NCBI RefSeq assembly: GCF_001192795.1
Contig: NZ_DF968181.1
Location: forward strand, 859,101 to 923,100
DNA from: Flexilinea flocculi
Lineage (GTDB): Bacteria; Chloroflexota; Anaerolineae; Anaerolineales; Anaerolineaceae
DNA length: 64,000 nt
Reading direction: 5' to 3'
The notes beneath the pieces are model-generated. The model had not been told where the DNA came from, made no database searches, and saw nothing but the letters and a program-made list of their open reading frames with translations. Made by a program: the position numbers and the translations under genes. Shown in pieces: positions 1 to 64,000 of this stretch. Numbering within the stretch: position 1 is the first letter of the stretch; each line of letters begins with the position of its first letter.

Positions 1-57
1 GGATTGTATTTGCGTTGCTAATTCCAGCCTGCTTTTCTTACTCATTTTGTTACCCAT
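1..57 (-). CDS. IS transposase, N-terminal fragment (continues outside window)
   Basis: Only the first 19 codons are present, beginning MGNKMSKKSRLELATQIQ and identical to the start of the 391-residue DDE transposase at 57419-58594. The start codon is the complement of the CAT at 55-57, preceded on the minus strand by a GGAGGAAAGG ribosome-binding site. The remainder lies beyond base 1, so whether this copy is intact cannot be judged. Confidence 0.8.
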   Translation of the reverse strand, partial: MGNKMSKKSRLELATQIQS

Positions 58-140
58 CAGCCTTTCCTCCGCAGCCTATGGTAACAATTTATTTTGATTC
101 ATCGATGCTTCTTGGGTAACAATAATTATGATTCACGTCG
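1..140 (-). mobile_element. Right end of a DDE-transposase insertion sequence, cut by the window edge
   Basis: This stretch matches the transposase-start end of the complete element at 57181-58677 base for base, apart from about five substitutions, and the match stops at 140. It holds the first codons of the transposase and the terminal region with two GTAACA boxes at 81-86 and 116-121. Those boxes are 35 bp apart, exactly as in the complete copy. The rest of the element lies before the window. The substitutions mean the two copies are not the product of a very recent transposition of one from the other. Confidence 0.85.
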
Positions 141-154
141 GCTGGGAGATTATC

Positions 155-184
155 TTGACGATTCATGAAATCATTAGATACAAT
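155..184 (+). promoter_or_regulatory. Sigma-70-like promoter for cdaA-cdaR
   Basis: TTGACG at 155-160 and TACAAT at 179-184 are separated by 18 bp, 55 bp before the cdaA start. The -35 box begins only 15 bp from the end of the truncated insertion sequence, so the element forms the immediate upstream context of this promoter. Confidence 0.5.
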
Positions 185-238
185 ATCAATTAGCTCAGCT
201 TTTTGAAAATTATTGATAGTTAATTATTAGGGTCAATT

Positions 239-1126
239 ATGCAGCAGTTAATCTCTGAAATATTGTTCCTTGGACAGCGTTTTAATAAAAAAAGCATCAT
301 TGATATTTTGTTGGTCGCATGTATTATCTATGTCTTTTTAAGATTTGTCCGGGGAACGCAAGCAAATACATTAATCCGTGGGACCATCATTATTATGGTG
401 GTTTTAGGATTATTGTTTGTTCTTACAGATCTCCCTGCATTTTCCTGGCTGATCGGCAGCCTGGTGCCGATACTCCTCATCGTTGTTCCAGTCGTTTTTT
501 CTCCGGAAATTCGGAGGGCATTCGAAAGGATGGGACGCGTCCAATCGCTGCATGACCTTTTTTTTGCACCGGTACCTTATGCCGAAGAGATGAATTCCGT
601 TATCAAGTCAGTGGTGGTTGCTTGTTCCAGATTGGCAGAACGCAATCATGGCGCTCTAATCGTCATGCAACGTAGTGATGATCTACAGAAATACATCCAG
701 ACAGGTGTTGAAATGGATGCAATTGTCTCTCCTGAAACGTTGCTGCAAATCTTTTATCCAAATACACCGCTTCATGACGGTGCGGTAATCATCAGCAAAG
801 GTCGTATAACTGCTGCTGCCTGTGTAATGCCGCTGTCCTCGAGAAATGTTTTGGACAAATCTCCCGAGCGCCATATGGGATTAAGACATCGCGCTGCTTT
901 AGGAATATCAGAGACAAATGATTCTGTTACAGTGGTTGTTTCTGAAGAATCCGGATCTATTTCTGTTGCATATGAAGGAAAGATCAAACGCGGAATCAGC
1001 GCTGATCAGCTATGTATTTTACTGACCGATTTATATTCAATTCCCCAGCCTGTTTCATTTCAAAAACGGCTGAAAGATTTTTTTGTGTACATTTGGGAAA
1101 AAATTGTGAAAGCAAACAAAGAATGA
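239..1126 (+). CDS. cdaA: Diadenylate cyclase CdaA
   Basis: A membrane-bound enzyme that condenses two ATP into the second messenger c-di-AMP, which controls potassium and osmolyte balance and cell-wall homeostasis in bacteria that have it. The 295-residue protein starts with three membrane segments (about 19-37, 44-63, 68-88). The cytoplasmic DisA_N/DAC domain follows: the catalytic DGA motif is at 180-182 (context PLHDGAVII) and the ATP-binding RHRAALG at about 216-222. Length and order match the CdaA/YbbP family. The next gene overlaps by four bases and encodes the CdaR regulator, the usual partner. A promoter is visible at 155-184. Identification is firm. Confidence 0.95.
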   Translation: MQQLISEILFLGQRFNKKSIIDILLVACIIYVFLRFVRGTQANTLIRGTIIIMVVLGLLFVLTDLPAFSWLIGSLVPILLIVVPVVFSPEIRRAFERMGRVQSLHDLFFAPVPYAEEMNSVIKSVVVACSRLAERNHGALIVMQRSDDLQKYIQTGVEMDAIVSPETLLQIFYPNTPLHDGAVIISKGRITAAACVMPLSSRNVLDKSPERHMGLRHRAALGISETNDSVTVVVSEESGSISVAYEGKIKRGISADQLCILLTDLYSIPQPVSFQKRLKDFFVYIWEKIVKANKE

Positions 1127-2424
1127 ATAGACGCTTTGTTTCATTTATTAGAAGAATTTCCACTTTTGGCGCTTCATTGATTTTGGCGCTTGCAGTCTGG
1201 GTTGTTGCGATTACATCTACTGATCCGACTGAGGAAAGGCGTTTTACGAATCCGATCAGTGTTGAATTGGTCGGTTTGTCTGATGGTTTGGTGTTAACAA
1301 ATACATTGCCTGACTTGATTTCGGTCGATTTACGTGCTCCAGCTTCGGTTTGGACGAAAATCATCAATGGACGAATTCCCGGTAAAGCGCTGATCGATGT
1401 AACCGGACTTGACGCCGGTGAATACGAAATACCGGTTCAAATACAAATTGGTATCGGGCCGATTATGATTTCATCTTACTCACCGCAAACCGCAAAAATT
1501 GTTTTAGAAAAATATGAAACACGCTCATTCGATATTGTTGTGAATGAGAAGGGCGAAGTACCGACTGCGTTTAAAGTAGATCCGCCTGTCCTTTCTGTGG
1601 ATCAGGTTCAGGTTAGCGGATCTGTTTCGCTGCTGGATCAGATCGAATCCGTGCGTGTTGTATTAGACCATTCCAATGCGACTGAATCTATCAAAAAAGA
1701 TTTATCAGTAGCAGCCGTTAACCATGATGGTGTTGTAATTACATCCGGATTGAAATTTTCCCCTGAAAAAGTAAGCGTCAGTCAGGAAATCAATCTCCGT
1801 GGTGGTTATCGTGTGGTCGTTGTAAAAGTAGTCACTCCCGGAACTGTTCCGAATGGTTATCGTGTTTCAAAAATCGGAGTTGATCCCAGTGTAGTAACTA
1901 TCTATTCTTCAGACAGAACGTTATTAGAGAATCTTCAAAGCTATCTGGAAACCGAACCGGTCGATTTAAGTACAACAACGGAAGATTCGCAGATTAAAGT
2001 AGGATTAAATCTTCCCGCGGGAGTATCGCTTGTCGGCGATCAAACTGTGTCAGTCAATGTCGAAGTAGATCCGATCGAAGGTGCAATGACGCTTAGCGAT
2101 ATTCCGGTATATGTAATCGGGTTGGAAGAGGGTGTTCAATCCATTCTTTCTCCTGAAATGGTGGATGTTTATCTCAGCGGTCCTCAGCCAATACTGGATC
2201 AGGTAAAAAATGAGGGACTCTATGCCGTTTTAGATCTCCAGGATTATCAATTCGGGCATTATCAGTTAGAACCGATTATTGATATCTCATCCTGGAAGGG
2301 TGTTACGATTCAATCCATTATGCCGGGGACGATTGATGTAACGATCAATGGGCGGAGTGAATCGCTTCAGAATAACAATGCTCAGAGTGTGCCTGCGTCA
2401 GCAACCAAAACACCCGAACAATAA
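1123..2424 (+). CDS. cdaR: YbbR-domain protein, CdaA regulator CdaR
   Basis: An extracytoplasmic partner of diadenylate cyclase. In the family it is anchored by one N-terminal membrane segment and modulates CdaA activity. The 433-residue product (MNRRFVSFIRRI...) has one hydrophobic segment at about 14-30, then several YbbR repeats rich in beta strands, with recurring stretches such as LDQIESVRV and LDQVKNEGLYAVLDL. The reading frame is open back to 1012. The ATG at 1123 was chosen because it makes a four-base ATGA overlap with the cdaA stop and puts the membrane anchor at the N-terminus. The Ser/Thr/Asn-rich tail ends SATKTPEQ. Co-translation with cdaA is likely. Confidence 0.88.
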   Translation: MNRRFVSFIRRISTFGASLILALAVWVVAITSTDPTEERRFTNPISVELVGLSDGLVLTNTLPDLISVDLRAPASVWTKIINGRIPGKALIDVTGLDAGEYEIPVQIQIGIGPIMISSYSPQTAKIVLEKYETRSFDIVVNEKGEVPTAFKVDPPVLSVDQVQVSGSVSLLDQIESVRVVLDHSNATESIKKDLSVAAVNHDGVVITSGLKFSPEKVSVSQEINLRGGYRVVVVKVVTPGTVPNGYRVSKIGVDPSVVTIYSSDRTLLENLQSYLETEPVDLSTTTEDSQIKVGLNLPAGVSLVGDQTVSVNVEVDPIEGAMTLSDIPVYVIGLEEGVQSILSPEMVDVYLSGPQPILDQVKNEGLYAVLDLQDYQFGHYQLEPIIDISSWKGVTIQSIMPGTIDVTINGRSESLQNNNAQSVPASATKTPEQ

Positions 2425-2464
2425 GATCTCTGAACTCATTTTGGCATAAATCTTTCTATCACTC

Positions 2465-2600
2465 AGAATTTGGAAAAACTTTTAAATCAAGAAAGTAAAA
2501 TGATTATTGTATTGTTTTATTCTCCTGGTAAAGCAATACAATAACAATGAAACCTTTTCAATTTGCGAATTGCTGATTGGAATCTGGTTTTTATGATTTT
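2465..2600. repeat. Dispersed palindromic repeat, copy 1
   Basis: Arms TTATTGTATTG (2504-2514) and CAATACAATAA (2534-2544) pair perfectly. The borders fit the family seen elsewhere in the window (AATTTGGAAAA on the left, TTTGCGAATTGCTG on the right). It lies just after cdaR and could also act as its terminator, although no clear T-run follows. Confidence 0.6.
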
Positions 2601-2674
2601 TCGGGTTATTATTTAAAATGACGATTGAATCGTAACACTTGGGGATACGTTTTATCTGATCAAAGGCAAACAGA

Positions 2675-3013
2675 ATGAAAAAAATGTCTGAGAAAATCAA
2701 AATGAGCGTTTCTGCTCTTTATTTGGCGTTAACCAGGAAAGAAACACCTTTATGGATAAAAATTGTTGCCGTTGGCACCGTTATCTATGTGTTATCTCCG
2801 TTTGATGCGATACCTGATTTCCCTTTCCTCGGGTATTTGGATGATATAACCCTTTTATCTTTGGTAATTTTCATCTTGAATAAAGGTATTCCATCCGATA
2901 TTTTGCAGCACTGCCGGGAGGAAGTTGAGAGAAGGATGAAAAACACTGTGGATGAAGTGTCCCAAAAAGCTGAGGAAAACATCATCGACGGAAAATTCAA
3001 AGAAAAAAAATAA
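2675..3013 (+). CDS. DUF1232 (YkvA-like) membrane protein
   Basis: A 112-residue protein with the hallmark DUF1232 segment VLSPFDAIPDF at about residues 42-52, followed by a Gly-Tyr-Leu-Asp-Asp turn and a second hydrophobic helix. The family is small, widespread and of unknown biochemical role; some members are described only as membrane proteins. Two membrane segments (about 27-45 and 58-72) and a charged, coiled C-terminal tail are visible. ATG codons at 2675 and 2684 are both possible starts. It stands alone between the cdaR 3' region and the glutamine synthetase promoter, so the context gives no functional hint. Confidence 0.8.
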   Translation: MKKMSEKIKMSVSALYLALTRKETPLWIKIVAVGTVIYVLSPFDAIPDFPFLGYLDDITLLSLVIFILNKGIPSDILQHCREEVERRMKNTVDEVSQKAEENIIDGKFKEKK

Positions 3014-3060
3014 ACAACCTGGTAACGGTAATTTATCAGTAATACGTCTGAAAAAAGCTA

Positions 3061-3088
3061 TTGACACATAAAAACGAAACTCTATAAT
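3061..3088 (+). promoter_or_regulatory. Sigma-70 promoter for glutamine synthetase
   Basis: A perfect TTGACA at 3061-3066 and a perfect TATAAT at 3083-3088 are separated by 16 bp. This is the best consensus promoter in the window. The transcript would have a leader of about 195 nt before the chosen glnA start, long enough for regulation. I recognise no riboswitch fold in it. Confidence 0.8.
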
Positions 3089-3291
3089 TCGAAACGTGTT
3101 TTTTGTTTGGAAGCGTGACCGGATTACGATTCATATCAATAATCGTTTCAAAACAGCAGCTATTCCCAACAAATTCCAATGTGAAGCTATTTGTTATGCA
3201 GTTACTTGCTCAGTGTATTGGACGCAACAGGTTTCACATGTAATTTCCAAGCACTGATATGACGCTGCGAATCTATAAAAAAAGGAATTCT

Positions 3292-4623
3292 ATGGATGCC
3301 AAATCTCTGATCCAACAAGTCAAAGAAGACCGTGTGAAATTTGTTTCCCTCCAATTTACAGATGTATTCGGGACTGTAAAAAGTGTTGATCTGCCTGTTT
3401 CAAAACTGCCAGAAGCTTTGGATCAGGGGATTATGTTTGATGGTTCTTCCGTTCAGGGATTTGCCCGTATCCAGGAAAGCGATATGCACCTGCGTCCGGA
3501 TTTGGACACATATACCATTCTGCCTTGGTCTCCGGAAGATATGCGGCGTTCACGGATCATATGCGATGTTGAGCTTCCAAATGGTGAGCCGTATAAAGGA
3601 GATCCGCGCGGAGTCTTGAAGCGTATGTGTGCTGAGCTTGATCAAAAAGGGATGATTTATAATGTCGGTCCGGAACCGGAATTTTTCCTGTTTAAAGTCA
3701 ATGGCGAAAAAGCGCATCCTGTACCATTTGATACCGGCCGTTATTTTGATTTTTCAGCAGACGATACTGCTGTGAGAATCCGTACGAAACTGATTCTGGC
3801 TTTAAATGAAATCGGACTGGATGTGGAAGTCGGGCATCATGAATGCGGTTTGGGACAGCACGAAATTGATTTTCGGTTTGCGGATGCATTAAAAACCGCA
3901 GACAATATTTTGATGATGAAATACACGGTGAAAGCAATCGCGGCACAGGAGGGTATTATTGCATCTTTTATGCCGAAGCCAGTAATGGGTGAAGCCGGAT
4001 CTGGCATGCATTGCCATCAATCCATTTTCAGCAAAAATGGTGAAAATTTATTCTATGATTCCAATGATGAGATGTTACTCTCGGATTTTGCACATAAATT
4101 TATTGCAGGACAGCTGAAACATGCAAAAGGTTTGACTGGATTGGTTGCACCTTGCGTCAATAGTTATAAACGGCTTGTTCCAGGATATGAAGCCCCTGTC
4201 TATATCGGATGGGCTCAGACCAATCGTTCAGCCTTGATTCGCATTCCAACTTCTGGCAGGAAAGCAAATGGCGTCAGAGTCGAACTGCGCTGTCCGGATC
4301 CTTCCTGTAATCCCTATTTGGCGATTGCTGCAATGTTGGCTTGTGGATTGGATGGTATTTCAAAAAATATGCCTTTGGAAGCTCCAATGAATAACATCAA
4401 CGTTTTTGAATTATCACGTCGACAACGCCGTGAAATGGGAATTGAAGAACTTCCGGGATCTTTGAAAGAAGCGCTTCTTGCACTCGAAAGTGATTCATTA
4501 TTCCGATCTGTATTAGGAGATGATCTGTTTGATTCTTACATCCGAGGAAAATGGAGTGATTGGGATGAATATCGAACATCGGTTTCAGACTGGGAAGTCG
4601 ATCATTATCTCAGTGTAATCTAA
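3292..4623 (+). CDS. glnA: Glutamine synthetase, type I
   Basis: Makes glutamine from glutamate, ammonia and ATP, the main ammonium-assimilation step. The 443-residue protein has the beta-Grasp N-domain (LQFTDVFGTVKSV), the latch-type segment MFDGSSVQGF, the ATP/glutamate site GSGMHCHQS, the NRSALIRIP loop and the RVELRCPDPSCNPYLA region. The length is that of the short GSI-alpha type. I see no adenylylation-type extension, so control is probably transcriptional or by feedback. The frame is open upstream to 3259, but the ATG at 3292 follows AAAAGGAATTCT with good spacing and gives the usual N-terminus MDAKSLIQQV. A strong promoter precedes it and a hairpin terminator follows. Confidence 0.95.
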   Translation: MDAKSLIQQVKEDRVKFVSLQFTDVFGTVKSVDLPVSKLPEALDQGIMFDGSSVQGFARIQESDMHLRPDLDTYTILPWSPEDMRRSRIICDVELPNGEPYKGDPRGVLKRMCAELDQKGMIYNVGPEPEFFLFKVNGEKAHPVPFDTGRYFDFSADDTAVRIRTKLILALNEIGLDVEVGHHECGLGQHEIDFRFADALKTADNILMMKYTVKAIAAQEGIIASFMPKPVMGEAGSGMHCHQSIFSKNGENLFYDSNDEMLLSDFAHKFIAGQLKHAKGLTGLVAPCVNSYKRLVPGYEAPVYIGWAQTNRSALIRIPTSGRKANGVRVELRCPDPSCNPYLAIAAMLACGLDGISKNMPLEAPMNNINVFELSRRQRREMGIEELPGSLKEALLALESDSLFRSVLGDDLFDSYIRGKWSDWDEYRTSVSDWEVDHYLSVI

Positions 4624-4648
4624 AAAGGTTTACGAGAATCCTGCAAAG

Positions 4649-4688
4649 CGAAGGGATTGTCTCAAATCGAGATTTTCCCTTCGTTTTT
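4649..4688 (+). terminator. Rho-independent terminator after glnA
   Basis: CGAAGGGA (4649-4656) pairs with TCCCTTCG (4676-4683) and is followed directly by five T. It lies 25 bases after the glnA stop. Confidence 0.8.
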
Positions 4689-4784
4689 AAATAGAAATTT
4701 TCTTTGGAATTCTTGATATAGAATTTATCCATTTAATGAATCTGTGATTTTCAAGTCAGCAGGCCATATTTATGAGGAGATTTA

Positions 4785-5729
4785 ATGAATATCTTTGGTA
4801 AACCGAAAAACATATGGGGAAAAATACGGTTGACCTGTGTGACTGGATTCGTTGTTTCAGGAATATTGATTGTTTTTCACCTGATTCGTTCTTTATCAAT
4901 TATCGATTACGCTTTCCTAAGATCATTTTCACTTTTGGAATTATTCGAGTTTATATTATTATTTTTTGTCGGGGCATTATTATCGGGATGGATGGAACAG
5001 AAGGAAATCAGGAAAAACGCATCGTTGGTTGAACTACAAGCAAAGGAAAAGATGCAGCAGGAAATATTACTGGATCAATTTCGCAACCAAATCCAGGAAA
5101 TTGCTGCGTCGTTTGAAAAAAATACGGCGAATATTACCGATTTTAATAAGACTACTGTTGTTAATCTGATTCGTAAAATATTACCAGACTTAAATGCCAA
5201 AACAAAGGGAATGGTTTTATCAGTTCTTTATGACTATAAACTGATTTGCGATGAAAATCCCGCTGTCGGATTCGAAGGAATTTCTTGGAGTGGTACAGAT
5301 ATAATGGAGAACCATCTCGATGGAATCAATATCAGAAATGTGGATTTTCAAAAAAGCTGTCTGATCGGTGCGAATCTTGAACGCAGTTGTTTTTCGGGGT
5401 GTGACTTACGGCGTTCTGTTTTCCGGAATGCAAATTTAAAAGGATCAAATATGCGAGAAGCCAATCTTCAGAATGCAAATTTTTCAGATGCAAATCTTGA
5501 AGGAACGGATCTGCGGGATGCAAATTTAACAGACACTTTTTTTAAGGGTGCAAATTTGCGCAACTGTTTTTTTGGTACGTCTTCCTTGGATTGCACGGAT
5601 TTCTCTGAAGTGTTGGAGTCAGCGATTCTGATTTCGACAATATTACCTGACGGACGAAAAATTACCAATGAAAAGGGAAAACAATATTTGCGTAGGAAAG
5701 AATATGAAATGATTGTCGATAAACTTTAG
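4785..5729 (+). CDS. Membrane protein with pentapeptide repeats
   Basis: A 314-residue protein. Two hydrophobic segments near the N-terminus (about 14-35 and 48-66) are followed by a charged, probably coiled stretch (about 75-115). The C-terminal half carries pentapeptide repeats of the A(N/D)Lxx type, clearest at about 185-270 (ANLKGSNMREANLQNANF and similar). Such repeats fold as a right-handed quadrilateral beta helix. The family includes scaffolds and topoisomerase-protecting proteins, but membrane-anchored members like this have no assigned role. GAGGAGAT gives a good ribosome-binding site nine bases before the start. It is flanked by terminator-separated genes, so it is probably monocistronic. 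Confidence 0.8.
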   Translation: MNIFGKPKNIWGKIRLTCVTGFVVSGILIVFHLIRSLSIIDYAFLRSFSLLELFEFILLFFVGALLSGWMEQKEIRKNASLVELQAKEKMQQEILLDQFRNQIQEIAASFEKNTANITDFNKTTVVNLIRKILPDLNAKTKGMVLSVLYDYKLICDENPAVGFEGISWSGTDIMENHLDGINIRNVDFQKSCLIGANLERSCFSGCDLRRSVFRNANLKGSNMREANLQNANFSDANLEGTDLRDANLTDTFFKGANLRNCFFGTSSLDCTDFSEVLESAILISTILPDGRKITNEKGKQYLRRKEYEMIVDKL

Positions 5730-6400
5730 AAATGATCTGCTCAAGATTCGCCGATTTCATGTCGACTAAATTTTAAAAATTACCGCTGTATAAGGCGGGC
5801 AAAAGAAAAAATTGTTCGATATCAATTCTTGAGAATTCTACTGCTCATTTTTCATCAATTTCTACCCTAATTGCGATTTCCTATTTTTCTTAATATCTGC
5901 AAAACATTATTTCCCTATCCCTTGACGGTTATGATATCAGAAACGACTTTCCAGCGGCATCAAGTCAGTTTTTTTAATATTGTTCGAAAGTACCGTTGCG
6001 TTGACAAATTCAACGCAACCAAAATGTTCGTTGAGAAAATCAGAACATAAAAATTTGCCATTTGAGATGATTTTTTTTAAAGAGATTCGATAAAAACAGT
6101 GATAAATGACACTGACAAACGTCACCATCTGGATTATAACAGGTCTATGAAACACAGAGTTTGCAAGTTCGATTCTTTCAAAATCAGTAAATGCGACACT
6201 GCCTTTGTCAGACTTAGTGCAACCTGGAGTTTCCTTTTTTATCTTCCCAAGTTCAATTCACAGGTCTATTGAAATTTCAAATTACTGCCGGAAAATTTCT
6301 ATCCATTATTAAATCTTAATGTTAGAATAATCAACGGGAAAAAGAAAAATCAATTCTCCCTGATGTTAATCCCATCACTTATTTGAATAAGGAGTATTTT
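5730..6400. other. Long intergenic region before the peptide transporter
   Basis: About 670 bases with no convincing gene. The only long frame, minus strand 5937-6155, lacks a ribosome-binding site and any recognisable sequence. A perfect 10-bp hairpin, GTTGCGTTGA with TCAACGCAAC, sits at 5995-6019 without a T-run. The binding-protein promoter must lie here, but no clear -35/-10 pair was found. Confidence 0.5.
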
Positions 6401-8011
6401 ATGAAGAGATTTAACAAGGTTTTTTCTCTGGTGTTGTGTATGGTTTTTGTTGTATTAATCACAGCCTATTGTCCCGCGGCAGCTGAAGGTGATTTGGTAC
6501 CTTCAAAAACTGGAGCAATCATTCAAGAATTGGTTGCAGATCCGAACGCTGTATATCAGGATACTATCACCATTGGTGTCGCAAATGATGTGACCACATT
6601 GGATCCTCAAGCTTCCAATACCGATGCAAACATGATGGCATTTGAATTGACACATGAAACATTAGTACGAATTGATCCCGCCACTGGTGAAATCGTCCCG
6701 GGTTTGGCAGAATCATGGGAAGTATCAGATGATGGACTCACATTTACATTCACGCTGCCTTCGGGGGTGATGTTCACGGATGGCGTGACTCCATTGACTG
6801 CGAATGATGTTAAATACACATATACAAGGGCGAAGGATTCATCCTTTGCAAGCGCCAAAGTCAGTGATGTGGTTGATATGAATGTAATTGATGATACACA
6901 CATTGCCATAACGCTTTCACGGCCGAACCAGGAATTCTTGTTATTGATGGCTCATAAAGGAATGAGTATTTTATCGGAAGCGCTCTGTGCTGCTGATGAG
7001 ACCAATGGCCCAACGGTAGGTACCGGAATGTTCGCTGTTGAAGAATGGGTTCCGGGAGATTTTATTTCATTTGTCCGCAATGATAATTATCGTGGCGCGA
7101 AAGCCCCTACCCGTCGCATAGTTTTTAAACTGTTCAAAGAAGCATCCACGCGTCTGATTGCTTTACAAGCCGGCGAAATTGATGTTTGCATCGATCCTTC
7201 AACGATTGATCTCGGTTATATTCAAGACGATCCGAATCTGAAATTAATCCAGACGCAAAATGTTGTTATGCTGTATGTCGCAATCAACACCACAAAACCC
7301 GGATTGGACAATGTCCATATCCGCAAAGCGATCGCTTATGCAACAGATAAATTATCCATGATTGAAGTCGGCTTTGATGGCAAAGGTACTGTTCATAACA
7401 ATTACATCAATGTAAATCAGTTCGGCTTGAAAAAAGACATCGCTGCCTATGAATATAATCTTGATAAAGCCAAAGAAGAATTTGCTTTATCAGGGTATAA
7501 AGAAGGCGAATTGACATTCCATATTATGACCGATAAAGAATATAAGAAAAATGCAGCATTGGTTCTGCAGGCTGATTTGAGCGAGATCGGTATTAATCTG
7601 GTCATTGATGAGATGGAAACAGCTGCGCTTAAGAGTACGCTGAACGATCCGGCGTTGAATTATGAACTCTGCCTCTATCAATGGACTGACGCTGATGGCA
7701 CTGACTTTACGGTCCGCAACATGTACGGAAGCACGATGAAAGATGGTGTTCTGGTGAAGAACGGAAGTAACCGCTGTGTTCTTACCGATGCAACATTGAA
7801 TGGTATGATCGATGCTGCTTTGGTTGAGGCTGATACAACGAAACGCGAACAACTTTATTTTGACATTGAAGACTATCTGAACGAAATTGTCCCGATCGTT
7901 CCAATCTGCACATCCTATATCAATATCGGTATTAAAAAGGATGTTACAGGTGCTGTATGGCGTCCTACAGCAAAACATGATTATCGTTTCATCTGTATCC
8001 CTGAAAAATAA
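6401..8011 (+). CDS. Peptide ABC transporter, substrate-binding protein (family 5)
   Basis: The extracytoplasmic binding component of a dipeptide/oligopeptide importer. The roughly 536-residue product has a Sec signal peptide (MKRFNKVFSLVLCMVFVV..., cleavage probably after the PAAA region). The SBP_bac_5 signatures follow: the N-lobe LDPQASNTDANM, the EIVPGLAESWEVSDDGLT segment, FTLPSGVMFTDGVTPLTA and the hinge/C-lobe KAIAYATDK. No good lipobox is seen (the Cys is preceded by TAY), so it may be held at the cell surface another way. The frame is open from a TTG at 6383, but AAGGAG at 6389-6394 places the start at the ATG at 6401. The permease and ATPase genes follow after 360 bases containing a terminator. 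Confidence 0.9.
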   Translation: MKRFNKVFSLVLCMVFVVLITAYCPAAAEGDLVPSKTGAIIQELVADPNAVYQDTITIGVANDVTTLDPQASNTDANMMAFELTHETLVRIDPATGEIVPGLAESWEVSDDGLTFTFTLPSGVMFTDGVTPLTANDVKYTYTRAKDSSFASAKVSDVVDMNVIDDTHIAITLSRPNQEFLLLMAHKGMSILSEALCAADETNGPTVGTGMFAVEEWVPGDFISFVRNDNYRGAKAPTRRIVFKLFKEASTRLIALQAGEIDVCIDPSTIDLGYIQDDPNLKLIQTQNVVMLYVAINTTKPGLDNVHIRKAIAYATDKLSMIEVGFDGKGTVHNNYINVNQFGLKKDIAAYEYNLDKAKEEFALSGYKEGELTFHIMTDKEYKKNAALVLQADLSEIGINLVIDEMETAALKSTLNDPALNYELCLYQWTDADGTDFTVRNMYGSTMKDGVLVKNGSNRCVLTDATLNGMIDAALVEADTTKREQLYFDIEDYLNEIVPIVPICTSYINIGIKKDVTGAVWRPTAKHDYRFICIPEK

Positions 8012-8025
8012 TCTGAAATGAACCG

Positions 8026-8060
8026 CTGGAACAAGTTCATTGAAACTTGTTCCAGCAGGT
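8026..8060 (+). terminator. Hairpin terminator after the binding-protein gene
   Basis: CTGGAACAAGTT (8026-8037) pairs with AACTTGTTCCAG (8044-8055), followed by a short T-rich run. It lies between the binding-protein gene and the permease genes. A partial terminator here would give the usual excess of binding protein over membrane components. Confidence 0.7.
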
Positions 8061-8173
8061 TTTTGATAAAGAAAATCCTGGTAATTCATTCTCTTCGAAA
8101 TCATTAATGGCTTTATAGACATTTTCTGATTCAATCGTTAATGAAGTTGGATGATGATCCGACAAATCAACAA

Positions 8174-8358
8174 ATGATAGCGGGTGATGTCAGCGATTTG
8201 AGGGATGGTGGGGAATACTCGTTGTTCTTTTATTTTGGCGCAAAACGCCAAAATAAAAGAACAACATATTTTCCCGATAATATTCGAAAGGCTGGTGTAA
8301 ATTTTAAACTGCCAGGGTGATATTCGAAGGATTTCATTTGTCACCCGCTATTCAATCA
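8174..8358. repeat. Dispersed palindromic repeat, copy 2, nested in a wider inverted repeat
   Basis: A perfect 20-bp stem, GTTGTTCTTTTATTTTGGCG (8221-8240) with its complement at 8246-8265, has a five-base loop. Family borders are visible on the right (TTTTCCCGATAATATTCGAAAGGCTGG). A second, outer pair encloses it: ATAGCGGGTGA near 8177-8187 with TCACCCGCTAT near 8341-8351. The whole structure ends just before the dppB ribosome-binding site. Confidence 0.75.
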
Positions 8359-8370
8359 TAAGGAGATCTT

Positions 8371-9300
8371 GTGTATCGCTATATCTTGAAACGTTTGCTG
8401 ATGCTCATTCCTGTCCTTTTAGGTGTTGCGTTCCTGATTTTTGCAATTATGGATGTTGCAGCAGGTGATCCAGTATACTCTGTCGCCGGAGCAGATGCAA
8501 CGCCGGAACAAATCGAAGTGCTCCGCGAAAAAATGGGACTAAATGGTAGCCTGATCGAACGATATATCCGTTATATCGGCAATTTATTAAGAGGCGATCT
8601 GGGTACCTCGTATATTTCCAAACTGGATGTGATGAAGGTGTATTTACAACGCCTGCCAAACACTTTGAAATTGGCTACTTTAACGATGATTGTTGCTGTT
8701 GGAATGGCTATTCCTTTAGGAATTACGGCAGCCGTTCATCAAAATTCCATCCGCGATACAACATCCATGGTATTGGCATTAATCGGTTTGTCTATGCCTA
8801 ACTTTTGGCTCGGTTTATTATTAATCCTTTTCTTTTCATTGAGACTTGGATGGTTCCCGACAGGGGGCAGTGAAGGTTTTCGCAGTATTGTGCTGCCTGC
8901 GATTACCGTGGGAACAAGTTTGGCAGCACTGTTGACCCGTACGACAAGATCTTCTATGCTGGATGTTCTTCGGCAGGATTATCTTCGAACAGCACGGGCA
9001 AAAGGTGTTTCTGAGCGCAATGTGATTCAGAAACACGCATTACGTAACGCATTGATTCCGATTATCACAATTTTTGGCGTTCAGTTTAGTAATGTTCTGG
9101 GTGGCTCGGTCCTTGCTGAAACCGTATTCGCCTGGCCGGGTGTCGGGCGGCTCGTCGTAGATGCAATCGATCAGCGTGATATTCCTACCGTGACAGGAGC
9201 GCTTGTTATGACAACAATGTTGGTAACTATCGTAAATCTGCTGGTAGATCTTGTATACGCTTTTGTTGATCCGCGGATTAAAGCTCAATATACAAAGTAA
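8371..9300 (+). CDS. dppB: Peptide ABC transporter permease, DppB type
   Basis: One of two membrane subunits of the peptide importer. The 309 residues begin MYRYILKRLLMLIPVLLGVAF, the typical first helix of DppB/OppB proteins. About six membrane segments follow. The EAA cytoplasmic loop that contacts the ATPase is near 205-230 (DYLRTARAKGVSERNVIQKHALRNAL in two parts), and the ending is FVDPRIK. A GTG start with AAGGAG seven bases upstream is clear. The stop codon touches the start of the next permease gene, indicating translational coupling. Confidence 0.93.
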   Translation: MYRYILKRLLMLIPVLLGVAFLIFAIMDVAAGDPVYSVAGADATPEQIEVLREKMGLNGSLIERYIRYIGNLLRGDLGTSYISKLDVMKVYLQRLPNTLKLATLTMIVAVGMAIPLGITAAVHQNSIRDTTSMVLALIGLSMPNFWLGLLLILFFSLRLGWFPTGGSEGFRSIVLPAITVGTSLAALLTRTTRSSMLDVLRQDYLRTARAKGVSERNVIQKHALRNALIPIITIFGVQFSNVLGGSVLAETVFAWPGVGRLVVDAIDQRDIPTVTGALVMTTMLVTIVNLLVDLVYAFVDPRIKAQYTK

Positions 9301-10215
9301 ATGGTGGAACGAATGGAAACAAATCAAACGAACAGAAGCCAACAACGAGCAACGAAACTTTATAAAAAGCGCAGTACCTTGGAAGATATTTGGCGGCAGC
9401 TGCGCAGAAATAAAGGCGCGATTATTGGATTAATTCTGATTATTGTGATCATACTGGTAGCACTTCTGTCGCCCTTATTGCTGGATTATGATAAAGATGT
9501 AATCGGTCAGAATATCAAACAACGATTAAAACCGCCTTCTTCAGCCCATTGGTTTGGAACCGATGAGCTTGGCCGCGATATTTTATCCCGTGTAATTTAT
9601 GGCGCCCGTTATTCTCTGGCAGTTGGAGTAGTGGCAGTATTTGTTGCTTTGGCATTTGGAATTACATTAGGTGCAGCCGCTGGATATATTGGCGGTAAGT
9701 TTGAAAATGTAGTGATGCGGATTTGTGATATTTTTTCTTCAATTCCATCCGTATTGATGGCGATTGCAGTGGTTTCCGCGCTTGGCAAGAGTACGTTTAA
9801 CCTTATGCTGGCAGTTGGAATCGCCAGTACAGCACCATTCATTCGAGTAGCCAGAGCGGCTGTTCTTGTCATTCATGATGAAGAATATGTAGAAGCTGCA
9901 CGTGCTATTGGAATGCCGGACTGGAAAATTATCTGGGTTCACATTCTTCCCAATTGTCTTTCCCAGATTATTGTTCAGGCGACACTTCGTGTCGGTTCTG
10001 CGATAATTGCCGCTGCCCAATTGAGTTTTCTCGGTTTGGGCGTTCCTGCTCCTGCCCCTGAATGGGGTAGCATGTTATCTGCAGGACGTCAATATATCCG
10101 CGACTATAGCTATATGACGTTATTCCCCGGTCTGGCAATCATGTTAACGGTTCTTTCACTAAATATGCTTGGTGACGGCATTCGGGATGCACTGGATCCA
10201 AAACTGAAACGATGA
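9301..10215 (+). CDS. dppC: Peptide ABC transporter permease, DppC type
   Basis: The second membrane subunit, 304 residues. A basic cytoplasmic N-terminus precedes the first helix (IIGLILIIVIILVALLSPLL). The family motif HWFGTDELGRDILSRVIYGA follows at about 82-101, then the EAA loop (EYVEAARAIGMPDWKIIWVH in the 190s-210s) and the closing GDGIRDALDPKLKR. It begins directly after the dppB stop (TAA then ATG); the ATG at 9313 is an alternative start. It is part of one transcription unit with dppB, dppD and dppF. Confidence 0.93.
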   Translation: MVERMETNQTNRSQQRATKLYKKRSTLEDIWRQLRRNKGAIIGLILIIVIILVALLSPLLLDYDKDVIGQNIKQRLKPPSSAHWFGTDELGRDILSRVIYGARYSLAVGVVAVFVALAFGITLGAAAGYIGGKFENVVMRICDIFSSIPSVLMAIAVVSALGKSTFNLMLAVGIASTAPFIRVARAAVLVIHDEEYVEAARAIGMPDWKIIWVHILPNCLSQIIVQATLRVGSAIIAAAQLSFLGLGVPAPAPEWGSMLSAGRQYIRDYSYMTLFPGLAIMLTVLSLNMLGDGIRDALDPKLKR

Positions 10216-10222
10216 GGCTGTA

Positions 10223-11233
10223 ATGACAAACCAGGAAGCAAATGAAATAATTCTCAATATCAGAAATCTGAAGGTCCGATACGAAACACAGGATGGGATT
10301 GTCAAAGCGGTTAACGGAGTTGATCTGACGCTTAGGAAAAAACGCACCTTGGGACTGGTTGGCGAAACCGGCGCCGGAAAGACAACAACGGCATTAGCGA
10401 TTATGCGCCTGGTTCCTAATCCTCCAGGTGTAGTGGAATGTGACAAATTAGAAATCGGCGGTCAGGACATCCTATCGCTGCCCGAACATAAATTGGAACA
10501 TGTTCGCGGTAATGACGTATCAATGATCTTTCAAGATCCAATGACAGCATTGAACCCAGTCTTTACAGTAGGAGATCAAATTGCTGAAAGCCTTGAAATT
10601 CATGAGCATCTTTCGGTAAAAGACGCAAAAGAACGAGCCGGAGATATGCTGGAACTGGTAGGAATTCCAAGAGAACGGGCAAATGAGTATCCGCATCAAT
10701 TCTCCGGCGGGATGAAACAACGCGTGGTTATCGCAATTGCTTTGGCGTGCAATCCGCAGCTTCTTCTTGCGGATGAACCAACAACGGCTCTGGATGTCAC
10801 TATTCAAGCTCAAGTACTTGAGCTGATGAATGAGTTAAAAGAAAAATATGATACCTCCATGATCATGATCACACATGATCTTGGATGTGTAGCAGAAGTG
10901 TGTGATGAAGTTGCCGTTATGTATGCAGGCCGAATTGTTGAGGAGGGAACATTGGAAGATGTATTTAATCGGACCATGCATCCTTATACTGAAGGACTGT
11001 TCAATTCCCTTCCCAATATTAAGGACAGAAAAGCTAAGTTGAAGCCCATTAAAGGATTGATGCCGGATCCGACAAATCTTCCAGTTGGATGTTCTTTTGC
11101 TCCACGCTGTAATTACGCTACAGATGCCTGCCTGATCGCACAGCCTCAGTTACGCTCAATCAGTCAAACACATCGCATTGCCTGCACGGCTTATGATAAT
11201 CCTGAATTCCACATCGAGAGGAGAATACTTTAA
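10223..11233 (+). CDS. dppD: Peptide ABC transporter ATPase, DppD type
   Basis: An ATP-hydrolysing subunit of the importer, 336 residues. Walker A GETGAGKTT is at about 50-58, the ABC signature FSGGMKQR at about 155-162 and Walker B LLLADEPTTALD at about 174-185. The switch histidine is in MITHDLG. The C-terminal oligopeptide-transporter extension carries a Cys cluster (PVGCSFAPRCNYATDACL). In this family the extension can bind an iron-sulphur cluster, which is known for DppD-type proteins and not shown here. The start has GAGG upstream, and the stop overlaps the next start by one base. Confidence 0.93.
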   Translation: MTNQEANEIILNIRNLKVRYETQDGIVKAVNGVDLTLRKKRTLGLVGETGAGKTTTALAIMRLVPNPPGVVECDKLEIGGQDILSLPEHKLEHVRGNDVSMIFQDPMTALNPVFTVGDQIAESLEIHEHLSVKDAKERAGDMLELVGIPRERANEYPHQFSGGMKQRVVIAIALACNPQLLLADEPTTALDVTIQAQVLELMNELKEKYDTSMIMITHDLGCVAEVCDEVAVMYAGRIVEEGTLEDVFNRTMHPYTEGLFNSLPNIKDRKAKLKPIKGLMPDPTNLPVGCSFAPRCNYATDACLIAQPQLRSISQTHRIACTAYDNPEFHIERRIL

Positions 11234-12183
11234 TGTCTGAAACGCTTTTAGATGTTCGGAATTTGAAAAAATACTTTAAAACATCCCGCGGGTTGTTACA
11301 TGCCGTGGATGATATCAGTTTTTCGCTGGATCGCAACAAAACACTTGGATTGGTAGGAGAATCCGGTTGCGGAAAAACGACGACCGGAAGAGCTGTGTTG
11401 CGGTTGATTGAACCGACTTCAGGAGAAATTCTGTTTGAGGGGAAAGATATTTGCAAACTGTCTGCTAATGAGATGAGAAAGCAGCGGAAAGACATGCAAA
11501 TTATTTTTCAGGATCCGTTTTCATCACTTGATCCGAAAAAAACGATCAATCAGATCATCTCAGAACCGATCAGCGAAAACAAAATTATTCGGGATAAACG
11601 GAAAAGAGAAGACCGTGTTCTTGAATTAATGGAAACGGTCGGTCTTGCGGAACGTTTGATCAATACCTATCCTCATGAATTAGATGGTGGACGCCGGCAG
11701 CGTATTGGAATTGCTCGTGCGTTGGCTATGGAGCCGAAATTAATTGTTTGTGATGAACCGGTCTCGGCATTGGATGTCTCCATTCAAGCCCAAATTCTGA
11801 ATCTTCTGAAAGAATTGCAAGAAAAAATGGGTTTGACGTATATTTTTATTACCCACGATCTGTCGGTTGTCAATCATTTTTCAGATGAGATTATGATTAT
11901 GTACCTTGGACAAATTGTTGAAAAAGCACCTACGGAGGAATTATTTACGAATCCGATTCATCCTTATACGAAGGCGTTGTTATCAGCAATCCCTATTCCT
12001 TCATTGTCAGAAAAGCGACAACGTATTTCATTAAAAGGTGAGATTACCAGTCCGATTAATCTGCCTGATGAATGTCGATTTGCGCCGCGTTGTTATGAAT
12101 GTGTTGACCATTGTCGCAGCGGTATTCCACCTCTGGTTGAAGTGAATCCTGGACATTTTGTCGCTTGTTTTGAACATGTCTGA
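11233..12183 (+). CDS. dppF: Peptide ABC transporter ATPase, DppF type
   Basis: The second ATPase subunit, 316 residues, pairing with DppD. Walker A is GESGCGKTT. The signature segment reads LDGGRRQRIGIARAL, so the usual Ser of the LSGGQ motif is replaced by Asp, as in many DppF/OppF proteins. Walker B is LIVCDEPVSALD, the switch histidine is in FITHDLS, and the C-terminal Cys cluster (CRFAPRCYECVDHC) is again present. Start and dppD stop share one base; GGAGAATACTTT is upstream. It ends the operon and is followed by a palindromic repeat that may end transcription. Confidence 0.93.
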   Translation: MSETLLDVRNLKKYFKTSRGLLHAVDDISFSLDRNKTLGLVGESGCGKTTTGRAVLRLIEPTSGEILFEGKDICKLSANEMRKQRKDMQIIFQDPFSSLDPKKTINQIISEPISENKIIRDKRKREDRVLELMETVGLAERLINTYPHELDGGRRQRIGIARALAMEPKLIVCDEPVSALDVSIQAQILNLLKELQEKMGLTYIFITHDLSVVNHFSDEIMIMYLGQIVEKAPTEELFTNPIHPYTKALLSAIPIPSLSEKRQRISLKGEITSPINLPDECRFAPRCYECVDHCRSGIPPLVEVNPGHFVACFEHV

Positions 12184-12194
12184 GTGATCAACGT

Positions 12195-12300
12195 GGTTTT
12201 CGAATAATGGACATAAAAGGTTAATGTGTTGTTTTTGCACAATGCAAAAACAACACATTAACGGATAACCCTCACGAAATTTCGAATCGTTATAAGATAT
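12195..12300. repeat. Dispersed palindromic repeat, copy 3
   Basis: A perfect 20-bp stem: GTTAATGTGTTGTTTTTGCA (12220-12239), three-base loop, complement at 12243-12262. Borders TTTTCGAATAATGG on the left and AAATTTCGAATCGTTAT on the right show family membership. It follows dppF closely. Confidence 0.75.
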
Positions 12301-12354
12301 CAGGAAAACGATTCGGATTCTTTTTAATAAGTAAAAAAAACCGGAATAAAACGA

Positions 12355-12936
12355 ATGACCCCAAAGAAAAGCCTGGAAGAAATATTAACTCCCGCAGATC
12401 AAACCGGAATTCCTGGATTAATAAAAGATTCCGGCGGCAGATTTCAACACATATCCAAGATCAAATTGATTCTGTTGGATTTTCTGATTCTATTGGCTAC
12501 AACAGGCCGATATATATGGATCATTGGCGAAATCTTCTTCGTATTGTTATGTGCTGCGTTTTCAGTCAAGCTGGTTACAGGATCTAATTTTCGGAATTTT
12601 TCGTTTTATATACCACCTTCATCTGCCTGGGCTGCAGCGCTCACGTTGGTTCCGTTAGGAATTTTTTTTGCCGTCAATGCCATTGAAGACTTGCAGCGAG
12701 AAATTCGGCTGACTAAAGCTTACTTAAAATGGCATCGTTGTAAATGGAAGGATGAAGAAGTCATCTTTTCAAAGGATGATGATAATGAACCCATTGGCAA
12801 AAAAGACCCGAGATTAGAAAAAATTTCAACCAAGGCGATACAATCCTTTGGAATTTTTTTTCTGATTACGCTTTTTTTGATGTTCCGCGATGCTGGATGG
12901 CATTTGCCATGGCTGGAATGGGGCTGGTTTCAATAA
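12355..12936 (+). CDS. Hypothetical membrane protein
   Basis: A 193-residue protein that I do not recognise. The N-terminus is soluble and begins MTPKKSLEEILTPADQTG. Two to three hydrophobic stretches follow (about 38-53, 55-72 and 86-105), then a charged middle (DLQREIRLTKAYLKWHRCKWKDEEVIFSKD in two parts), one more helix at about 163-178 and a Trp-rich end (GWHLPWLEWGWFQ). The ribosome-binding site is weak. It converges with the phosphoglycerate mutase gene, the two 3' ends overlapping by seven bases. No function can be proposed. Confidence 0.65.
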   Translation: MTPKKSLEEILTPADQTGIPGLIKDSGGRFQHISKIKLILLDFLILLATTGRYIWIIGEIFFVLLCAAFSVKLVTGSNFRNFSFYIPPSSAWAAALTLVPLGIFFAVNAIEDLQREIRLTKAYLKWHRCKWKDEEVIFSKDDDNEPIGKKDPRLEKISTKAIQSFGIFFLITLFLMFRDAGWHLPWLEWGWFQ

Positions 12937-14144
12937 TCCTTTTTAATCAGGTGATTCATCAACTGGAAAGCTTCCGGCTCAAATATTCCCGTTCCTCTGG
13001 CATCCTGTTCAGTGAATCGCACATTCCGTTGTCTCTCATCTCCTTTGAAATACATCGCAAACGGTACCGGATCGGATGAATGGGTTAGTATTTTAAGCGG
13101 AGTTGGGTGGTCTGGCATCACCAGCACGCCAAAGTCCTCTTTGCTATTTTCAAGGTACTGTAAAACTGGCTGAATGATGAGTTGATCGATTTGTTCAATT
13201 GACCAAATTTTTTCTTTTAATTCGCCATGATGACCGCATTCATCGGGGGCTTCTACATGAATATAGACAAAATCGAGTCCGTTATCGAGCGCTTGAATGG
13301 CGGCTTTTCCTTTTGCGGCAAAATCGGTATGATAATTTCCCGTGATGTTGCTTACAGCAATTTTTTCCATTTCGATGCTTTTTGCAATTCCCTGTAGCAG
13401 ATCGACTGCTGATATCATTCCTCCGCAAACGTTGTATTTCGTTTTAAACGATGGCAGGGATGGTTTGCGGCCTTCGCCCCACAACCAGACCGCATTGGCT
13501 GAATTCAATCCTTTTTCGGCACGTTCTTTATTTACTGGCAGTTTATTTAATTCCTGATATGAAAACTCCATCATGGTACGGAGCAAATCAGCGTTGTTTC
13601 CTTTGGGAAGAAACGCGCGTATGGGCTTGCCGCTGATATCATGAGGCGGAACTGTTTGGGCTCCGACTGATGCATCGCGCAGAACCAGGCAATGACGATA
13701 ACTGATCCCCGGATAGAACGCAATTCTTTCGGAGTTAAAGGCTTTTTGCATCCAGACAATATTTTCACGGGCTGTATCCGAATCAATTTCTCCAGCGGAA
13801 TAATCAATCATGATTGCGTCTTCCATCTGGGATTCTTCCGATAGGGTAACCAGATTGCATCGATAGGTAACGTCTTCCGGTTTTAAATCAATTCCGATAC
13901 TTAACGCTTCGAATGGCGATCGACCTGAGTAATAAATGCGCGGATCATAGCCAAGAACAGACATGTTCGCAACATCACTTCCTGCCGGCATCCCTTGCGG
14001 AATTGTCTGTGTCATACCGAATCGACCTTTTTGCGCAATCAGATCCATTCCGGGGTGAGAGGCACAATCCAATGGAGTCAAATTGTTGAGCTCTTCTACA
14101 GGAAGATCAGCCATCCCGTCCCCTAAAAAAACGACGTATTTCAT
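12930..14144 (-). CDS. apgM: Cofactor-independent phosphoglycerate mutase, archaeal type (ApgM)
   Basis: Interconverts 3- and 2-phosphoglycerate in glycolysis and gluconeogenesis without 2,3-bisphosphoglycerate, using two metal ions. The 404 residues are the length of the short archaeal-type enzyme rather than the roughly 510-residue bacterial GpmI. The first metal ligand is in FLGDGMADLP (residues 6-15). The phospho-accepting serine is in GSDVANMSVLGYDPR, the ribose-like specificity segment is YSGRSPFEA, and later metal ligands are in HVEAPDECGHHG and VMPDHPTP. The start has AAGGAGAAA upstream. It stands alone on the minus strand, downstream of the cobalt transporter genes. Confidence 0.92.
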   Translation of the reverse strand: MKYVVFLGDGMADLPVEELNNLTPLDCASHPGMDLIAQKGRFGMTQTIPQGMPAGSDVANMSVLGYDPRIYYSGRSPFEALSIGIDLKPEDVTYRCNLVTLSEESQMEDAIMIDYSAGEIDSDTARENIVWMQKAFNSERIAFYPGISYRHCLVLRDASVGAQTVPPHDISGKPIRAFLPKGNNADLLRTMMEFSYQELNKLPVNKERAEKGLNSANAVWLWGEGRKPSLPSFKTKYNVCGGMISAVDLLQGIAKSIEMEKIAVSNITGNYHTDFAAKGKAAIQALDNGLDFVYIHVEAPDECGHHGELKEKIWSIEQIDQLIIQPVLQYLENSKEDFGVLVMPDHPTPLKILTHSSDPVPFAMYFKGDERQRNVRFTEQDARGTGIFEPEAFQLMNHLIKKDY

Positions 14145-14411
14145 TTCATTTTCTCCTTGGATAAAATTTCCAATTTAACAATTCCATCAAGTATAGCATC
14201 ATCAGAGAGGATATTTTCAGCGATTTCAGTAATTCGAATAATGAAAAGAATCCTTTTTGTTGTGTTTTCTTTGTTATTAACAAAAAAGCAACGTAGTCAT
14301 CAATATTCTTCTTTTTTCGAAAAAGTTTATTCAAAATTCGAAATATTCAGATATCTACCAACTCTTGTTACATAATGAATTGCCGAAGCTATCTTGCAGA
14401 GAAACAAATCA

Positions 14412-15197
14412 TTAAAACAGGTGATCATGAAAATGGATGTGATCTTCCCCTTTATGAATATGGTAGTATTCATCGACAAGATTTGCTTTGATTAGAAGGG
14501 CTGAATCCTGCAGCAGTCTTTCTGTAGGCATGTCGGAAAGAATCTCGTGGTTTTCATCAAATAATATTGCACGGTTGGAAATTTCAGGGACCAACTCAAG
14601 GTTATGTGTGGAGGTGATCAACGTTTTCCCCGATTGGTTCAAACGAATCAGTAAATCAACAAGCCACCTTTGTGTGCGTGGATCAAGTTCGTTAATCGGT
14701 TCGTCCAAAACCAGAACTTCGGGATTCATCGAGAGTACACAAGCAATGGCGACTTTTCGTTTTTCTCCGCCGCTCAAATGATACGGCGATCGGTGAGAGA
14801 ACGCACCTAATTGCATCAATTCTAATAAATCGATCACTCGCTTATTGATTTCCTTCTCATTGAAGCCCATTTGCCTCGGACCGAATGCAATTTCATCGAA
14901 TACATCGGTACAGAATAATTGCGTATCAGAATTCTGGAAAACAAATCCAATTTTTTGATGAAATTTTCTTGTAAAAATCGGATCTTGCAGCTTTTTTTCT
15001 GTGATTTCTTCTCCCTGAAATCGGTAGCTGCCGGTATCAGGAAAAATTAATCCGTTGATCAGCTTTAACAAGGTGGATTTTCCACTGCCATTCGGCCCCA
15101 TAATGGCTACAGCCTCGCCTGCTTGAATGGTTATGCTGATATTTTTCAAAGCAGGGATTCCGATATACGAGTAGGACACATTACTAATTTCAATCAT
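14412..15197 (-). CDS. cbiO: Cobalt/nickel ECF transporter ATPase CbiO
   Basis: The ATP-hydrolysing subunit of an energy-coupling-factor importer for cobalt or nickel, 261 residues. Walker A is GPNGSGKST at about 34-42, the Q-loop GFVFQNSDTQLF is typical of ECF ATPases, the signature is LSGGEKRK, Walker B is VLVLDEPINELD and the H-loop is TSTHNLE. The C-terminus carries a short His-rich tail, HIHKGEDHIHFHDHLF, likely metal-binding. It is the last gene of the cbiM-cbiQ-cbiO set, eight bases after cbiQ. Only one ATPase gene is present, as is usual for metal-specific ECF systems. Confidence 0.93.
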   Translation of the reverse strand: MIEISNVSYSYIGIPALKNISITIQAGEAVAIMGPNGSGKSTLLKLINGLIFPDTGSYRFQGEEITEKKLQDPIFTRKFHQKIGFVFQNSDTQLFCTDVFDEIAFGPRQMGFNEKEINKRVIDLLELMQLGAFSHRSPYHLSGGEKRKVAIACVLSMNPEVLVLDEPINELDPRTQRWLVDLLIRLNQSGKTLITSTHNLELVPEISNRAILFDENHEILSDMPTERLLQDSALLIKANLVDEYYHIHKGEDHIHFHDHLF

Positions 15198-15205
15198 TCG
15201 ATATT

Positions 15206-16048
15206 TTATCCAAAATAATGAAATAAGATCAAAATTCCAATATGAATCGTTATATAAAAGTAATCTATGAACAAAAGACTTCTTTTCTCAACAGTACGAT
15301 ATTTTCCATTAAACCCGCGGCATTCCATTGCATCGTACATCTCTTTTGACATTTCGACAGATTTTATGAATAAATTTCCAGCGACTCCTGACAGCGACTG
15401 ATATTTATTGCGGTTTTTCCCGACGGATCGTAATTTCAATGCATAAATTAGTTGCAGCGCATAATTTCCAAGCATCATGATGTATTTGATTGTGATGTCC
15501 AATACAAGGATGAATAAATCCGGAACATGAAAAAATTTGAAAGAACCGGTTATTGCGCTCCATTTTGTTGAATGAGAAAGTATATTAATCATCGTTACAG
15601 TTGCAAACACTTTCATAGTAATCATCATGACGCTGTATCGGTTGGCTGGAAGCAAAATTATGAAAGTGAAAAGAGACACCCAGAAACTGATTTTCAGTAT
15701 GGACAGGATACGGTTTGCTTCCATCAGGCTTAACAAGCACAATGAATAGACTGAAACGATCATAACGAAAACAAAATTTTGAGAAAAAGAAAGCAGAACC
15801 ACCATCAAAAAGGTGCATATGACCTTTAATACCGGTTGGATCTGATATTTCTGATCACAGGATGAATCCTGACGTTTAATTTTCGAGAGAATATGCAACA
15901 AAGACAGGATACTTTTGTTGATAAAAGTATCGCTGTCCTTTTGTGGAGAATAATTTTCGGTTGTCGATAGCCACTCAGGAAAATTTGAAAGGCTATTCAG
16001 ACGATGGATTTGAGTCTTTGCCAAAAGATTCTTTCTTGAAAGATGCAA
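15206..16048 (-). CDS. cbiQ: Cobalt/nickel ECF transporter T-component CbiQ
   Basis: The transmembrane coupling subunit linking CbiM to the ATPase. About 280 residues with membrane segments from about residue 80 on. The characteristic cytoplasmic coupling region lies near 195-250, containing ALKLRSVGKN and the conserved AMECRGFNG motif, which contacts CbiO. The frame opens inside the end of cbiM and no ATG precedes the first hydrophobic segment. The start is therefore a TTG, either at 16048 or at about 16024, and is uncertain. The 56-base overlap with cbiM indicates tight co-expression. Confidence 0.88.
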   Translation of the reverse strand: MHLSRKNLLAKTQIHRLNSLSNFPEWLSTTENYSPQKDSDTFINKSILSLLHILSKIKRQDSSCDQKYQIQPVLKVICTFLMVVLLSFSQNFVFVMIVSVYSLCLLSLMEANRILSILKISFWVSLFTFIILLPANRYSVMMITMKVFATVTMINILSHSTKWSAITGSFKFFHVPDLFILVLDITIKYIMMLGNYALQLIYALKLRSVGKNRNKYQSLSGVAGNLFIKSVEMSKEMYDAMECRGFNGKYRTVEKRSLLFIDYFYITIHIGILILFHYFG

Positions 16049-17009
16049 TCACTTTAAAAAGGATGATTAATATCGCGGTTCCTGCGATAGCCGATAAAAT
16101 ATAAGCTGTTGTATCTGAAAAGCCGGACAACGTATAGTCAGGCATAATGGAATTAAAGTTGAATCCATTTTCCATACCTGCCGGTACAAATCCAAGCGGC
16201 TGGTTTCCGCCGGCAATGACATCCTTGATTTCGTCTACTCCCCATTCTCCCCATGCGGTTCCCGTTGCCAGCAATCCCAGCGGTGTCAGACAGATCAGAA
16301 GCACAATCAATGCATAAATTGCTTTTACTTTTTGTTGTTTCCCTTTATAGATCATGCCGGGAGATACTTTTTTAATAAAAGTAAAGATCGCTGTGGAAAA
16401 TACGGCTTCGACAACTCCTGCGACAAGAAGATGCGGAATGATCATAGCAGGAATCGAAACAGATAGCGGGTACGGACTATATAATGGAATACCTTCCGCG
16501 TTTTTGAACAAAATTGGCTGAATGCCGAATAGAATGGCTGTACTCAGCGCTGCCATATTCAATCCGATATAAGAACCGAGAAGGATTCCAAAAAATTCTC
16601 CCTTTTCAGACGGTATCCGATCTTTGATGAACTTGTAGATGAAATATCCGAGGAATGGAAGAATGAATGCCATATTGAAACAATTGGCGCCAAATGCTAA
16701 AATGCCGCCATCTCCAAACATAAGTGCCTGAATCAATAATGCGATTGAAACGGAAATGCAAGCTGCATAAGGTCCGCAGAGAATTGCCACCAGCGTCCCC
16801 CCGACCGCATGACCGGTTGTACCTCCCGGGAGTGGGACATTGAGCATCATCAGCAGAAATGAAAAGGCAGCGCCGATTCCAAGAATTGGAATATTTGATT
16901 TTTTGATTTCTTTTTTGACTTTCTTTACAGATACAACCCAGACCGGAACCATTGCAGCGCTCATGGCAGCGCAAGTTGACGGGCTTAAATAATTATCTGG
17001 AATATGCAT
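15993..17009 (-). CDS. cbiM: Cobalt/nickel ECF transporter S-component CbiM
   Basis: The metal-binding membrane subunit. The N-terminus MHIPDNYLSPSTCA matches the family's invariant start, in which the terminal Met amine and His2 coordinate the metal. The 338 residues are longer than plain CbiM (about 220-240). The extension after about residue 225 holds two more membrane segments flanking a loop with WGEWGVDEIKDV and PDYTLSGFSD. This probably takes the place of the separate CbiN/NikN subunit, and no cbiN gene is present. GAGGATAAG precedes the start. A promoter is visible at 17244-17272, leaving a leader of about 225 nt. I found no cobalamin-riboswitch B12 box in that leader. Confidence 0.92.
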   Translation of the reverse strand: MHIPDNYLSPSTCAAMSAAMVPVWVVSVKKVKKEIKKSNIPILGIGAAFSFLLMMLNVPLPGGTTGHAVGGTLVAILCGPYAACISVSIALLIQALMFGDGGILAFGANCFNMAFILPFLGYFIYKFIKDRIPSEKGEFFGILLGSYIGLNMAALSTAILFGIQPILFKNAEGIPLYSPYPLSVSIPAMIIPHLLVAGVVEAVFSTAIFTFIKKVSPGMIYKGKQQKVKAIYALIVLLICLTPLGLLATGTAWGEWGVDEIKDVIAGGNQPLGFVPAGMENGFNFNSIMPDYTLSGFSDTTAYILSAIAGTAILIILFKVIASFKKESFGKDSNPSSE

Positions 17010-17548
17010 GACTTATCCTCTTTGAAAAGCTCAAAAAAAGCGTATTGAAAAGCTTCTTTTCGGGTTCATCCCAAAGTTTTCTGAAACAAAAAGTATATTT
17101 TTACAAAAATGGAATTCGAAGTTTCGAAGAAACACCATTCGGCAGTTCAGGAAGATGCTTGCGAATCGGGTTATTCTGCAAATTATGCTGAATATCAAAT
17201 TCTTTTACTTCTACTAAGCCTTCATGGCTTATTTTTCCCTATAAATATATGTTAACCCGCCACATTTGTCAATGGATTTTTAATCAACAATACGAGCTAA
17301 GAGAATTCGGAGTAATGAATAAAAATTATCTGAAAATATTAAAAACTTTTACCGTAATTCGTGATGTTATAAATGAAATTATTTGAAAACATGTCAAATA
17401 GAATGGATGGATCTGTCATGAATTAAATCTTAGGCGGGAAGTACAAAACCATAAGAACAACAAGCTTTTTTCTTTATTTGAAAAGTCAATCTATATATCG
17501 AATTGCTGTTTAACTGGCTGGATTACAACAGAATAGTAAAAAAATCTG
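17010..17548. other. Intergenic region: cbiM leader and repeat remnant
   Basis: The 17010-17240 part is the transcribed leader of cbiM. It contains a small hairpin (TAAGCC with GGCTTA on the minus strand, 17217-17232) and an open frame of about 35 codons without a credible start. 17273-17548 is AT-rich. Around 17430-17515 there is a decayed copy of the palindromic repeat (GGCGGGAAG ... CAACAAG ... TCGAATTGCTG). No gene is supported. Confidence 0.5.
17244..17272 (-). promoter_or_regulatory. Sigma-70 promoter for cbiMQO
   Basis: Reading the minus strand, TTGACA (17272-17267) and TATATT (17249-17244) are separated by exactly 17 bp. Confidence 0.65.
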
Positions 17549-17923
17549 TTATACATTTTTTGCCAGCCAAATACCGACTCCTGCAGCTAAAACGCCAAGC
17601 ATGGTACTACCGAATAAATTAAATAATCCATAGAACCATTGACCTTTTATTAAAAGTTGGATGCTATCCAGAGTAAATGTTGAAAATGTTGTATAGGCAC
17701 CAAAGAAACCAACCGAAATCAGAAGCCGCCATTGCGGATCTAATGAAAAGCGTTCGGTTGCGATGGTGATAAAGAAGCCTAACAATAAGCTTCCTGAAAA
17801 ATTTATCAAAAGGGTCCCGAAAGGAAACCCGATGCCGAATTTTTGTGCTGCCCATGACCCAATCCAATACCGGGCATTGGCACCAAAGACCGCACCAATT
17901 GCGATCATTATAAAATCTTTCAT
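17549..17923 (-). CDS. crcB: Fluoride ion channel CrcB/FluC
   Basis: A small membrane protein that exports fluoride as a dual-topology dimer. The 124 residues contain four membrane segments and the family motifs GANARYWIG (about 14-22), GTLLINFSGSLLLGF (about 36-50) and GFFGAYTTFSTFT (about 72-84), the last holding the conserved Phe box and the central sodium-site region. Family identification is firm. I searched the upstream 100 bases for the fluoride riboswitch and did not find its conserved core, so control is unclear. It is divergent from the Fur-family regulator gene. Confidence 0.93.
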   Translation of the reverse strand: MKDFIMIAIGAVFGANARYWIGSWAAQKFGIGFPFGTLLINFSGSLLLGFFITIATERFSLDPQWRLLISVGFFGAYTTFSTFTLDSIQLLIKGQWFYGLFNLFGSTMLGVLAAGVGIWLAKNV

Positions 17924-18178
17924 GTATCTGTCTCAGTTATTCAAATTTGAGCAGAGATCAGAACGGCAATTGTAAATTTTGAAAACGCCTTTGAAATAAT
18001 ACTGTAATAGTAATCTTTCTTGTATTTCAAATCAATACCGTTAGAACTGATTTTTTTATTCATCTGACTCTGCCGGCTACGATTATAAACCGTTTTATTT
18101 GAATTGTTGGATGCGTATCCAAAAATATGAATATAGTTTCTATTTGCTCAAAATCGTGTATAATCCTTTTTTGATAAA

Positions 18179-18193
18179 TTGTAATGATTACAA
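18179..18193. promoter_or_regulatory. Per-box-like operator upstream of the Fur-family gene
   Basis: TTGTAATGATTACAA is a perfect 7-1-7 inverted repeat. It differs from the Per-box consensus TTATAATNATTATAA only by one symmetric substitution. It lies 30 bp before the regulator's start and downstream of a TATAAT at 18159-18164, a position suited to autorepression. Confidence 0.7.
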
Positions 18194-18223
18194 ATTTATA
18201 ATCGATACAAGAAAGAGCAGTAC

Positions 18224-18700
18224 ATGGACAGTTCTTCTGATTATTTGCTAAAAAAACTATCTCAGAAAAATCTTCGTTTCTCTTTCCAGAGGATGAAGAT
18301 TTTAGAATATTTGTATCAACATGAAAGTTCTCATTTGGATGCCGAAGAAATTTATGAAGCGCTTTCCCGTGTTATCCCAGGACTTTCAAAAACTACCATA
18401 TACAATACGCTGCATACATTTCAGAAAGCCGAATTAATTCAGGCAGTGGATATTGAGAATTCTGAAACCCGATACGAATTGAGCGCATCAAGGCACGGTC
18501 ATTTTATCTGCAAGCAATGCGGCGGGATCCATGATTTTGAAGTTGATATGGACGCGATCGTAGTTAAGGAATTATCACAATTTCAGATTGAAGAAAAAGA
18601 TGTTTATTTTCGAGGGCTCTGCCCGGATTGTATACGAACCCAAAAAGAGTCAACCTTTTCAAAAAAGAATAAAAAGAAAGAGGCTAAAGATGAATCATAA
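18224..18700 (+). CDS. Fur-family transcriptional regulator (PerR/Fur type)
   Basis: A 158-residue metal-dependent repressor. The winged-helix DNA-binding domain spans about 10-85, with SKTTIYNTLHTF as the recognition-helix segment. The dimerisation/metal domain follows with His-rich GHFICKQCGG and CPDC, giving two CxxC pairs for the structural zinc. The Lys/Glu-rich tail extends the protein a little beyond the family's usual 140-150. A perfect Per-box-like palindrome precedes it, suggesting autoregulation. Downstream lie a TspO-like gene and feoAB, so an iron or peroxide signal is more likely than zinc. The exact subclass cannot be settled from sequence alone. Confidence 0.88.
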   Translation: MDSSSDYLLKKLSQKNLRFSFQRMKILEYLYQHESSHLDAEEIYEALSRVIPGLSKTTIYNTLHTFQKAELIQAVDIENSETRYELSASRHGHFICKQCGGIHDFEVDMDAIVVKELSQFQIEEKDVYFRGLCPDCIRTQKESTFSKKNKKKEAKDES

Positions 18701-19499
18701 AACACAGCAGAATTCATTTGTCCGATTATCTGTCGTTTTCACATTTCTATTGATGATTGCCGCAAACGCACTGGCAGCTATTGTACCGATTAACGATAAG
18801 ACAACCGGAGATGTCTCCAATTCTTACCAGAATCTTTTTGCTCCTGCCGCTTTGACTTTCTCAATATGGGGTGTGATCTATATTTTATTAGCCTGTTCTA
18901 CGCTCTTCCAACTGGGATTTTTTCGCGGTAAAGAGACAGTTTTGGACAATAAATCATTGGATCGAATTGGAATTTTCTTTTCAATTTCTTCCCTGGCAAA
19001 TGCCGCATGGATCTTTTCCTGGCATTATGACCAGATTTTATTATCGTTGATTTGGATGCTTGTAATTCTGGTTTGTCTGATAAAGATTAACCTGATTATC
19101 AAGAAAATGGTATTAACAAAAAAAGAAAAATTCTTCATTCAAATTCCATTTCGAGTTTATTTCGGATGGATCACTGTGGCGACGATAGCGAATGTCACTA
19201 CCTTCCTTGTCAGTATCCATTGGTATGGGTGGAATTTGTCCGAATCGATCTGGACCATTCTTGTCCTGGCGGCAGGTCTCGTGATCGGAGGTTCAACTTT
19301 GTTGAAGTTCCGCGATTTGACATATGGATTGGTATTGTTGTGGGCTTATTTTGGCATTTGGGTGAAACACACATCGACTTCAGGTTTTAACAGCCAATAC
19401 CCTGAAATTATTGTTGCGGTTATTGTTTGTTGGATTCTGTTTCTGATTGGAGAAATTTTTATCGCTTTACGAAACCGTGATGAATCTGCAAAAAAATAA
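18690..19499 (+). CDS. TspO/MBR-related tryptophan-rich membrane protein
   Basis: A 269-residue membrane protein with about seven hydrophobic segments. The N-terminal region, with NDKTTGDVSNSYQNLFAPAA then LTFSIWGVIYILL, matches bacterial TspO/MBR-like tryptophan-rich proteins, which bind porphyrins or act in oxidative stress responses in some species. The exact role here is unknown. The frame is open upstream to 18588. The ATG at 18690 was chosen because it follows AAAGAGGCTAAAG, overlaps the regulator's stop by 11 bases and leads directly into the first membrane helix. Coupling to the Fur-family gene suggests joint control. Confidence 0.7.
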   Translation: MNHKTQQNSFVRLSVVFTFLLMIAANALAAIVPINDKTTGDVSNSYQNLFAPAALTFSIWGVIYILLACSTLFQLGFFRGKETVLDNKSLDRIGIFFSISSLANAAWIFSWHYDQILLSLIWMLVILVCLIKINLIIKKMVLTKKEKFFIQIPFRVYFGWITVATIANVTTFLVSIHWYGWNLSESIWTILVLAAGLVIGGSTLLKFRDLTYGLVLLWAYFGIWVKHTSTSGFNSQYPEIIVAVIVCWILFLIGEIFIALRNRDESAKK

Positions 19500-19583
19500 A
19501 TTAGGGCATTTCAACAGTGAGAAGATTCTAATTCATGTTGGTTTTTTATTCTTGATTGAATGACAAAGTAAAAAGGGACATAT

Positions 19584-19811
19584 ATGACATTGGATCAATT
19601 AGAAATTGGGAAAAAATCAAAAATTATTGCTGTACATGGTCAGGGATCTCTGCGTGATCGTCTGTTGGATATGGGATTGACTCCTCGAACGGAAGTGATC
19701 ATCCGGAAAACAGCGCCATTGGGAGATCCAATTGAGCTGACTTTGAGAGGTTATCAGTTGACATTGCGGCTCGAAGATGCGAAAAATATAGAAATCGAGG
19801 ATGCTTCGTGA
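19584..19811 (+). CDS. feoA: Ferrous iron transport protein FeoA
   Basis: A small SH3-like cytoplasmic protein of 75 residues needed for ferrous iron uptake by FeoB. The family pattern is visible: LDQLEIGKKSKI, then GSLRDRLLDMGLTPRTEV (about 20-37), then PLGDPIELTLRGYQLTLR. The stop overlaps the feoB start, so the two are translationally coupled. It lies 84 bases after the TspO-like gene and may belong to the same transcript headed by the Fur-family regulator. Confidence 0.93.
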   Translation: MTLDQLEIGKKSKIIAVHGQGSLRDRLLDMGLTPRTEVIIRKTAPLGDPIELTLRGYQLTLRLEDAKNIEIEDAS

Positions 19812-21814
19812 TGATATTTGCACTTGTAGGTAATCAGAACAGCGGGAAAACAACACTCTTTAACCAACTGACCGGGTCAAATCAACATGTAGGCAATTTC
19901 CCTGGTGTAACCGTGGAAAGCAAGACGGGCGAGATTCGCGGTCACAAGGGCGTTTCAGTTGTTGATCTTCCTGGAATTTATTCACTGTCTCCGTATACCA
20001 GTGAGGAAATCGTAACGCGCGATTTTGTGATGAAACAACATCCGGATGGCATTATCAATATCGTTGACGCGACGAATATTGAACGCAACCTCTATCTGAG
20101 CATTCAATTAATTGAGCTGAATATTCCCATGGTCATTGCTTTGAATATGATGGATGAAATTCGGTCGAACGCCGGTTCCATTGATATCGCTTTAATGCAG
20201 AAAGAACTGGGAGTTCCTATAGTTCCGATTTCTGCCAGTAAAAATGAAGGAATCACAGAATTAATTAATGTGGCAGTGAAGACCGTTGAAACAAGGCAAT
20301 ACCCGAAACGGCAGGACTTTTGTACCGGTGCGCCGCATAGAACTATTCACGCGATTTCTCATATGATCGAAGATCATGCAGAATTAATCCGTATTCCGCC
20401 GAAATTTGTGGCGACGAAGATCATCGAGGGAGATCAACCTTTATTGAAGGCGTTACAGCTTACTGAAACAGAAATTATATCCATCGAAAACAGCATTAAG
20501 GAGATGGAGAACTCTTTGCAGACTGATCGTAAGGCAGCCATTGCCGATATGCGTTATTTATTTATCGACCGGCTTTGCAGTGAAACGGTTGTGAAACCGC
20601 TTGAAAGCAAACAGCATATCCGAACTGAGAAAATTGATCGTATACTCACGAATAAATATCTGGCAATTCCGATATTTTTGATCATGATGGGTATTATCTT
20701 CTGGCTGACATTTGGCGTGATTGGCGGATTTTTAAGCGATTTGCTCGGAAATGCAATCACCGGTTTCAGCGACATCGTAAAGTCCGGACTTGAAGCTGTT
20801 CGCGTAAATGCTGTAATGGTATCCCTCATCATCGATGGCGTTTTTGCAGGTGTTGGAAGTGTTCTCACGTTTATACCGACCATCGTTGTACTATTTTTCT
20901 TTCTGTCCCTTATGGAGGACAGCGGTTACATCGCCCGTGTTGCATTTGTGATGGATAAGCTGCTGCGGAAAATCGGACTTTCGGGACGTAGCTTTGTACC
21001 CATGCTGATCGGTTTCGGCTGTACCGTCCCTGCCATTATGGCGACACGCACACTCCCCAGCGAACGAGACCGAAAAATTACAATTTTCTTGACCCCGTTT
21101 ATGAGCTGCAGCGCAAAGTTGCCGATTTATGGGATGTTTACATTGGCTTTTTTCCCGAATCATCGTGTCTGGGTGATGCTTTTTCTCTATCTTTTGGGCA
21201 TTTTGCTGGCAATCATCAGTGGATTAATTTTTACAAAAACCGTCTATCGGGGAAATCCGGCTCCTTTCATAATGGAATTGCCGAATTATCGTCTGCCGAG
21301 TGTCAAATCAGTCGCGCTTCTGTTATGGGATAAAGCAAAGGACTTTCTTACGAGAGCATTTACTGTGATTTTTATCGCATCGTTAATAATCTGGGTACTG
21401 CAAACTTTCGACTTGCGATTTAATGTTGTCGCTGGAAGCGCTGAAAGCATGCTTGCCGGTATCGGAAGATTTATCGCGCCAGTGTTCCAACCGCTTGGTT
21501 TTTCGGATTGGAAGGCGTCCACAGCATTAATTACGGGTTTCATGGCAAAAGAGGCGGTCATCAGTACATTGGCTGTTTTGACCGGGACAAACTCGTCAAA
21601 TCTTCCCCAGGCGCTTGGACAGATATTTACACCGCTTGCAGCGCTCTCCTATCTGGTTTTTACGCTGATTTACTCCCCTTGTGTCGCTGCGATTAGTACT
21701 ATCAGACGGGAGATGCATAGCTCCATTGCAGCTTTGGGGGTTGTACTTTTTCAGACTGCAGCGGCGTGGCTGGCTGCTTTTGTTGTGTATCGACTCGGAT
21801 TGTTGTTGATTTAA
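19811..21814 (+). CDS. feoB: Ferrous iron transporter FeoB
   Basis: The main ferrous iron permease, a membrane protein with an N-terminal GTPase. About 667 residues. G1 GNQNSGKTT is at about 6-14, the G2 region is PGVTVES, G3 DLPG is at about 52-55, G4 is ALNMMDE and G5 is SASK. The transmembrane core has two Gate motifs and the Cys-containing segments FGCTVPAIMATRTL and SCSAKLPIYGMF, typical of FeoB pores. GTG at 19808 and ATG at 19811 are both possible starts; the ATG shares one base with the feoA stop. A 52-codon Cys-rich gene follows nine bases later. Confidence 0.94.
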   Translation: MIFALVGNQNSGKTTLFNQLTGSNQHVGNFPGVTVESKTGEIRGHKGVSVVDLPGIYSLSPYTSEEIVTRDFVMKQHPDGIINIVDATNIERNLYLSIQLIELNIPMVIALNMMDEIRSNAGSIDIALMQKELGVPIVPISASKNEGITELINVAVKTVETRQYPKRQDFCTGAPHRTIHAISHMIEDHAELIRIPPKFVATKIIEGDQPLLKALQLTETEIISIENSIKEMENSLQTDRKAAIADMRYLFIDRLCSETVVKPLESKQHIRTEKIDRILTNKYLAIPIFLIMMGIIFWLTFGVIGGFLSDLLGNAITGFSDIVKSGLEAVRVNAVMVSLIIDGVFAGVGSVLTFIPTIVVLFFFLSLMEDSGYIARVAFVMDKLLRKIGLSGRSFVPMLIGFGCTVPAIMATRTLPSERDRKITIFLTPFMSCSAKLPIYGMFTLAFFPNHRVWVMLFLYLLGILLAIISGLIFTKTVYRGNPAPFIMELPNYRLPSVKSVALLLWDKAKDFLTRAFTVIFIASLIIWVLQTFDLRFNVVAGSAESMLAGIGRFIAPVFQPLGFSDWKASTALITGFMAKEAVISTLAVLTGTNSSNLPQALGQIFTPLAALSYLVFTLIYSPCVAAISTIRREMHSSIAALGVVLFQTAAAWLAAFVVYRLGLLLI

Positions 21815-21823
21815 GGAGCCGTC

Positions 21824-21982
21824 ATGAGCATTATCGACTATCTTTTAATTGCGGTCATCATCATTCTGGGAATTCTGGCTTTACGTTACATGTCTCGACA
21901 AAGAAACGGCTGTCAAGGCTGTCAGCATTGTCAGTATTATGATGGCTGTAATATTAAACGGAAACGAGAAGATGATCAATAA
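21824..21982 (+). CDS. FeoB-associated Cys-rich small membrane protein
   Basis: A 52-residue protein starting MSIIDYLLIAVIIILG. One membrane helix is followed by a short basic stretch and a Cys cluster, CQGCQHCQYYDGC, with a charged end KRKREDDQ. A short anchored protein with about four to five Cys directly after feoB is a recurrent arrangement, annotated as FeoB-associated Cys-rich protein in other bacteria; it may fill the place of FeoC. AAGGAG precedes the start with seven-base spacing, and the stop lies at the base of a strong hairpin. It is well supported despite its size. Confidence 0.8.
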   Translation: MSIIDYLLIAVIIILGILALRYMSRQRNGCQGCQHCQYYDGCNIKRKREDDQ

Positions 21983-22020
21983 AGAAACGGATCATGCCGT
22001 TTTGACATGATCCGTTTCTT
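21982..22020. terminator. Bidirectional terminator between feo genes and fucI
   Basis: A perfect 15-bp stem, AAGAAACGGATCATG (21982-21996) with CATGATCCGTTTCTT (22006-22020). It is followed by T-rich sequence on the plus strand and ends at the convergent fucI stop. Confidence 0.85.
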
Positions 22021-22026
22021 TTACTC

Positions 22027-23811
22027 TTAGCTGTAAATCGGACCGTAATGTTTACAGGCTGAATAATCGGCAGCCTGTTGATCAATCGTTCCGAAAGCTG
22101 CCCATGAATGCGGTCGGAAAATCTTTTCCTTCGGGACATTATGCATGGAAACCGGGATTCGAAGCATCGATGCCAGTGTGATCAAATCCGCACCTCGATG
22201 CCCATAAATCGAGACGCCGTGATTGGCTCCCCAATTTGCCATGACGGAATAGGTGTCTTTGAATGCGCCTTCACCGGTCAGAACCGGAGTAAACCATGTT
22301 GTCGGCCAGCTTCGATCTGTCCGTAAATCGAGAATATTATGCGCCTTATCAGGCAGCGTAATGGTATGACCTTCCGCAATTTGCAGGACAAGCCCTACAC
22401 CTTCAACGATGTTTAGTCTCAGCAGCGTTACGGGCATGTTGGCTACGGTCTTGAAATGGCTGGAGAATCCGCCGCCGCGGAAATATTCATAATTTGCTCT
22501 GCACCAATCGGTCGCTTTCAGGCAGGCTTGAATATCTTCTTCAGTCATTTCCCACCATGGTTTCATACAACCATTGCCTGACGCGTCTTTTGCAGCGCCA
22601 GTTCCATCCAACGCTGTGGCTCCGGAATTAATCATATGGATGAAACCCTGTGCTGCCAATCCGGAGGGCTTTTCACCAGTAACTCTCTCATAGGCTTCGG
22701 GACTCCAATACGTGCGCACATCATGAAAACAAGGCGCTGTATTGCTGACCAGTGTACCTAACATCATGGACGCGCCATTCAATGTATCGTTTTCAGTGGC
22801 GAATGGAACGGGCGGTTTAGGACCATTCCAGTCAAAAGTCGTTGCCATAATAGCTTCCGAGAAATCCGCATTTGGCAGCCAATCCGTCCATTGCCGCTGT
22901 CCCTGGAATCCTCCTGCGATTGCATTTTTCCCTAACGCTTCTTCATGCCATCCCAGCTCATTCAATTTCGGATTTCCAAACAGAATGTCATGCATGATAA
23001 TGGTCATTTTTACAACAAATTCCCAATCCTGATCAGCGGGAACAACCTTCGATTTTTTGATGATTTCGGGCAAGTCTTTTCCGACATTCAAATCAAATCC
23101 TTCCGGACAATTCTCCTTGACCCATTTCAAAGCTTTTTCGTATTCCTCATGGTCATAGATACCGATGGTGATTCGCCGCAATATTTCTGTCATATCCAAC
23201 CATTCAGTCCGAATTCCGAAGAATTTTTGGAACACGTTGGTGTCACAATAACTTCCCATAATACCCATCGAGACGCCGCCAAAATTGACATAAGATTTAT
23301 TTTTCATCCAGCCGACGGCAATTGCGCTTCGGGCAAATCGTAGAATTTTCTCCGAAACGTCTGACGGAATGGTATTATCGGTCAGATCCTGGACATCGTG
23401 GCCATAGATGGAAAAGGCTGGCAGACCTTTTTGTGCATAGGCAGCCATAACTGCGGCCAGATAAACGGCGCCTGGCCGTTCCGTTCCGTTAAATCCCCAT
23501 ACAGCTTTGATGGTCATCGGATCCATGTCAAATGTTTCCATACCATAACACCAGCATGGTGTTACCGAAAGTGTGGCAACAACATTGTTAGTTGAAAATT
23601 TTTCCTGGCAGCGGGCAGACTCTGCACCGCCACCGATGGTGGTGTCGCTGATGACACATTGCACCGGGGTACCGTCAGGATATTTTAATGAACTGCTGAT
23701 TAAGGCTGCGGCATTTTCAGCCATTGTCATCGTCTTATTTTCCAGACTCTCTCGAACACCACCCCAGCGGCCATCAATGATGGGACGAATTCCAATTTTT
23801 GGATAGATCAT
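22027..23811 (-). CDS. fucI: L-fucose isomerase
   Basis: Converts L-fucose to L-fuculose (and often D-arabinose to D-ribulose), using manganese. The 594-residue protein starts MIYPKIGIRPIIDGRWGGVR, the typical FucI N-terminus, and keeps family features such as VISDTTIGGGAESARCQEKF (20 residues) and the C-terminal metal-site region GANHGVSIYGHRG. Length equals the family's usual 590. The frame is open 18 codons further upstream. The ATG at 23811 is preferred because AAGGAG lies eight bases before it and it makes an ATGA overlap with the kinase stop. It forms an operon with the kinase and the LacI-type regulator upstream. Confidence 0.94.
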   Translation of the reverse strand: MIYPKIGIRPIIDGRWGGVRESLENKTMTMAENAAALISSSLKYPDGTPVQCVISDTTIGGGAESARCQEKFSTNNVVATLSVTPCWCYGMETFDMDPMTIKAVWGFNGTERPGAVYLAAVMAAYAQKGLPAFSIYGHDVQDLTDNTIPSDVSEKILRFARSAIAVGWMKNKSYVNFGGVSMGIMGSYCDTNVFQKFFGIRTEWLDMTEILRRITIGIYDHEEYEKALKWVKENCPEGFDLNVGKDLPEIIKKSKVVPADQDWEFVVKMTIIMHDILFGNPKLNELGWHEEALGKNAIAGGFQGQRQWTDWLPNADFSEAIMATTFDWNGPKPPVPFATENDTLNGASMMLGTLVSNTAPCFHDVRTYWSPEAYERVTGEKPSGLAAQGFIHMINSGATALDGTGAAKDASGNGCMKPWWEMTEEDIQACLKATDWCRANYEYFRGGGFSSHFKTVANMPVTLLRLNIVEGVGLVLQIAEGHTITLPDKAHNILDLRTDRSWPTTWFTPVLTGEGAFKDTYSVMANWGANHGVSIYGHRGADLITLASMLRIPVSMHNVPKEKIFRPHSWAAFGTIDQQAADYSACKHYGPIYS

Positions 23812-25289
23812 GATGCATTCTCCTTGTTTATCATTCGTAAAAACTGTTGGTATGCCGCATTCCATTTTCCTTGTTCATGCGGAACATATTTCTGAATTTG
23901 AACGCTTTCGGCGATAATTGATCTGCCGGATTGAATATTTTGAATGGCTCCCAGGGCAGTCAATTGAATCATCATATTCCCGAAAACGGTAGCTTCGATC
24001 GGTCCGGCATAAACCGGAATACCGAGACTGTCCGATGCGAACTGACACAAGATCCTGGATTGAACTCCGCCGCCGACTATGTGAAGTGCCGTGTGTTTTT
24101 TGCCGGTGTTTTTTTGAATCTGATCCAGTGTGTATCGATATTTTAACGCGAGGCTCTCGTAAATGCACCTGGCTATCGCTCCGATATCGGTTGGAACGGT
24201 CTGCCCTGTTTCGGTGCAAAACGCCTGAATTTTTTGTGGAAAGTCTCCCGGAGAGGAAAAAATATCGTCATCCGGGTCAATAAAACTGCGGAATGGTTCA
24301 GATTCATTCGCCATCCTCTCAATTTCCGAATAATCCAAACAGGAATTCTCCTTTCTCCATTCCCGACGACATTCTTGGATGAGCCAAAGACCATTAATAT
24401 TTTTCAGATAATCAATTTTCCCATTGGCTCCCAGTTCGTTGGACATATCATCTTTCATACTCTCGTAAGTCAAGACCGGTGAATCAAGTTCAGTGCCGAA
24501 TAATGACCAGGTTCCGCAGGATAGAAACGCAATATCCGGCGCATTGGATGGAAGCGCAGCGATGGCGCATTGTGTATCGTGACCGGCAGCCGCTATTACT
24601 TTTGATTGGGGAATATTCAATTCTCTGCAAAGTTCCTGACGCAGTTCTCCGACAATGGTTCCCGAGGGGATCACATCTTGAAGCAGAGAGCGCGGAATAC
24701 CCAATGGCGTGAGAATGGCATTTTCCCAGGATAATGAAACCGGATTGAACATTTGGCTGGTTGAGGCAATGGATCGTTCACTGTAAAGATTTCCGGATAA
24801 AAAGAAACCAAAAAGATCAGGCATGAATAATAAGGTCTGAGCTTGTTCGAATTGCCTTTCTTTTTTTGAGGCAATCAATTGAAACAGCGTGTTTATTTTA
24901 AGGATTTGGTTCCCTGTCAGGCGGTACAAATCAAAATCGGATATTATTCTAAATACCTGTTCGGGAATTGAGTCGGTGCGGTTATCCCGATAATGAACCG
25001 GCATTTCAGAAAGTTTTCCCTCACGATCAAGGAATCCATAATCGACACCCCAGGTATCTATTGCAACACTATCAAAACCGCCCGAAACATGAGCTTTCTT
25101 GAGGCTTGTTTTGATTTCGTCCCATAAAGAATCAAAATCCCAGCATAATTTTTCGTTAACGGTCAACGGGCGATTTTCAAAGCGATGAATTTCTTCGATC
25201 TCTAATTTCTGATCCGCAAATCTTCCCAGGAATGCTCGTCCATTGGAAGCACCTAAATCAATAGCAAGAACGTGAATTTTTTTTTGCAT
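23808..25289 (-). CDS. FGGY-family sugar kinase (rhamnulokinase/fuculokinase type)
   Basis: Phosphorylates a ketose, by context L-fuculose to L-fuculose 1-phosphate. The 493 residues show the FGGY fold: an N-terminal ATP site LAIDLGASNGRAFLG (about 8-22), the substrate residue in VAIDTWGVDYGFLD, a phosphate-2 region AAGHDTQCAIAALP, the SCGTWSLFG segment, and the adenosine loop HIVGGGVQSRILCQFASD. These details resemble rhamnulokinase RhaB more than E. coli FucK, but RhaB-like kinases are often paired with FucI. Gene overlap with fucI supports that pairing. Whether it also accepts L-rhamnulose cannot be told. Confidence 0.88.
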   Translation of the reverse strand: MQKKIHVLAIDLGASNGRAFLGRFADQKLEIEEIHRFENRPLTVNEKLCWDFDSLWDEIKTSLKKAHVSGGFDSVAIDTWGVDYGFLDREGKLSEMPVHYRDNRTDSIPEQVFRIISDFDLYRLTGNQILKINTLFQLIASKKERQFEQAQTLLFMPDLFGFFLSGNLYSERSIASTSQMFNPVSLSWENAILTPLGIPRSLLQDVIPSGTIVGELRQELCRELNIPQSKVIAAAGHDTQCAIAALPSNAPDIAFLSCGTWSLFGTELDSPVLTYESMKDDMSNELGANGKIDYLKNINGLWLIQECRREWRKENSCLDYSEIERMANESEPFRSFIDPDDDIFSSPGDFPQKIQAFCTETGQTVPTDIGAIARCIYESLALKYRYTLDQIQKNTGKKHTALHIVGGGVQSRILCQFASDSLGIPVYAGPIEATVFGNMMIQLTALGAIQNIQSGRSIIAESVQIQKYVPHEQGKWNAAYQQFLRMINKENAS

Positions 25290-25367
25290 AATTTGACCCG
25301 GTTAAAGTATGTTCTTTTTTTCAATCCTTTTGAATTATTTTCTATCTGACAGAATTAAAGAATTTCC

Positions 25368-27611
25368 TTATTCGTTATGTATCAATAATTCGATTTCCTT
25401 CCGTAGATTTTTTATCGCAGTTTCGATGGGACATTTTTGCTGCAGAATGCTAAAAACATGTTGATAAATCAAATTTTCAACGGTAGTTATAGGAACAATA
25501 CTGCCATTCGGACGATAAACTGATTTCCTTTGCCGATTTCCTGGATAAATTTTGTCAATGATAGAAAGCCATGGATAATGACTGACAAGTTCATCATTGG
25601 TATAAACATTCTTCAGGACTGACTGCCCATTAAGTATTGTAAAATAATTTTCCAAATCAGGATCACATGTCCATCGAATTAATTCAAAAGCTTCTTCGAC
25701 CTGATTGCTCCTGGCGGAGATTCCAAATCCCCAGCAGCCTAAAACCGAAATTCCGCCTGGAATATAATCGTATCCGATTTTTCCGATGATTTTCGATTTT
25801 GAATGATTGTTGACATCCGCGATAAAAGAAGCAAATCCGACCAGCATGGCGCTTTTTCCAAGATAGAAATCCTCCACGGTTTTTTCGACGTTGTCATCCA
25901 GTGATGCGGGATTGGTACTGCTGAAGGTTTCGATAAAGCTGGTAACCCCTTTTATGAATTCTGGTGTATCAACAGCAACATTCCCGTAAGTGTCGAAGAC
26001 TTCTCCGCCGTATGCCCAGATTCGCGGCATTAATTCCGGTAACAATACAGATGCATTTTTTGCAGCGACAGAGGTCCCAAATTCCACAGGCGAACTCGAG
26101 TTTTGTGATCGTGTGAAAAAACTGCTTATGACATTGAACTCAAACCAGGTTTTGGGGACACGCAATTTTGTCTGGTATTTTTTTTCAAATTGTTCTTGAA
26201 TCAGCGGATTATCAAACAAATCTTTTCGGTAAAGGAGCAGTTGGGGACCGAAATTGATCGGAAGTCCGTAATATCGGTTATTCAGCATGCCGACTTTTTC
26301 CGGTAATTTGTTTAAAAATATATCTTTATTAAATTCTTTCGCCTGAACAAAACCGGTTATATCAGCAAGACAATGATTTGCAACCAGGATATCTAACCAG
26401 GGATTGTCATACATCAATATATCATACTGCCTGAGTGTTTCTTCTTTCACCAATCGGTCAAACAATTTCTCATGTTCACATAGGGTAATGTCGAGATCAA
26501 TTCCAGTTTTACTTGAAAAATCAAAACGAGTTTGAATGATGGTATGCGCATTCGGCGAATTGAGAAGGAGCAATTTCAAAACTTTATTTTGATATTGTTT
26601 TTGTGAGAGGGAAAAACTGTCATTTTCAAACAAATTTCGATTAATGATTTTATCTTTCAGAATGATCTGCTGCTTTTCAAATAAGAGCGGACTTTTCAAA
26701 TTGTTGAGTAATAATTTTGCAGCCTTTTTTCCGATAAAATGGGCAGGCCGCATGGTGTTAATAATGCCGTTAAAAGTGATATGGTAATTCCACCGTTCCT
26801 GACTGAACGAGATGATCAATAAATCTTTTTCTGTTGAAATCCCGATGATCGATGCAGCCTGTTCGATTCCTGTGGAGATATTTTGTGAGGTGGAAATAAT
26901 CACTTGCGGATGTTTTTCCTGTAAGAACGATATGGCAGTTCGGAATGATTCTTCTTTGGTGGATCGAATGTGATGTACCAAACCTTCTTCTGGAATGATA
27001 TTTTTACCGGCAAAAAAATCATAGTATGCTTTCGAGCACTCTTTTTCGCATGAAAAATTTTCTGGACCAGCCATTAAACCGATTTTTGTATACCCTTGTT
27101 CCTGTAATTGCGAAAGCAAAAAAATCATCGTTTCATAAGGATTTGAAGATACAAAATTGATATCGTTAGGAATAATTTTTCTGTCGATAAAAACGGTTAT
27201 AAAATTATTGGGTTTTTCAAAAAAATGGGCATCCGTTTGGCAGGAAACTACGATCAAACCTCTGATATCCTTTTTTAAGAAACTTGAAAGGATTGCGATT
27301 TCTGTCTCCGGTACATCATCGGTGAGCCCCAGGTTCACATAATAATTACTGTTTCTCAGCTCCCTTTCGATTCCAGCGAGAATGAATGAATAATACTGAT
27401 CATATATGTTCGGGAGAATGACGCCGATTTCCTGATTATTCCGTGATCGCAGACTTTTTGCATATGTATTCGGTTTGTAATCTAATTTTTCTATGGCATC
27501 CTTGATCATCTTTGCTTTTTCAGGCTGGACAAATCTGGCTCCAGTGCAGTAATTGGATACTGTACCGATTGAAACACCTGCTAAAGCAGCGACTTCTTTG
27601 ATTGTACTCAT
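25368..27611 (-). CDS. LacI-family regulator fused to a second solute-binding domain
   Basis: An unusual 747-residue regulator. Residues 1-55 are a LacI helix-turn-helix with hinge (TIKEVAALAGVSIGTVSNYC, then SLRS). Residues 60-330 are a LacI-type periplasmic-binding sensor domain (EIGVILPNIYDQYYSFILAG). Residues about 343-747 form a second sensor that looks like an extracellular solute-binding protein family 1 (MalE-like) domain: YGLPINFGPQLLLYRKDLF, PKTWFEF, ELMPRIWAYGG, GKSAMLVGF. No signal peptide exists, so both sensors act in the cytoplasm. Ordinary LacI proteins are about 340 residues. It sits upstream of the kinase and isomerase genes and divergent from the transporter operon, so it probably controls both. 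Confidence 0.88.
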   Translation of the reverse strand: MSTIKEVAALAGVSIGTVSNYCTGARFVQPEKAKMIKDAIEKLDYKPNTYAKSLRSRNNQEIGVILPNIYDQYYSFILAGIERELRNSNYYVNLGLTDDVPETEIAILSSFLKKDIRGLIVVSCQTDAHFFEKPNNFITVFIDRKIIPNDINFVSSNPYETMIFLLSQLQEQGYTKIGLMAGPENFSCEKECSKAYYDFFAGKNIIPEEGLVHHIRSTKEESFRTAISFLQEKHPQVIISTSQNISTGIEQAASIIGISTEKDLLIISFSQERWNYHITFNGIINTMRPAHFIGKKAAKLLLNNLKSPLLFEKQQIILKDKIINRNLFENDSFSLSQKQYQNKVLKLLLLNSPNAHTIIQTRFDFSSKTGIDLDITLCEHEKLFDRLVKEETLRQYDILMYDNPWLDILVANHCLADITGFVQAKEFNKDIFLNKLPEKVGMLNNRYYGLPINFGPQLLLYRKDLFDNPLIQEQFEKKYQTKLRVPKTWFEFNVISSFFTRSQNSSSPVEFGTSVAAKNASVLLPELMPRIWAYGGEVFDTYGNVAVDTPEFIKGVTSFIETFSSTNPASLDDNVEKTVEDFYLGKSAMLVGFASFIADVNNHSKSKIIGKIGYDYIPGGISVLGCWGFGISARSNQVEEAFELIRWTCDPDLENYFTILNGQSVLKNVYTNDELVSHYPWLSIIDKIYPGNRQRKSVYRPNGSIVPITTVENLIYQHVFSILQQKCPIETAIKNLRKEIELLIHNE

Positions 27612-27933
27612 ATGAGATCCTCAAGAAAAATGATTTCTGTATATTATATCTGAATATTTTCAATTTTTATGAATTGAAATTTAAAATATTAAAACGATTC
27701 AATATATTTCAATGCTATCTTGACAAGATAAATTATTTATGTGAGAATTTTTTTCATAAACTCACTGAATATGAATCGATAAAAATCATACCTATAAAAA
27801 AAAATAAAAAAATTATGTATTATTACAGAATAACCGATTGTAATTCTGGCGATTCTGCAAAAAAATTGTTTTTTGAAAAGAATTCAATGATTCATCAAAT
27901 CTGATCGAAATTCATGGAAGGGACGGCAGAACT
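27612..27933. other. Divergent regulatory region of the carbohydrate locus
   Basis: An AT-rich spacer of 322 bases between the LacI-type regulator and the transporter operon. It must carry promoters for both directions. A frame of 100 codons at 27602-27904 is rejected as a gene: it is AT-driven, overlaps the regulator start and has no ribosome-binding site. The best operator candidate is listed separately. Confidence 0.6.
27689..27702. promoter_or_regulatory. Candidate LacI-family operator
   Basis: TTAAAACGATTCAA is an imperfect 14-bp palindrome around a central CG, matching at 10 of 14 positions. This is the general shape of LacI/GalR-family operators (TTGAAnCGnTTCAA-like). It lies 75 bp upstream of the LacI-type gene start and about 230 bp upstream of the transporter operon. 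Confidence 0.4.
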
Positions 27934-29424
27934 GTGACAGATGTGTTATTACAGATGACGGATATACAAAAATCGTTTCCAGGTGTTCATGCACTCGATA
28001 ATGCTTGTCTGGAAGTAAAAAAAGGGGAGGTTCACGGATTAGTCGGTGAAAATGGTGCCGGCAAATCTACCCTGATGAAGATACTTACAGGAATTTATAA
28101 ACGGGACAGCGGGTCGATTAAATTTCGCGGTAAAGAAATTCATGTCAATAATACAAGAGAATCCCAGCAGCTCGGAATTGGAATCATACATCAGGAAATC
28201 AACTTAATGCCCCATTTGACAGTTGCCGAAAATATTTTTATCGGGAAAGAACCGATGAAAGGGCTGTTTCTTGACAAGAAAAAAGCAAACGATGATGCAA
28301 AGAAAATGCTAAATGCGTTGAACATCGATATTGATCCGGCTATTCCAACCGGTCAATTAACCGTTGCGAAACAGCAGATGGTGGAAATCGTAAAAGCGCT
28401 TTCTTACGACAGTGAGCTACTGGTGATGGATGAACCGACCTCCTCTCTGACAGAAAATGAGATTGAGGAATTATTTAAGATTATCCGTAACTTAAAAGCA
28501 AGAGGTCACGGAATTATTTACATATCACATCGATTGGATGAACTTCCAATTATTACCGATCGCGTCACGGTGATGCGCGACGGACAGTATGTCGGGACGG
28601 TTGAAACTGCCAAAGTGACCAAATCAGAGATCATCAGCATGATGGTCGGCCGGACAATCTATGAAGAACCAAAGGTAAAGAGCACGGTTCCGGCTGATGC
28701 TCCCATTGTTTTGGAAGCCAGGCATTTATGCGGGAATAATGTGAAGGACGTCTCCTTTTGTCTTCATAAAGGCGAAATATTGGGATTTGCCGGGCTGATA
28801 GGCGCCGGTCGTACAGAGACAATGCGAGCATTATTCGGGGCTGATCCTCTGGACAGCGGAGAAATTATCGTAAATGCAGAGCCTATTACCGTAAAGAGTC
28901 CGAATGATGCAATTTCGCATGGTATTGGTTATCTTTCTGAGGATCGGAAAGGATTTGGTTTGGCAATAGGACTGGCTGTCCGCGATAACAGTGTCATGGC
29001 AAATCTTGATGCTTTTTTGAAAGGTCCATTTACCAACGATCCAAAAATTGATCGGACAACGATAGACTATGTTGAAAAAATTAATATTAAGACTCCATCC
29101 GTAAGTCAGTTAGTGGTAAATCTGTCCGGAGGAAATCAGCAAAAAATTGTTGTTGCCAAATGGTTGATAAGAAACAGCGATGTTTTGATTTTTGATGAAC
29201 CAACACGAGGCATTGATGTCGGCGCAAAACAGGAAATCTATAAGCTGATGAATGAACTCGTTGCAGAAGGAAAATCGATAATTATGATTTCTTCAGAACT
29301 TCCTGAACTCTTACGGATGAGCGATCGAATCATTGTTATGTGCGAGGGCTGCATCACGGGTGAAATGAATATTGAAGATGCAACCCAGGAAAAAATCATG
29401 ACTTTAGCGACATCAAAAATGTGA
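27934..29424 (+). CDS. Sugar ABC transporter ATPase, RbsA/MglA type
   Basis: The ATP-hydrolysing subunit of a monosaccharide importer, 496 residues with two fused ABC domains. Domain 1 has Walker A GENGAGKST, the Q-loop IHQEINLMPHLTVAENIFIG and Walker B LLVMDEPTSSLT. Domain 2 has a degenerate Walker A (GLIGAGRTET) and the family signatures LSEDRKGFGL, LSGGNQQK and IFDEPTRGIDVGAKQEIY. The start is GTG with GGAAGGGAC upstream. It heads a plus-strand operon with a permease, a binding protein and catabolic genes. Substrate specificity is inferred from neighbours only (L-fucose or a related sugar or polyol). Confidence 0.93.
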   Translation: MTDVLLQMTDIQKSFPGVHALDNACLEVKKGEVHGLVGENGAGKSTLMKILTGIYKRDSGSIKFRGKEIHVNNTRESQQLGIGIIHQEINLMPHLTVAENIFIGKEPMKGLFLDKKKANDDAKKMLNALNIDIDPAIPTGQLTVAKQQMVEIVKALSYDSELLVMDEPTSSLTENEIEELFKIIRNLKARGHGIIYISHRLDELPIITDRVTVMRDGQYVGTVETAKVTKSEIISMMVGRTIYEEPKVKSTVPADAPIVLEARHLCGNNVKDVSFCLHKGEILGFAGLIGAGRTETMRALFGADPLDSGEIIVNAEPITVKSPNDAISHGIGYLSEDRKGFGLAIGLAVRDNSVMANLDAFLKGPFTNDPKIDRTTIDYVEKINIKTPSVSQLVVNLSGGNQQKIVVAKWLIRNSDVLIFDEPTRGIDVGAKQEIYKLMNELVAEGKSIIMISSELPELLRMSDRIIVMCEGCITGEMNIEDATQEKIMTLATSKM

Positions 29425-29435
29425 GGTTATTGGTT

Positions 29436-30407
29436 ATGGAAAAAAATAAAAAGTTCAATTTTACGAAAATTCTTGCCCCGATCGTTTTGGTTTTACTGTA
29501 CTTATTTTTCTCGATTTTTGGAAGAAATTTTTTCTCAGATGATTATTTGATCAACATTTTAGATGGCTCTTATTACATTGGTTTCATGGCAATTGGAGTC
29601 ACCTTTGTTATTATCACCGGCGGAATAGACCTTTCGCTCGGAACGACAATGATGTGCGCCGCATTGTTGGGTGGTGCTGCTTTCAATATATGGCATTGGC
29701 CGATGATTTGGTGCTTGCTGCTCGTTGTTTTTGTTGCGACTGCCATTGGCTTTCTAAATGGAGTTTTAGTCGCGTATTTAAATCTGCCGCCATTTATTGC
29801 AACATTAGGTACGCAGATGATGGGTATGGGATTTGGCGCGATTCTAACACGAGTACAAACGATGCGTTATCCTACGTTTGGTACACCTGAAGGATGGTTT
29901 AAGAATTTTTTCTATAAAACCACAGCTGGGTTCCCTGTCGGTATTTTCTGGCTTTTTGGTTTCTTTCTGATTGCGTTGATTTTACTCAGTAAAACAAAAT
30001 TTGGCAGATATACGTTCGCAATTGGTTCAAATCGGGAAGCAGCGCGTCTTTCCGGAATCAAAATCAATCCATGGCTGACTGGTGTATATACTTTTTGCGG
30101 TTTTTGTTGCGGACTGGCTGGAATTTTCTATGCGGCTGTGTATACATCCATCATCCCCAGTACTGGCAATGGCATGGAACTTCTTGGAATCGCGGGAGTT
30201 GTTATTGGTGGCACCAGCATGGCTGGCGGAACCGGGACTCTGGTTGGTACGCTCATTGGCGTTTATATTATGAGCGTTCTGAAACAGGGACTGATGTCGA
30301 TGGGTTTACAGAGCCATTGGCAAACCTTCTTTACCGGTGTCGTAGTTATCGGAGCGGTATTATTAGATCAATATCGTTTGAAACAAGGCGCCAAAGTGAA
30401 GAAATGA
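29436..30407 (+). CDS. Sugar ABC transporter permease, RbsC type
   Basis: The membrane subunit of the monosaccharide importer, about 323 residues with eight to ten hydrophobic segments. Typical RbsC segments are visible: VTFVIITGGIDLSLGTTMM (about 53-71), LNLPPFIATLGTQMMGMG, FAIGSNREAARLSGIKI (the cytoplasmic loop to the ATPase) and GIAGVVIGGTSMAGGTGTL. The frame begins at a GTG at 29421 overlapping the ATPase stop. The ATG at 29436 with GAGG ten bases upstream is preferred. Co-translated with the ATPase. Confidence 0.92.
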   Translation: MEKNKKFNFTKILAPIVLVLLYLFFSIFGRNFFSDDYLINILDGSYYIGFMAIGVTFVIITGGIDLSLGTTMMCAALLGGAAFNIWHWPMIWCLLLVVFVATAIGFLNGVLVAYLNLPPFIATLGTQMMGMGFGAILTRVQTMRYPTFGTPEGWFKNFFYKTTAGFPVGIFWLFGFFLIALILLSKTKFGRYTFAIGSNREAARLSGIKINPWLTGVYTFCGFCCGLAGIFYAAVYTSIIPSTGNGMELLGIAGVVIGGTSMAGGTGTLVGTLIGVYIMSVLKQGLMSMGLQSHWQTFFTGVVVIGAVLLDQYRLKQGAKVKK

Positions 30408-30470
30408 ATCGTTGTATAACCATCAGAAAATTGATCTGGTGGAAAGTATGAAACTTTTTGGAGGAAAATG

Positions 30471-31553
30471 ATGAAGAAACTTTTAGTTGTTGTGTCCGTA
30501 TTATTAATTCTTGTTTCACTGTCAGCTTTTGTTGCGCCCGCTGTCGCGGCTGATACCCCGTATATTGCAATGATATCCAAGGGATTCCAGCATAAATTCT
30601 GGCAGACAGTTCAGGCTGGTGCGCAAGCTGCTGCAGAAAAATATGGCGTCAAAATTACGTTTGATGGTCCTCCTTCTGAATCTGACATCAGTGTTCAGGT
30701 GGACATGCTGAATGCAGCGATGGCTAACAATCCGGCAGCCCTCTGCCTTGCCGCACTGGATACCGAATCGGTCACAGAACAGTTGAATACCTGCAAAGAA
30801 AAAGGTATTCCTGTAATCGGTTTCGACAGCGGTGTACCGAATGCTCCGGAAGGCTCAATTATTTCAACGGCTTCTACCGACAATGAAGCAGCTGGCGCTT
30901 TAGCGGCAGATCAGATGGCAGGTATCGAAAAAGTCATGGCAGCTATTACTGGCGCCACCAAAGATGCCCCCATTGTGCTGAGTGTTATCAGCCAGGATGC
31001 AACTTCTGCATCGATTACCGGCCGTACTACCGGCTTTGTGAATCGCATGTATGAAATCTGCAATGAGAAACAGCCAGGACTCGTTGCGGTTACCGGTCAT
31101 GACAAATGGAAGAAAGCATCGGAATCCGGTGATGTAGCCATCGAAATTCTGGTTTCGATTGCAGCTTCCACCAGTGTAACGGATTGCCAGACTGCAGCTC
31201 AGGCTGTTATTCAAAGAGGACCAGTGGGTATTTTCTGCACCAACTCCGGTTCTGTCGACGGAATGTTATCAGCAACAGCAGATGGCTCGGATCTGGATCG
31301 TGAAAAAGGACGCTATAAGGACCTGGTAGTGATCGGTTTTGACTCCGGTGCAACACTGCTCAACGCCGTTCGCAATCAGTGGTTCCATGGTGCAGTGACC
31401 CAGGATCCATATATGATCGGATTCTATGCAGTTGAACTCGCTGTCAAAACTCTCAACGGTGAAAAAGTCGATCCGATTGTGGATACCGGCTGCCAGTATT
31501 ACACCTATCAAAACATGGATGATCCGGCAATTGCTGCCCTTCTCTATGAATAA
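30471..31553 (+). CDS. Sugar ABC transporter substrate-binding protein, RbsB type
   Basis: The secreted sugar-binding component, about 360 residues. A Sec signal peptide (MKKLLVVVSVLLILVSLSAF, cleavage probably after APAVA) precedes the periplasmic-binding fold of the Peripla_BP_4 type: YIAMISKGFQHKFWQTVQAG, DMLNAAMANNPAALCLAALD, then GIPVIGFDSGV and LVVIGFDSGATLLNAVRNQ. The last of these resembles the ligand-site Asp region of ribose and galactose binding proteins. There is no lipobox. ATGs at 30468 and 30471 are both possible; GGAGG ends at 30464, favouring 30471. A GC-rich hairpin follows the stop. Confidence 0.92.
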   Translation: MKKLLVVVSVLLILVSLSAFVAPAVAADTPYIAMISKGFQHKFWQTVQAGAQAAAEKYGVKITFDGPPSESDISVQVDMLNAAMANNPAALCLAALDTESVTEQLNTCKEKGIPVIGFDSGVPNAPEGSIISTASTDNEAAGALAADQMAGIEKVMAAITGATKDAPIVLSVISQDATSASITGRTTGFVNRMYEICNEKQPGLVAVTGHDKWKKASESGDVAIEILVSIAASTSVTDCQTAAQAVIQRGPVGIFCTNSGSVDGMLSATADGSDLDREKGRYKDLVVIGFDSGATLLNAVRNQWFHGAVTQDPYMIGFYAVELAVKTLNGEKVDPIVDTGCQYYTYQNMDDPAIAALLYE

Positions 31554-31574
31554 GATTGGTCTGTTTTGATTTGC

Positions 31575-31606
31575 AATGGGGCAGTCCAAATTCGGGCTGC
31601 CCCATT
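31575..31606 (+). terminator. GC-rich hairpin after the binding-protein gene
   Basis: AATGGGGCAG (31575-31584) pairs with CTGCCCCATT (31597-31606). Only a weak T-run follows, so it may be a partial terminator or a 3'-end stabiliser. Either would raise binding-protein expression over that of the catabolic genes downstream. Confidence 0.6.
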
Positions 31607-31806
31607 TGATAGAAGCGATTTGAAATATCAAAAAGAGGTTCTCTCGGTTGATTTATAAGGTCGGTTAAATTATTGGTTCTTGGTTCGATTGATAACGAAT
31701 TAATGATCTAACCGTTCATGCAGCTGAAAAAACAAGCGTAATTGGATTTGAAGTGTTTTTATCGATGGAAGTACAGTATCCGAAAAGAGTTTTATGGAGG
31801 ACATAT

Positions 31807-32253
31807 ATGCTGATTGGAATACCAAAAATATTATCACCGGAGATTATTGCGACGCTTTGTGAAATGGGGCATGGGGATGTAATTGTTCTTGGAGATGCGA
31901 ACTTTCCGGGAAAACGATTCGCAACAGAAGGCGGATGTAAATTTTTACGAGCAGATGGAATCTCTGGAACAGCGTTGTTGGATGCGATTCTGACTGTAAT
32001 TCCCTGTGATACCTATGTAGAGAGACCGGTCATGTTAATGCAGAAGATGGATCGTGATGCGGATCTTTCCATCCCGATCTGGGATGAATATCAGAATATT
32101 GTTGCCCGGCATGATGATCGCGGCGCCAATGCGATTGGTTTTTACGAAAGATTCAAATTTTATGAAGAATCCGCTAAATCATATTGCATAATTCAAACGG
32201 GTGAAGAAGCGATTTATGCCAATGTGATGATTCAGAAGGGCGTGATCAAGTAA
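31807..32253 (+). CDS. fucU: L-fucose mutarotase FucU
   Basis: Interconverts alpha and beta anomers of L-fucose so that the isomerase receives its preferred form; RbsD/FucU family. The 148 residues keep EMGHGDVIVLGDANFP (about 18-33, with the catalytic His), FLRADGISGTALLDAIL, and the C-terminal NAIGFYERFKFYE and YANVMIQKGV that complete the active site. The frame is open to 31753, but GGAGG nine bases before the ATG at 31807 fixes the start and gives the family's usual N-terminus MLIGIPKILSPE. Its presence is the best evidence that the plus-strand operon handles L-fucose or a close analogue. Confidence 0.92.
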   Translation: MLIGIPKILSPEIIATLCEMGHGDVIVLGDANFPGKRFATEGGCKFLRADGISGTALLDAILTVIPCDTYVERPVMLMQKMDRDADLSIPIWDEYQNIVARHDDRGANAIGFYERFKFYEESAKSYCIIQTGEEAIYANVMIQKGVIK

Positions 32254-32254
32254 C

Positions 32255-33784
32255 ATGGATCGCAATTATCTGCTGGGAATTGATATTGGAACGAGTGCAT
32301 GCAAAATTGCAGTATTCACTCGAGAAGGATCCGTTTTCTGTTCCTGCACAGAAGAATATCCTGTCTATTATCCACAAGATGGCTTTGTGGAACAGGAACC
32401 GGATGACTGGTGGAAGGCTGTCTGCAAGGGAATCAGACGTCTTTTCTCTGAAAACCCAATTCAGGCTTCTGAGATTGCCGGCATCGGAATTGATGGACAA
32501 AGCTGGGCGGCGGTTGCAATCGATGGTGAGGGCAGCGTTTTAACTCGGAATCCAATCTGGCTGGATTCACGGTCAAAAAAGATTTGCCAGCAGGTTGAAG
32601 AGCGGATTGGCGCGAAAAGGCTGTTTGAATTCAGCGGAAATCCTTTAAAACCGCAGTATACAACGGGAAAAATTCTGTGGTACAAGGAGCATTTACCGGA
32701 TGTATATCGGAAAATAAACAAAATCCTGCAATCCAACAGCTTTATTATCTATCGCCTGACAGGTGTCATCATGCAAGATGTTTCCCAGGGATATGGAATT
32801 CATGCATTCGATATGCACAAAGGATGCTGGGATAATGAAATGTGCCGTGAAATTGGTATTCCGAGATCCTTTCTACCGGAAATCGCGGCCTGTCATGAAA
32901 TTGTCGGTCAGGTTCTTCCAGAGGCTGCTGCACAAACCGGTTTATTAGCAGGAACACCGGTTGTAGCTGGCGGCTTAGACGCTGCATGCGGTACACTGGG
33001 AGCTGGTGTGATCGATACAGGGGAGACACAAGAGCAAGGAGGTCAGGCGGGTGGCATGAGCATCTGTATTTCCGAATATTGTTCTGATCCGAGACTGATC
33101 CTTGGCTATCATGTAATTCCGGGAAAATGGCTGTTGCAGGGCGGAACAACTGGAGGAGGAGGAGCACTGAAATGGTTTGAACGTCAATTCGGATATGAGG
33201 AGCGGTTGGAAGCAGAAAAGGAGGGGTGTTCTTCTTTCGAGCTGCTTAGTCGATTAGGGGCAACCGTTGATGCAGGAAGCGATGGCGTAATATTTCTGCC
33301 CTACATGGCGGGAGAACGATCCCCCATTTGGGATGAAAACGCCAAAGCGATTTTCTATGGATTGGATTATTCGAAAACGAAAGCCCATATGGTGCGTGCG
33401 GTGATGGAAGGTGTGGCATATTCATTGAGACATAATCTGGATGTAGCTGAAAGCGCAGGAGCAAAAGCTGGAAAACTACGCGCTATGGGCGGATCAGCCA
33501 ATTCCTTGTTATGGACACAGATTAAAGCGGATGTGACAGGCAGAGATATCGAAGTGCCCTCTTCGGACACAGCAACCACCCTGGGTGCAGCCATACTGGC
33601 CGGAGTCGGTATTGGTATGTATCGGGATTTTCCAGAAGCTACTGCCAGCACTGTAAAAATAAAACGGATGCATTTCCCTGATTCATTCACTCAGGAACGC
33701 TATCGCAGAGGCTATGAAACCTATCTTGAATTGGTCAAATTATTAAAGAATCTTATGGAAAAAAATCGATTTGGATCTGCATAA
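32255..33784 (+). CDS. FGGY-family carbohydrate kinase (xylulokinase-like)
   Basis: A second FGGY kinase, 509 residues. Visible motifs are LLGIDIGTSACKIAVF (ATP phosphate loop 1), GFVEQEPDDWW (substrate region), GIDGQSWAAV, AGGLDAACGTLGAGV, the GGTTGGGGALKWFE loop and MGGSANSLLWTQIKADVTG. The sequence is closest to the XylB branch, but the substrate could be another ketose or a polyol. Starting two bases after the fucU stop, it is surely co-expressed. With GatD-like, PfkB and class II aldolase genes downstream, phosphorylation of a hexitol or ketohexose at C1 is a plausible role; this is inference. Confidence 0.85.
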   Translation: MDRNYLLGIDIGTSACKIAVFTREGSVFCSCTEEYPVYYPQDGFVEQEPDDWWKAVCKGIRRLFSENPIQASEIAGIGIDGQSWAAVAIDGEGSVLTRNPIWLDSRSKKICQQVEERIGAKRLFEFSGNPLKPQYTTGKILWYKEHLPDVYRKINKILQSNSFIIYRLTGVIMQDVSQGYGIHAFDMHKGCWDNEMCREIGIPRSFLPEIAACHEIVGQVLPEAAAQTGLLAGTPVVAGGLDAACGTLGAGVIDTGETQEQGGQAGGMSICISEYCSDPRLILGYHVIPGKWLLQGGTTGGGGALKWFERQFGYEERLEAEKEGCSSFELLSRLGATVDAGSDGVIFLPYMAGERSPIWDENAKAIFYGLDYSKTKAHMVRAVMEGVAYSLRHNLDVAESAGAKAGKLRAMGGSANSLLWTQIKADVTGRDIEVPSSDTATTLGAAILAGVGIGMYRDFPEATASTVKIKRMHFPDSFTQERYRRGYETYLELVKLLKNLMEKNRFGSA

Positions 33785-33874
33785 AATGTTTTATTTCATT
33801 GTTACTTCTGTATTGATGGAAGGAACAGCGAAATAAAGCATTTTATCCAAATTATCTATAAATCTCAAACGGTA

Positions 33875-34942
33875 ATGAAAATGAAGATGATGAAAGCAGC
33901 AGTTTTGGTCGCAAATGAAGATGTTCGTTATATGGATTATGAGGAACCGTTAATACAACCGGGAACTGTAAAAGTAAAAGTAGTTGTTTCTGGAATTTGC
34001 GGTTCTGATGTTCCGCGTGTTCTCCATAACGGAGCCCATTTTTATCCGATTGTATTAGGACATGAATTTTCCGGGGAAGTTGTGGAGATTGGTGAAGGCG
34101 TGTCTTCTGTGAAAGTTGGTGATCGAGTTGCAGGAGTTCCCTTGATTCCCTGTATGCAATGTGATTCCTGTCTGAAAGGAAATTTTGCTTTATGCCGGAA
34201 TTATCGTTTTATCGGTTCCCGTGAACAGGGAAGCAATGCCGAATATATCGTCATCCCTGAGAAAAATGCTGTTGTTTTTGATCAATCGATCTCTTTTGAA
34301 CAGGGCGCAATGTTTGAGCCGTCAACAGTCGCACTCCATGGCGTGCTGCAAAATGATTTCCGAGGTGGAGGACTGACCGCTATTTTAGGAGGAGGCACCA
34401 TTGGAATATTTACATCTCAATGGGTGAAACTTCTGGGCTCTCGAAAAACTGTAGTTTTTGATATCAACCAGGAACGTCTTGAATTAGCCAAACGCCTGGG
34501 TGCCGATGAAGTCATCAATACAAATGAATCCGGATGGTTGGAAAAAGTTCAAGCGATAACAAACGGTAAAGGATTTGATTATCTGTTTGAAACTGCCGGT
34601 GTCATTCCAACGATGAAACTGTCTTTTGAACTTGCATCGAACAAAGCCAGGATTTGTTTTATCGGTACTCCGCATAGTGATCTTTCCTTCACTCCATCAG
34701 AATGGGAAAAACTTAACCGTAAAGAATTTTATCTCACCGGTTCATGGATGAGTTACAGCGCTCCTTTCCCGGGGAAGGAATGGCTGATGACAGCAGAATA
34801 CTTTGCTTCCGGGAAACTTCAATTTGATGAAGGCCTTGTTGGAAAACGGTTTCCGATGAGTCAGGCTCAGGAAGCATTCATGCTCTACAAAAACCCTGGA
34901 GCTGTAAACGGTCGGATATTACTTATTAATGATTTTTCTTAA
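33875..34942 (+). CDS. Zinc-dependent dehydrogenase, galactitol-1-phosphate 5-dehydrogenase-like
   Basis: A medium-chain dehydrogenase of about 355 residues. The catalytic zinc ligand is in GICGSD, GHEFSGEV follows, a structural-zinc Cys cluster is present (CMQCDSCLKGNFALC), and the NAD-binding Rossmann core is AILGGGTIGIFTSQWVKLLG. The segment LTGSWMSYSAPFPGKEW is characteristic of GatD, which oxidises galactitol 1-phosphate to tagatose 6-phosphate. Several ATGs cluster at the start (33875-33890), and MKAAVLVANED may be the true N-terminus. The downstream sugar-phosphate kinase and aldolase fit a tagatose 6-phosphate branch. No PTS genes accompany it. Confidence 0.82.
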   Translation: MKMKMMKAAVLVANEDVRYMDYEEPLIQPGTVKVKVVVSGICGSDVPRVLHNGAHFYPIVLGHEFSGEVVEIGEGVSSVKVGDRVAGVPLIPCMQCDSCLKGNFALCRNYRFIGSREQGSNAEYIVIPEKNAVVFDQSISFEQGAMFEPSTVALHGVLQNDFRGGGLTAILGGGTIGIFTSQWVKLLGSRKTVVFDINQERLELAKRLGADEVINTNESGWLEKVQAITNGKGFDYLFETAGVIPTMKLSFELASNKARICFIGTPHSDLSFTPSEWEKLNRKEFYLTGSWMSYSAPFPGKEWLMTAEYFASGKLQFDEGLVGKRFPMSQAQEAFMLYKNPGAVNGRILLINDFS

Positions 34943-34957
34943 AGGAAGGAATGAAGA

Positions 34958-35971
34958 ATGACAATACAAATTGACCCAAGTCTAATCCCTCAGAGAACAC
35001 TTTCTGACGGAACAAAAATCCCGTGTATCGGAATGGGAACTTTCGGATCTGATCGATTTACACCGGAACAAATATCTGCAGCAGTTGCCGGTGCGATCGA
35101 AGCAGGATACCGTCTTTTTGATTGTGCCGCAGTGTATGGGAATGAGGATAAAATTGGAGCTGTTTTTCAGGCAGCGTTTGACAAAGGGACTGTCAAACGT
35201 GAAGATCTTTTTATTATGACCAAAGTCTGGAACGATATGCATGGAAGAGGAGATGTGCTGCTCTCCTGTGCGAAAAGTTTGAAAGACTTGCGCCTGGATT
35301 ATGTGGATTTGTTCTTTGTCCATTGGCCTTTTGCGAATTATCATGCTCCCGGATGCAGTGGCGATGCGAGGAATCCGGATTCCAAACCATTCAGTGTAGA
35401 TCGATTTATGTCTACCTGGCGGCAATGTGAACGACTCGTTGACATGGGATTGGTACGATACATCGGGATGTCCAGCATGACGATTCCAAAACTGGAGGCT
35501 GTTCTGCCACTGTGCCGGATTGCTCCAGCTGCCATTGAGATGGAACTTCATCCGAGCTTTCAACAACCTGAGCTTTTTCAATATATCGTCAATAAAGGAA
35601 TTCTGCCAATTGGTTTCTGCCCGATTGGATCTCCGACCAGACCAGATCGTGATAAGACGCCGGATGATGTGGTGGATATCCAAATGCCTGAAATTGTGGA
35701 AATTGCAAAGGCTCATGGCGTACACCCTGCTGTCATCTGTTTGAAATGGGCTGTTCAGCGTGGTCAGGTTCCGATTCCTTTTTCAATTTATGAAAATGAA
35801 TACGTCAGTAATCTGCGATGTACAATAGAAGATCCTCTTACTGAATCAGAGATGGAAATGATCCGACACGCGGATAAGAACTGCCGCCTGATTAAAGGAC
35901 AAGTATTTCTTTGGGAGGGTGCGAAAGGCTGGGAGGATTTGTGGGATCTCGACGGGACAATAACAAAATAA
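34958..35971 (+). CDS. Aldo/keto reductase
   Basis: An NAD(P)H-dependent oxidoreductase of the AKR superfamily, 337 residues. The catalytic tetrad is visible: Asp and Tyr in FDCAAVYGNED, Lys in IMTKVWND and His in FFVHWPF. The (beta/alpha)8 pattern ends with a typical SIYENEYVSNLRCTIED segment. AAAGGAAGG precedes the start. In context it may reduce an aldose to its alditol, or reduce lactaldehyde formed by fuculose 1-phosphate cleavage. Both are inferences, and AKR substrate cannot be read from sequence. Confidence 0.87.
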   Translation: MTIQIDPSLIPQRTLSDGTKIPCIGMGTFGSDRFTPEQISAAVAGAIEAGYRLFDCAAVYGNEDKIGAVFQAAFDKGTVKREDLFIMTKVWNDMHGRGDVLLSCAKSLKDLRLDYVDLFFVHWPFANYHAPGCSGDARNPDSKPFSVDRFMSTWRQCERLVDMGLVRYIGMSSMTIPKLEAVLPLCRIAPAAIEMELHPSFQQPELFQYIVNKGILPIGFCPIGSPTRPDRDKTPDDVVDIQMPEIVEIAKAHGVHPAVICLKWAVQRGQVPIPFSIYENEYVSNLRCTIEDPLTESEMEMIRHADKNCRLIKGQVFLWEGAKGWEDLWDLDGTITK

Positions 35972-35988
35972 AGGATCTTTAAACGTTT

Positions 35989-36918
35989 ATGATTATTTCG
36001 GTTACGTTGAATCCTTCCATTGATAAATATTATGAGGTGGATGAACTGCTGCCGCATCAGGTTATGCGTGCAAAGGTTGTCAGCAATACAGCAGGCGGAA
36101 AAGGGATGAATGTATCACGAGTGGCTGCATTAGCCGGAGAAGCGGTAACTGCAATGGGCTTTTTAGGAGGACATTGCGGCAATTATTTTGAAAGTCTGGT
36201 TGATGTCAGCAATCTAAATTGTGCTTTCACGAAAGTACGCGGCGAGACTCGAAGTTGCATCAATATCCATGATCTTGCCACCAATCTAAGTACGGAGGTG
36301 CTTGAACCCGGTGAGCCGGTCACTGCTGAAGATTTAGCGCGATTTCTCACCGACTTTGAGAAATACCTGCCGCTTGCAGACGTTGTGACGATTTCCGGCA
36401 GTTTACCTAAAGGAGTCAAACCAGTTTTTTATTCGCAGCTGATTAACCTGGCAAAAAAACAAGGGAAAAAAACAATTTTAGACTCCAGTGGTTTAGCGCT
36501 TGCAGCGGGAATCGGAGCACAACCGACGATGATTAAACCAAACTTGCATGAAATCAGACAGCTTTTTTTAGAAGACATTTCTACAACAGAAGATCTGGTT
36601 CAAATCGGACAGAAGTTGAATGCCAAGGGTGTTGAATATGTCGTCATCTCTCTCGGAGAAGATGGCGCACTGATGGTCTGTCCCGAAGGGGTTTTTTCAG
36701 GGAAACCGCCGAAATTAAAAATCGTTAATGCTGTTGGATGCGGGGACAGTATGGTTGCAGGATTTGCCTGCAGTTTTCAGCGAAACTATACTGTAGAAGA
36801 TTCCCTGCGTTTCGCTGTGGCAATTTCAGCAGCGAATGCGCTTACAGCCAGGACAGGATCGTTTCAAGAGGAAGATCTGAAGAATCTGCTGAAAGAAGTA
36901 AGGATCCAAAGATTATAA
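35989..36918 (+). CDS. PfkB-family kinase (1-phosphofructokinase / tagatose-6-phosphate kinase type)
   Basis: Phosphorylates a sugar phosphate to its bisphosphate. The 309 residues begin MIISVTLNPSIDKYYEVDEL, the typical FruK/LacC start. They carry the substrate motif AGGKGMNVSRVAALAG (about 34-49), the ISGSLPKGV segment and the catalytic GCGDSMVAGFA (Asp as base). The family covers 1-phosphofructokinase and tagatose-6-phosphate kinase. The GatD-like gene upstream and the class II aldolase downstream favour tagatose 6-phosphate as substrate, but fructose 1-phosphate remains possible. A dispersed palindromic repeat separates it from the aldolase gene. Confidence 0.87.
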   Translation: MIISVTLNPSIDKYYEVDELLPHQVMRAKVVSNTAGGKGMNVSRVAALAGEAVTAMGFLGGHCGNYFESLVDVSNLNCAFTKVRGETRSCINIHDLATNLSTEVLEPGEPVTAEDLARFLTDFEKYLPLADVVTISGSLPKGVKPVFYSQLINLAKKQGKKTILDSSGLALAAGIGAQPTMIKPNLHEIRQLFLEDISTTEDLVQIGQKLNAKGVEYVVISLGEDGALMVCPEGVFSGKPPKLKIVNAVGCGDSMVAGFACSFQRNYTVEDSLRFAVAISAANALTARTGSFQEEDLKNLLKEVRIQRL

Positions 36919-36924
36919 ATCAGT

Positions 36925-37020
36925 TTGAAATATGGGAAGGAATTTTTGTTGTTGTGATGTTGTTGCGCAAAGCGCAACAACATCACAACAACGATTTTTT
37001 CCCGATTGATTCGAATAACA
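36925..37020. repeat. Dispersed palindromic repeat, copy 4
   Basis: A perfect 21-bp stem begins GTTGTTGTGATGTTG (36948-36968), with a three-base loop and its complement at 36972-36992. The left border is TTTGAAATATGGGAAGGAA and the right border TTTTTTCCCGATTGATTCGAATAAC. It lies inside what otherwise looks like one operon, between the PfkB kinase and aldolase genes. Confidence 0.8.
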
Positions 37021-37077
37021 AGTCAATCTTTCGAATTACTGAAGGTTTAAGGAATACATTGAATATAGAGGTAAACT

Positions 37078-37929
37078 ATGCCACTTGTTACAACAAAAAA
37101 CCTTCTGCTGGATGCCCAAAACGGACACTATGCAGTAGGCGCATTTAATATTGAAAATATGGAAATGGCTCAGGCCGTTATTCAGGCAGGAGAAGAATCC
37201 CATTCCCCTTTGATCATTCAGACTACTCCTTCCACTTTGAAATATGCATCTCCGTCTCTGTTTTTCTCTATAGTTCAATCATTGGCGGCTTCTTCAAATA
37301 TTCCGGTAGCGATGCACCTGGATCACGGAGCATCTTTTGATCAATGCTGCCAGGTGATTCAGGCAGGATATACATCTGTGATGATTGATGGATCAAAATT
37401 ATCTTTTGAAGAGAATATTCAGATAACAAAAAAAGTGGTTGAAACTGCGGATTGCTGTTCCATTCCGGTGGAGGCAGAACTTGGTACTGTTGGAGGGAAA
37501 GAAGATACGCATGAGGTTCAAGATAAGGATGCGTTATATACCAATCCTGAGCGGGCGAAGGAATTTGTCGAACGTACCGGAATCAGCAGCCTGGCGGTGG
37601 CGATTGGTACTGCTCATGGTTTCTATAAAGGAATTCCGAAATTGGATTTTGCACGTCTTGCACAGATACAGGAGATTGTTTCCATCCCGCTGGTGCTGCA
37701 TGGTGCATCCGGCGTTCCGGATGATGCTGTGCGTCAATCCATATCCCTTGGAATCTGCAAGGTCAACTTTGCGACAGAATTGCGTGCGCATTTTACCGAT
37801 GCCTGCAGAAAAATACTTGTTGATCCGGATGTCATTGACCCTAAAAAATATGGAGCAGCCGGAAGGGATGCAGTGAAAGAATTTGTGAAAGAACGGATTT
37901 TGGTTTGCGGGTCGGATGGAAAAGTATAG
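37078..37929 (+). CDS. Class II aldolase, tagatose/fructose-bisphosphate type
   Basis: Zinc-dependent aldol cleavage of a ketose bisphosphate to dihydroxyacetone phosphate and glyceraldehyde 3-phosphate. The 283 residues match the GatY/KbaY/FbaA family: GAFNIENMEMAQAVIQA, the catalytic and zinc site VAMHLDHGAS (about 78-87), EAELGTVGGKED, zinc ligand AIGTAHGFYKG and the phosphate loop HGASGVPDDAVRQ. No FucA-type (araD-like) fuculose-phosphate aldolase is present in the window, so this enzyme is the only visible aldolase for the locus. A strong terminator ends the operon here. Confidence 0.9.
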   Translation: MPLVTTKNLLLDAQNGHYAVGAFNIENMEMAQAVIQAGEESHSPLIIQTTPSTLKYASPSLFFSIVQSLAASSNIPVAMHLDHGASFDQCCQVIQAGYTSVMIDGSKLSFEENIQITKKVVETADCCSIPVEAELGTVGGKEDTHEVQDKDALYTNPERAKEFVERTGISSLAVAIGTAHGFYKGIPKLDFARLAQIQEIVSIPLVLHGASGVPDDAVRQSISLGICKVNFATELRAHFTDACRKILVDPDVIDPKKYGAAGRDAVKEFVKERILVCGSDGKV

Positions 37930-37948
37930 AAAGTTGTGAAAAAGGTCA

Positions 37949-37990
37949 GGTCAGATGATTGCCTGTTGGTGATAATCTGACCTTTTTATT
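37949..37990 (+). terminator. Terminator of the plus-strand carbohydrate operon
   Basis: GGTCAGATGATT (37949-37960) pairs with AATCTGACC (37974-37982), followed by TTTTTATTTT. The T-run lies over the end of the convergent DUF2284 gene. Confidence 0.8.
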
Positions 37991-38528
37991 TTAATAAAAA
38001 ACAGCTTGTATAGGTGATGGTTAAATTGCCGTTGTTATAGGGAATTCCAGAAAGTTCGCAGACTTTGCTGACCCAAAGGCCATATGCCTCCATGGATGAA
38101 ATGGATTTCTCAGGAAATCTGCATGGTTCATCCGGGTAGGAACATTTTTTACAGATAGTACAGGTACCTGCTCCCATCGGTAGTATGTCTGGATAACGGA
38201 TTTTTAATTTTTCGATGAACGAAGAAAAAATTTCCTTGTGATATTCACCGGTTGATTGCATGGTTTCATAATCAAATTTATCTTCCAGCTTGCCGATCGA
38301 TTGAACAATGATTCCGAATGAATAGGCTGCAACGCTTTTTGCCGCTTCTTCAATACTTCCACATGCCGGAGGACAGCGCCAATTTTTATTGTAGCTGCGA
38401 CAGCGATCTGCTCGGCACATATCGCGAACTTCGGGCATGAATATCAGCGCTTTGGTATTTAATGGTCCAGCCTGAGAGAATCCTGCGTCGATGGCTTCCT
38501 GGATGAGCGCTTCTGTATTGTATTCCAT
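37986..38528 (-). CDS. DUF2284 putative metal-binding protein
   Basis: A 180-residue Cys-rich protein of the DUF2284 family, whose function is not established. Visible Cys groups are DMCRADRCRSY and WRCPPACG in the first third, and GTCTICKKCSYPDEPC (about 120-135) with a conserved PEKSISSMEAYGLWV segment after it. Nine or more Cys suggest an iron-sulphur or other metal centre. The frame extends one codon to a TTG at 38531; the ATG at 38528 with AAAGGAA upstream is preferred. It is convergent with the carbohydrate operon and has no linked partner. Confidence 0.8.
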   Translation of the reverse strand: MEYNTEALIQEAIDAGFSQAGPLNTKALIFMPEVRDMCRADRCRSYNKNWRCPPACGSIEEAAKSVAAYSFGIIVQSIGKLEDKFDYETMQSTGEYHKEIFSSFIEKLKIRYPDILPMGAGTCTICKKCSYPDEPCRFPEKSISSMEAYGLWVSKVCELSGIPYNNGNLTITYTSCFLLK

Positions 38529-38692
38529 CAATGGATATTCCTTTCTGTGTGTCGATCAAAACCAATTATAAGGTCAAAAGTAAATGAACCATTTCTAACC
38601 ACCACCAAGTTTTCTCGATTGATCCATAAGGTTGATTGATATTTCGAATTGCTGATTTCGAAAAAAACATGGAAAGGAATTGAGAAAATTAT

Positions 38693-38726
38693 ACAAAGGG
38701 ATGTATGAGTGAAAACATCCCTTTGT
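38693..38726 (-). terminator. Hairpin terminator of the first secreted-protein gene
   Basis: ACAAAGGGATGT (38693-38704) pairs perfectly with ACATCCCTTTGT (38715-38726), 20 bases past the stop at 38747 on the minus strand. Confidence 0.7.
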
Positions 38727-38746
38727 TAACGATGAAATAAAAAAAA

Positions 38747-39277
38747 TCATTGAGGAAGTGGTTCATTAACAGGAAAACATCCGCAAATCACAAAAGAACG
38801 TATATGCATATATCTTCCCTTTTCAGGACTGCACATCCATATTTGACCGATTGGGCAAAGCAGTTTATCTTCGTAAAGACCGGCATCTCTTGCCTGTTTT
38901 TCCCATTTTTCTCTTACAAGATCCGCTGCACCGGTTGCTTCAGTCCCGATTCCACAGGTTGGATTTTTGGCTATAGTACTGTAAACATTCCATAATCCAT
39001 CCGGTATGTCCATGCCCATCAATTGAATGGTCGCTGCGGCATTGGCGAGTGCTGTTGCCAAATCCTGCATACGTAATTTGTATGCTTCCATATCTCCTCT
39101 GCAAAGTGCTTCGTCGATTAATGCAGGCAGCTCACGCACCTGATTCAGATAGTACGTTACTGACCCGATCAATTGCGATGGAGTGAGCAACTCAAACTTA
39201 GCTGATACAGACGAAACCGTTCCCAAAAGGACAACCAGGAAGACTAACAGAAAAGCAATTCTTGTCTTTTTATTCAT
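38747..39277 (-). CDS. Secreted Cys-containing protein, tandem paralogue A
   Basis: A 176-residue protein I do not recognise. A clear Sec signal peptide (MNKKTRIAFLLVFLVVLLG, cleavage probably after SVSA) leads to a mature domain of about 150 residues. An alpha-helical part, QLIGSVTYYLNQVRELPA and DLATALANAAATIQLMG, is followed by a Cys-bearing C-terminal part (NPTCGIG, LLCPIGQIWMC, ICGCFPV). The frame is open upstream, but AAAGGAG before this ATG decides the start. Its paralogue at 39917-40447 is almost identical up to IWMC, then diverges. Export and an even Cys count suggest disulphides or metal binding. Confidence 0.75.
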   Translation of the reverse strand: MNKKTRIAFLLVFLVVLLGTVSSVSAKFELLTPSQLIGSVTYYLNQVRELPALIDEALCRGDMEAYKLRMQDLATALANAAATIQLMGMDIPDGLWNVYSTIAKNPTCGIGTEATGAADLVREKWEKQARDAGLYEDKLLCPIGQIWMCSPEKGRYMHIRSFVICGCFPVNEPLPQ

Positions 39278-39522
39278 TCTTTTGCTCCTTTTTTTGTAAG
39301 TCAAAAATTTGAATTGTTATTACGATACGGGTAGATGATTAATGTAACATTTGTTTAATCTTACAATTGTTTGTTGGTTGGATACAAGCCTTTAAATTCT
39401 TTATCAGTACCTCGAAGGTAGACATACTTTTCAAATAGCGAGCGGCAATTCGTAATATGGGGAAAATTCTATAATGTAATGTTGATTTTGTGCTTTATGC
39501 CAATCATTCATGGATTGATCAT

Positions 39523-39610
39523 TGCAAGGAGGACGTCAGCCAGACGAAGCAATCTGTTATCAAATATGGCAGAAGCTTGCTTCTCCCCTACGAGAGGTTT
39601 GATCTATTCC
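39523..39610. repeat. Degenerate CATTGC...GAAGCAATC dispersed element (unit A)
   Basis: The sequence CATTGCAAGGAGGACG followed by GACGAAGCAATCTG, then CAGAAGCTTGCTTC, resembles the imperfect CATTGCGAG...CGAAGCAATC intergenic repeats known from many bacterial genomes. A second copy is at 40669-40755. Recognition is from memory of that repeat type and is not verified. Confidence 0.45.
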
Positions 39611-39788
39611 ATTTGACTAGATAATAAATACTTATAATATAACATCATTATTAAGGTTTAAGTTATATATAATTTTTAGACGATTATTATTCGTTTCTCC
39701 TGATTTCCATATTACAATTCTCTATCATGAACCAGCATTTCGAAAGGCTGGACTTAATATTGATTTAGTGGCTGGTTAATAAAAAAAT

Positions 39789-39840
39789 GATGCAAATTGG
39801 TAATTCAGGCTCAATGATATCCAATTTGCATCTTTTTCTT
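39789..39840. terminator. Bidirectional hairpin terminator after paralogue B
   Basis: GATGCAAATTGG (39789-39800) pairs perfectly with CCAATTTGCATC (39821-39832). An A-run lies before the stem and TTTTTCTTT after it, so it can terminate in both directions. On the minus strand it lies 85 bases after the paralogue B stop. Confidence 0.75.
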
Positions 39841-39916
39841 TATTTGCAGAAATATGGAATTTTTTGAAATGAACTGTCTTTATAAAAAACGTTCCATTTC
39901 AATTATCAAAAAAAGT

Positions 39917-40447
39917 TTATAGATAACCTGGTGTGTTGACAGGGAAACATCCGCAATTCATGCGACGAGGATAATATAAATATTTTGCCTTGTCAGAGCG
40001 GCACATCCATATTTGACCAATAGGACAAGGTTGTTTATCCTCGTAAAGGCCGGCATCCCTTGCCTGCTCTTCCCATTTTTCTCTTACAAGATCCGCTGCA
40101 CCGGTTGCTTCAGTCCCGATACCACAGGTTGGATTTTTGGCAATAGTACTGTAAACATTCCATAATCCATCCGGTATGTCCATGCCCATCAATTGAATGG
40201 TCGCTGCGGCATTGGCGAGTGCTGTTGCCAAATCCTGCATACGGTATTTGTATGCTTCCATATCTCCTCTGCAAAGTGCTTCGTCGATTAATGCAGGCAG
40301 CTCACGCGCCTGATTCAGATAGTACGTTACTGACCCGATCAATTGCGATGGAGTGAGCAACTCAAACTTAGCAGATACGGACGAAACCGTTCCCAAAAGG
40401 ACAACCAGGAATACTAACAGAAAAGCAATTCTTGTCTTTTTATTCAT
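39917..40447 (-). CDS. Secreted Cys-containing protein, tandem paralogue B
   Basis: A 176-residue near-duplicate of the protein at 38747-39277. The same signal peptide, the same helical region (one Val/Ala change in NQARELPA) and the same Cys positions are present. The end differs: after IWMC it reads RSDKAKYLYYPRRMNCGCFP, against SPEKGRYMHIRSFVICGCFP in paralogue A. The Cys pair CGC is kept in both, implying selection on the motif while the surface around it varies. The ribosome-binding site and upstream region are duplicated too. Function is unknown. Confidence 0.75.
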   Translation of the reverse strand: MNKKTRIAFLLVFLVVLLGTVSSVSAKFELLTPSQLIGSVTYYLNQARELPALIDEALCRGDMEAYKYRMQDLATALANAAATIQLMGMDIPDGLWNVYSTIAKNPTCGIGTEATGAADLVREKWEEQARDAGLYEDKQPCPIGQIWMCRSDKAKYLYYPRRMNCGCFPVNTPGYL

Positions 40448-40870
40448 TCTTTTGCTCCTTTTTTGTAAGTCTAAATTTTCTAAAATTGCTACAATACCGT
40501 TGGATGATTGATCAAATATTTATTAAATCTTATATGAGTTTGCTGGTTGGATACAAGTCTTTATAATCTTTACCAGTACCTCGAAGGTGGACATACTTTT
40601 CAAATAGAGCGTGGAAAATTATCGTTGTGTTGATTTTGTGCTTTATGCCAATCATTCATGGATTGATCATTGCAAGGAGGACGTCAGCCAGATGAAGCAA
40701 CCTGTTATCAAATATGGCAGAAGCTTGCTTTGTCCCAACGAGCGGTCTGATCTATTCCATTTGATTAGATAATAAATAATTATAATATGACATCATTATT
40801 AAGGTTTAAGTTATATACAATTTTTAGACGATATATATTCGTTATTCCTAATTCCTATATTACAAATAGC
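40448..40870. other. Upstream region of paralogue B (second unit of the duplication)
   Basis: A non-coding copy of 39278-39716. It must contain the paralogue B promoter, and the conservation of more than 400 bases of upstream sequence marks the limits of the duplication. It includes the second CATTGCAAGGAGGACG element at 40669-40755. Confidence 0.6.
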
Positions 40871-40877
40871 TACAGTA

Positions 40878-40985
40878 ATTCCAAATATGGAAAGAATTAA
40901 TTGTTGTTGTTGTGTTGTCTTTGCGCATCGCACGAAAACAACACAACAACAAACTTTTTCTTATTATTTGAAATATAGGAAAAAC
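40878..40985. repeat. Dispersed palindromic repeat, copy 5
   Basis: Stem TTGTTGTTGTGTTGT (40904-40918) with ACAACACAACAACAA (40938-40952). Borders are AATTCCAAATATGGAAAG on the left and TTTTTCTTATTATTTGAAATAT on the right. It lies directly after the mutS stop. Confidence 0.75.
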
Positions 40986-40993
40986 AAATTGTT

Positions 40994-43573
40994 TTATTTG
41001 TTTTCGCTTTTTAGAAAACGCTTTTTCCATTCATACAAGATATTAATGGCTTCGATCGGTGAAATACTGTTAATATCCAGTTTTTGCAGTGATTCAAGCA
41101 GTGGATTTGTCTCTGGAAATAATGCAAGTTGTGAAATGGGAATATTTTCGTTTTTACTGCCATTTTTGGATTCTGTTTCCAGTTTTGTCAGGATTTCATT
41201 AGCTCGGGAAATAACTGGCTTTGGCAAACCGGCAATTTGACCCACATGAATTCCATAAGAACGGTCAGCTGCGCCTGGAACGATTTTATGAAGGAAAATT
41301 ACCTCACCACCTTGTTCCGTTACCGCCACATTGTAATTCCGAATTCCAGGCAGTGATTCCGATAATTTGGTCAATTCATGAAAATGAGTGGCGAAAATTG
41401 TTCTGGCACGCAGACGTGGTGCGTTATGAATATATTCGATGACAGCCCAGGCAATCGAAAGACCGTCATAGGTACTGGTTCCTCGTCCTATTTCATCCAG
41501 AATGAGGAGGCTTTTTGATGTGGCATTATGAAGAATGTTCGCCGTTTCCACCATTTCAACCATAAAGGTGGATAATCCGGCATGAATTTCATCCTGTGCA
41601 CCGATCCGAGTGAAAATCCGGTCAACAAGACCGATCCTGGCTTTTTCAGCAGGAACGAAGGACCCCATCTGCGACATTAAAACTATGATCGCAGCCTGTC
41701 GCAAAAAGGTGCTTTTCCCGCTCATATTGGGCCCGGTCACGATTCGGATGATTTCTCCATTTTCAAAGCGGATATCGTTCGGGATAAAGCTTTTCCCTTT
41801 CTCCAAGGTCTGTTCAACGACAGGGTGTCGTCCTCCGACGATGTCGATGATCTGATCTTCAGAGATCTCCGGACGCACATACCCATTTACTGCAGCAATC
41901 TCGGCCATCGATAAAAGAACATCCAAAACAGCCAGACTGCGGGCTGTCAGCAATATTTCCGCCGAAAATTGATTGATTTCAGAACAGATTTGAAAGAATA
42001 ATCGATTTTCGATTTCATGGATGCGGTCTTCAGCATTCAACACCAGCGTCTCATACTCTTTCATTTCCGGCGTAATGAATCGTTCGGCGTTAACCAGCGT
42101 CTGTTTTCGGATATATTCCGGAGGAGCCTGGTCTGCATTCCCGCGTGAAATTTCGATGTAGTATCCGAAGACTTTGTTAAAACTGACTTTCAATGTCTTA
42201 ATTCCGGTGCGTTCTTTTTCAACATTTTCAAGATTTGCCATCCATTCACGCGCATGGCTTGATTCATAATGCACTTGATCTAATTCGGAAGAATAGCCTT
42301 TTCGAATAATTCCAGTGTTCATTAATGTTGCAGGCGGATCTTCTGCGATGGCTGTCTGTAATATGGCGAGGACCTCGTTTAACGGCAATATGCGGTATTC
42401 GGGGGAGAACAACACCGATTGAATTGGTTCGATGAGCCGGATAATTTCAGGCAAAATTTGCAGTGAGCTGCGTAGTGCAGTCAGATCCCGAGGCTGAGCC
42501 ATATTACTGCTAATACGATTAATCAGCCTTTCGATATCATTCAGCTCTTTTAATTGTTGCCGCAATTCTGCGCGCGTCATTCCATTTTTTATCAGGATTT
42601 CAATGGCATCCTGTCTTTTTTGAATTGCTTTTTTATTGATCAATGGTTTGCTGACCCATTGGCGCATCAACCTTTTTCCCATCGGTGTGACAGTGAAATC
42701 CATGATTCCAAGAAGTGAACCTCTTGTGTCATAGGAACGGAGCGTTTCGACTAACTCAAGATTTCTGCGTGTAGATGAATCAAGAACCATGAACTCATTA
42801 ATTGAGTAAACTGATATAGCATTCAGCAATTTCAAGCTCGAAGGCTGATTTTTCTGAAGATATTGGAGAATACACCCGGCAGCACGGATTTCAATGCTGT
42901 TTTCAGGAATGCCAAAACCGTCCAGTGTAGTTACCTGAAAGTGTTCTTTTAATAGGTCAAAACAGCGAATCGGTTCAAACGCTGAATTTGGTTGCCTCGT
43001 AATATGAAGAGTACCATTTTCTTCCAACTCAAAATGTTCCGGAAGTAGAATTTCAGCAGGATGCAGCCTTACAATTTCTGCAAATAAGTCGGATTGGATG
43101 TTTGTGCTCTGTATCTGTGTGACGGCGAATTCGCCAGTTGTGATATCTGCGTAGGAAATGCCAATTTTCTCTCCTTCCACAAAGGCTGCAAACAGATAAT
43201 TGTTGGTGTCGTTCTTGAGTAATCCAGGTTCGATCAGTGTTCCAGGGGTTACGATACGTACTACTTCGCGATTAAAAAGACCTTTGGATGGTTGTTCGCC
43301 AGTCTGTTCACAAATCGCGACATGATATCCTTTTTCAATTAATCGCGATAAATAGTTTTCTACGGCATGGTAAGGAATTCCTGCCATCGGAACACGAATT
43401 CCTTTGGCGACATTTCTGGAGGTTAATACCAGATCCAGTTCCCGGGAGGCAGTTCTTGCATCCTCATCAAACGTTTCATAAAAATCGCCAAGGCGAAAAA
43501 AAAGGATGGTGTCCGGATAATTCTTTTTAATTTCGAGGTATTGTTGGCGGATTGGTGTCGGTTCTTCATTCAT
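40994..43573 (-). CDS. mutS: DNA mismatch repair protein MutS
   Basis: Recognises base mismatches and small loops and starts repair. The 859 residues are the usual length. The mismatch-reading motif FYETF lies in FFRLGDFYETFDEDA at about 24-38 (Phe and Glu both present). The connector, lever and clamp regions follow. The ATPase has Walker A TGPNMSGKSTFLRQ near 610, the ABC signature region DEIHAGLSTFMVEM, Walker B LLILDEIGRGTST and the His switch FATHFHEL. It is complete and ordinary. No mutL is in the window. Palindromic repeats flank it on both sides. Confidence 0.96.
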   Translation of the reverse strand: MNEEPTPIRQQYLEIKKNYPDTILFFRLGDFYETFDEDARTASRELDLVLTSRNVAKGIRVPMAGIPYHAVENYLSRLIEKGYHVAICEQTGEQPSKGLFNREVVRIVTPGTLIEPGLLKNDTNNYLFAAFVEGEKIGISYADITTGEFAVTQIQSTNIQSDLFAEIVRLHPAEILLPEHFELEENGTLHITRQPNSAFEPIRCFDLLKEHFQVTTLDGFGIPENSIEIRAAGCILQYLQKNQPSSLKLLNAISVYSINEFMVLDSSTRRNLELVETLRSYDTRGSLLGIMDFTVTPMGKRLMRQWVSKPLINKKAIQKRQDAIEILIKNGMTRAELRQQLKELNDIERLINRISSNMAQPRDLTALRSSLQILPEIIRLIEPIQSVLFSPEYRILPLNEVLAILQTAIAEDPPATLMNTGIIRKGYSSELDQVHYESSHAREWMANLENVEKERTGIKTLKVSFNKVFGYYIEISRGNADQAPPEYIRKQTLVNAERFITPEMKEYETLVLNAEDRIHEIENRLFFQICSEINQFSAEILLTARSLAVLDVLLSMAEIAAVNGYVRPEISEDQIIDIVGGRHPVVEQTLEKGKSFIPNDIRFENGEIIRIVTGPNMSGKSTFLRQAAIIVLMSQMGSFVPAEKARIGLVDRIFTRIGAQDEIHAGLSTFMVEMVETANILHNATSKSLLILDEIGRGTSTYDGLSIAWAVIEYIHNAPRLRARTIFATHFHELTKLSESLPGIRNYNVAVTEQGGEVIFLHKIVPGAADRSYGIHVGQIAGLPKPVISRANEILTKLETESKNGSKNENIPISQLALFPETNPLLESLQKLDINSISPIEAINILYEWKKRFLKSENK

Positions 43574-43623
43574 ATTTATTTATCATTTTATCGGTTTGCA
43601 ATTGAATCAAAAACTTCTGGCTA

Positions 43624-43742
43624 TCGATTCGAAATATTGGAGGGATTATTTGTTGTTGTGTTGTTTTTGTGTTTTGCACACAACCGACACAACAACAAGT
43701 GTTCTTTCTTTTTTATTTTTTATCAATATCGAATTTCAATCT
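43624..43742. repeat. Dispersed palindromic repeat, copy 6 (imperfect)
   Basis: The left arm TTGTTGTTGTGTTG (from 43650) and right arm CGACACAACAACAA (to about 43698) pair with mismatches, around an inner GTG...CAC. The left border GATTCGAAATATTGGAGGGA is typical; the right border is AATATCGAATTTC. It lies between mutS and the TrmH-family gene. Confidence 0.65.
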
Positions 43743-43788
43743 TCTGACAGCATGCAGGCGTTTGTGAATTGAAAGGCACCTGTTCAAA

Positions 43789-44481
43789 TCAGGTAATGCT
43801 TTTCCCAAAACGCAGCAAATACGCTGCGATACCGAAGGCGGTAGCGACATTCAAAGATTCTTTCATTCCTGTCATGGGAATGAAAACGCAGTAATCACAG
43901 CGATTGATCACATCAGGATCAATGCCGTTGACTTCGTTCCCAACAATCAGAGCAATCGGTTGGTCGATTTCGATTGCATGAATGTTCTTGAATATATTGA
44001 CCGCAGTTTTTCCACCTTCCAATGCCCAAAGCTGATATCCATCGATCTTCAGCTGTTGCACAACCTCCAGAATATTCCAATGGTGTTCCCACGCGACTGA
44101 ATTTTCAGCACCCAGCGAAGTTTTTATCACCTTTGATTGATTTTCCGGCAGCGGTGTGATGCCGCATAAAAAAAGGCGAGAAATTCCTGCGCCATCCGCA
44201 GTGCGTATCATCGCTCCGACGTTTAAAGCGCTGCGAATATTATCCAATACAGCGACAACTTTTGGACCGTCTTCAAACTTCGCCCGGTCATCAATCAGGA
44301 ATGACTGATAGGGTTCCAACTCAAGGCGTGTATCGCTTCCGCATTTTGGACAGCGGATCGTTCTGTTCGTTTGTTTGTCAGGTTCAGTCTCAGTCAGAAC
44401 AAGGTGATCCGGTCGGATTGAAAAACGAAATCCACATTCAGGATTGATACAAGTTCGGATTTGGTGTAATGATTCATTCAT
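43789..44481 (-). CDS. TrmH/SpoU-family RNA methyltransferase with N-terminal zinc ribbon
   Basis: A probable 2'-O-ribose methyltransferase acting on tRNA or rRNA, 230 residues. The SPOUT motifs are complete. Motif 1 is VLDNIRSALNVGAMIRTADG (about 80-99). Motif 2 is ALIVGNEVNGID. Motif 3 is IPMTGMKESLNVATAFGIAAY, given here in two parts: IPMTGMKESLN and VATAFGIAAY. The first 55 residues are unusual for the family: two Cys pairs (CINPEC and CPKC) around a beta-rich spacer form a likely zinc ribbon, perhaps a substrate-binding module. The target nucleotide cannot be inferred. It overlaps the nitroreductase gene by eight bases. Confidence 0.85.
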   Translation of the reverse strand: MNESLHQIRTCINPECGFRFSIRPDHLVLTETEPDKQTNRTIRCPKCGSDTRLELEPYQSFLIDDRAKFEDGPKVVAVLDNIRSALNVGAMIRTADGAGISRLFLCGITPLPENQSKVIKTSLGAENSVAWEHHWNILEVVQQLKIDGYQLWALEGGKTAVNIFKNIHAIEIDQPIALIVGNEVNGIDPDVINRCDYCVFIPMTGMKESLNVATAFGIAAYLLRFGKSIT

Positions 44482-45013
44482 GGAAAAAAGTCAACAGTTC
44501 CGATACATCCTTCCTTGGACGCGGATCAGGATTTTCTGCCGGGATTCCTGCGGCAATCAACGCGGAAACCTGAATTGATTCCGGTAATTTTAAGTATTCA
44601 TGAGCTTTTTGCGGATCATAAATACCCATGATGACAGTCCCGATTCCAAGATCATGCGCTGCCAGGCATAAAGTCTGACAGGCAATGCCGCTGTCGAAAG
44701 ATTCCCAATGTGTGCCGAAGCGATCGCGATACGATCCATCTGGATTGCAGCCTGAAATATGTTTTTCGGAGCATAAAGCAATCAGCAACGGCGCATTTTC
44801 TGTAATTGACCGATTATTACCTCCCAAAGCTATTTCGGCAATTGCATTTTTTTCGTTTCCTGTAAGCGCAATGTATCTCGTAGTCTGAGTATTTTTCCAA
44901 CTGGGTGCCCATGCAGCCACACCGATGAGCATTTCGATTGTTTTTTGAGGTATCGGATCCGGTAAGAATTTTCGGATACTACGACGCGTTTTGATACATT
45001 CAATGGTATTCAT
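44474..45013 (-). CDS. Nitroreductase-family flavoprotein
   Basis: A 179-residue FMN-dependent oxidoreductase of the nitroreductase superfamily. The N-terminal RRSIRKFLPDPIPQKTIEML segment contributes FMN phosphate contacts. AAWAPSWKNTQTTRYIAL and a C-terminal GTVIMGIYDPQ follow. The physiological substrate in this family is often unknown. It is the first gene of a two-gene unit with the RNA methyltransferase. Confidence 0.87.
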   Translation of the reverse strand: MNTIECIKTRRSIRKFLPDPIPQKTIEMLIGVAAWAPSWKNTQTTRYIALTGNEKNAIAEIALGGNNRSITENAPLLIALCSEKHISGCNPDGSYRDRFGTHWESFDSGIACQTLCLAAHDLGIGTVIMGIYDPQKAHEYLKLPESIQVSALIAAGIPAENPDPRPRKDVSELLTFFHE

Positions 45014-45061
45014 CTGACACCTGCTTTCATCACGATTCTGAACCTGTCTTTTTACATCAAA

Positions 45062-45187
45062 AATTTAATCAAAATATAAGAAGCGATTTGACACATCAAA
45101 AGAAAATTTTGTCTTTGTGATGTTTTTATGTTCTATTAAAAACGCCAAAAGGATGAAGAATCCTCCCATTATTTCGAATAGCTGGCA
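45062..45187. repeat. Dispersed palindromic repeat, copy 7 (decayed)
   Basis: The right border TCCTCCCATTATTTCGAATA followed by GCTGG is characteristic. The arms (TTTGTGATGTTTTTATG and the facing sequence) no longer pair well. Confidence 0.45.
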
Positions 45188-45225
45188 AAGAACCCGATAG
45201 AATTACAACAAATCGAAATAAGAAC

Positions 45226-45330
45226 CTGCTTTTCGAGTCAATCGAGAAAACTTGATGTTATGTCGTTTTTAAGCTTCGCGTAAAAGGACATAACATCAAA
45301 CAATTCTTCCCATGTTTCGAATCATTGATA
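45226..45330. repeat. Dispersed palindromic repeat, copy 8
   Basis: TTGATGTTATGTC (45252-45264) pairs perfectly with GACATAACATCAA (45287-45299), and further imperfect pairing lies inside. The right border is AATTCTTCCCATGTTTCGAAT. It lies just past the stop of the triple-fusion gene and may end its transcript. Confidence 0.72.
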
Positions 45331-45342
45331 AATTTCCTGCGC

Positions 45343-48300
45343 TTATTTTTTTAGCAGAATCGATGGCGACTGGTTTCCCAGGTCGATACGTACAGCGCGA
45401 CGATTGACTGCCATTAACGCTTCGAAATCACCCAATGCCTGTGCCCTTTCAAGGACTGCAAAAGTCATCCCTTCATTCGGAATTTCGACATCAGTGTGAG
45501 AATTTGCGACAATTTGGATGAATACGCCATTATTCGCTCCTCCTTTGTGGAGTTGCCCTGTCGAGTGTTGAAATCGCGGTCCGAAACCAAGCGTGGTTGC
45601 ACAGGCAGTTTGTTTAAGGATTTCTTCCCGCAAAGATTGCAGTTTATGCAACATGTCCTCGTTTCGTGGAAGATAAGCGTTGATCGCAACGTAATCTTCT
45701 CCAGAATTTGCAATTGTGAGAAATTTCGAGATAAACTCGGCTGGATTCTTCGCTGCAGCCAGTTCTTTCTTAAGGGTTTCATTCGCTGCTTCAGCCAGGC
45801 TATAAAAGACTTTGACTCCATCCTTTTCCCACAAAACCTCCGGTTCGGATAAAATGCCTTTTTCCTTATACTCATTAATTTTTGCCACGGTTCGATTTTT
45901 ACTGTCCTGAACATTGGGCTGGTCAAATGCATTTACCTCTAAAAGCGAACATGCTACTGAAATTGCGATTTCCCATCGGTAAAATTCAGCAAACAGATCC
46001 GGCAGATCGTTTAATTTTATCGTTAGAACCGGTTGCCCGACTTTCATTAATTGGTCTATAAAATCGCATTGTGTTCCAGAGGTTTGAATGTATACAAAAG
46101 CGCGATCCTTAGCATAAACCGATGGATCAGTTTGAGGTTCGATATCAATCGGAATAATTCCTTTTCCATTTTTACCGCTGCTTTCTGCGATCAATTGTTC
46201 AAGCCAGGATCCAAAGGATTCCAGTTCCGGATCTGTCAGAATTGTAAATTTGTCACGTCCGAGCAGTGCCGCGGTACCCATGTACACACCTAAAGCTGCG
46301 CCTTCGTTGCTGGCTACCGGATTCGACGGAGTGCTTTTTTTAGCGATTGCATTTACTTTTTCCAGCACAATCGCCGGATCAATGCCAATCAGTGTGGCTG
46401 GAAGGACTCCAAATGGCGTTATAGCCGAAAAACGACCGCCGACCGCGGGATCGGACAACACGATATTGCGGAAATTTAATTCTTTGGCAATTCGTTCCAA
46501 CTGTGTGCCCGGATCTGTAATGGCAATAAAATGGCTGCCTGCTTTTTCACCCAGCGTATCTTTTGCTCGCTGATAGAAATAGTCAAGGAGAGCCCGGACT
46601 TCTGCCGTCCCACCGGATTTACTGGAGATGATATAGACGGTTTCAGATGTTGGATGGCTGTGATCTGCCTCAAGCACCTGACCGGGGTCTGTGGAATCAA
46701 CAATTTCTAATTTTAAATCGGATATTTCTTTGAAGGTTAATGCCATCACTTCCGGTGCGAGCGAGGATCCGCCCATTCCTAAAAGCAGCACTTTACGGAT
46801 TCCGTCTTCTTTCAGACTCTTTAAAATACTGCGAAATTCCTCGATATTTTTGGCAGTATTCATATGTGCATCCAGCCATCCCAATCGATTGCGGATTTCA
46901 GGATATGCCTGAATATCGAAAGTCCAGACAGTCGGATCTTTTGCAAAAATTCGCGGCAGGATTGAGTTTTCTTCAATTTTCTTAAAATTACTCATAACCT
47001 GATCATACAAATCACCAAGTGATTTTTTAAGGATGTCCGATCGTTTATTAAGGTCGCCAAGCATTGAATTAAATGCGTTTTCAAAAGTATTCACGCCTTC
47101 CTCCTGAAGTTCTTCTGTTATATTCTGCAATGAAATACCGATGGAAGCCAGTTTTGAAAAAACAAGATCGATTTCGTTGTCCGATGCCGGCAATCCGGCT
47201 TTAATACTACTATGATCCAGGGCTGCTTTGAGCGTTTCTGGATCCACTGAGCTGATTGTATTTTCTCCGATGAGGGAATCAATGTAGATCGTATCGGAGT
47301 ATTGATTATTTTTACATCCGGTTGCAGCCCATAATGGACGCTGGATTGTAGCGCCTTTTTTCTGTAGTGCGTTAAAACGTTCCCCGGAAAATATCTTTTT
47401 AAATTGACGATAGATTCTCTGGCAATTTGCTATGCCGACTTTGCCTTTTAACTCTCTCGCAATTGCAGCTTGTTCTTCGGAACCTTCAGTGATAATTTTT
47501 TCAAGAAGCGGGTCTATTTTTGAGTCGATCCAGCATACATAAACCGAAGCAACGGATTGAATCTTGTTAATCGGTTGACCGCTGGCGATTCGGTCTTCCA
47601 GACCGGATATATACGCTTCTGCTGCTTTGATATATTGTTCCTCTGAAAAAATCAATGTGCTGTTAACGTTAATACCGGCAGAAACGAGCTGACGGACTGC
47701 AGAAATCCCGCTTTCTGTAGCAGGAATTTTTACCATAAGGTTAGGACGATTGACTGCAGTCCACGTTTTTCTTGCTTCTGCAACAATTTTTTCTGTTTCA
47801 TGCGAAAAAGAAGGATTGATTTCAAGACTTACATAACCGTCTTTCCCATCTGTTTGAACATAAAGCTCTGTAAACAGACTTGCCGCATCACGGATATCCT
47901 CAACGGATAATTGGGAAAAGATTTTTTCGCAATTCCATCCAGCAAGCGCCATCGGCGCGATTGCTGTATCGTAATCATTCGAGTCTGAAATTGCTTTTCG
48001 AAATGAACAGGGATTCGAGGTCAAACCTCTGATTTCACCCCTTTGGATCATCTCTTTTAATTCACCGTTGCGGATGATGCAGCGCTGAATGTTGTCATAC
48101 CAGATGGATTGTCCTAATTCTAATATCCGTTCGATTTTATTGGAAACCGAAAAATCGCCCCGTTCAATACTTTTAATTTTTTCAAATCGACGGATCTGAT
48201 TAGGTTTATTATTGAATTTTGCATTTAGAAAAGCAGTGACCAGTTCACGGGCAACTTCCGATCCAATAATTCGTGAGCCAAGACACAATACATTCATGCC

Positions 48301-48603
48301 ATCGTGTTCTACTCCCTGATGTGCAGAATAGGTATCATGACAAACACTTGCGTAGATTCCAGGGATTTTATTGGCTGCGATACAAACTCCGACTCCGGAA
48401 CCACAAATGAACACACCTGCCTCAGCTTTACCGTTTATTATTTTATCTGATCCTAATTTTACATAATCCGGAAAATCAGCGCTTTCTTTGGAATAAGTAC
48501 CGACATCGATGACATCGCATCCTGTTTTTTTTATCGTATCAATAACACACTCTTTTAGTTCAAAACCGGCATGATCACATGCAACTGCAATCGTTTTTTT
48601 CAC
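45343..48603 (-). CDS. Triple fusion: ribose-5-phosphate isomerase B, transaldolase, glucose-6-phosphate isomerase
   Basis: One polypeptide of 1086 residues joining three pentose-phosphate/glycolysis enzymes. Residues 1-145 are RpiB, with VACDHAGFELK, catalytic Cys in FICGSGVGVCIAAN (66-79) and NVLCLGSRI. Residues about 155-525 are transaldolase, with GLTSNPCSF and the Schiff-base lysine in LMVKIPATESG (about Lys292). Residues about 545-1086 are Pgi, with LLGMGGSSLAPEV, IISSKSGGTAEV and a C-terminal FGPRFQHSTGQLHKGG. Tal-Pgi fusions are known; the added RpiB is the unusual part. The frame runs upstream to 48771 through a palindromic repeat, but the GTG at 48603 after AAGGAAAG begins the RpiB domain exactly and is the likely start. 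Confidence 0.92.
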   Translation of the reverse strand: MKKTIAVACDHAGFELKECVIDTIKKTGCDVIDVGTYSKESADFPDYVKLGSDKIINGKAEAGVFICGSGVGVCIAANKIPGIYASVCHDTYSAHQGVEHDGMNVLCLGSRIIGSEVARELVTAFLNAKFNNKPNQIRRFEKIKSIERGDFSVSNKIERILELGQSIWYDNIQRCIIRNGELKEMIQRGEIRGLTSNPCSFRKAISDSNDYDTAIAPMALAGWNCEKIFSQLSVEDIRDAASLFTELYVQTDGKDGYVSLEINPSFSHETEKIVAEARKTWTAVNRPNLMVKIPATESGISAVRQLVSAGINVNSTLIFSEEQYIKAAEAYISGLEDRIASGQPINKIQSVASVYVCWIDSKIDPLLEKIITEGSEEQAAIARELKGKVGIANCQRIYRQFKKIFSGERFNALQKKGATIQRPLWAATGCKNNQYSDTIYIDSLIGENTISSVDPETLKAALDHSSIKAGLPASDNEIDLVFSKLASIGISLQNITEELQEEGVNTFENAFNSMLGDLNKRSDILKKSLGDLYDQVMSNFKKIEENSILPRIFAKDPTVWTFDIQAYPEIRNRLGWLDAHMNTAKNIEEFRSILKSLKEDGIRKVLLLGMGGSSLAPEVMALTFKEISDLKLEIVDSTDPGQVLEADHSHPTSETVYIISSKSGGTAEVRALLDYFYQRAKDTLGEKAGSHFIAITDPGTQLERIAKELNFRNIVLSDPAVGGRFSAITPFGVLPATLIGIDPAIVLEKVNAIAKKSTPSNPVASNEGAALGVYMGTAALLGRDKFTILTDPELESFGSWLEQLIAESSGKNGKGIIPIDIEPQTDPSVYAKDRAFVYIQTSGTQCDFIDQLMKVGQPVLTIKLNDLPDLFAEFYRWEIAISVACSLLEVNAFDQPNVQDSKNRTVAKINEYKEKGILSEPEVLWEKDGVKVFYSLAEAANETLKKELAAAKNPAEFISKFLTIANSGEDYVAINAYLPRNEDMLHKLQSLREEILKQTACATTLGFGPRFQHSTGQLHKGGANNGVFIQIVANSHTDVEIPNEGMTFAVLERAQALGDFEALMAVNRRAVRIDLGNQSPSILLKK

Positions 48604-48649
48604 GTGGGCTTTCCTTGAAATGATGTAATCTGTTTGATAACCAGTAATT

Positions 48650-48775
48650 CGAAATATCGACTCGCTATTCGAAAAAGAGAGAAACACTTTTTGTTGTGAT
48701 GTTTTTATGAGAAGAACCATCACAACAACAAAGAATCCTCTCCATATTTCGGATTTTTGTCTGATAACCAAATAA
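48650..48775. repeat. Dispersed palindromic repeat, copy 9
   Basis: TTGTTGTGATG (48691-48701) pairs with CATCACAACAA (48718-48728). The left borders are AATTCGAAATATCGA and CTATTCGAAAAAGAG; the right border is AATCCTCTCCATATTTCGGA. It lies 47 bases upstream of the triple-fusion start. A further remnant (AGCTATTCGAAATATAG) is at 48813-48829. Confidence 0.72.
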
Positions 48776-48945
48776 ATTATACTCTAATCGTTTTGCCCTG
48801 TATTTCAAAAAAGTAGCTATTCGAAATATAGATAAGCTTATTGGGAAAAAAGAAACAGAAGACTGCATCGGTAGAATAACCGATACCCTGATATGTCGAT
48901 ATACATTCCTTTTGGCTGCAATTTGAAGTGAGGTTAAAAAAAACA

Positions 48946-48994
48946 ATCATGAGAACCCGTACCCTATTTACTGTAGATTCAGCGTGCTCATGAT
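48946..48994 (-). terminator. Terminator after the zinc dehydrogenase gene
   Basis: On the minus strand ATCATGAG (48994-48987) and CTCATGAT (48953-48946) form a stem around a 33-base loop, followed directly by TGTTTTTTTT. It lies 32 bases after the stop at 49026. Confidence 0.6.
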
Positions 48995-49025
48995 CGTATA
49001 AAATCAGGGAATTCTATCTCGACTT

Positions 49026-50054
49026 TTAAGGATTTAGAACAATTTTCAGGAAGTTCCCTTCATGATGATATAGTTTTGAAAACCATTCATTTCCCTGAGA
49101 AAGCGGTGCGGCAGCGCTGATGATCGAATCCACATCAACCATTTTACGAGCAATCATATCTAAACAGGCGGAATATTCTCCACTCGAAGCACAAGAACCC
49201 TGCAGCCTGATTTGCCGTGTTACAACGGTTTGTAGTGGAAGTTCCACTTTTGGCGAAACGTTGCCGATCAGCGTAACTGCGCCGCCTTTTCGTGCACATT
49301 GAATTGCCGTATTGAAACTGCTGTTTGCTCCGACAACTTCAAATGCGATATCCACTCCTTCACCGCCCGTTATTTTTTTAACAGTTACAACGGTTGTATC
49401 ATCAGAATAAATTGCAACATCAGCTCCCATTTTTTTTGCCATTTCCAGGCGTGATTCATCTTGATCAATTGCGATGATGTTTCCATATCCAGTTGCTCGC
49501 AATGTCTGAATTACAAGCAATCCGATCATACCTGCTCCAATAACAGCTGTTGATGCGTTGATCGTCCGTGGACTGAGACTGACTGCATGGACGGCAACCG
49601 ATAGCGGTTCCACGATTGTTGCCTGATTAAAAGTGACTTCATCCGGAAGTTTGTACAAAATATGTTGCGGGACTGCGATATATTCGGCAAAAGCCCCATC
49701 TTTTCGATATTCCTCGCAGGAAACGCCCAGTACTCTACGGTTTTCACATAAATTGATTTGCCCGTTCTGACAATAACGGCAATGACCGCAATAAATTGTC
49801 GAATCAAATGTGACTCGATCCGCAACGTTCCACCCTTTTACGGCGGTTCCGACTTCTGCAATGACTCCGCTTGCTTCATGTCCCATGATGACCGGAGGGC
49901 GTCGCCGTCCAGTGGATCCGTCAAATCCGTGGATATCTGAACCGCAAATTCCGCAGGCTTTCACCTGGATAAGCACTTCATCGGGGCTGATTTCCGGCTT
50001 TTCTACTTCAAGGTATTCCATCTTTTGATATTCTGTTAAAACAAGCGCCTTCAT
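49026..50054 (-). CDS. Zinc-dependent alcohol/polyol dehydrogenase (MDR family)
   Basis: A medium-chain dehydrogenase of 342 residues. The catalytic zinc site is GICGSDIHGFDG with IMGHEASGV. Structural zinc Cys are in YCGHCRYCQNGQINLC, and the Rossmann motif AVIGAGMIGLLVIQTLRATG is followed by an Asp (AIDQDESR), indicating NAD preference. It resembles sorbitol, threonine or 2-deoxy-scyllo-inosamine-type dehydrogenases; the substrate is not determinable. AAAAAGGAATAATT precedes the start. It follows a Gfo/Idh/MocA-type oxidoreductase gene on the same strand, suggesting a small sugar- or polyol-oxidation unit. Confidence 0.88.
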   Translation of the reverse strand: MKALVLTEYQKMEYLEVEKPEISPDEVLIQVKACGICGSDIHGFDGSTGRRRPPVIMGHEASGVIAEVGTAVKGWNVADRVTFDSTIYCGHCRYCQNGQINLCENRRVLGVSCEEYRKDGAFAEYIAVPQHILYKLPDEVTFNQATIVEPLSVAVHAVSLSPRTINASTAVIGAGMIGLLVIQTLRATGYGNIIAIDQDESRLEMAKKMGADVAIYSDDTTVVTVKKITGGEGVDIAFEVVGANSSFNTAIQCARKGGAVTLIGNVSPKVELPLQTVVTRQIRLQGSCASSGEYSACLDMIARKMVDVDSIISAAAPLSQGNEWFSKLYHHEGNFLKIVLNP

Positions 50055-50173
50055 GAATTATTCCTTTTTTTAAGTCAATATATCTGAAATCCGCAATTCA
50101 AAATGTCAACCACTCTTACGAATTGCTGATCTGAACTGATCTTCTTGCATATTTATAAGAAATAGAAAACTTT

Positions 50174-51313
50174 CTATCGTTTTGAAAACGGAATAAAGGA
50201 TAAACGTCCGTCAAAGTCATCTCCGTTTTCCGGCTTCAATGGAAAATGAACGGGTTTCCGATCCCGCTGCGACCGATAGACGGCTGTAAAAATCTCAACA
50301 GTTTTTCTGCCTGCATATCCATCTACTGCCGGTGTCCGATCTTTGATAATTGCATCCAAAAAATCTGCAATTTGAAGATGATGGAAATAGGTCATCGGAT
50401 CGTGTTTTTCGGTGTTTCTCGTATCTTCTTCTTTCCAAACCGACAGCATTTGTTCTTCGCCTGGAATTGTCCAAATATCGTTATAAGCAGGTTCAACTTT
50501 CGTTGTTACACCGGAAATGAAAGCGGATCCGCCCTCGATTTGTGCTCCTACCGAATATCCTGAATCCCCGTGGATGTGAATTTTCCCCCAGAATCCGGGC
50601 TTTTGCGAATTTGAAACAAAGAATGATCCCATGGCTCCGTTTTTAAAACGAATCACTGCCAGGGCAGTATCCTCAATTTCCACGGAGGGATGATTGAAAT
50701 TATCCCAATATCCGAATAATTCATCAATGTCACCCATGATCCATTGCAGAAGATCCAACTGGTGCGGTGTCTGATTGACCATGACACCGCCGCCTTCCTC
50801 TTTCCATTTTCCACGCCAGGAATCCATTTGATAGTATTCGGGACTGCGCCAGCCCATGACCTCCATGGTTCCGATGACAGGTCGCCCGATTTTGCCAGCC
50901 TGTATTGCCTTGATCATGCGCACAACCGGCCAATAAAATCTTCGCTGACTGATTACCCCCAACTTCACATGAGCTGTTTCACAGGCTTGAATCGCCCGAT
51001 CACAGTCGCTCAGGCTGGATGCCAGCGGTTTTTCGCAAATCACATGTGCCCCGGCTGCGGCAGCGCTGCAGATCATATCTGCATGCAGCGGGTGCGGTGT
51101 ACAGACTGATACTGCCTGGATTCCATTTTCGCGGATCATTTTTTCAACATCGGTATATGCAGGAACTCGAAAATCTCCAGCAAGTTTTTCAGCTTTTTCC
51201 ATGGAAATGTCACATACAGCAGATATTTCGGATTCAGGAAGGGTTTGATAAGCCAGAGCATGCGTTACTCCAACTTTACCGCACCCGATGACTGCGGTTC
51301 TTATTTTTTCCAC
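50174..51313 (-). CDS. Gfo/Idh/MocA-family oxidoreductase
   Basis: An NAD(P)-dependent sugar or cyclitol dehydrogenase-type protein of 379 residues. The N-terminal Rossmann motif is AVIGCGKVGVTHALAYQ (about 7-23). The conserved VCEKPLA-like segment reads HVICEKPLASSLSDCDRA, holding the catalytic Lys. The C-terminal alpha/beta domain includes GGVMVNQTPHQLDLLQWIMG, in which the family's His is present. The start is a GTG with AAAGG upstream. The neighbouring zinc dehydrogenase may act on the same compound. The substrate is unknown. Confidence 0.88.
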   Translation of the reverse strand: MEKIRTAVIGCGKVGVTHALAYQTLPESEISAVCDISMEKAEKLAGDFRVPAYTDVEKMIRENGIQAVSVCTPHPLHADMICSAAAAGAHVICEKPLASSLSDCDRAIQACETAHVKLGVISQRRFYWPVVRMIKAIQAGKIGRPVIGTMEVMGWRSPEYYQMDSWRGKWKEEGGGVMVNQTPHQLDLLQWIMGDIDELFGYWDNFNHPSVEIEDTALAVIRFKNGAMGSFFVSNSQKPGFWGKIHIHGDSGYSVGAQIEGGSAFISGVTTKVEPAYNDIWTIPGEEQMLSVWKEEDTRNTEKHDPMTYFHHLQIADFLDAIIKDRTPAVDGYAGRKTVEIFTAVYRSQRDRKPVHFPLKPENGDDFDGRLSFIPFSKR

Positions 51314-51438
51314 AATGCTAAACCTTTCGATGGTTATGAAATATTTCAGGTTTTATCATAAAGCCACTTTCCGAATTTCGCAAATACATAAATTCCAGAA
51401 ATACGAATTATGGGGAAGATTGCTGTTTTTAATATTTA

Positions 51439-52671
51439 TTATGCCTTGTTGCTGGTATAACCATAAAAATGCTCCAATAACTTGATCACCATCGTACCTG
51501 TTAACCAATTGGATTGTTTCTTCCCTGATAGTTTCTTTGCATAATCCCACTTATAAGAGGGACGAATTTTTAACGCATCGAGCCCACAGTTAGAAAACGC
51601 TTCTTTTCCCCCAAGGAAGCCGATGATAATGTCATCTCTTTGTTCTTCGCAAAGCTTGTACATTTCATAAAAATTGAGTGTACCTTGCCAATTTCCAGAT
51701 CGATTTGATGAAGTGATCCATTCATCTGAATTTGTAGATTTTACCCTGTCTCGCTTACTGTCAACAATTTTCAGAAAAGTAAAACCTGGTATCCAATTGC
51801 ATATTTCTTTCTTACCTATTGATGACGATGATTCATCCCACTTAAATGCTCTAACAACAAGCGAATCAAGATCTCTTTTTTCAAGTTCGCTGATGCCACC
51901 CATAAATCCCACTAGGATAGAATCACCGCGCTTTTTACATAAATCGAGGATTGCATCGAAACTATATATTTCTTTGTAATTCTGACCGGAGGTCGTTTGA
52001 AATTTAGGAGAGGTTTGATTTCGTGTATTTCGAGATAAATCATCCAACTCACACAAACGACTATGAATGATGCTCCACTCTTCAGCAAATAAACCCGATA
52101 TGGATTTCGCTAACATTCCAAAGGTTAAAACCATATCTACGTGACTTTTAACTTTCGTTTCCATACTCTTGGGAACCAGATAAAGTATCTTAGCCTCGCG
52201 ACATGCGATTATTTCTTTTTGATTTGGTAAAACTTTTTTTTCCAGAATGTATTGATATTTTCCGGATTCACTTGACGCATCCCGCACTTGTTTAATGTCT
52301 TCAATTAGGAACAAGCCGGTCTTCCTATCCATGACTTTCTTCTGTATGCTGTGGTAGATTTCAATTTGGTTAAGGTTATCAGAGGTGTCAGCGGTTTTTA
52401 ATTCTACTAAAAGAAGTTGATTGCGGTCTGGATTTATCATTAACCAATCGACATTGGTCGATTGGTTATTATCAGGTTTCTTGAGAGGAAATTCTGGACA
52501 GATCATTCGAATTGATCCAGAAAAAACCGGATCTTCTTGCAATGTTTCAGTTAAAACATCTTCTATGTACATGCTCAGAATGGGCTCAACTACCCGTTCA
52601 GTCTGTGCTTTAGGAATCATTGTTGTTTCCATAATAGAATCCATGAGAATATCAATAAATGATTTTGCCAT
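51439..52671 (-). CDS. PD-(D/E)XK nuclease-like protein with a duplicated C-terminal domain
   Basis: A 410-residue protein I cannot name. The N-terminal half has the layout of a PD-(D/E)XK nuclease fold: Glu60, Asp75 (NVDWLMINPDRN) and Glu90-x-Lys92 (LLLVELKTADTS). This resembles restriction-type or DUF-type nucleases that bind defined ligands. The C-terminal half contains two copies of a domain of about 67 residues (236-303 and 333-399). Both share an LC..(R/Q)RDD/S segment, I(L/I)(V/I)GF(M/L)GG, LD.L..R...KWD, a GKK and a NW..G....K pattern. A linker of about 30 residues separates them. It lies beside an IS256 element in an accessory patch. Defence or DNA-processing is a guess from the fold only. 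Confidence 0.65.
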   Translation of the reverse strand: MAKSFIDILMDSIMETTMIPKAQTERVVEPILSMYIEDVLTETLQEDPVFSGSIRMICPEFPLKKPDNNQSTNVDWLMINPDRNQLLLVELKTADTSDNLNQIEIYHSIQKKVMDRKTGLFLIEDIKQVRDASSESGKYQYILEKKVLPNQKEIIACREAKILYLVPKSMETKVKSHVDMVLTFGMLAKSISGLFAEEWSIIHSRLCELDDLSRNTRNQTSPKFQTTSGQNYKEIYSFDAILDLCKKRGDSILVGFMGGISELEKRDLDSLVVRAFKWDESSSSIGKKEICNWIPGFTFLKIVDSKRDRVKSTNSDEWITSSNRSGNWQGTLNFYEMYKLCEEQRDDIIIGFLGGKEAFSNCGLDALKIRPSYKWDYAKKLSGKKQSNWLTGTMVIKLLEHFYGYTSNKA

Positions 52672-52778
52672 CGTTTCCTGCTTTCTTTTTTTGTTAGATA
52701 ATATTAAATTCTTTGTGCTAATAAATCCATTCAGACACTACAGGATCGTTTATCTCATTCGTCTGGATTATGCAACCC

Positions 52779-54056
52779 TTTTTCTGTAAATTAGAGTCTG
52801 AAATATCCATAGATCTTTAAGAATTCATAAACTTGCCAGTACAAAAATGTTTTCCGATCTGCCATTCTTCGCAGGTCTCCATCAGTAATGCCGAGACCAA
52901 CCTGAGACAAGAAGCTTGATTTGGAAACACACCAACCACTCTTGTCCGTCTGCGAATCTCTTTATTAATCCTCTCCAGACTATTGGTTGTTCGTATCGTT
53001 CTTCGATGTTCCAATGGAAAATCAAAAACCAAAAAACCCTCAAAAAGGTTATTTTCGAGCCAAGATGAAAGCCGCGGAGCAGAAATAGCATACTTCTGGA
53101 TGGCGCTCTGCAAGAGCTCTTCTGCTGTCTTTCGATCAGGAGCATTAAATATGGCTCTGATGTCTGCTGCCACTTCCAATCTCATCGATTGTCTGGGCAG
53201 ATAAGCTCCGGCATTCTGTTGCAGATGGAACTGACACCGTTGCCAGGGAATACCGCCAAAAACTGCTCTTCTGGCTGCCCCTAGACCTTCATGGTCATCA
53301 CTGATAATCAGCTTTATTCCGTGTAACCCTCGCTCTTTTAGACTCTTTAAAAATGCTTTCCAATGTGTTTCATGCTCACTAAGCGAAACTGAAACCCCAA
53401 GTATTTGCCGTTCGCCTTCTGGCGTAATGCCAGAGGCCACCAAAACCGCTGCATCTCTTACTTGTCCTGCTTCACGAATCTTCTCATATCGGGCATCCAC
53501 AAAGAGATAGCTGATCTCTCCTAATGGCCTTTCACGCCATTCTTGCAGTACTTCGTCCAATTGCGCTGTTGCCCGGCTGACTTGTGTGGCTGAGACCTCA
53601 ATCCCACAAAGCTGTTCCGTAATGGTTTTTACCTTCCGAGTCGATACTCCCTGTACATACATTTCAGCCAGTGTGATCGTAAGGGCTCTTTCACTTCGCA
53701 GTCCCTTTTCCAGAGCACTGGGATAAAAACCACCCTCTCTAACCTGTGGAACTGCAAAGGTAATGTTTCCTATCCTGGTCTGTATCGTCTTCGGTTTGAA
53801 ACCATTTGCATGTCCCTTGCGATCCTTTGTGCGTTCGTACTGTTCAGCTTGTAAGTACCTTGATCTTTCTACTTGCATGGCGTTATTTATCAGCACTCGC
53901 ATCATTTCTGGAATTGCTTCCAATCCTTTTTCCGCTATTTCCTCTGTAAAGGTATAATTATTTGGGTGAGTCATTTCTAGTCTCCTTTTATGGTTTGGTT
54001 ACTATAAGGATACTTCTGACTCACCTCTTTTGTTAAGGTTCTTTATTTTACAGAAA
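52779..54056 (-). mobile_element. IS256-family insertion sequence
   Basis: The transposase gene is flanked by short imperfect inverted ends. TTTTTCTGTAAATTAGAG is at about 52780-52797; the facing end at about 54040-54056 reads, in complement, ATTTTCTGTAAAATAAAG. Exact ends and a target duplication could not be fixed. It sits between the PD-(D/E)XK-like gene and the small duplicated protein gene, without interrupting either. Confidence 0.75.
52817..53974 (-). CDS. IS256-family (mutator) transposase
   Basis: A complete DDE transposase of 385 residues that moves the surrounding element. Family features are visible: GFKPKTIQTRIGNITFAVPQ near the N-terminus, LFVDARYEKIRE (first Asp of the catalytic triad, about 157), IKLIISDDHEGLGAARRAVF (second Asp), the WQRCQFHLQQNAGAYLP region with its conserved C..H, and RTTNSLERINKEIRRR with the catalytic Glu. 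The reading frame is undamaged, so the element may be active. AAAGGAGAC precedes the start. Confidence 0.94.
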   Translation of the reverse strand: MTHPNNYTFTEEIAEKGLEAIPEMMRVLINNAMQVERSRYLQAEQYERTKDRKGHANGFKPKTIQTRIGNITFAVPQVREGGFYPSALEKGLRSERALTITLAEMYVQGVSTRKVKTITEQLCGIEVSATQVSRATAQLDEVLQEWRERPLGEISYLFVDARYEKIREAGQVRDAAVLVASGITPEGERQILGVSVSLSEHETHWKAFLKSLKERGLHGIKLIISDDHEGLGAARRAVFGGIPWQRCQFHLQQNAGAYLPRQSMRLEVAADIRAIFNAPDRKTAEELLQSAIQKYAISAPRLSSWLENNLFEGFLVFDFPLEHRRTIRTTNSLERINKEIRRRTRVVGVFPNQASCLRLVSALLMETCEEWQIGKHFCTGKFMNS

Positions 54057-54207
54057 ATATGTTACACCAACTTCGTCTGATTAAAAACGATTTGTCTATA
54101 TTTCAAATTGTAGTAATATTGTATTTTATATTTGCGAAAAATAAGTATAAATAATTTTATACAAATTATCATAAAAAATAACCTATTTACTTCAAAGGAG
54201 GTTCGGA

Positions 54208-54717
54208 TTGGGAAGGCAGGATATTCAATTTAATGTCTTAAAAAAAGTAGTTGATGATCTTGGGCCAGTTTTTACTACCAGAGACGTATCTGAAGATACT
54301 CGAATGAAAATAGCACATTTTGATCTTGTCGATAGTACCCAATATCATGCTTTTGTTGGTGGTGCATTGAGCGATAATCGGGTTGAACTTGGAATAGAAG
54401 AAATTAAGAAAGCTACTGCACGGGGATCCCGCTGGCAGAAAAAATGGACTGCCGGTATTGTTTATGGAGAAAAGAATATAAAACAGGAAATTTTGAAAGA
54501 AGTAATTGATGATCTTGGCCCAGTTTTCTTGACTTCAGATGTTGTATATGATATTCGAATGATGACTGGCTACCTTGCTTTTCAAAATGAACCTCTATTT
54601 CCTAATTATGTTCGTGATGCGATGAGAAACTATCAAATTGAGTTAGGAATTGAAGAGACTTCGAAATTATCAGAAAGAGATTCTCATTGGAAAAAGGCCG
54701 AAATATCCGATAAGTAA
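54208..54717 (+). CDS. Small protein made of two tandem repeats, unknown function
   Basis: 169 residues consisting of two copies of a domain of about 72 residues (8-79 and 91-163). Both have the frame LK.V.DDLGPVF.T.DV..D.RM near the front and ELGIEE......R.S.W.K at the end; the middle is less alike. No known family comes to mind. The start is a TTG at 54208 with a strong AAAGGAGG six bases before it, and no ATG option gives the first repeat intact. It lies just outside the IS256 element on AT-rich sequence. DNA binding is possible but unproven. Confidence 0.65.
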   Translation: MGRQDIQFNVLKKVVDDLGPVFTTRDVSEDTRMKIAHFDLVDSTQYHAFVGGALSDNRVELGIEEIKKATARGSRWQKKWTAGIVYGEKNIKQEILKEVIDDLGPVFLTSDVVYDIRMMTGYLAFQNEPLFPNYVRDAMRNYQIELGIEETSKLSERDSHWKKAEISDK

Positions 54718-54721
54718 TTTT

Positions 54722-54825
54722 CCAACAATTCGAAATTTGGACTGACCTTTCAAAAACGCAAGAAAAATATGTTGTTCATAATCTTTCAAAATGCAGTTGG
54801 TCAATTCAATTTCGAATTCTTTTAT
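54722..54825. repeat. Dispersed palindromic repeat, copy 10 (core decayed)
   Basis: The outer arms CAATTCGAAATTTGGACTGA (54725-54744) and TCAATTCAATTTCGAATTC (54801-54819) face each other. The inner GTTGTT part no longer pairs. Confidence 0.5.
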
Positions 54826-54902
54826 GGTAATAGGGAATTCTGGCTTCCCACTCCCATATTGTCAGAAAAAAACGGATTATTCTAATGAAATCAGGTAAAA
54901 AA

Positions 54903-54939
54903 AGAGATGGTGAATCTTCTCAGAAGATTCACCATCTCT
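54903..54939 (-). terminator. Terminator of the pncA-pncB operon
   Basis: AGAGATGGTGAATCTTC (54903-54919) pairs perfectly with GAAGATTCACCATCTCT (54923-54939). On the minus strand a CTTTTTTTACC run follows. It begins eight bases past the pncB stop. Confidence 0.88.
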
Positions 54940-54946
54940 ATGGTTA

Positions 54947-56419
54947 TTATTTCGTACGTAATTCCTTGAGCATATTGGTCTTCAGATCCCAAAGCTCCTG
55001 GGACAAATCGACATAATATTGATGCGGATTGTCCAATCTGAGCATTTCTTCCCATAGTTCGCTGACATTCTTATGGCATTCCTTCCTGATTTGATGTAAA
55101 TTCGGCGACTGATAAACAAGTGTGCCTTTCTCGTAAATCGGGACCAGCATCTTTTTCGCAATGTAATGCGTTACAACTTTTCTTTTCGTGGTATCCAGCG
55201 GATCAAAAATTTCGTAAGGTCCGTCATCGGGAATCACTTCATGTTCCAGTGTGATGACATCGGCAAGCGGATGGTGATCATCCTTTTCAAATAATCGCCA
55301 GACCTCTTTGAAAGAAGGTGTGGTTATCTTTTCAAAGTTGTCTGAGATTTTTATCTTTGGAATAACATTGCCATCCAAATCATACGTCGCGACGAGTTTA
55401 TATACGCCTCCAAAAACCGCTTCACTGCGGGCTGTAATCAGATTCTCCCCTACTCCAAACGCATTTACCTGCGCACCCTGTGAAAGGATGGAACGAATCA
55501 AAAATTCATCCAGTGAGTTGCTGATCACAATTTTACAGTCGTCCAGACCGGCATCATCCAACATTTTTCGAACTTTCTTGGAAAGATAAGCGACATCACC
55601 GCTGTCCAGACGAACTCCTTGCAATCGATGACCCATCGGTTCCAACACTTCGTGGGCTACTTTGATGGCATTTGGAACGCCTGTTTTGAGCGTGTTATAA
55701 GTATCTACCAGTAAAGTACAGTCATTGGGGTAGGTTTTTGCATAAGCGATAAAAGAATCCAGCTCAGTATCAAAGGACTGGACCCATGAATGCGCCATGG
55801 TTCCGCTGGCAGGTATTCCAAAATGAACATCAGACCATGTATTCGCACTGGAAGCTGCACCGGCGATATAAGCAGCTCGGGCGCCGTAATTGGCGGCATC
55901 GTATCCCTGTGCGCGCCGAGACCCAAATTCAAAAACCGAACGCCCTTTTGCAGCGCGAACGATGCGGTTTGTTTTTGTCGCAATCAATGATTGATGGTTG
56001 ATTGTTACTAACAGCATCGTTTCGATAAATTGAGCCTGAATAATCGGGCCTCTGACTCGAACGATCGGCTCTCCTGGAAAAATAGGTGTCCCCTCGGTCA
56101 TTGACCAGACATCACATTCAAATCGGAATGTACGCAGATAATCTAAAAATTGCGGATCAAACAATTTCCGCTTTTTAAGATAGGAAATATCTTCATCAGA
56201 GAATTTTAAATTTTCAAGATATTGGATAATTTGCTCAAGACCGCAAAACAATGCAAAGCCGCCGCCATCAGGAATTCTTCGAAAGAAAAGATCAAAGACC
56301 GCAATGGTATCTTTCATCCCGTTCTTAAAATAGCCATTGGCCATCGTCAATTCATAAAAATCGCAAAGCATCGTTAAGTTCCGTGAATCAAATTTATCTT
56401 TGGATGAAAAAGATATCAT
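54947..56419 (-). CDS. pncB: Nicotinate phosphoribosyltransferase
   Basis: Salvages nicotinate into NAD by joining it to phosphoribosyl pyrophosphate with ATP use. The 490 residues fit the long bacterial PncB form. Visible segments are MLCDFYELTMANGYF near the N-terminus, FEFGSRRAQGYDAANYGARA (about 170-189), the active-site His in IPASGTMAHSWVQSF, GVRLDSGDVAYLSKKVR and the phosphate-binding AFGVGENLITARSEAVFGG. The start overlaps the stop of the nicotinamidase-type gene by four bases (ATGA), so the two salvage steps are translationally coupled. Confidence 0.94.
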   Translation of the reverse strand: MISFSSKDKFDSRNLTMLCDFYELTMANGYFKNGMKDTIAVFDLFFRRIPDGGGFALFCGLEQIIQYLENLKFSDEDISYLKKRKLFDPQFLDYLRTFRFECDVWSMTEGTPIFPGEPIVRVRGPIIQAQFIETMLLVTINHQSLIATKTNRIVRAAKGRSVFEFGSRRAQGYDAANYGARAAYIAGAASSANTWSDVHFGIPASGTMAHSWVQSFDTELDSFIAYAKTYPNDCTLLVDTYNTLKTGVPNAIKVAHEVLEPMGHRLQGVRLDSGDVAYLSKKVRKMLDDAGLDDCKIVISNSLDEFLIRSILSQGAQVNAFGVGENLITARSEAVFGGVYKLVATYDLDGNVIPKIKISDNFEKITTPSFKEVWRLFEKDDHHPLADVITLEHEVIPDDGPYEIFDPLDTTKRKVVTHYIAKKMLVPIYEKGTLVYQSPNLHQIRKECHKNVSELWEEMLRLDNPHQYYVDLSQELWDLKTNMLKELRTK

Positions 56420-56991
56420 TCAATAACCTCGATTCCATTCAGCGCGATGTGTCCGAAAAAAGTCTGATTGATCGCTTCAGCAGGATGTCCTTCCATATCA
56501 TACGTGTCAATCATGGCTTTATGAGCAAAGATTTTCGGCATCCTGGAAATGTTCTTGTGATGATATTGAAGTTCAAGATATTTTTGGGTGATTATCGAAA
56601 AATTATAGATACAAAGATCAGTACAGCATCCGACAACATGAATTTCATCATACTGTCTTAAATCGAAGCGCGCATCGTTCTCAGACGCTTCTTGTACTTC
56701 AAAGAATCCTCCTGTAGTATATTTCGGTAGTGTGATATCGCAATACTGTCCGATTTCAGGAACGACTTTCGATTCTTCGGATTCGGAAAGACAGTGAGGC
56801 GGAAAAGACCCGAATTCGACATCTGACGGATCATGTGTATCTGTCAGCGCCAATATTGTCCATCCGGCTTTTGATTTTTCTCTGCAAAAATCTGCAATCG
56901 GTTGAATCAGTTTTTCTGTTCGGGGACTGAATAACGAACCTCTTTTTGCAAAGCCAATATTCATATCCATTACAATAACAATGTTTGTCAT
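56416..56991 (-). CDS. pncA: Isochorismatase-fold hydrolase, probable nicotinamidase
   Basis: Probably deamidates nicotinamide to nicotinate, which the next gene product uses. The 191 residues have the cysteine-hydrolase triad layout: Asp9 in IVIVMDMNIGF, a Lys in LPKYTTGGFF and the nucleophile Cys in HVVGCCTDLCIYNF. The metal-binding Asp and His positions are suggested by DTHDPSDVEF and PPHC. Sequence alone would allow another isochorismatase-family amidase, but the ATGA overlap with pncB makes nicotinamidase the best reading. GGGAGAG precedes the start. Confidence 0.87.
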   Translation of the reverse strand: MTNIVIVMDMNIGFAKRGSLFSPRTEKLIQPIADFCREKSKAGWTILALTDTHDPSDVEFGSFPPHCLSESEESKVVPEIGQYCDITLPKYTTGGFFEVQEASENDARFDLRQYDEIHVVGCCTDLCIYNFSIITQKYLELQYHHKNISRMPKIFAHKAMIDTYDMEGHPAEAINQTFFGHIALNGIEVIE

Positions 56992-57116
56992 TTTTTCTCT
57001 CCCAAGTCAATATTAGCATAAATAATAACTTTTTGAGATTGTCAAGTGATGATAATTCTTAACCGCGATTCCTGTGAAAATAGAATTCAATTTTCATGAT
57101 CGGATGTGTAATATTT

Positions 57117-57180
57117 TTTTGAAATATGGGTAGGTTTTTTCTTTTTTTTATTCGAATAGCAAGTCTATTTTTCGAATTAT
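57117..57180. repeat. Palindromic repeat remnant at the left edge of the insertion sequence
   Basis: TTTGAAATATGGGTAGG (57118-57134) and TATTCGAATAGCAAG, TTTTTCGAATTAT further right are border pieces of the dispersed repeat family. The insertion sequence begins directly after, at 57181, so the repeat seems to have been the insertion site. Confidence 0.5.
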
Positions 57181-58677
57181 CGGTGTGTATCAAAAGAAAA
57201 TGTTACTTTGAGGGGATCGAAGAATCAAATAAAAATGTTACCCAACGACCACGAAAAATGTAGAGATGCGTAGGCATCTCTACGATAGTAAATTGGGCAC
57301 ATCCAGTGCTCGAGTTGCTCCCCAGCAGAGCTCTACTCCCTGGAAGTGCAGGGGCATTTTACCATAAACGATAGGGATTGGCCTAAAGCGAAAAAACCCA
57401 AGCAGCCAATTTTTATCGTTACTTTGTTTGATAAGAAGAAGTTTCGGCAAGAATACGGAGCAGATCATTGATTTCTGCAAGGATCTTGACGGGATTTGAT
57501 GCATTATACAGGTTTACAAGAGAGGCCTTTTTAGGAAATGATAAGACGCCAGATGGAAGGATACGACGGAAAGGTGTTTTAGCAGATTCGTATTTAGGAG
57601 AAAAGACACCGGCATCTTTGTCTGGTCTGGCAATGGTCTTACGTACAGGTTGGAAGAAATTATTGAACACATGGTTCAGCTGATAAATACGCTGAATGAG
57701 TACAAAATGGTCTGGAGTATAGAAGCGGTTATATCCAAGCAACCGTCTGACTACGGCCCAGTTCTTTTGCTCAACATGAGCTTGATCGTTTTTCCTGTAG
57801 GGTCTTGATCGGGTGAAGATTATCTTTCTTTCCCGATTGTTGCAATAATCAAAAAGGAGATAATTGATGAACTCGGAGCCATTATCAGAATCAATACCAA
57901 GGATGGGATAAGGTAAAAGGGATTCAAGCAAAGTCATTGCTTCCACAACGGCTTCTTTTGATTTGTTCCGGAGAATGAAGTTATCTGTCCAACCAGTGCA
58001 TACATCGGTAGCTGTCAATGTGTAAAAGAAAGCTCCTGCTTCCGATTGCCCGCAATGAGCAACCAGGTCTATCTCCAGAAAACCTGGGCGATTATCATCC
58101 CAGTCCATCCCCGTCCGGATCGCAATCTGTTTCTTGAGTAATCCGCCGGGCTTCGTCATGGTTTTGCCTTTTCCTTGGTGGTTTTTCTTGTATTCCCTCA
58201 GATTTCGATTGATCGTTGCCGAACTCATCTCGGTTAGCAGACGTTTTTCCTCAGATGTGAAGTACATTTCATTGCATCGCTCCAGTATATCTATCAGCTC
58301 GGAAATGTATGGCTGTAATCGCTGTCCGCAGATATAATTGCTGATCTCGTACAACCGTTCCAACTTTTTGATTATCTCTCGTGGATACTTCTTTTTTCGC
58401 CCAGGTCTCTTTTTGAACGTCTTTGGCCGAAGATCTGAATGCAATAAGCGTATCGCCGTCTTCCTGTGGTAACCGGTACTCTCTACAAATTCATCGAGAA
58501 TTTTTTCTTTCGCCGCCTTGTTCGCTTTTAGATATCGGGATTGTATTTGCGTTGCTAATTCCAGCCTGCTTTTCTTACTCATTTTGTTACCCATCAGCCT
58601 TTCCTCCGCAGCTTATGGTAACAATTTATTTTGATTCTCCGATACTTCTTGGGTAACATTAATTATGATTCACGTCG
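57181..58677 (-). mobile_element. Complete insertion sequence with rve-type DDE transposase
   Basis: About 1497 bp. Long imperfect terminal inverted repeats start CGGTGTGTATCA on the left and, in complement, CGACGTGAATCA on the right. Each end carries two TGTTAC boxes exactly 35 bp apart (57201 and 57236; 58653 and 58618), probably transposase-binding sites. A TTAT on both sides (57177-57180 and 58678-58681) is a candidate target duplication. A hairpin, GTAGAGATGC with GCATCTCTAC (57260-57283), follows the transposase gene inside the element and may terminate its transcript. A second, truncated copy begins the window. Confidence 0.85.
57419..58594 (-). CDS. DDE transposase with integrase (rve) core
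   Basis: An intact transposase of 391 residues. The N-terminal part is helix-turn-helix-like (STGYHRKTAIRLL, then a basic FKKRPGRKKKYPREIIKKLE). The integrase-type catalytic core runs from about 170 to 300: first Asp in FLEIDLVAHCG, second Asp in LGIDSDNGSEFINYLL, and Glu in YRKNDQAHVEQKNWAVVRRL. The layout is that of rve-core IS transposases (IS481-like or unclassified ISNCY groups); I cannot assign the exact family. GGAGGAAAGG lies before the start. An identical N-terminus is found at 1-57. Confidence 0.88.
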   Translation of the reverse strand: MGNKMSKKSRLELATQIQSRYLKANKAAKEKILDEFVESTGYHRKTAIRLLHSDLRPKTFKKRPGRKKKYPREIIKKLERLYEISNYICGQRLQPYISELIDILERCNEMYFTSEEKRLLTEMSSATINRNLREYKKNHQGKGKTMTKPGGLLKKQIAIRTGMDWDDNRPGFLEIDLVAHCGQSEAGAFFYTLTATDVCTGWTDNFILRNKSKEAVVEAMTLLESLLPYPILGIDSDNGSEFINYLLFDYCNNRERKIIFTRSRPYRKNDQAHVEQKNWAVVRRLLGYNRFYTPDHFVLIQRIYQLNHVFNNFFQPVRKTIARPDKDAGVFSPKYESAKTPFRRILPSGVLSFPKKASLVNLYNASNPVKILAEINDLLRILAETSSYQTK

Positions 58678-58755
58678 TTATTGCCGGCTGAAGTAAAACC
58701 TTCAGAGGAACCGATTATAATCATCCATAACGCGAATTACACAAAGGATGTTTTT

Positions 58756-60363
58756 ATGCTTCAAGATATTCGGATTCGACAACGAGATTTTTTGCTTGAA
58801 CTGGCACAGATTCTGACACAGCAATTAGATTTGGATACCTTGCTGTGGCAAATTCTGCGAATTTCATCGGATCTTCTTGGCGGTTTGGCAGGATTTATTG
58901 CCTTGTATTCTGATTCAGAAAAATGGCAGGTAAGAATTACGCGTGGCATTGGGGAAGCCGGGTTAAAGTACATTGAAACCTACCTCTCGAAATTTAAAAA
59001 TGAATCTATTGAAACCACAGAATCGGCATTGCTGGATATAAATTTATTGATAGATCGTATCCAGGAAATCCAGGAGTTAGGATTTACCGATGGCGTTGGA
59101 TTGCCTATGGTTGAACACGGGAAAATTCTTGGATGCATCGTAATATTTCGCAATTATCACACCAGTTTTTCCTTAAATGACCGGATGATGCTGAAAGTAT
59201 TTGCAGATCAGGCTTCCATTGCGGTGCATAATGCCTATTTATACACAGAAAATATTCGCGAGAAGAATCGATTATATGCACTCATTAATGCTGCTGCTGA
59301 TGGAATCATGGTTTTAGATCATGGACACAAAATCGAGCAAGTCAATCCCGCATTACTGAAATTATTGAGAAGCACGGCAGATTCGATCATTGGATTCCAT
59401 CATGATGATGTGATCGTTTTTTCAAAGATTAGCAGCGGTATGGAATTGCAGGATGGGGAGGCCGGTGGCTGGCCTTTCAATCGGGATTCCAAATTGTATG
59501 TTGAAGGGGATCTTGTATACGGGCAATTATCTGAAAAACCACTTCCTGTCAGCATTACCTATACACCGGTGATGAATGCCGATAACGTCATGGTCAATAT
59601 TATTGCGATGGTCAAGGATATTTCAAAATTTCGGGAGGCTGATGATCTAAAAAATACTTTCATCTCAACAATCAGCCACGAATTAAAAACGCCGGTTTCA
59701 TTAATAAAAGGCTACGCATCGACGATGCGACTGAAAGATGCTTTTTGGGACGGCAAAGTCCTGGAAGAATCACTGTCGGTCATCGAAGAGGAAGCGGATC
59801 GCCTCACCGGTTTGATCAATAATCTGCTGGATGCATCCAGATTGTATTCAGGTGCATTGGTGTTGAATCGATCGGATGTAAATCTGGAACAGATTTCAAT
59901 TCATGTGGCACGCAGGATGCAGAGTCAATCGGATAAACATCAAATTATATGTAGTTTTCCGAGTGATTTTCCAATCATTTTCGGTGATGCTGATCGAATT
60001 GAGCAGGTGATCCTAAATTTGGTATCCAATGCGATGAAATACGCACCCGATGGCGAAATTCAAATTTCAGGACGTCGGGCGGGAGATTTTGTTGAAATAT
60101 CGATTCGGGATGAAGGTCCGGGCATTTCATCAGATGATTTTCCGCATCTGTTCGAAAGATTTTTTCGTTCAAAAAAAACTGCAGATAAAGCAAAAGGTGT
60201 GGGATTAGGCCTTTATCTGTGCAATGCGATTGTTGAAGGACATGGTGGAAAAATGTGGGTTGAAAACCGGACTGACCGCGAAGGCGCGATTTTTTCATTC
60301 TCACTGCCGCTGGATCCGGATGACCATCCTGCCTCATTAAAATTTCGGAATATTGGCGAGTAA
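58756..60363 (+). CDS. Sensor histidine kinase with GAF and PAS domains
   Basis: A cytoplasmic two-component sensor of about 535 residues with no membrane segment. A GAF-type domain spans about 12-150 (LDLDTLLWQILRISSDLLGG to AIHNAYLY-like VHNAYLYTE). A PAS-like domain follows at about 170-290 (NAAADGIMVLDHGHKIEQVN). HisKA carries the phospho-acceptor His308 in STISHELKTPVSL. The HATPase part has N-box NLVSNAMKYAPDG, G1 RDEGPGIS, the F-box and G2 GVGLGLYLCNAIVEGHGG. The frame is open from a TTG at 58681; the ATG at 58756 with AAAGGA fits better. The insertion sequence ends 78 bases upstream. No response regulator is in the window. Confidence 0.9.
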   Translation: MLQDIRIRQRDFLLELAQILTQQLDLDTLLWQILRISSDLLGGLAGFIALYSDSEKWQVRITRGIGEAGLKYIETYLSKFKNESIETTESALLDINLLIDRIQEIQELGFTDGVGLPMVEHGKILGCIVIFRNYHTSFSLNDRMMLKVFADQASIAVHNAYLYTENIREKNRLYALINAAADGIMVLDHGHKIEQVNPALLKLLRSTADSIIGFHHDDVIVFSKISSGMELQDGEAGGWPFNRDSKLYVEGDLVYGQLSEKPLPVSITYTPVMNADNVMVNIIAMVKDISKFREADDLKNTFISTISHELKTPVSLIKGYASTMRLKDAFWDGKVLEESLSVIEEEADRLTGLINNLLDASRLYSGALVLNRSDVNLEQISIHVARRMQSQSDKHQIICSFPSDFPIIFGDADRIEQVILNLVSNAMKYAPDGEIQISGRRAGDFVEISIRDEGPGISSDDFPHLFERFFRSKKTADKAKGVGLGLYLCNAIVEGHGGKMWVENRTDREGAIFSFSLPLDPDDHPASLKFRNIGE

Positions 60364-60404
60364 CTTGAATTTGCAAAATCGAAAAATATGATGATTTTTT
60401 TTCA

Positions 60405-60508
60405 GTAACTTTAAATGTGAGAAGAATTACATGTTGTTGTGTTATTGTTACGAAGAATGCAAAAACAACATAGCAACACTCTTACTCGATTGATTCGAAA
60501 AATAGGTT
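60405..60508. repeat. Dispersed palindromic repeat, copy 11 (imperfect)
   Basis: TGTTGTTGTGTTATTGTT (from 60432) faces AAAACAACATAGCAACA (to about 60477) with mismatches. The right border is CTCGATTGATTCGAAAAATAGG. It lies between the kinase and mannosyltransferase genes; the remaining spacer shows nothing else. Confidence 0.6.
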
Positions 60509-60618
60509 TATATCTTGAACTCCTGAATTAAAATTGTATAGTTTACGAAATTCCTGAGAGACTTGAAAAGTAATCCCGGTCATATTATTAAACACATTGA
60601 TCAGCAAGGATTGATTTT

Positions 60619-61806
60619 ATGAACAATATTATTAAGAATAGTATAGAAAGTATTTCGTATAAGATTTCCAGGAAAATTGATATGAAATGTATCGGGGCAG
60701 TGCTGACTGCATTCATCATAACCAGAGTGATGGTATGCATCGTTGTCCTGTTTTCGATGATTCAGCTTCCGGTGTTGTCCGGTGAAGGATTATGGCGTCT
60801 TGATACGCAAAACCTCATTCAGGATGGATTAACCCGATGGGATAGCGGATGGTATATAGGAATTGTTCAAAATGGTTATTCGAGTAAATCTGTCGCTTTT
60901 TTCCCCCTCTACCCGATTCTGATGCGGATGCTGAACAGAATTACCGGAAGTAGCAGCATTTCCGGGCTGCTGATCGCCAATCTTTCTTTTTTTCTTGCAC
61001 TCTTTTATTTGTACGCAATAACAAAACAGGATTATGATGATAATACTGCTGGCAGAGCCGTATTCTATATTGCAGCAGCACCCAGCGCCTTTTTTTTCTC
61101 AACTGTCTATACAGAAAGCCTTTTTCTTTTATTTGTAACAGCAGGTTTTTATTATGCACGGAAACGTAAATGGGGATTGGCTTGCATTGCCGGTGCACTG
61201 GCATCCGCAACACGTATCACTGGCGTTTTAGTAGGAGTCTTTATTTTGTTTGAAGCTTTCTGGCAAAAAGGAATCCGTTTTTTACCGAAGCCATGGAGCG
61301 TTCGAAATCAAATTGATCTTCTTCGAAAAGATATTGGTATTCTCCCTCAAACAATAAAAGGAATCATTGCTTCAATTTTTTCTGTAACGGGAATTGTTGC
61401 ATATATGGCTTATTTATATCGTGAATTTGGAGATCCGCTAGCGTTTCTCCATGTGCAGGGAAGTTGGGGAAGATCGGTTGGCTTTGATTGGTTCTTACGA
61501 ATATTACAGGATCACAGTCAAAAACTTGATATTTTTTTTACAATCGTCTTTATCCCGATCGTGATCATTACATTTATAAAATTTCGCCCTTCCTATGGCT
61601 TATTCACGCTTCTTTCGTTTATGATACCGCTGCTCAGCGGAAGTATATTATCCATGCGGCGTTTTGTAATTGTGTTCGTTCCATGTTATATTCTTTTAGC
61701 TTTATGGGGGAAAAAGCTATGGGTTGATCGCCTGATTATCGGTATTAGTTTGCCGTTGCAGGCCTATTTTGTAGTCCTTTTTTCACATTGGTATTTTGCC
61801 GGATAA
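60619..61806 (+). CDS. PIG-V-like mannosyltransferase (membrane GT-C glycosyltransferase)
   Basis: An integral membrane protein of 395 residues with about nine hydrophobic segments. The loop after the first segment reads RWDSGWYIGIVQNGY, followed by SVAFFPLYPILMRML. This matches bacterial relatives of PIG-V (GPI mannosyltransferase 2) and related GT-C enzymes that use polyprenyl-phosphate sugars; the Asp in RWDSGWY is the expected catalytic-loop residue. APSAFFFSTVYTESLFLLF is a second family-typical stretch. AAGGA lies before the start. The donor and acceptor are unknown. The next gene also encodes a large polytopic membrane protein. Confidence 0.8.
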   Translation: MNNIIKNSIESISYKISRKIDMKCIGAVLTAFIITRVMVCIVVLFSMIQLPVLSGEGLWRLDTQNLIQDGLTRWDSGWYIGIVQNGYSSKSVAFFPLYPILMRMLNRITGSSSISGLLIANLSFFLALFYLYAITKQDYDDNTAGRAVFYIAAAPSAFFFSTVYTESLFLLFVTAGFYYARKRKWGLACIAGALASATRITGVLVGVFILFEAFWQKGIRFLPKPWSVRNQIDLLRKDIGILPQTIKGIIASIFSVTGIVAYMAYLYREFGDPLAFLHVQGSWGRSVGFDWFLRILQDHSQKLDIFFTIVFIPIVIITFIKFRPSYGLFTLLSFMIPLLSGSILSMRRFVIVFVPCYILLALWGKKLWVDRLIIGISLPLQAYFVVLFSHWYFAG

Positions 61807-61807
61807 A

Positions 61808-61935
61808 AGCAATTCGAAATATGAATCAGCTCTCCAGTAAAAAGAGGAAACTTGTTGTTTTGTTATTTTTGCGCTTTGCGCAAAAATAACAAAACAACAT
61901 ATCATCCTTCCCACAATTCGAATCGCTGGCCGGAT
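61808..61935. repeat. Dispersed palindromic repeat, copy 12
   Basis: A perfect 21-bp stem begins GTTGTTTTGTTATTTTTGCG (61854-61874), with a TTT loop and its complement at 61878-61898. Borders are CAATTCGAAATATGAA on the left and CTTCCCACAATTCGAATCGC, TGGCCGG on the right. This is the most regular member of the family in the window. Confidence 0.8.
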
Positions 61936-61968
61936 ATTGAATTTCACACACTCAGGTACAATAACATC

Positions 61969-64000
61969 ATGCAACAAAAAACCTCCTCAAAATTTTGGTT
62001 AAGATTTCTGTTTACGGTTTTAACAATTTTTTTTATTCCGGCTTTGTTTGGAATTCTTAATAAAACAGGATGTTTCATTTTGTTTTGGCAAAATGATGAC
62101 CTTTCCGCAATTCAGTACGAGTCCGGATATGCATATTATGCGAGAATACCCAATGAGAATGCTGTGAAGCTTGACCTTCCGATTTATCTTATTGAAGATA
62201 ACGTGCTGATTGATACACCGGTACTTGCGGTCAATCAGGATCTTGTCAAGGATATTAAGGAAATCGGGAAAGGACTATATCAGCTTCTTCCGAATAACAA
62301 CATCATTTTCTCTTCGATTGACCATTCCGACCCAGCCAGTGGTGTACATGCTTATTCTGTTTTGTCTCCGGTTGTGATTCGCATGCGATATTTATTGCCT
62401 GTTTTAGCAATTGTTCTGCTGCTGATGATGACCGCCGGCTTGATGGGTTTGGCAGCAAAAATCAGAAAGGATGTTGTATCTCTTCAATGTTTTAAGAGCT
62501 GTTTGAAGAATTTTGCCGGTTTCATCAGCATACTGATCCTTTTAATGTTGGTGTTGCCCTGGAAGAGCTTTTTTGTTCCGCCTGTGTTCCCGTTGACAAA
62601 GTCATTTTGGATCATGCCGTTAATACAGCGAAATGCAGTCATGTTTTTGCTTTTGGGATTTTCTGTTCTGTATTTGTATTACTCAAAGAGAAAATCAAAA
62701 TGGATCGCGTTGCTCATGGGATTGATTCTGGTAATCAATCTGGCTTACTATTTCATTCCGGAGCGGGATTATTATGGCGTGCGGACTGATTCAGCAGAAT
62801 ATATTCAGTCTTATCATGCAGGTTCGATCCGAACTCCCGGTTACCCTCGATTTGTTGAAGATGTTATGACGCTGTTCTCCGGTTCTGACCTGGATTATTG
62901 GCGGTCTGAGGAGGGATTGAAGGATCTTGCCAGGCGTGAAGAATTGCTTTTCAAGGATCATTCCGGGGATTCCAGAGGCTTGGTTCAAATTGTTCGAGCT
63001 CAGAAAGCAGTATTAGGTCTTTGTTTTCTCATTGCCACTGTGTTGTTGTGTTTTCTGATCCCGCCGCATTTTGTATTTTTGTTCGGCGAATTCGTTCTCG
63101 CGAATCAATTTTTAGGGGTTTATAACAATTATGTCATGTCTGAAGTGATTTCCCAGGCAGCCCTCTTGCTTTCCTGCGGCATCTTTTGCTTTCTGGTGGG
63201 CAAAAGAATGAAATGGTCATTCCCGTTCCTGGGCTTTTTTTGCGGTATTTCGATTATCATCCGACCGTCTAACATGTTCATTCTCGGATTATTATTGTTG
63301 GCTGCAATTCTTCTGTTTGTTCAGGATCGAAAAAAAGCTTTGTTACCCATCCTTGCCGGGATTGGAATTTGCGGATTTTTTATTCTTATACCGGCGGTGA
63401 ATATTTTCCGGCAGTATCATCAGGTAATTTTCATGCCGAATCAGGGATATGCGGCAATTGGACAGACACTGGCTGTCATGGATGAGACTGATCTGTCTCT
63501 GCCGAAAGATGAAGTTGCACGAGAATTCCTTACAGCCAGTTTCCAACAAATCCAAGCGATGAAATCAGAAGGAAAAGCGCTTACTCAGAACGATTATGTC
63601 TTTCATATTGCTTTGGAACAGGCGAAAAAACTGGGATTTGATCCGGTGACTGCCAATGTGCTTTTTGACCGTGTTTCAAGGGATCTGGTTTCTGTGCACA
63701 AAACGGAACTCCTGGCTGCATATCGAGACCAACTGCAGTTGGGATTGGAACGAACGCGACTGAGTCTTCCGCGGTTGCCTTATAGCTATCTGCTCGCTGT
63801 TTTCATCGTTATCTCACTATTTCGCTGTTCCCGCTATTCATTGACTGGATTTGTTTTGATATCGCTGCATAATCTTCATCTCATGATTTCTATCATGAAC
63901 CAACCGGAACGACGATATATCTGGAGTACGGAAATCTTTTTTCTGATGGGAGCAGCCTTGATTGTGTACAATGTGTTTCGATCGGAACAGCACCAAACAC
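61969..64000 (+). CDS. Large polytopic membrane protein, possible GT-C glycosyltransferase (incomplete, runs off window)
   Basis: An open frame of at least 677 codons with no stop before the window end. It starts MQQKTSSKFWLRFLFTVLTI. The first helix is followed by an extracytoplasmic beta-rich domain of about 110 residues (YESGYAYYARIPNENAVKLD and so on). Many membrane helices follow, with loops such as RTDSAEYIQSYHAGSIRTPG and NNYVMSEVISQAALLL and the segment FFCGISIIIRPSNMFIL. The Asp/Glu-bearing loop (RTDSAEY), the MSE motif and the RPSN helix resemble ArnT/PMT-type GT-C glycosyltransferases. The ribosome-binding site is weak. It follows the PIG-V-like gene and may share its pathway. Confidence 0.65.
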   Translation, partial: MQQKTSSKFWLRFLFTVLTIFFIPALFGILNKTGCFILFWQNDDLSAIQYESGYAYYARIPNENAVKLDLPIYLIEDNVLIDTPVLAVNQDLVKDIKEIGKGLYQLLPNNNIIFSSIDHSDPASGVHAYSVLSPVVIRMRYLLPVLAIVLLLMMTAGLMGLAAKIRKDVVSLQCFKSCLKNFAGFISILILLMLVLPWKSFFVPPVFPLTKSFWIMPLIQRNAVMFLLLGFSVLYLYYSKRKSKWIALLMGLILVINLAYYFIPERDYYGVRTDSAEYIQSYHAGSIRTPGYPRFVEDVMTLFSGSDLDYWRSEEGLKDLARREELLFKDHSGDSRGLVQIVRAQKAVLGLCFLIATVLLCFLIPPHFVFLFGEFVLANQFLGVYNNYVMSEVISQAALLLSCGIFCFLVGKRMKWSFPFLGFFCGISIIIRPSNMFILGLLLLAAILLFVQDRKKALLPILAGIGICGFFILIPAVNIFRQYHQVIFMPNQGYAAIGQTLAVMDETDLSLPKDEVAREFLTASFQQIQAMKSEGKALTQNDYVFHIALEQAKKLGFDPVTANVLFDRVSRDLVSVHKTELLAAYRDQLQLGLERTRLSLPRLPYSYLLAVFIVISLFRCSRYSLTGFVLISLHNLHLMISIMNQPERRYIWSTEIFFLMGAALIVYNVFRSEQHQT

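What the first reader, a model, noticed from the sequence alone, without database searches (positions are those of the whole stretch)
45343..48603. Three-enzyme fusion RpiB-Tal-Pgi in one polypeptide
Seen: catalytic motifs of ribose-5-phosphate isomerase B, transaldolase and glucose-6-phosphate isomerase follow each other in one uninterrupted frame, with all key residues kept. Known: Tal-Pgi fusions exist, and RpiB is normally a separate protein of about 150 residues. Inference: one protein would link ribose 5-phosphate, the transaldolase exchange and fructose 6-phosphate/glucose 6-phosphate, allowing carbon to be routed between pentoses and glycolysis with channelling or fixed stoichiometry. 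Many anaerobes lack the oxidative branch, so such a module could be their core pentose route.
Basis: partly seen in the sequence, partly recalled or inferred. Interest (0 to 1): 0.75.

Follow-up and report, generated by a model that had tools for sequence, protein, structure and literature searches.

The report
Triple sugar-enzyme fusion, decaying middle domain
An anaerobic Chloroflexota bacterium encodes one large protein that joins three sugar-phosphate enzymes, but the middle enzyme has lost part of its active site and looks dead in close relatives, so it may survive mainly as a built-in spacer between the other two.

Summary
In detail: 45343-48603 (-) is one 1086-residue frame, RpiB(1-147)-Tal(~161-525)-Pgi(~541-1078). 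The same single frame occurs in 10 of 14 genomes held for the genus (nearest named record a Flexilinea MAG), and in two genomes of a second, separate Chloroflexota lineage. Relatives carry rpiB just upstream of a separate tal-pgi gene, often in frame behind one stop codon, so stop loss is the likely origin. RpiB and Pgi are the only copies found in this genome; rpiA and zwf were not found.

'All key residues kept' is wrong for Tal. The Schiff-base Lys stays, but the acceptor-phosphate Arg (TalB R181) is Trp, the matching Ser is Ala and F178 is Tyr. All 92 aligned Tal domains not joined to RpiB keep these residues; one further unjoined case (G027) is dead. Five of the nine other fused proteins of the genus have lost the Lys, as has one of two in the second lineage, while RpiB and Pgi stay intact. 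One single-contig genome (99% complete) has no other transaldolase-family match.

Best reading: two working isomerases joined by a domain turning into a pseudo-transaldolase, with transaldolase duty bypassed, perhaps through PPi-phosphofructokinase. Channelling is untested. No biochemistry was done.

The parts
45343..48603 (-). RpiB-Tal-Pgi fusion gene, 1086 codons plus stop, GTG start
48609..48616 (-). ribosome-binding-like AAGGAAAG, 5 bases before the GTG
   Evidence: read by eye
48163..48603 (-). RpiB domain, residues 1-147
   Evidence: keeps 31 of 32 family-invariant positions
48124..48162 (-). junction, residues 148-160, no in-frame ATG, GTG or TTG
47029..48123 (-). transaldolase domain, residues 161-525, altered acceptor-phosphate site
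   Evidence: keeps 57 of 74 family-invariant positions
47728..47730 (-). Lys292, Schiff-base lysine position (TalB K132), kept in this species
47539..47541 (-). Tyr355 at the TalB F178 position
47530..47532 (-). Trp358 at the TalB R181 (phosphate-binding) position
   Evidence: role of R181 from passages of PMC3962226
47323..47325 (-). Ala427 where 92 of 92 aligned unjoined Tal domains have Ser (W-A-S-T motif; match to TalB S226 is by motif)
45370..46983 (-). Pgi domain of the Tal-Pgi type, residues 541-1078
   Evidence: keeps 79 of 80 family-invariant positions

Best explanation
The ORF is a real RpiB-Tal-Pgi fusion that arose once in this genus from neighbouring rpiB and tal-pgi genes, most simply by loss of the stop codon between them (shown: single frame, one clade, split relatives; inferred: the exact mutation). 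The two end domains are the working ribose-5-phosphate and glucose-6-phosphate isomerases (inferred from full conservation and from being the only copies found). The middle domain keeps the Schiff-base lysine here but has lost the acceptor-phosphate Arg and Ser, so ordinary transaldolase activity with phosphorylated acceptors should be strongly impaired (inferred). Sister species show the next stage: the lysine and most other active-site residues are gone, yet the domain stays in frame at nearly full length. The domain is most likely held in place as a structural spacer between two isomerases, and the transaldolase step is bypassed or supplied elsewhere, for example by PPi-phosphofructokinase plus aldolase through sedoheptulose bisphosphate (inferred).
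For: Single frame in 10 of 14 genus genomes, one clade with support 1.000. 28 junctions outside the genus read with rpiB and tal-pgi in the same frame are all split by stops, 20 of them by exactly one. Active-site loss in fused proteins against 92 of 92 aligned unjoined Tal domains with D17, N35, E96, K132, T156, F178, R181 and the Ser and Lys of the WAST..K motif kept. Family-invariant positions kept in the ten: RpiB 94-97%, Pgi 94-100% apart from truncated G011, Tal 27-93%. Tal/Pgi branch-length ratio 0.73 in unfused relatives against 4.97 within the clade of 8; G004 and G009 tips about 11 and 9 times their Pgi branches. Even a Lys-less pair, G002-G011, shows purifying selection on Tal (26 synonymous to 10 nonsynonymous changes, p 1e-10). 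G004, one contig and 99% complete, has no other PF00923 match. PPi-type GGDD phosphofructokinase in G000 and G004. SBP bypass is known from clostridia (PMC7029132, abstract and section 11).
Against: The window's own Tal domain keeps 8 of 11 active-site residues including the lysine, and evolves under dN/dS 0.066 against G010, no looser than Pgi (0.062), so it could still be catalytic. In the genus clade active-site residues are not lost faster than other invariant positions (Fisher p 0.10 to 1 for the ten), so this looks like general relaxation, not a selective shut-off; only G533 shows preferential active-site loss (p 0.002). RpiB fusion is not required for Tal death: G027 has a dead Tal in an unjoined Tal-Pgi and a separate intact Tal. 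The unjoined sample came from high-scoring hits and so under-samples dead cases. No structure model was usable (pLDDT 41.5 and 37.5). No assay.
Confidence: 0.6

Rival explanations
1. Trifunctional enzyme: all three domains are active in this species and link pentose and hexose phosphates, possibly with channelling.
For: One polypeptide with all three domains; Tal keeps Lys, Asp, Asn and Glu; Tal dN/dS 0.066 against G010; G007, G013 and, in the other lineage, G474 have 10-11 of 11 active-site residues. A Tal/Pgi bifunctional enzyme from Gluconobacter is cited in PMC7092467 (passage and reference entry).
Against: R181W, Ser to Ala and F178Y in the window protein; Lys lost in 5 of 10 genus members; genera-mates live without any intact transaldolase-family match (G004). 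No evidence for channelling.
Confidence: 0.18
2. Repurposed Tal: the G000/G010/G003 Tal domain is active but acts on different acceptors, for instance non-phosphorylated aldehydes, or as a dihydroxyacetone aldolase, because its phosphate site is remade.
For: Lys, Asp, Asn and Glu kept with Y355 and W358 fixed in all three species of the subclade; strong purifying selection. In E. coli TalB, F178Y gives aldolase activity and changes at R181 favour a non-phosphorylated acceptor (passages of PMC3962226).
Against: The third phosphate-site position varies inside the subclade (K, S, I), more like decay than a new site. Small transaldolase-family enzymes of the genome also carry Tyr at this position, so Tyr alone is not diagnostic. 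The sister clades went on to lose the Lys.
Confidence: 0.2
3. Artefact: an assembly error or sequencing error removed a stop between neighbouring genes.
For: Relatives do carry the genes side by side, often in frame behind one stop.
Against: The same open junction is present in 10 genus genomes at 52-88% identity, including a one-contig genome, and again in G474 and G533.
Confidence: 0.02

Closest known systems
Bifunctional transaldolase/phosphoglucose isomerase (NCBIfam NF007080, PRK09533)
   Same: Same Tal-Pgi order over residues 154-1078; 1024 bits against a cut-off of 712.
   Different: Carries an RpiB domain in front, and its Tal phosphate site is altered.
RpiB, ribose-5-phosphate isomerase B (TIGR01120, PRK05571)
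   Same: Full-length domain, above both cut-offs (141.1/138.65 and 168.6/135); 31 of 32 family-invariant positions kept.
   Different: Normally a stand-alone protein; here fused, with no separate copy found in the genome.
Transaldolase of the mycobacterial type (TIGR00876; structures 3r5e, 7bbw)
   Same: 319 bits against 233.75; Schiff-base Lys position kept.
   Different: R181, F178 and the WAST Ser are replaced; relatives are dead.
Sedoheptulose bisphosphate pathway of clostridia without transaldolase (PMC7029132, abstract and section 11)
   Same: PPi-type PFK motif present and oxidative entry enzyme zwf not found in this genome.
   Different: Only inferred here; no metabolite or enzyme data, and aldolase was not searched for.
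Pseudoenzymes in general (PMC10211241, seen in a search listing only)
   Same: Catalytic residues lost while the domain stays in the protein.
   Different: Here the dead domain is the middle part of a metabolic fusion, and decay stages are visible within one genus.

Membership tests
NF007080 bifunctional Tal/Pgi | Score above the curated cut-off over Tal and Pgi | tested here: met
   1024.3 bits, cut-off 712, residues 154-1078
NF007080 bifunctional Tal/Pgi | Transaldolase active site intact (residue roles partly recalled) | tested here: not met
   8 of 11 positions kept; F178Y, R181W, WAST Ser to Ala
NF007080 bifunctional Tal/Pgi | Both enzyme activities | not testable with these tools
   needs an assay
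RpiB | Score above the curated cut-off | tested here: met
   TIGR01120 141.1 against 138.65, a narrow pass; PRK05571 168.6 against 135
RpiB | Family-invariant residues kept | tested here: met
   31 of 32; the exception is R62A, changed in all ten fused proteins of the genus
Transaldolase (TAL_FSA) | Schiff-base lysine | tested here: met
   Lys292; lost in 5 of the 9 other fused genus members
Transaldolase (TAL_FSA) | Acceptor-phosphate Arg and Ser (two Arg and one Ser in TalB, PMC3962226 passages) | tested here: not met
   Trp358 and Ala427; the second TalB Arg could not be matched with confidence
Phosphoglucose isomerase (PF00342) | Score and conserved Glu and Lys motifs | tested here: met
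   39.2 bits, cut-off 22; QLIAESSGK and NAFDQPNVQDSK line up with E. coli QGNMESNGK and FTFDQWGVELGK (catalytic roles recalled)
Phosphoglucose isomerase (PF00342) | Catalytic His (recalled as H388 in rabbit numbering) | tested here: inconclusive
   the E. coli segment with this His has no clear counterpart in the alignment of 49 Tal-Pgi-type Pgi domains, so it is a property of the family, not of this protein

The most novel reading that the evidence does not exclude
A transaldolase caught turning into an internal scaffold: once RpiB, Tal and Pgi are welded together in organisms that can bypass transaldolase, the middle enzyme dies repeatedly but cannot be deleted, and selection keeps it as the strut that positions two dimeric isomerases. 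Different species of one genus show the successive stages (intact, phosphate site lost, lysine lost, hardly recognisable), and the same happened independently in a second lineage (G533).
Probability: 0.42. Interest if true: 0.68.

Novelty: new variant of a known kind. Interest (0 to 1): 0.55.

Why it matters
If true, it gives a datable series of enzyme death inside a central-metabolism fusion, in which the flanking enzymes are internal controls in the same polypeptide. It would show that a fused enzyme domain can be kept for structure alone, add Chloroflexota anaerobes to the organisms that run the non-oxidative pentose pathway without transaldolase, and warn that annotating such genes as transaldolase from domain hits overstates pathway completeness.

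Tried and rejected
Assembly or annotation artefact: rejected because ten genus genomes and two outside genomes show the open junction.

Fusion in G018, G032, G034, G049, G014 and G060: suspected, rejected; each has a stop between the genes (the 'open frame' of the search counts through stops). The 20 further spanning rows fetched from the list, and G353 and G378, are also split. The match list was capped, so more such rows may exist.

Preferential loss of active-site residues as proof of a selected shut-off: tested and not found in the ten genus members (p 0.10 to 1); found only in G533 (p 0.002).

RpiB fusion as the cause of Tal death: weakened by G027, an unjoined Tal-Pgi with a dead Tal.

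The single genome-contig scan used a lone protein as query and found only 2 relatives; it gives the nearest name but no view of distribution outside the phylum.

A first TalB table was off by one residue; one search replaces it. An ultrafast-bootstrap tree timed out; FastTree was used.

Literature: ten searches found no paper whose listing describes an RpiB-Tal-Pgi fusion or its dead Tal; the library is open-access only.

Full report
Observation. The minus-strand frame at 45343-48603 is open and encodes 1086 residues from a GTG with a good ribosome-binding-like sequence. Pfam and NCBIfam place RpiB at 1-147, a mycobacterial-type transaldolase at about 154-525 and a Tal-Pgi-type phosphoglucose isomerase up to 1078. 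Between residue 125 and residue 185 the only in-frame start codon is the ATG at 185, inside Tal.

Origin of the organism. The window lies in a genome of 3.5 Mb in 3 contigs, 97% complete. The closest named relative is a Flexilinea sp. MAG whose protein is 88% identical; its contig has the same length and match position as genome G010. Flexilinea belongs to Anaerolineaceae, Chloroflexota.

The fusion is real and has two origins. Of 14 genomes held for the genus, 10 carry the single frame; G005, G006, G008 and G012 do not. The ten form one clade with support 1.000 in a tree of RpiB plus Pgi (49 of 61 loci had all three domains) and in a Pgi tree of 101 sequences. In a sample of 400 genomes of the phylum, G474 and G533 carry a second fusion; they group together with support 0.983, far from the genus clade. 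Loss of a stop is thus the simplest route, but the mutation itself was not reconstructed.

The transaldolase domain is not intact. Aligned with E. coli TalB and 3r5e, the window protein keeps D170, N197, E261, K292, N314, T316 and S353, but has Tyr355 for F178, Trp358 for R181 and Ala427 for the Ser of the WAST motif. All 92 unjoined Tal domains in the alignment keep K132, E96, N35, F178, R181 and the Ser; two more read by motif keep Lys and Arg. PMC3962226 (passages) states that two Arg and one Ser of TalB hold the acceptor phosphate, that R181 was confirmed as important, and that F178Y turns TalB into an aldolase. Role labels for the other residues are partly recalled.

Stages within the genus. 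G013 keeps 11 of 11 active-site positions and G007 10; G000 8, G010 and G003 7 (Lys kept); G002 and G011 7 with Lys to Gly; G001 4 with Lys to Ser; G004 3 with Lys to Ala; G009 0. The single Arg scored as kept in G004 lies in a poorly alignable stretch. On the tree, whose inner nodes are weakly supported (0.68 to 0.85), this needs at least three separate losses of the lysine if it is never regained. In the second lineage G474 keeps 11 of 11 and G533 only 2. The domain stays at 339-365 residues in all ten. RpiB keeps 30-31 of 32 family-invariant positions in the ten and Pgi 75-80 of 80 (G011 58, cut by the contig end), while Tal keeps 20 to 69 of 74. The Tal/Pgi branch-length ratio is 0.73 across unfused relatives and 4.97 within the clade of 8.

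Still under constraint. For G000 and G010 dN/dS is 0.048 (RpiB), 0.066 (Tal), 0.062 (Pgi); for the Lys-less pair G002 and G011 it is 0.152, 0.099 and 0.059; neutrality is rejected for Tal in both pairs (p 3e-47 and 1e-10), and Tal does not differ from Pgi (p 0.41 in both). So a domain without its catalytic lysine is still being kept, which favours a structural role; but the same numbers mean that constraint on the window's Tal cannot show that it is active.

Results against this reading. Active-site positions are not lost faster than other invariant positions in the ten genus members (p 0.10 to 1). G027 has a dead Tal in a Tal-Pgi protein that is not joined to RpiB, with an intact stand-alone Tal elsewhere, so death is not confined to RpiB fusions; and my unjoined sample was drawn from high-scoring hits.

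Pathway setting. In G000 the only RpiB-family and only PGI-family matches are in this ORF. No rpiA in 14 of 14 genus genomes. No zwf in G000 and in 12 of 13 genus genomes searched. Transketolase is present as half-size N-terminal ORFs. Two small transaldolase-family genes exist in G000; one passes the fructose-6-phosphate aldolase equivalog cut-off, the other scores best against aldolase models below cut-off, on partial sequences. They seem to carry Gln where transaldolases have Glu, read by eye because the alignment was two columns off. G009, whose fused Tal is dead, has a separate intact Tal. G004, one contig and 99% complete, has no other PF00923 match. All 14 have PF00365 phosphofructokinases; one in G000 and one in G004 carry the GGDD motif recalled as PPi-type. 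PMC7029132 (abstract and section 11) describes clostridia that use PPi-PFK and aldolase instead of transaldolase. Aldolase and gnd were not searched.

A mirror case. G007 and G013, which keep the Tal site, also have a separate standard pgi, and G013's fused Pgi has lost two otherwise invariant His. With two genomes this is only a hint that whichever activity is redundant decays.

Verdict. A real and new domain architecture, a new variant of the known Tal-Pgi fusion. The interesting part is not channelling but the decay of the middle enzyme in a protein whose ends stay intact.

Noticed in passing
L158 (G027 contig C92) and L159 (contig C9): A Tal-Pgi protein not joined to RpiB has a dead Tal domain while the genome holds a separate intact transaldolase.
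   Followed up: partly
L023 (G013), L099: In G013, which has a separate standard pgi, the fused Pgi domain has lost two otherwise invariant His of the RFxHSTGQxHKGG motif.
   Followed up: partly
window 45116-45176 and 48695-48751: The same intergenic motif pair (TGTGATGTTTTTATG and AAGAATCCTC..ATTTCG) flanks the fusion gene on both sides; shuffles expect 0.35 and 0 matches.
   Followed up: partly
window 38747-39304 and 39917-40447 (-): Two near-identical genes in tandem for small proteins with a signal-peptide-like start; function not searched.
   Followed up: no
window 52817-53974 (-): ORF of 385 aa that looks like an IS256-type transposase (recalled resemblance, not searched).
   Followed up: no
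RpiB residue 62 (window 48418-48420): An Arg near-invariant in 45 unfused RpiB relatives is changed in all ten fused proteins of the genus.
   Followed up: no
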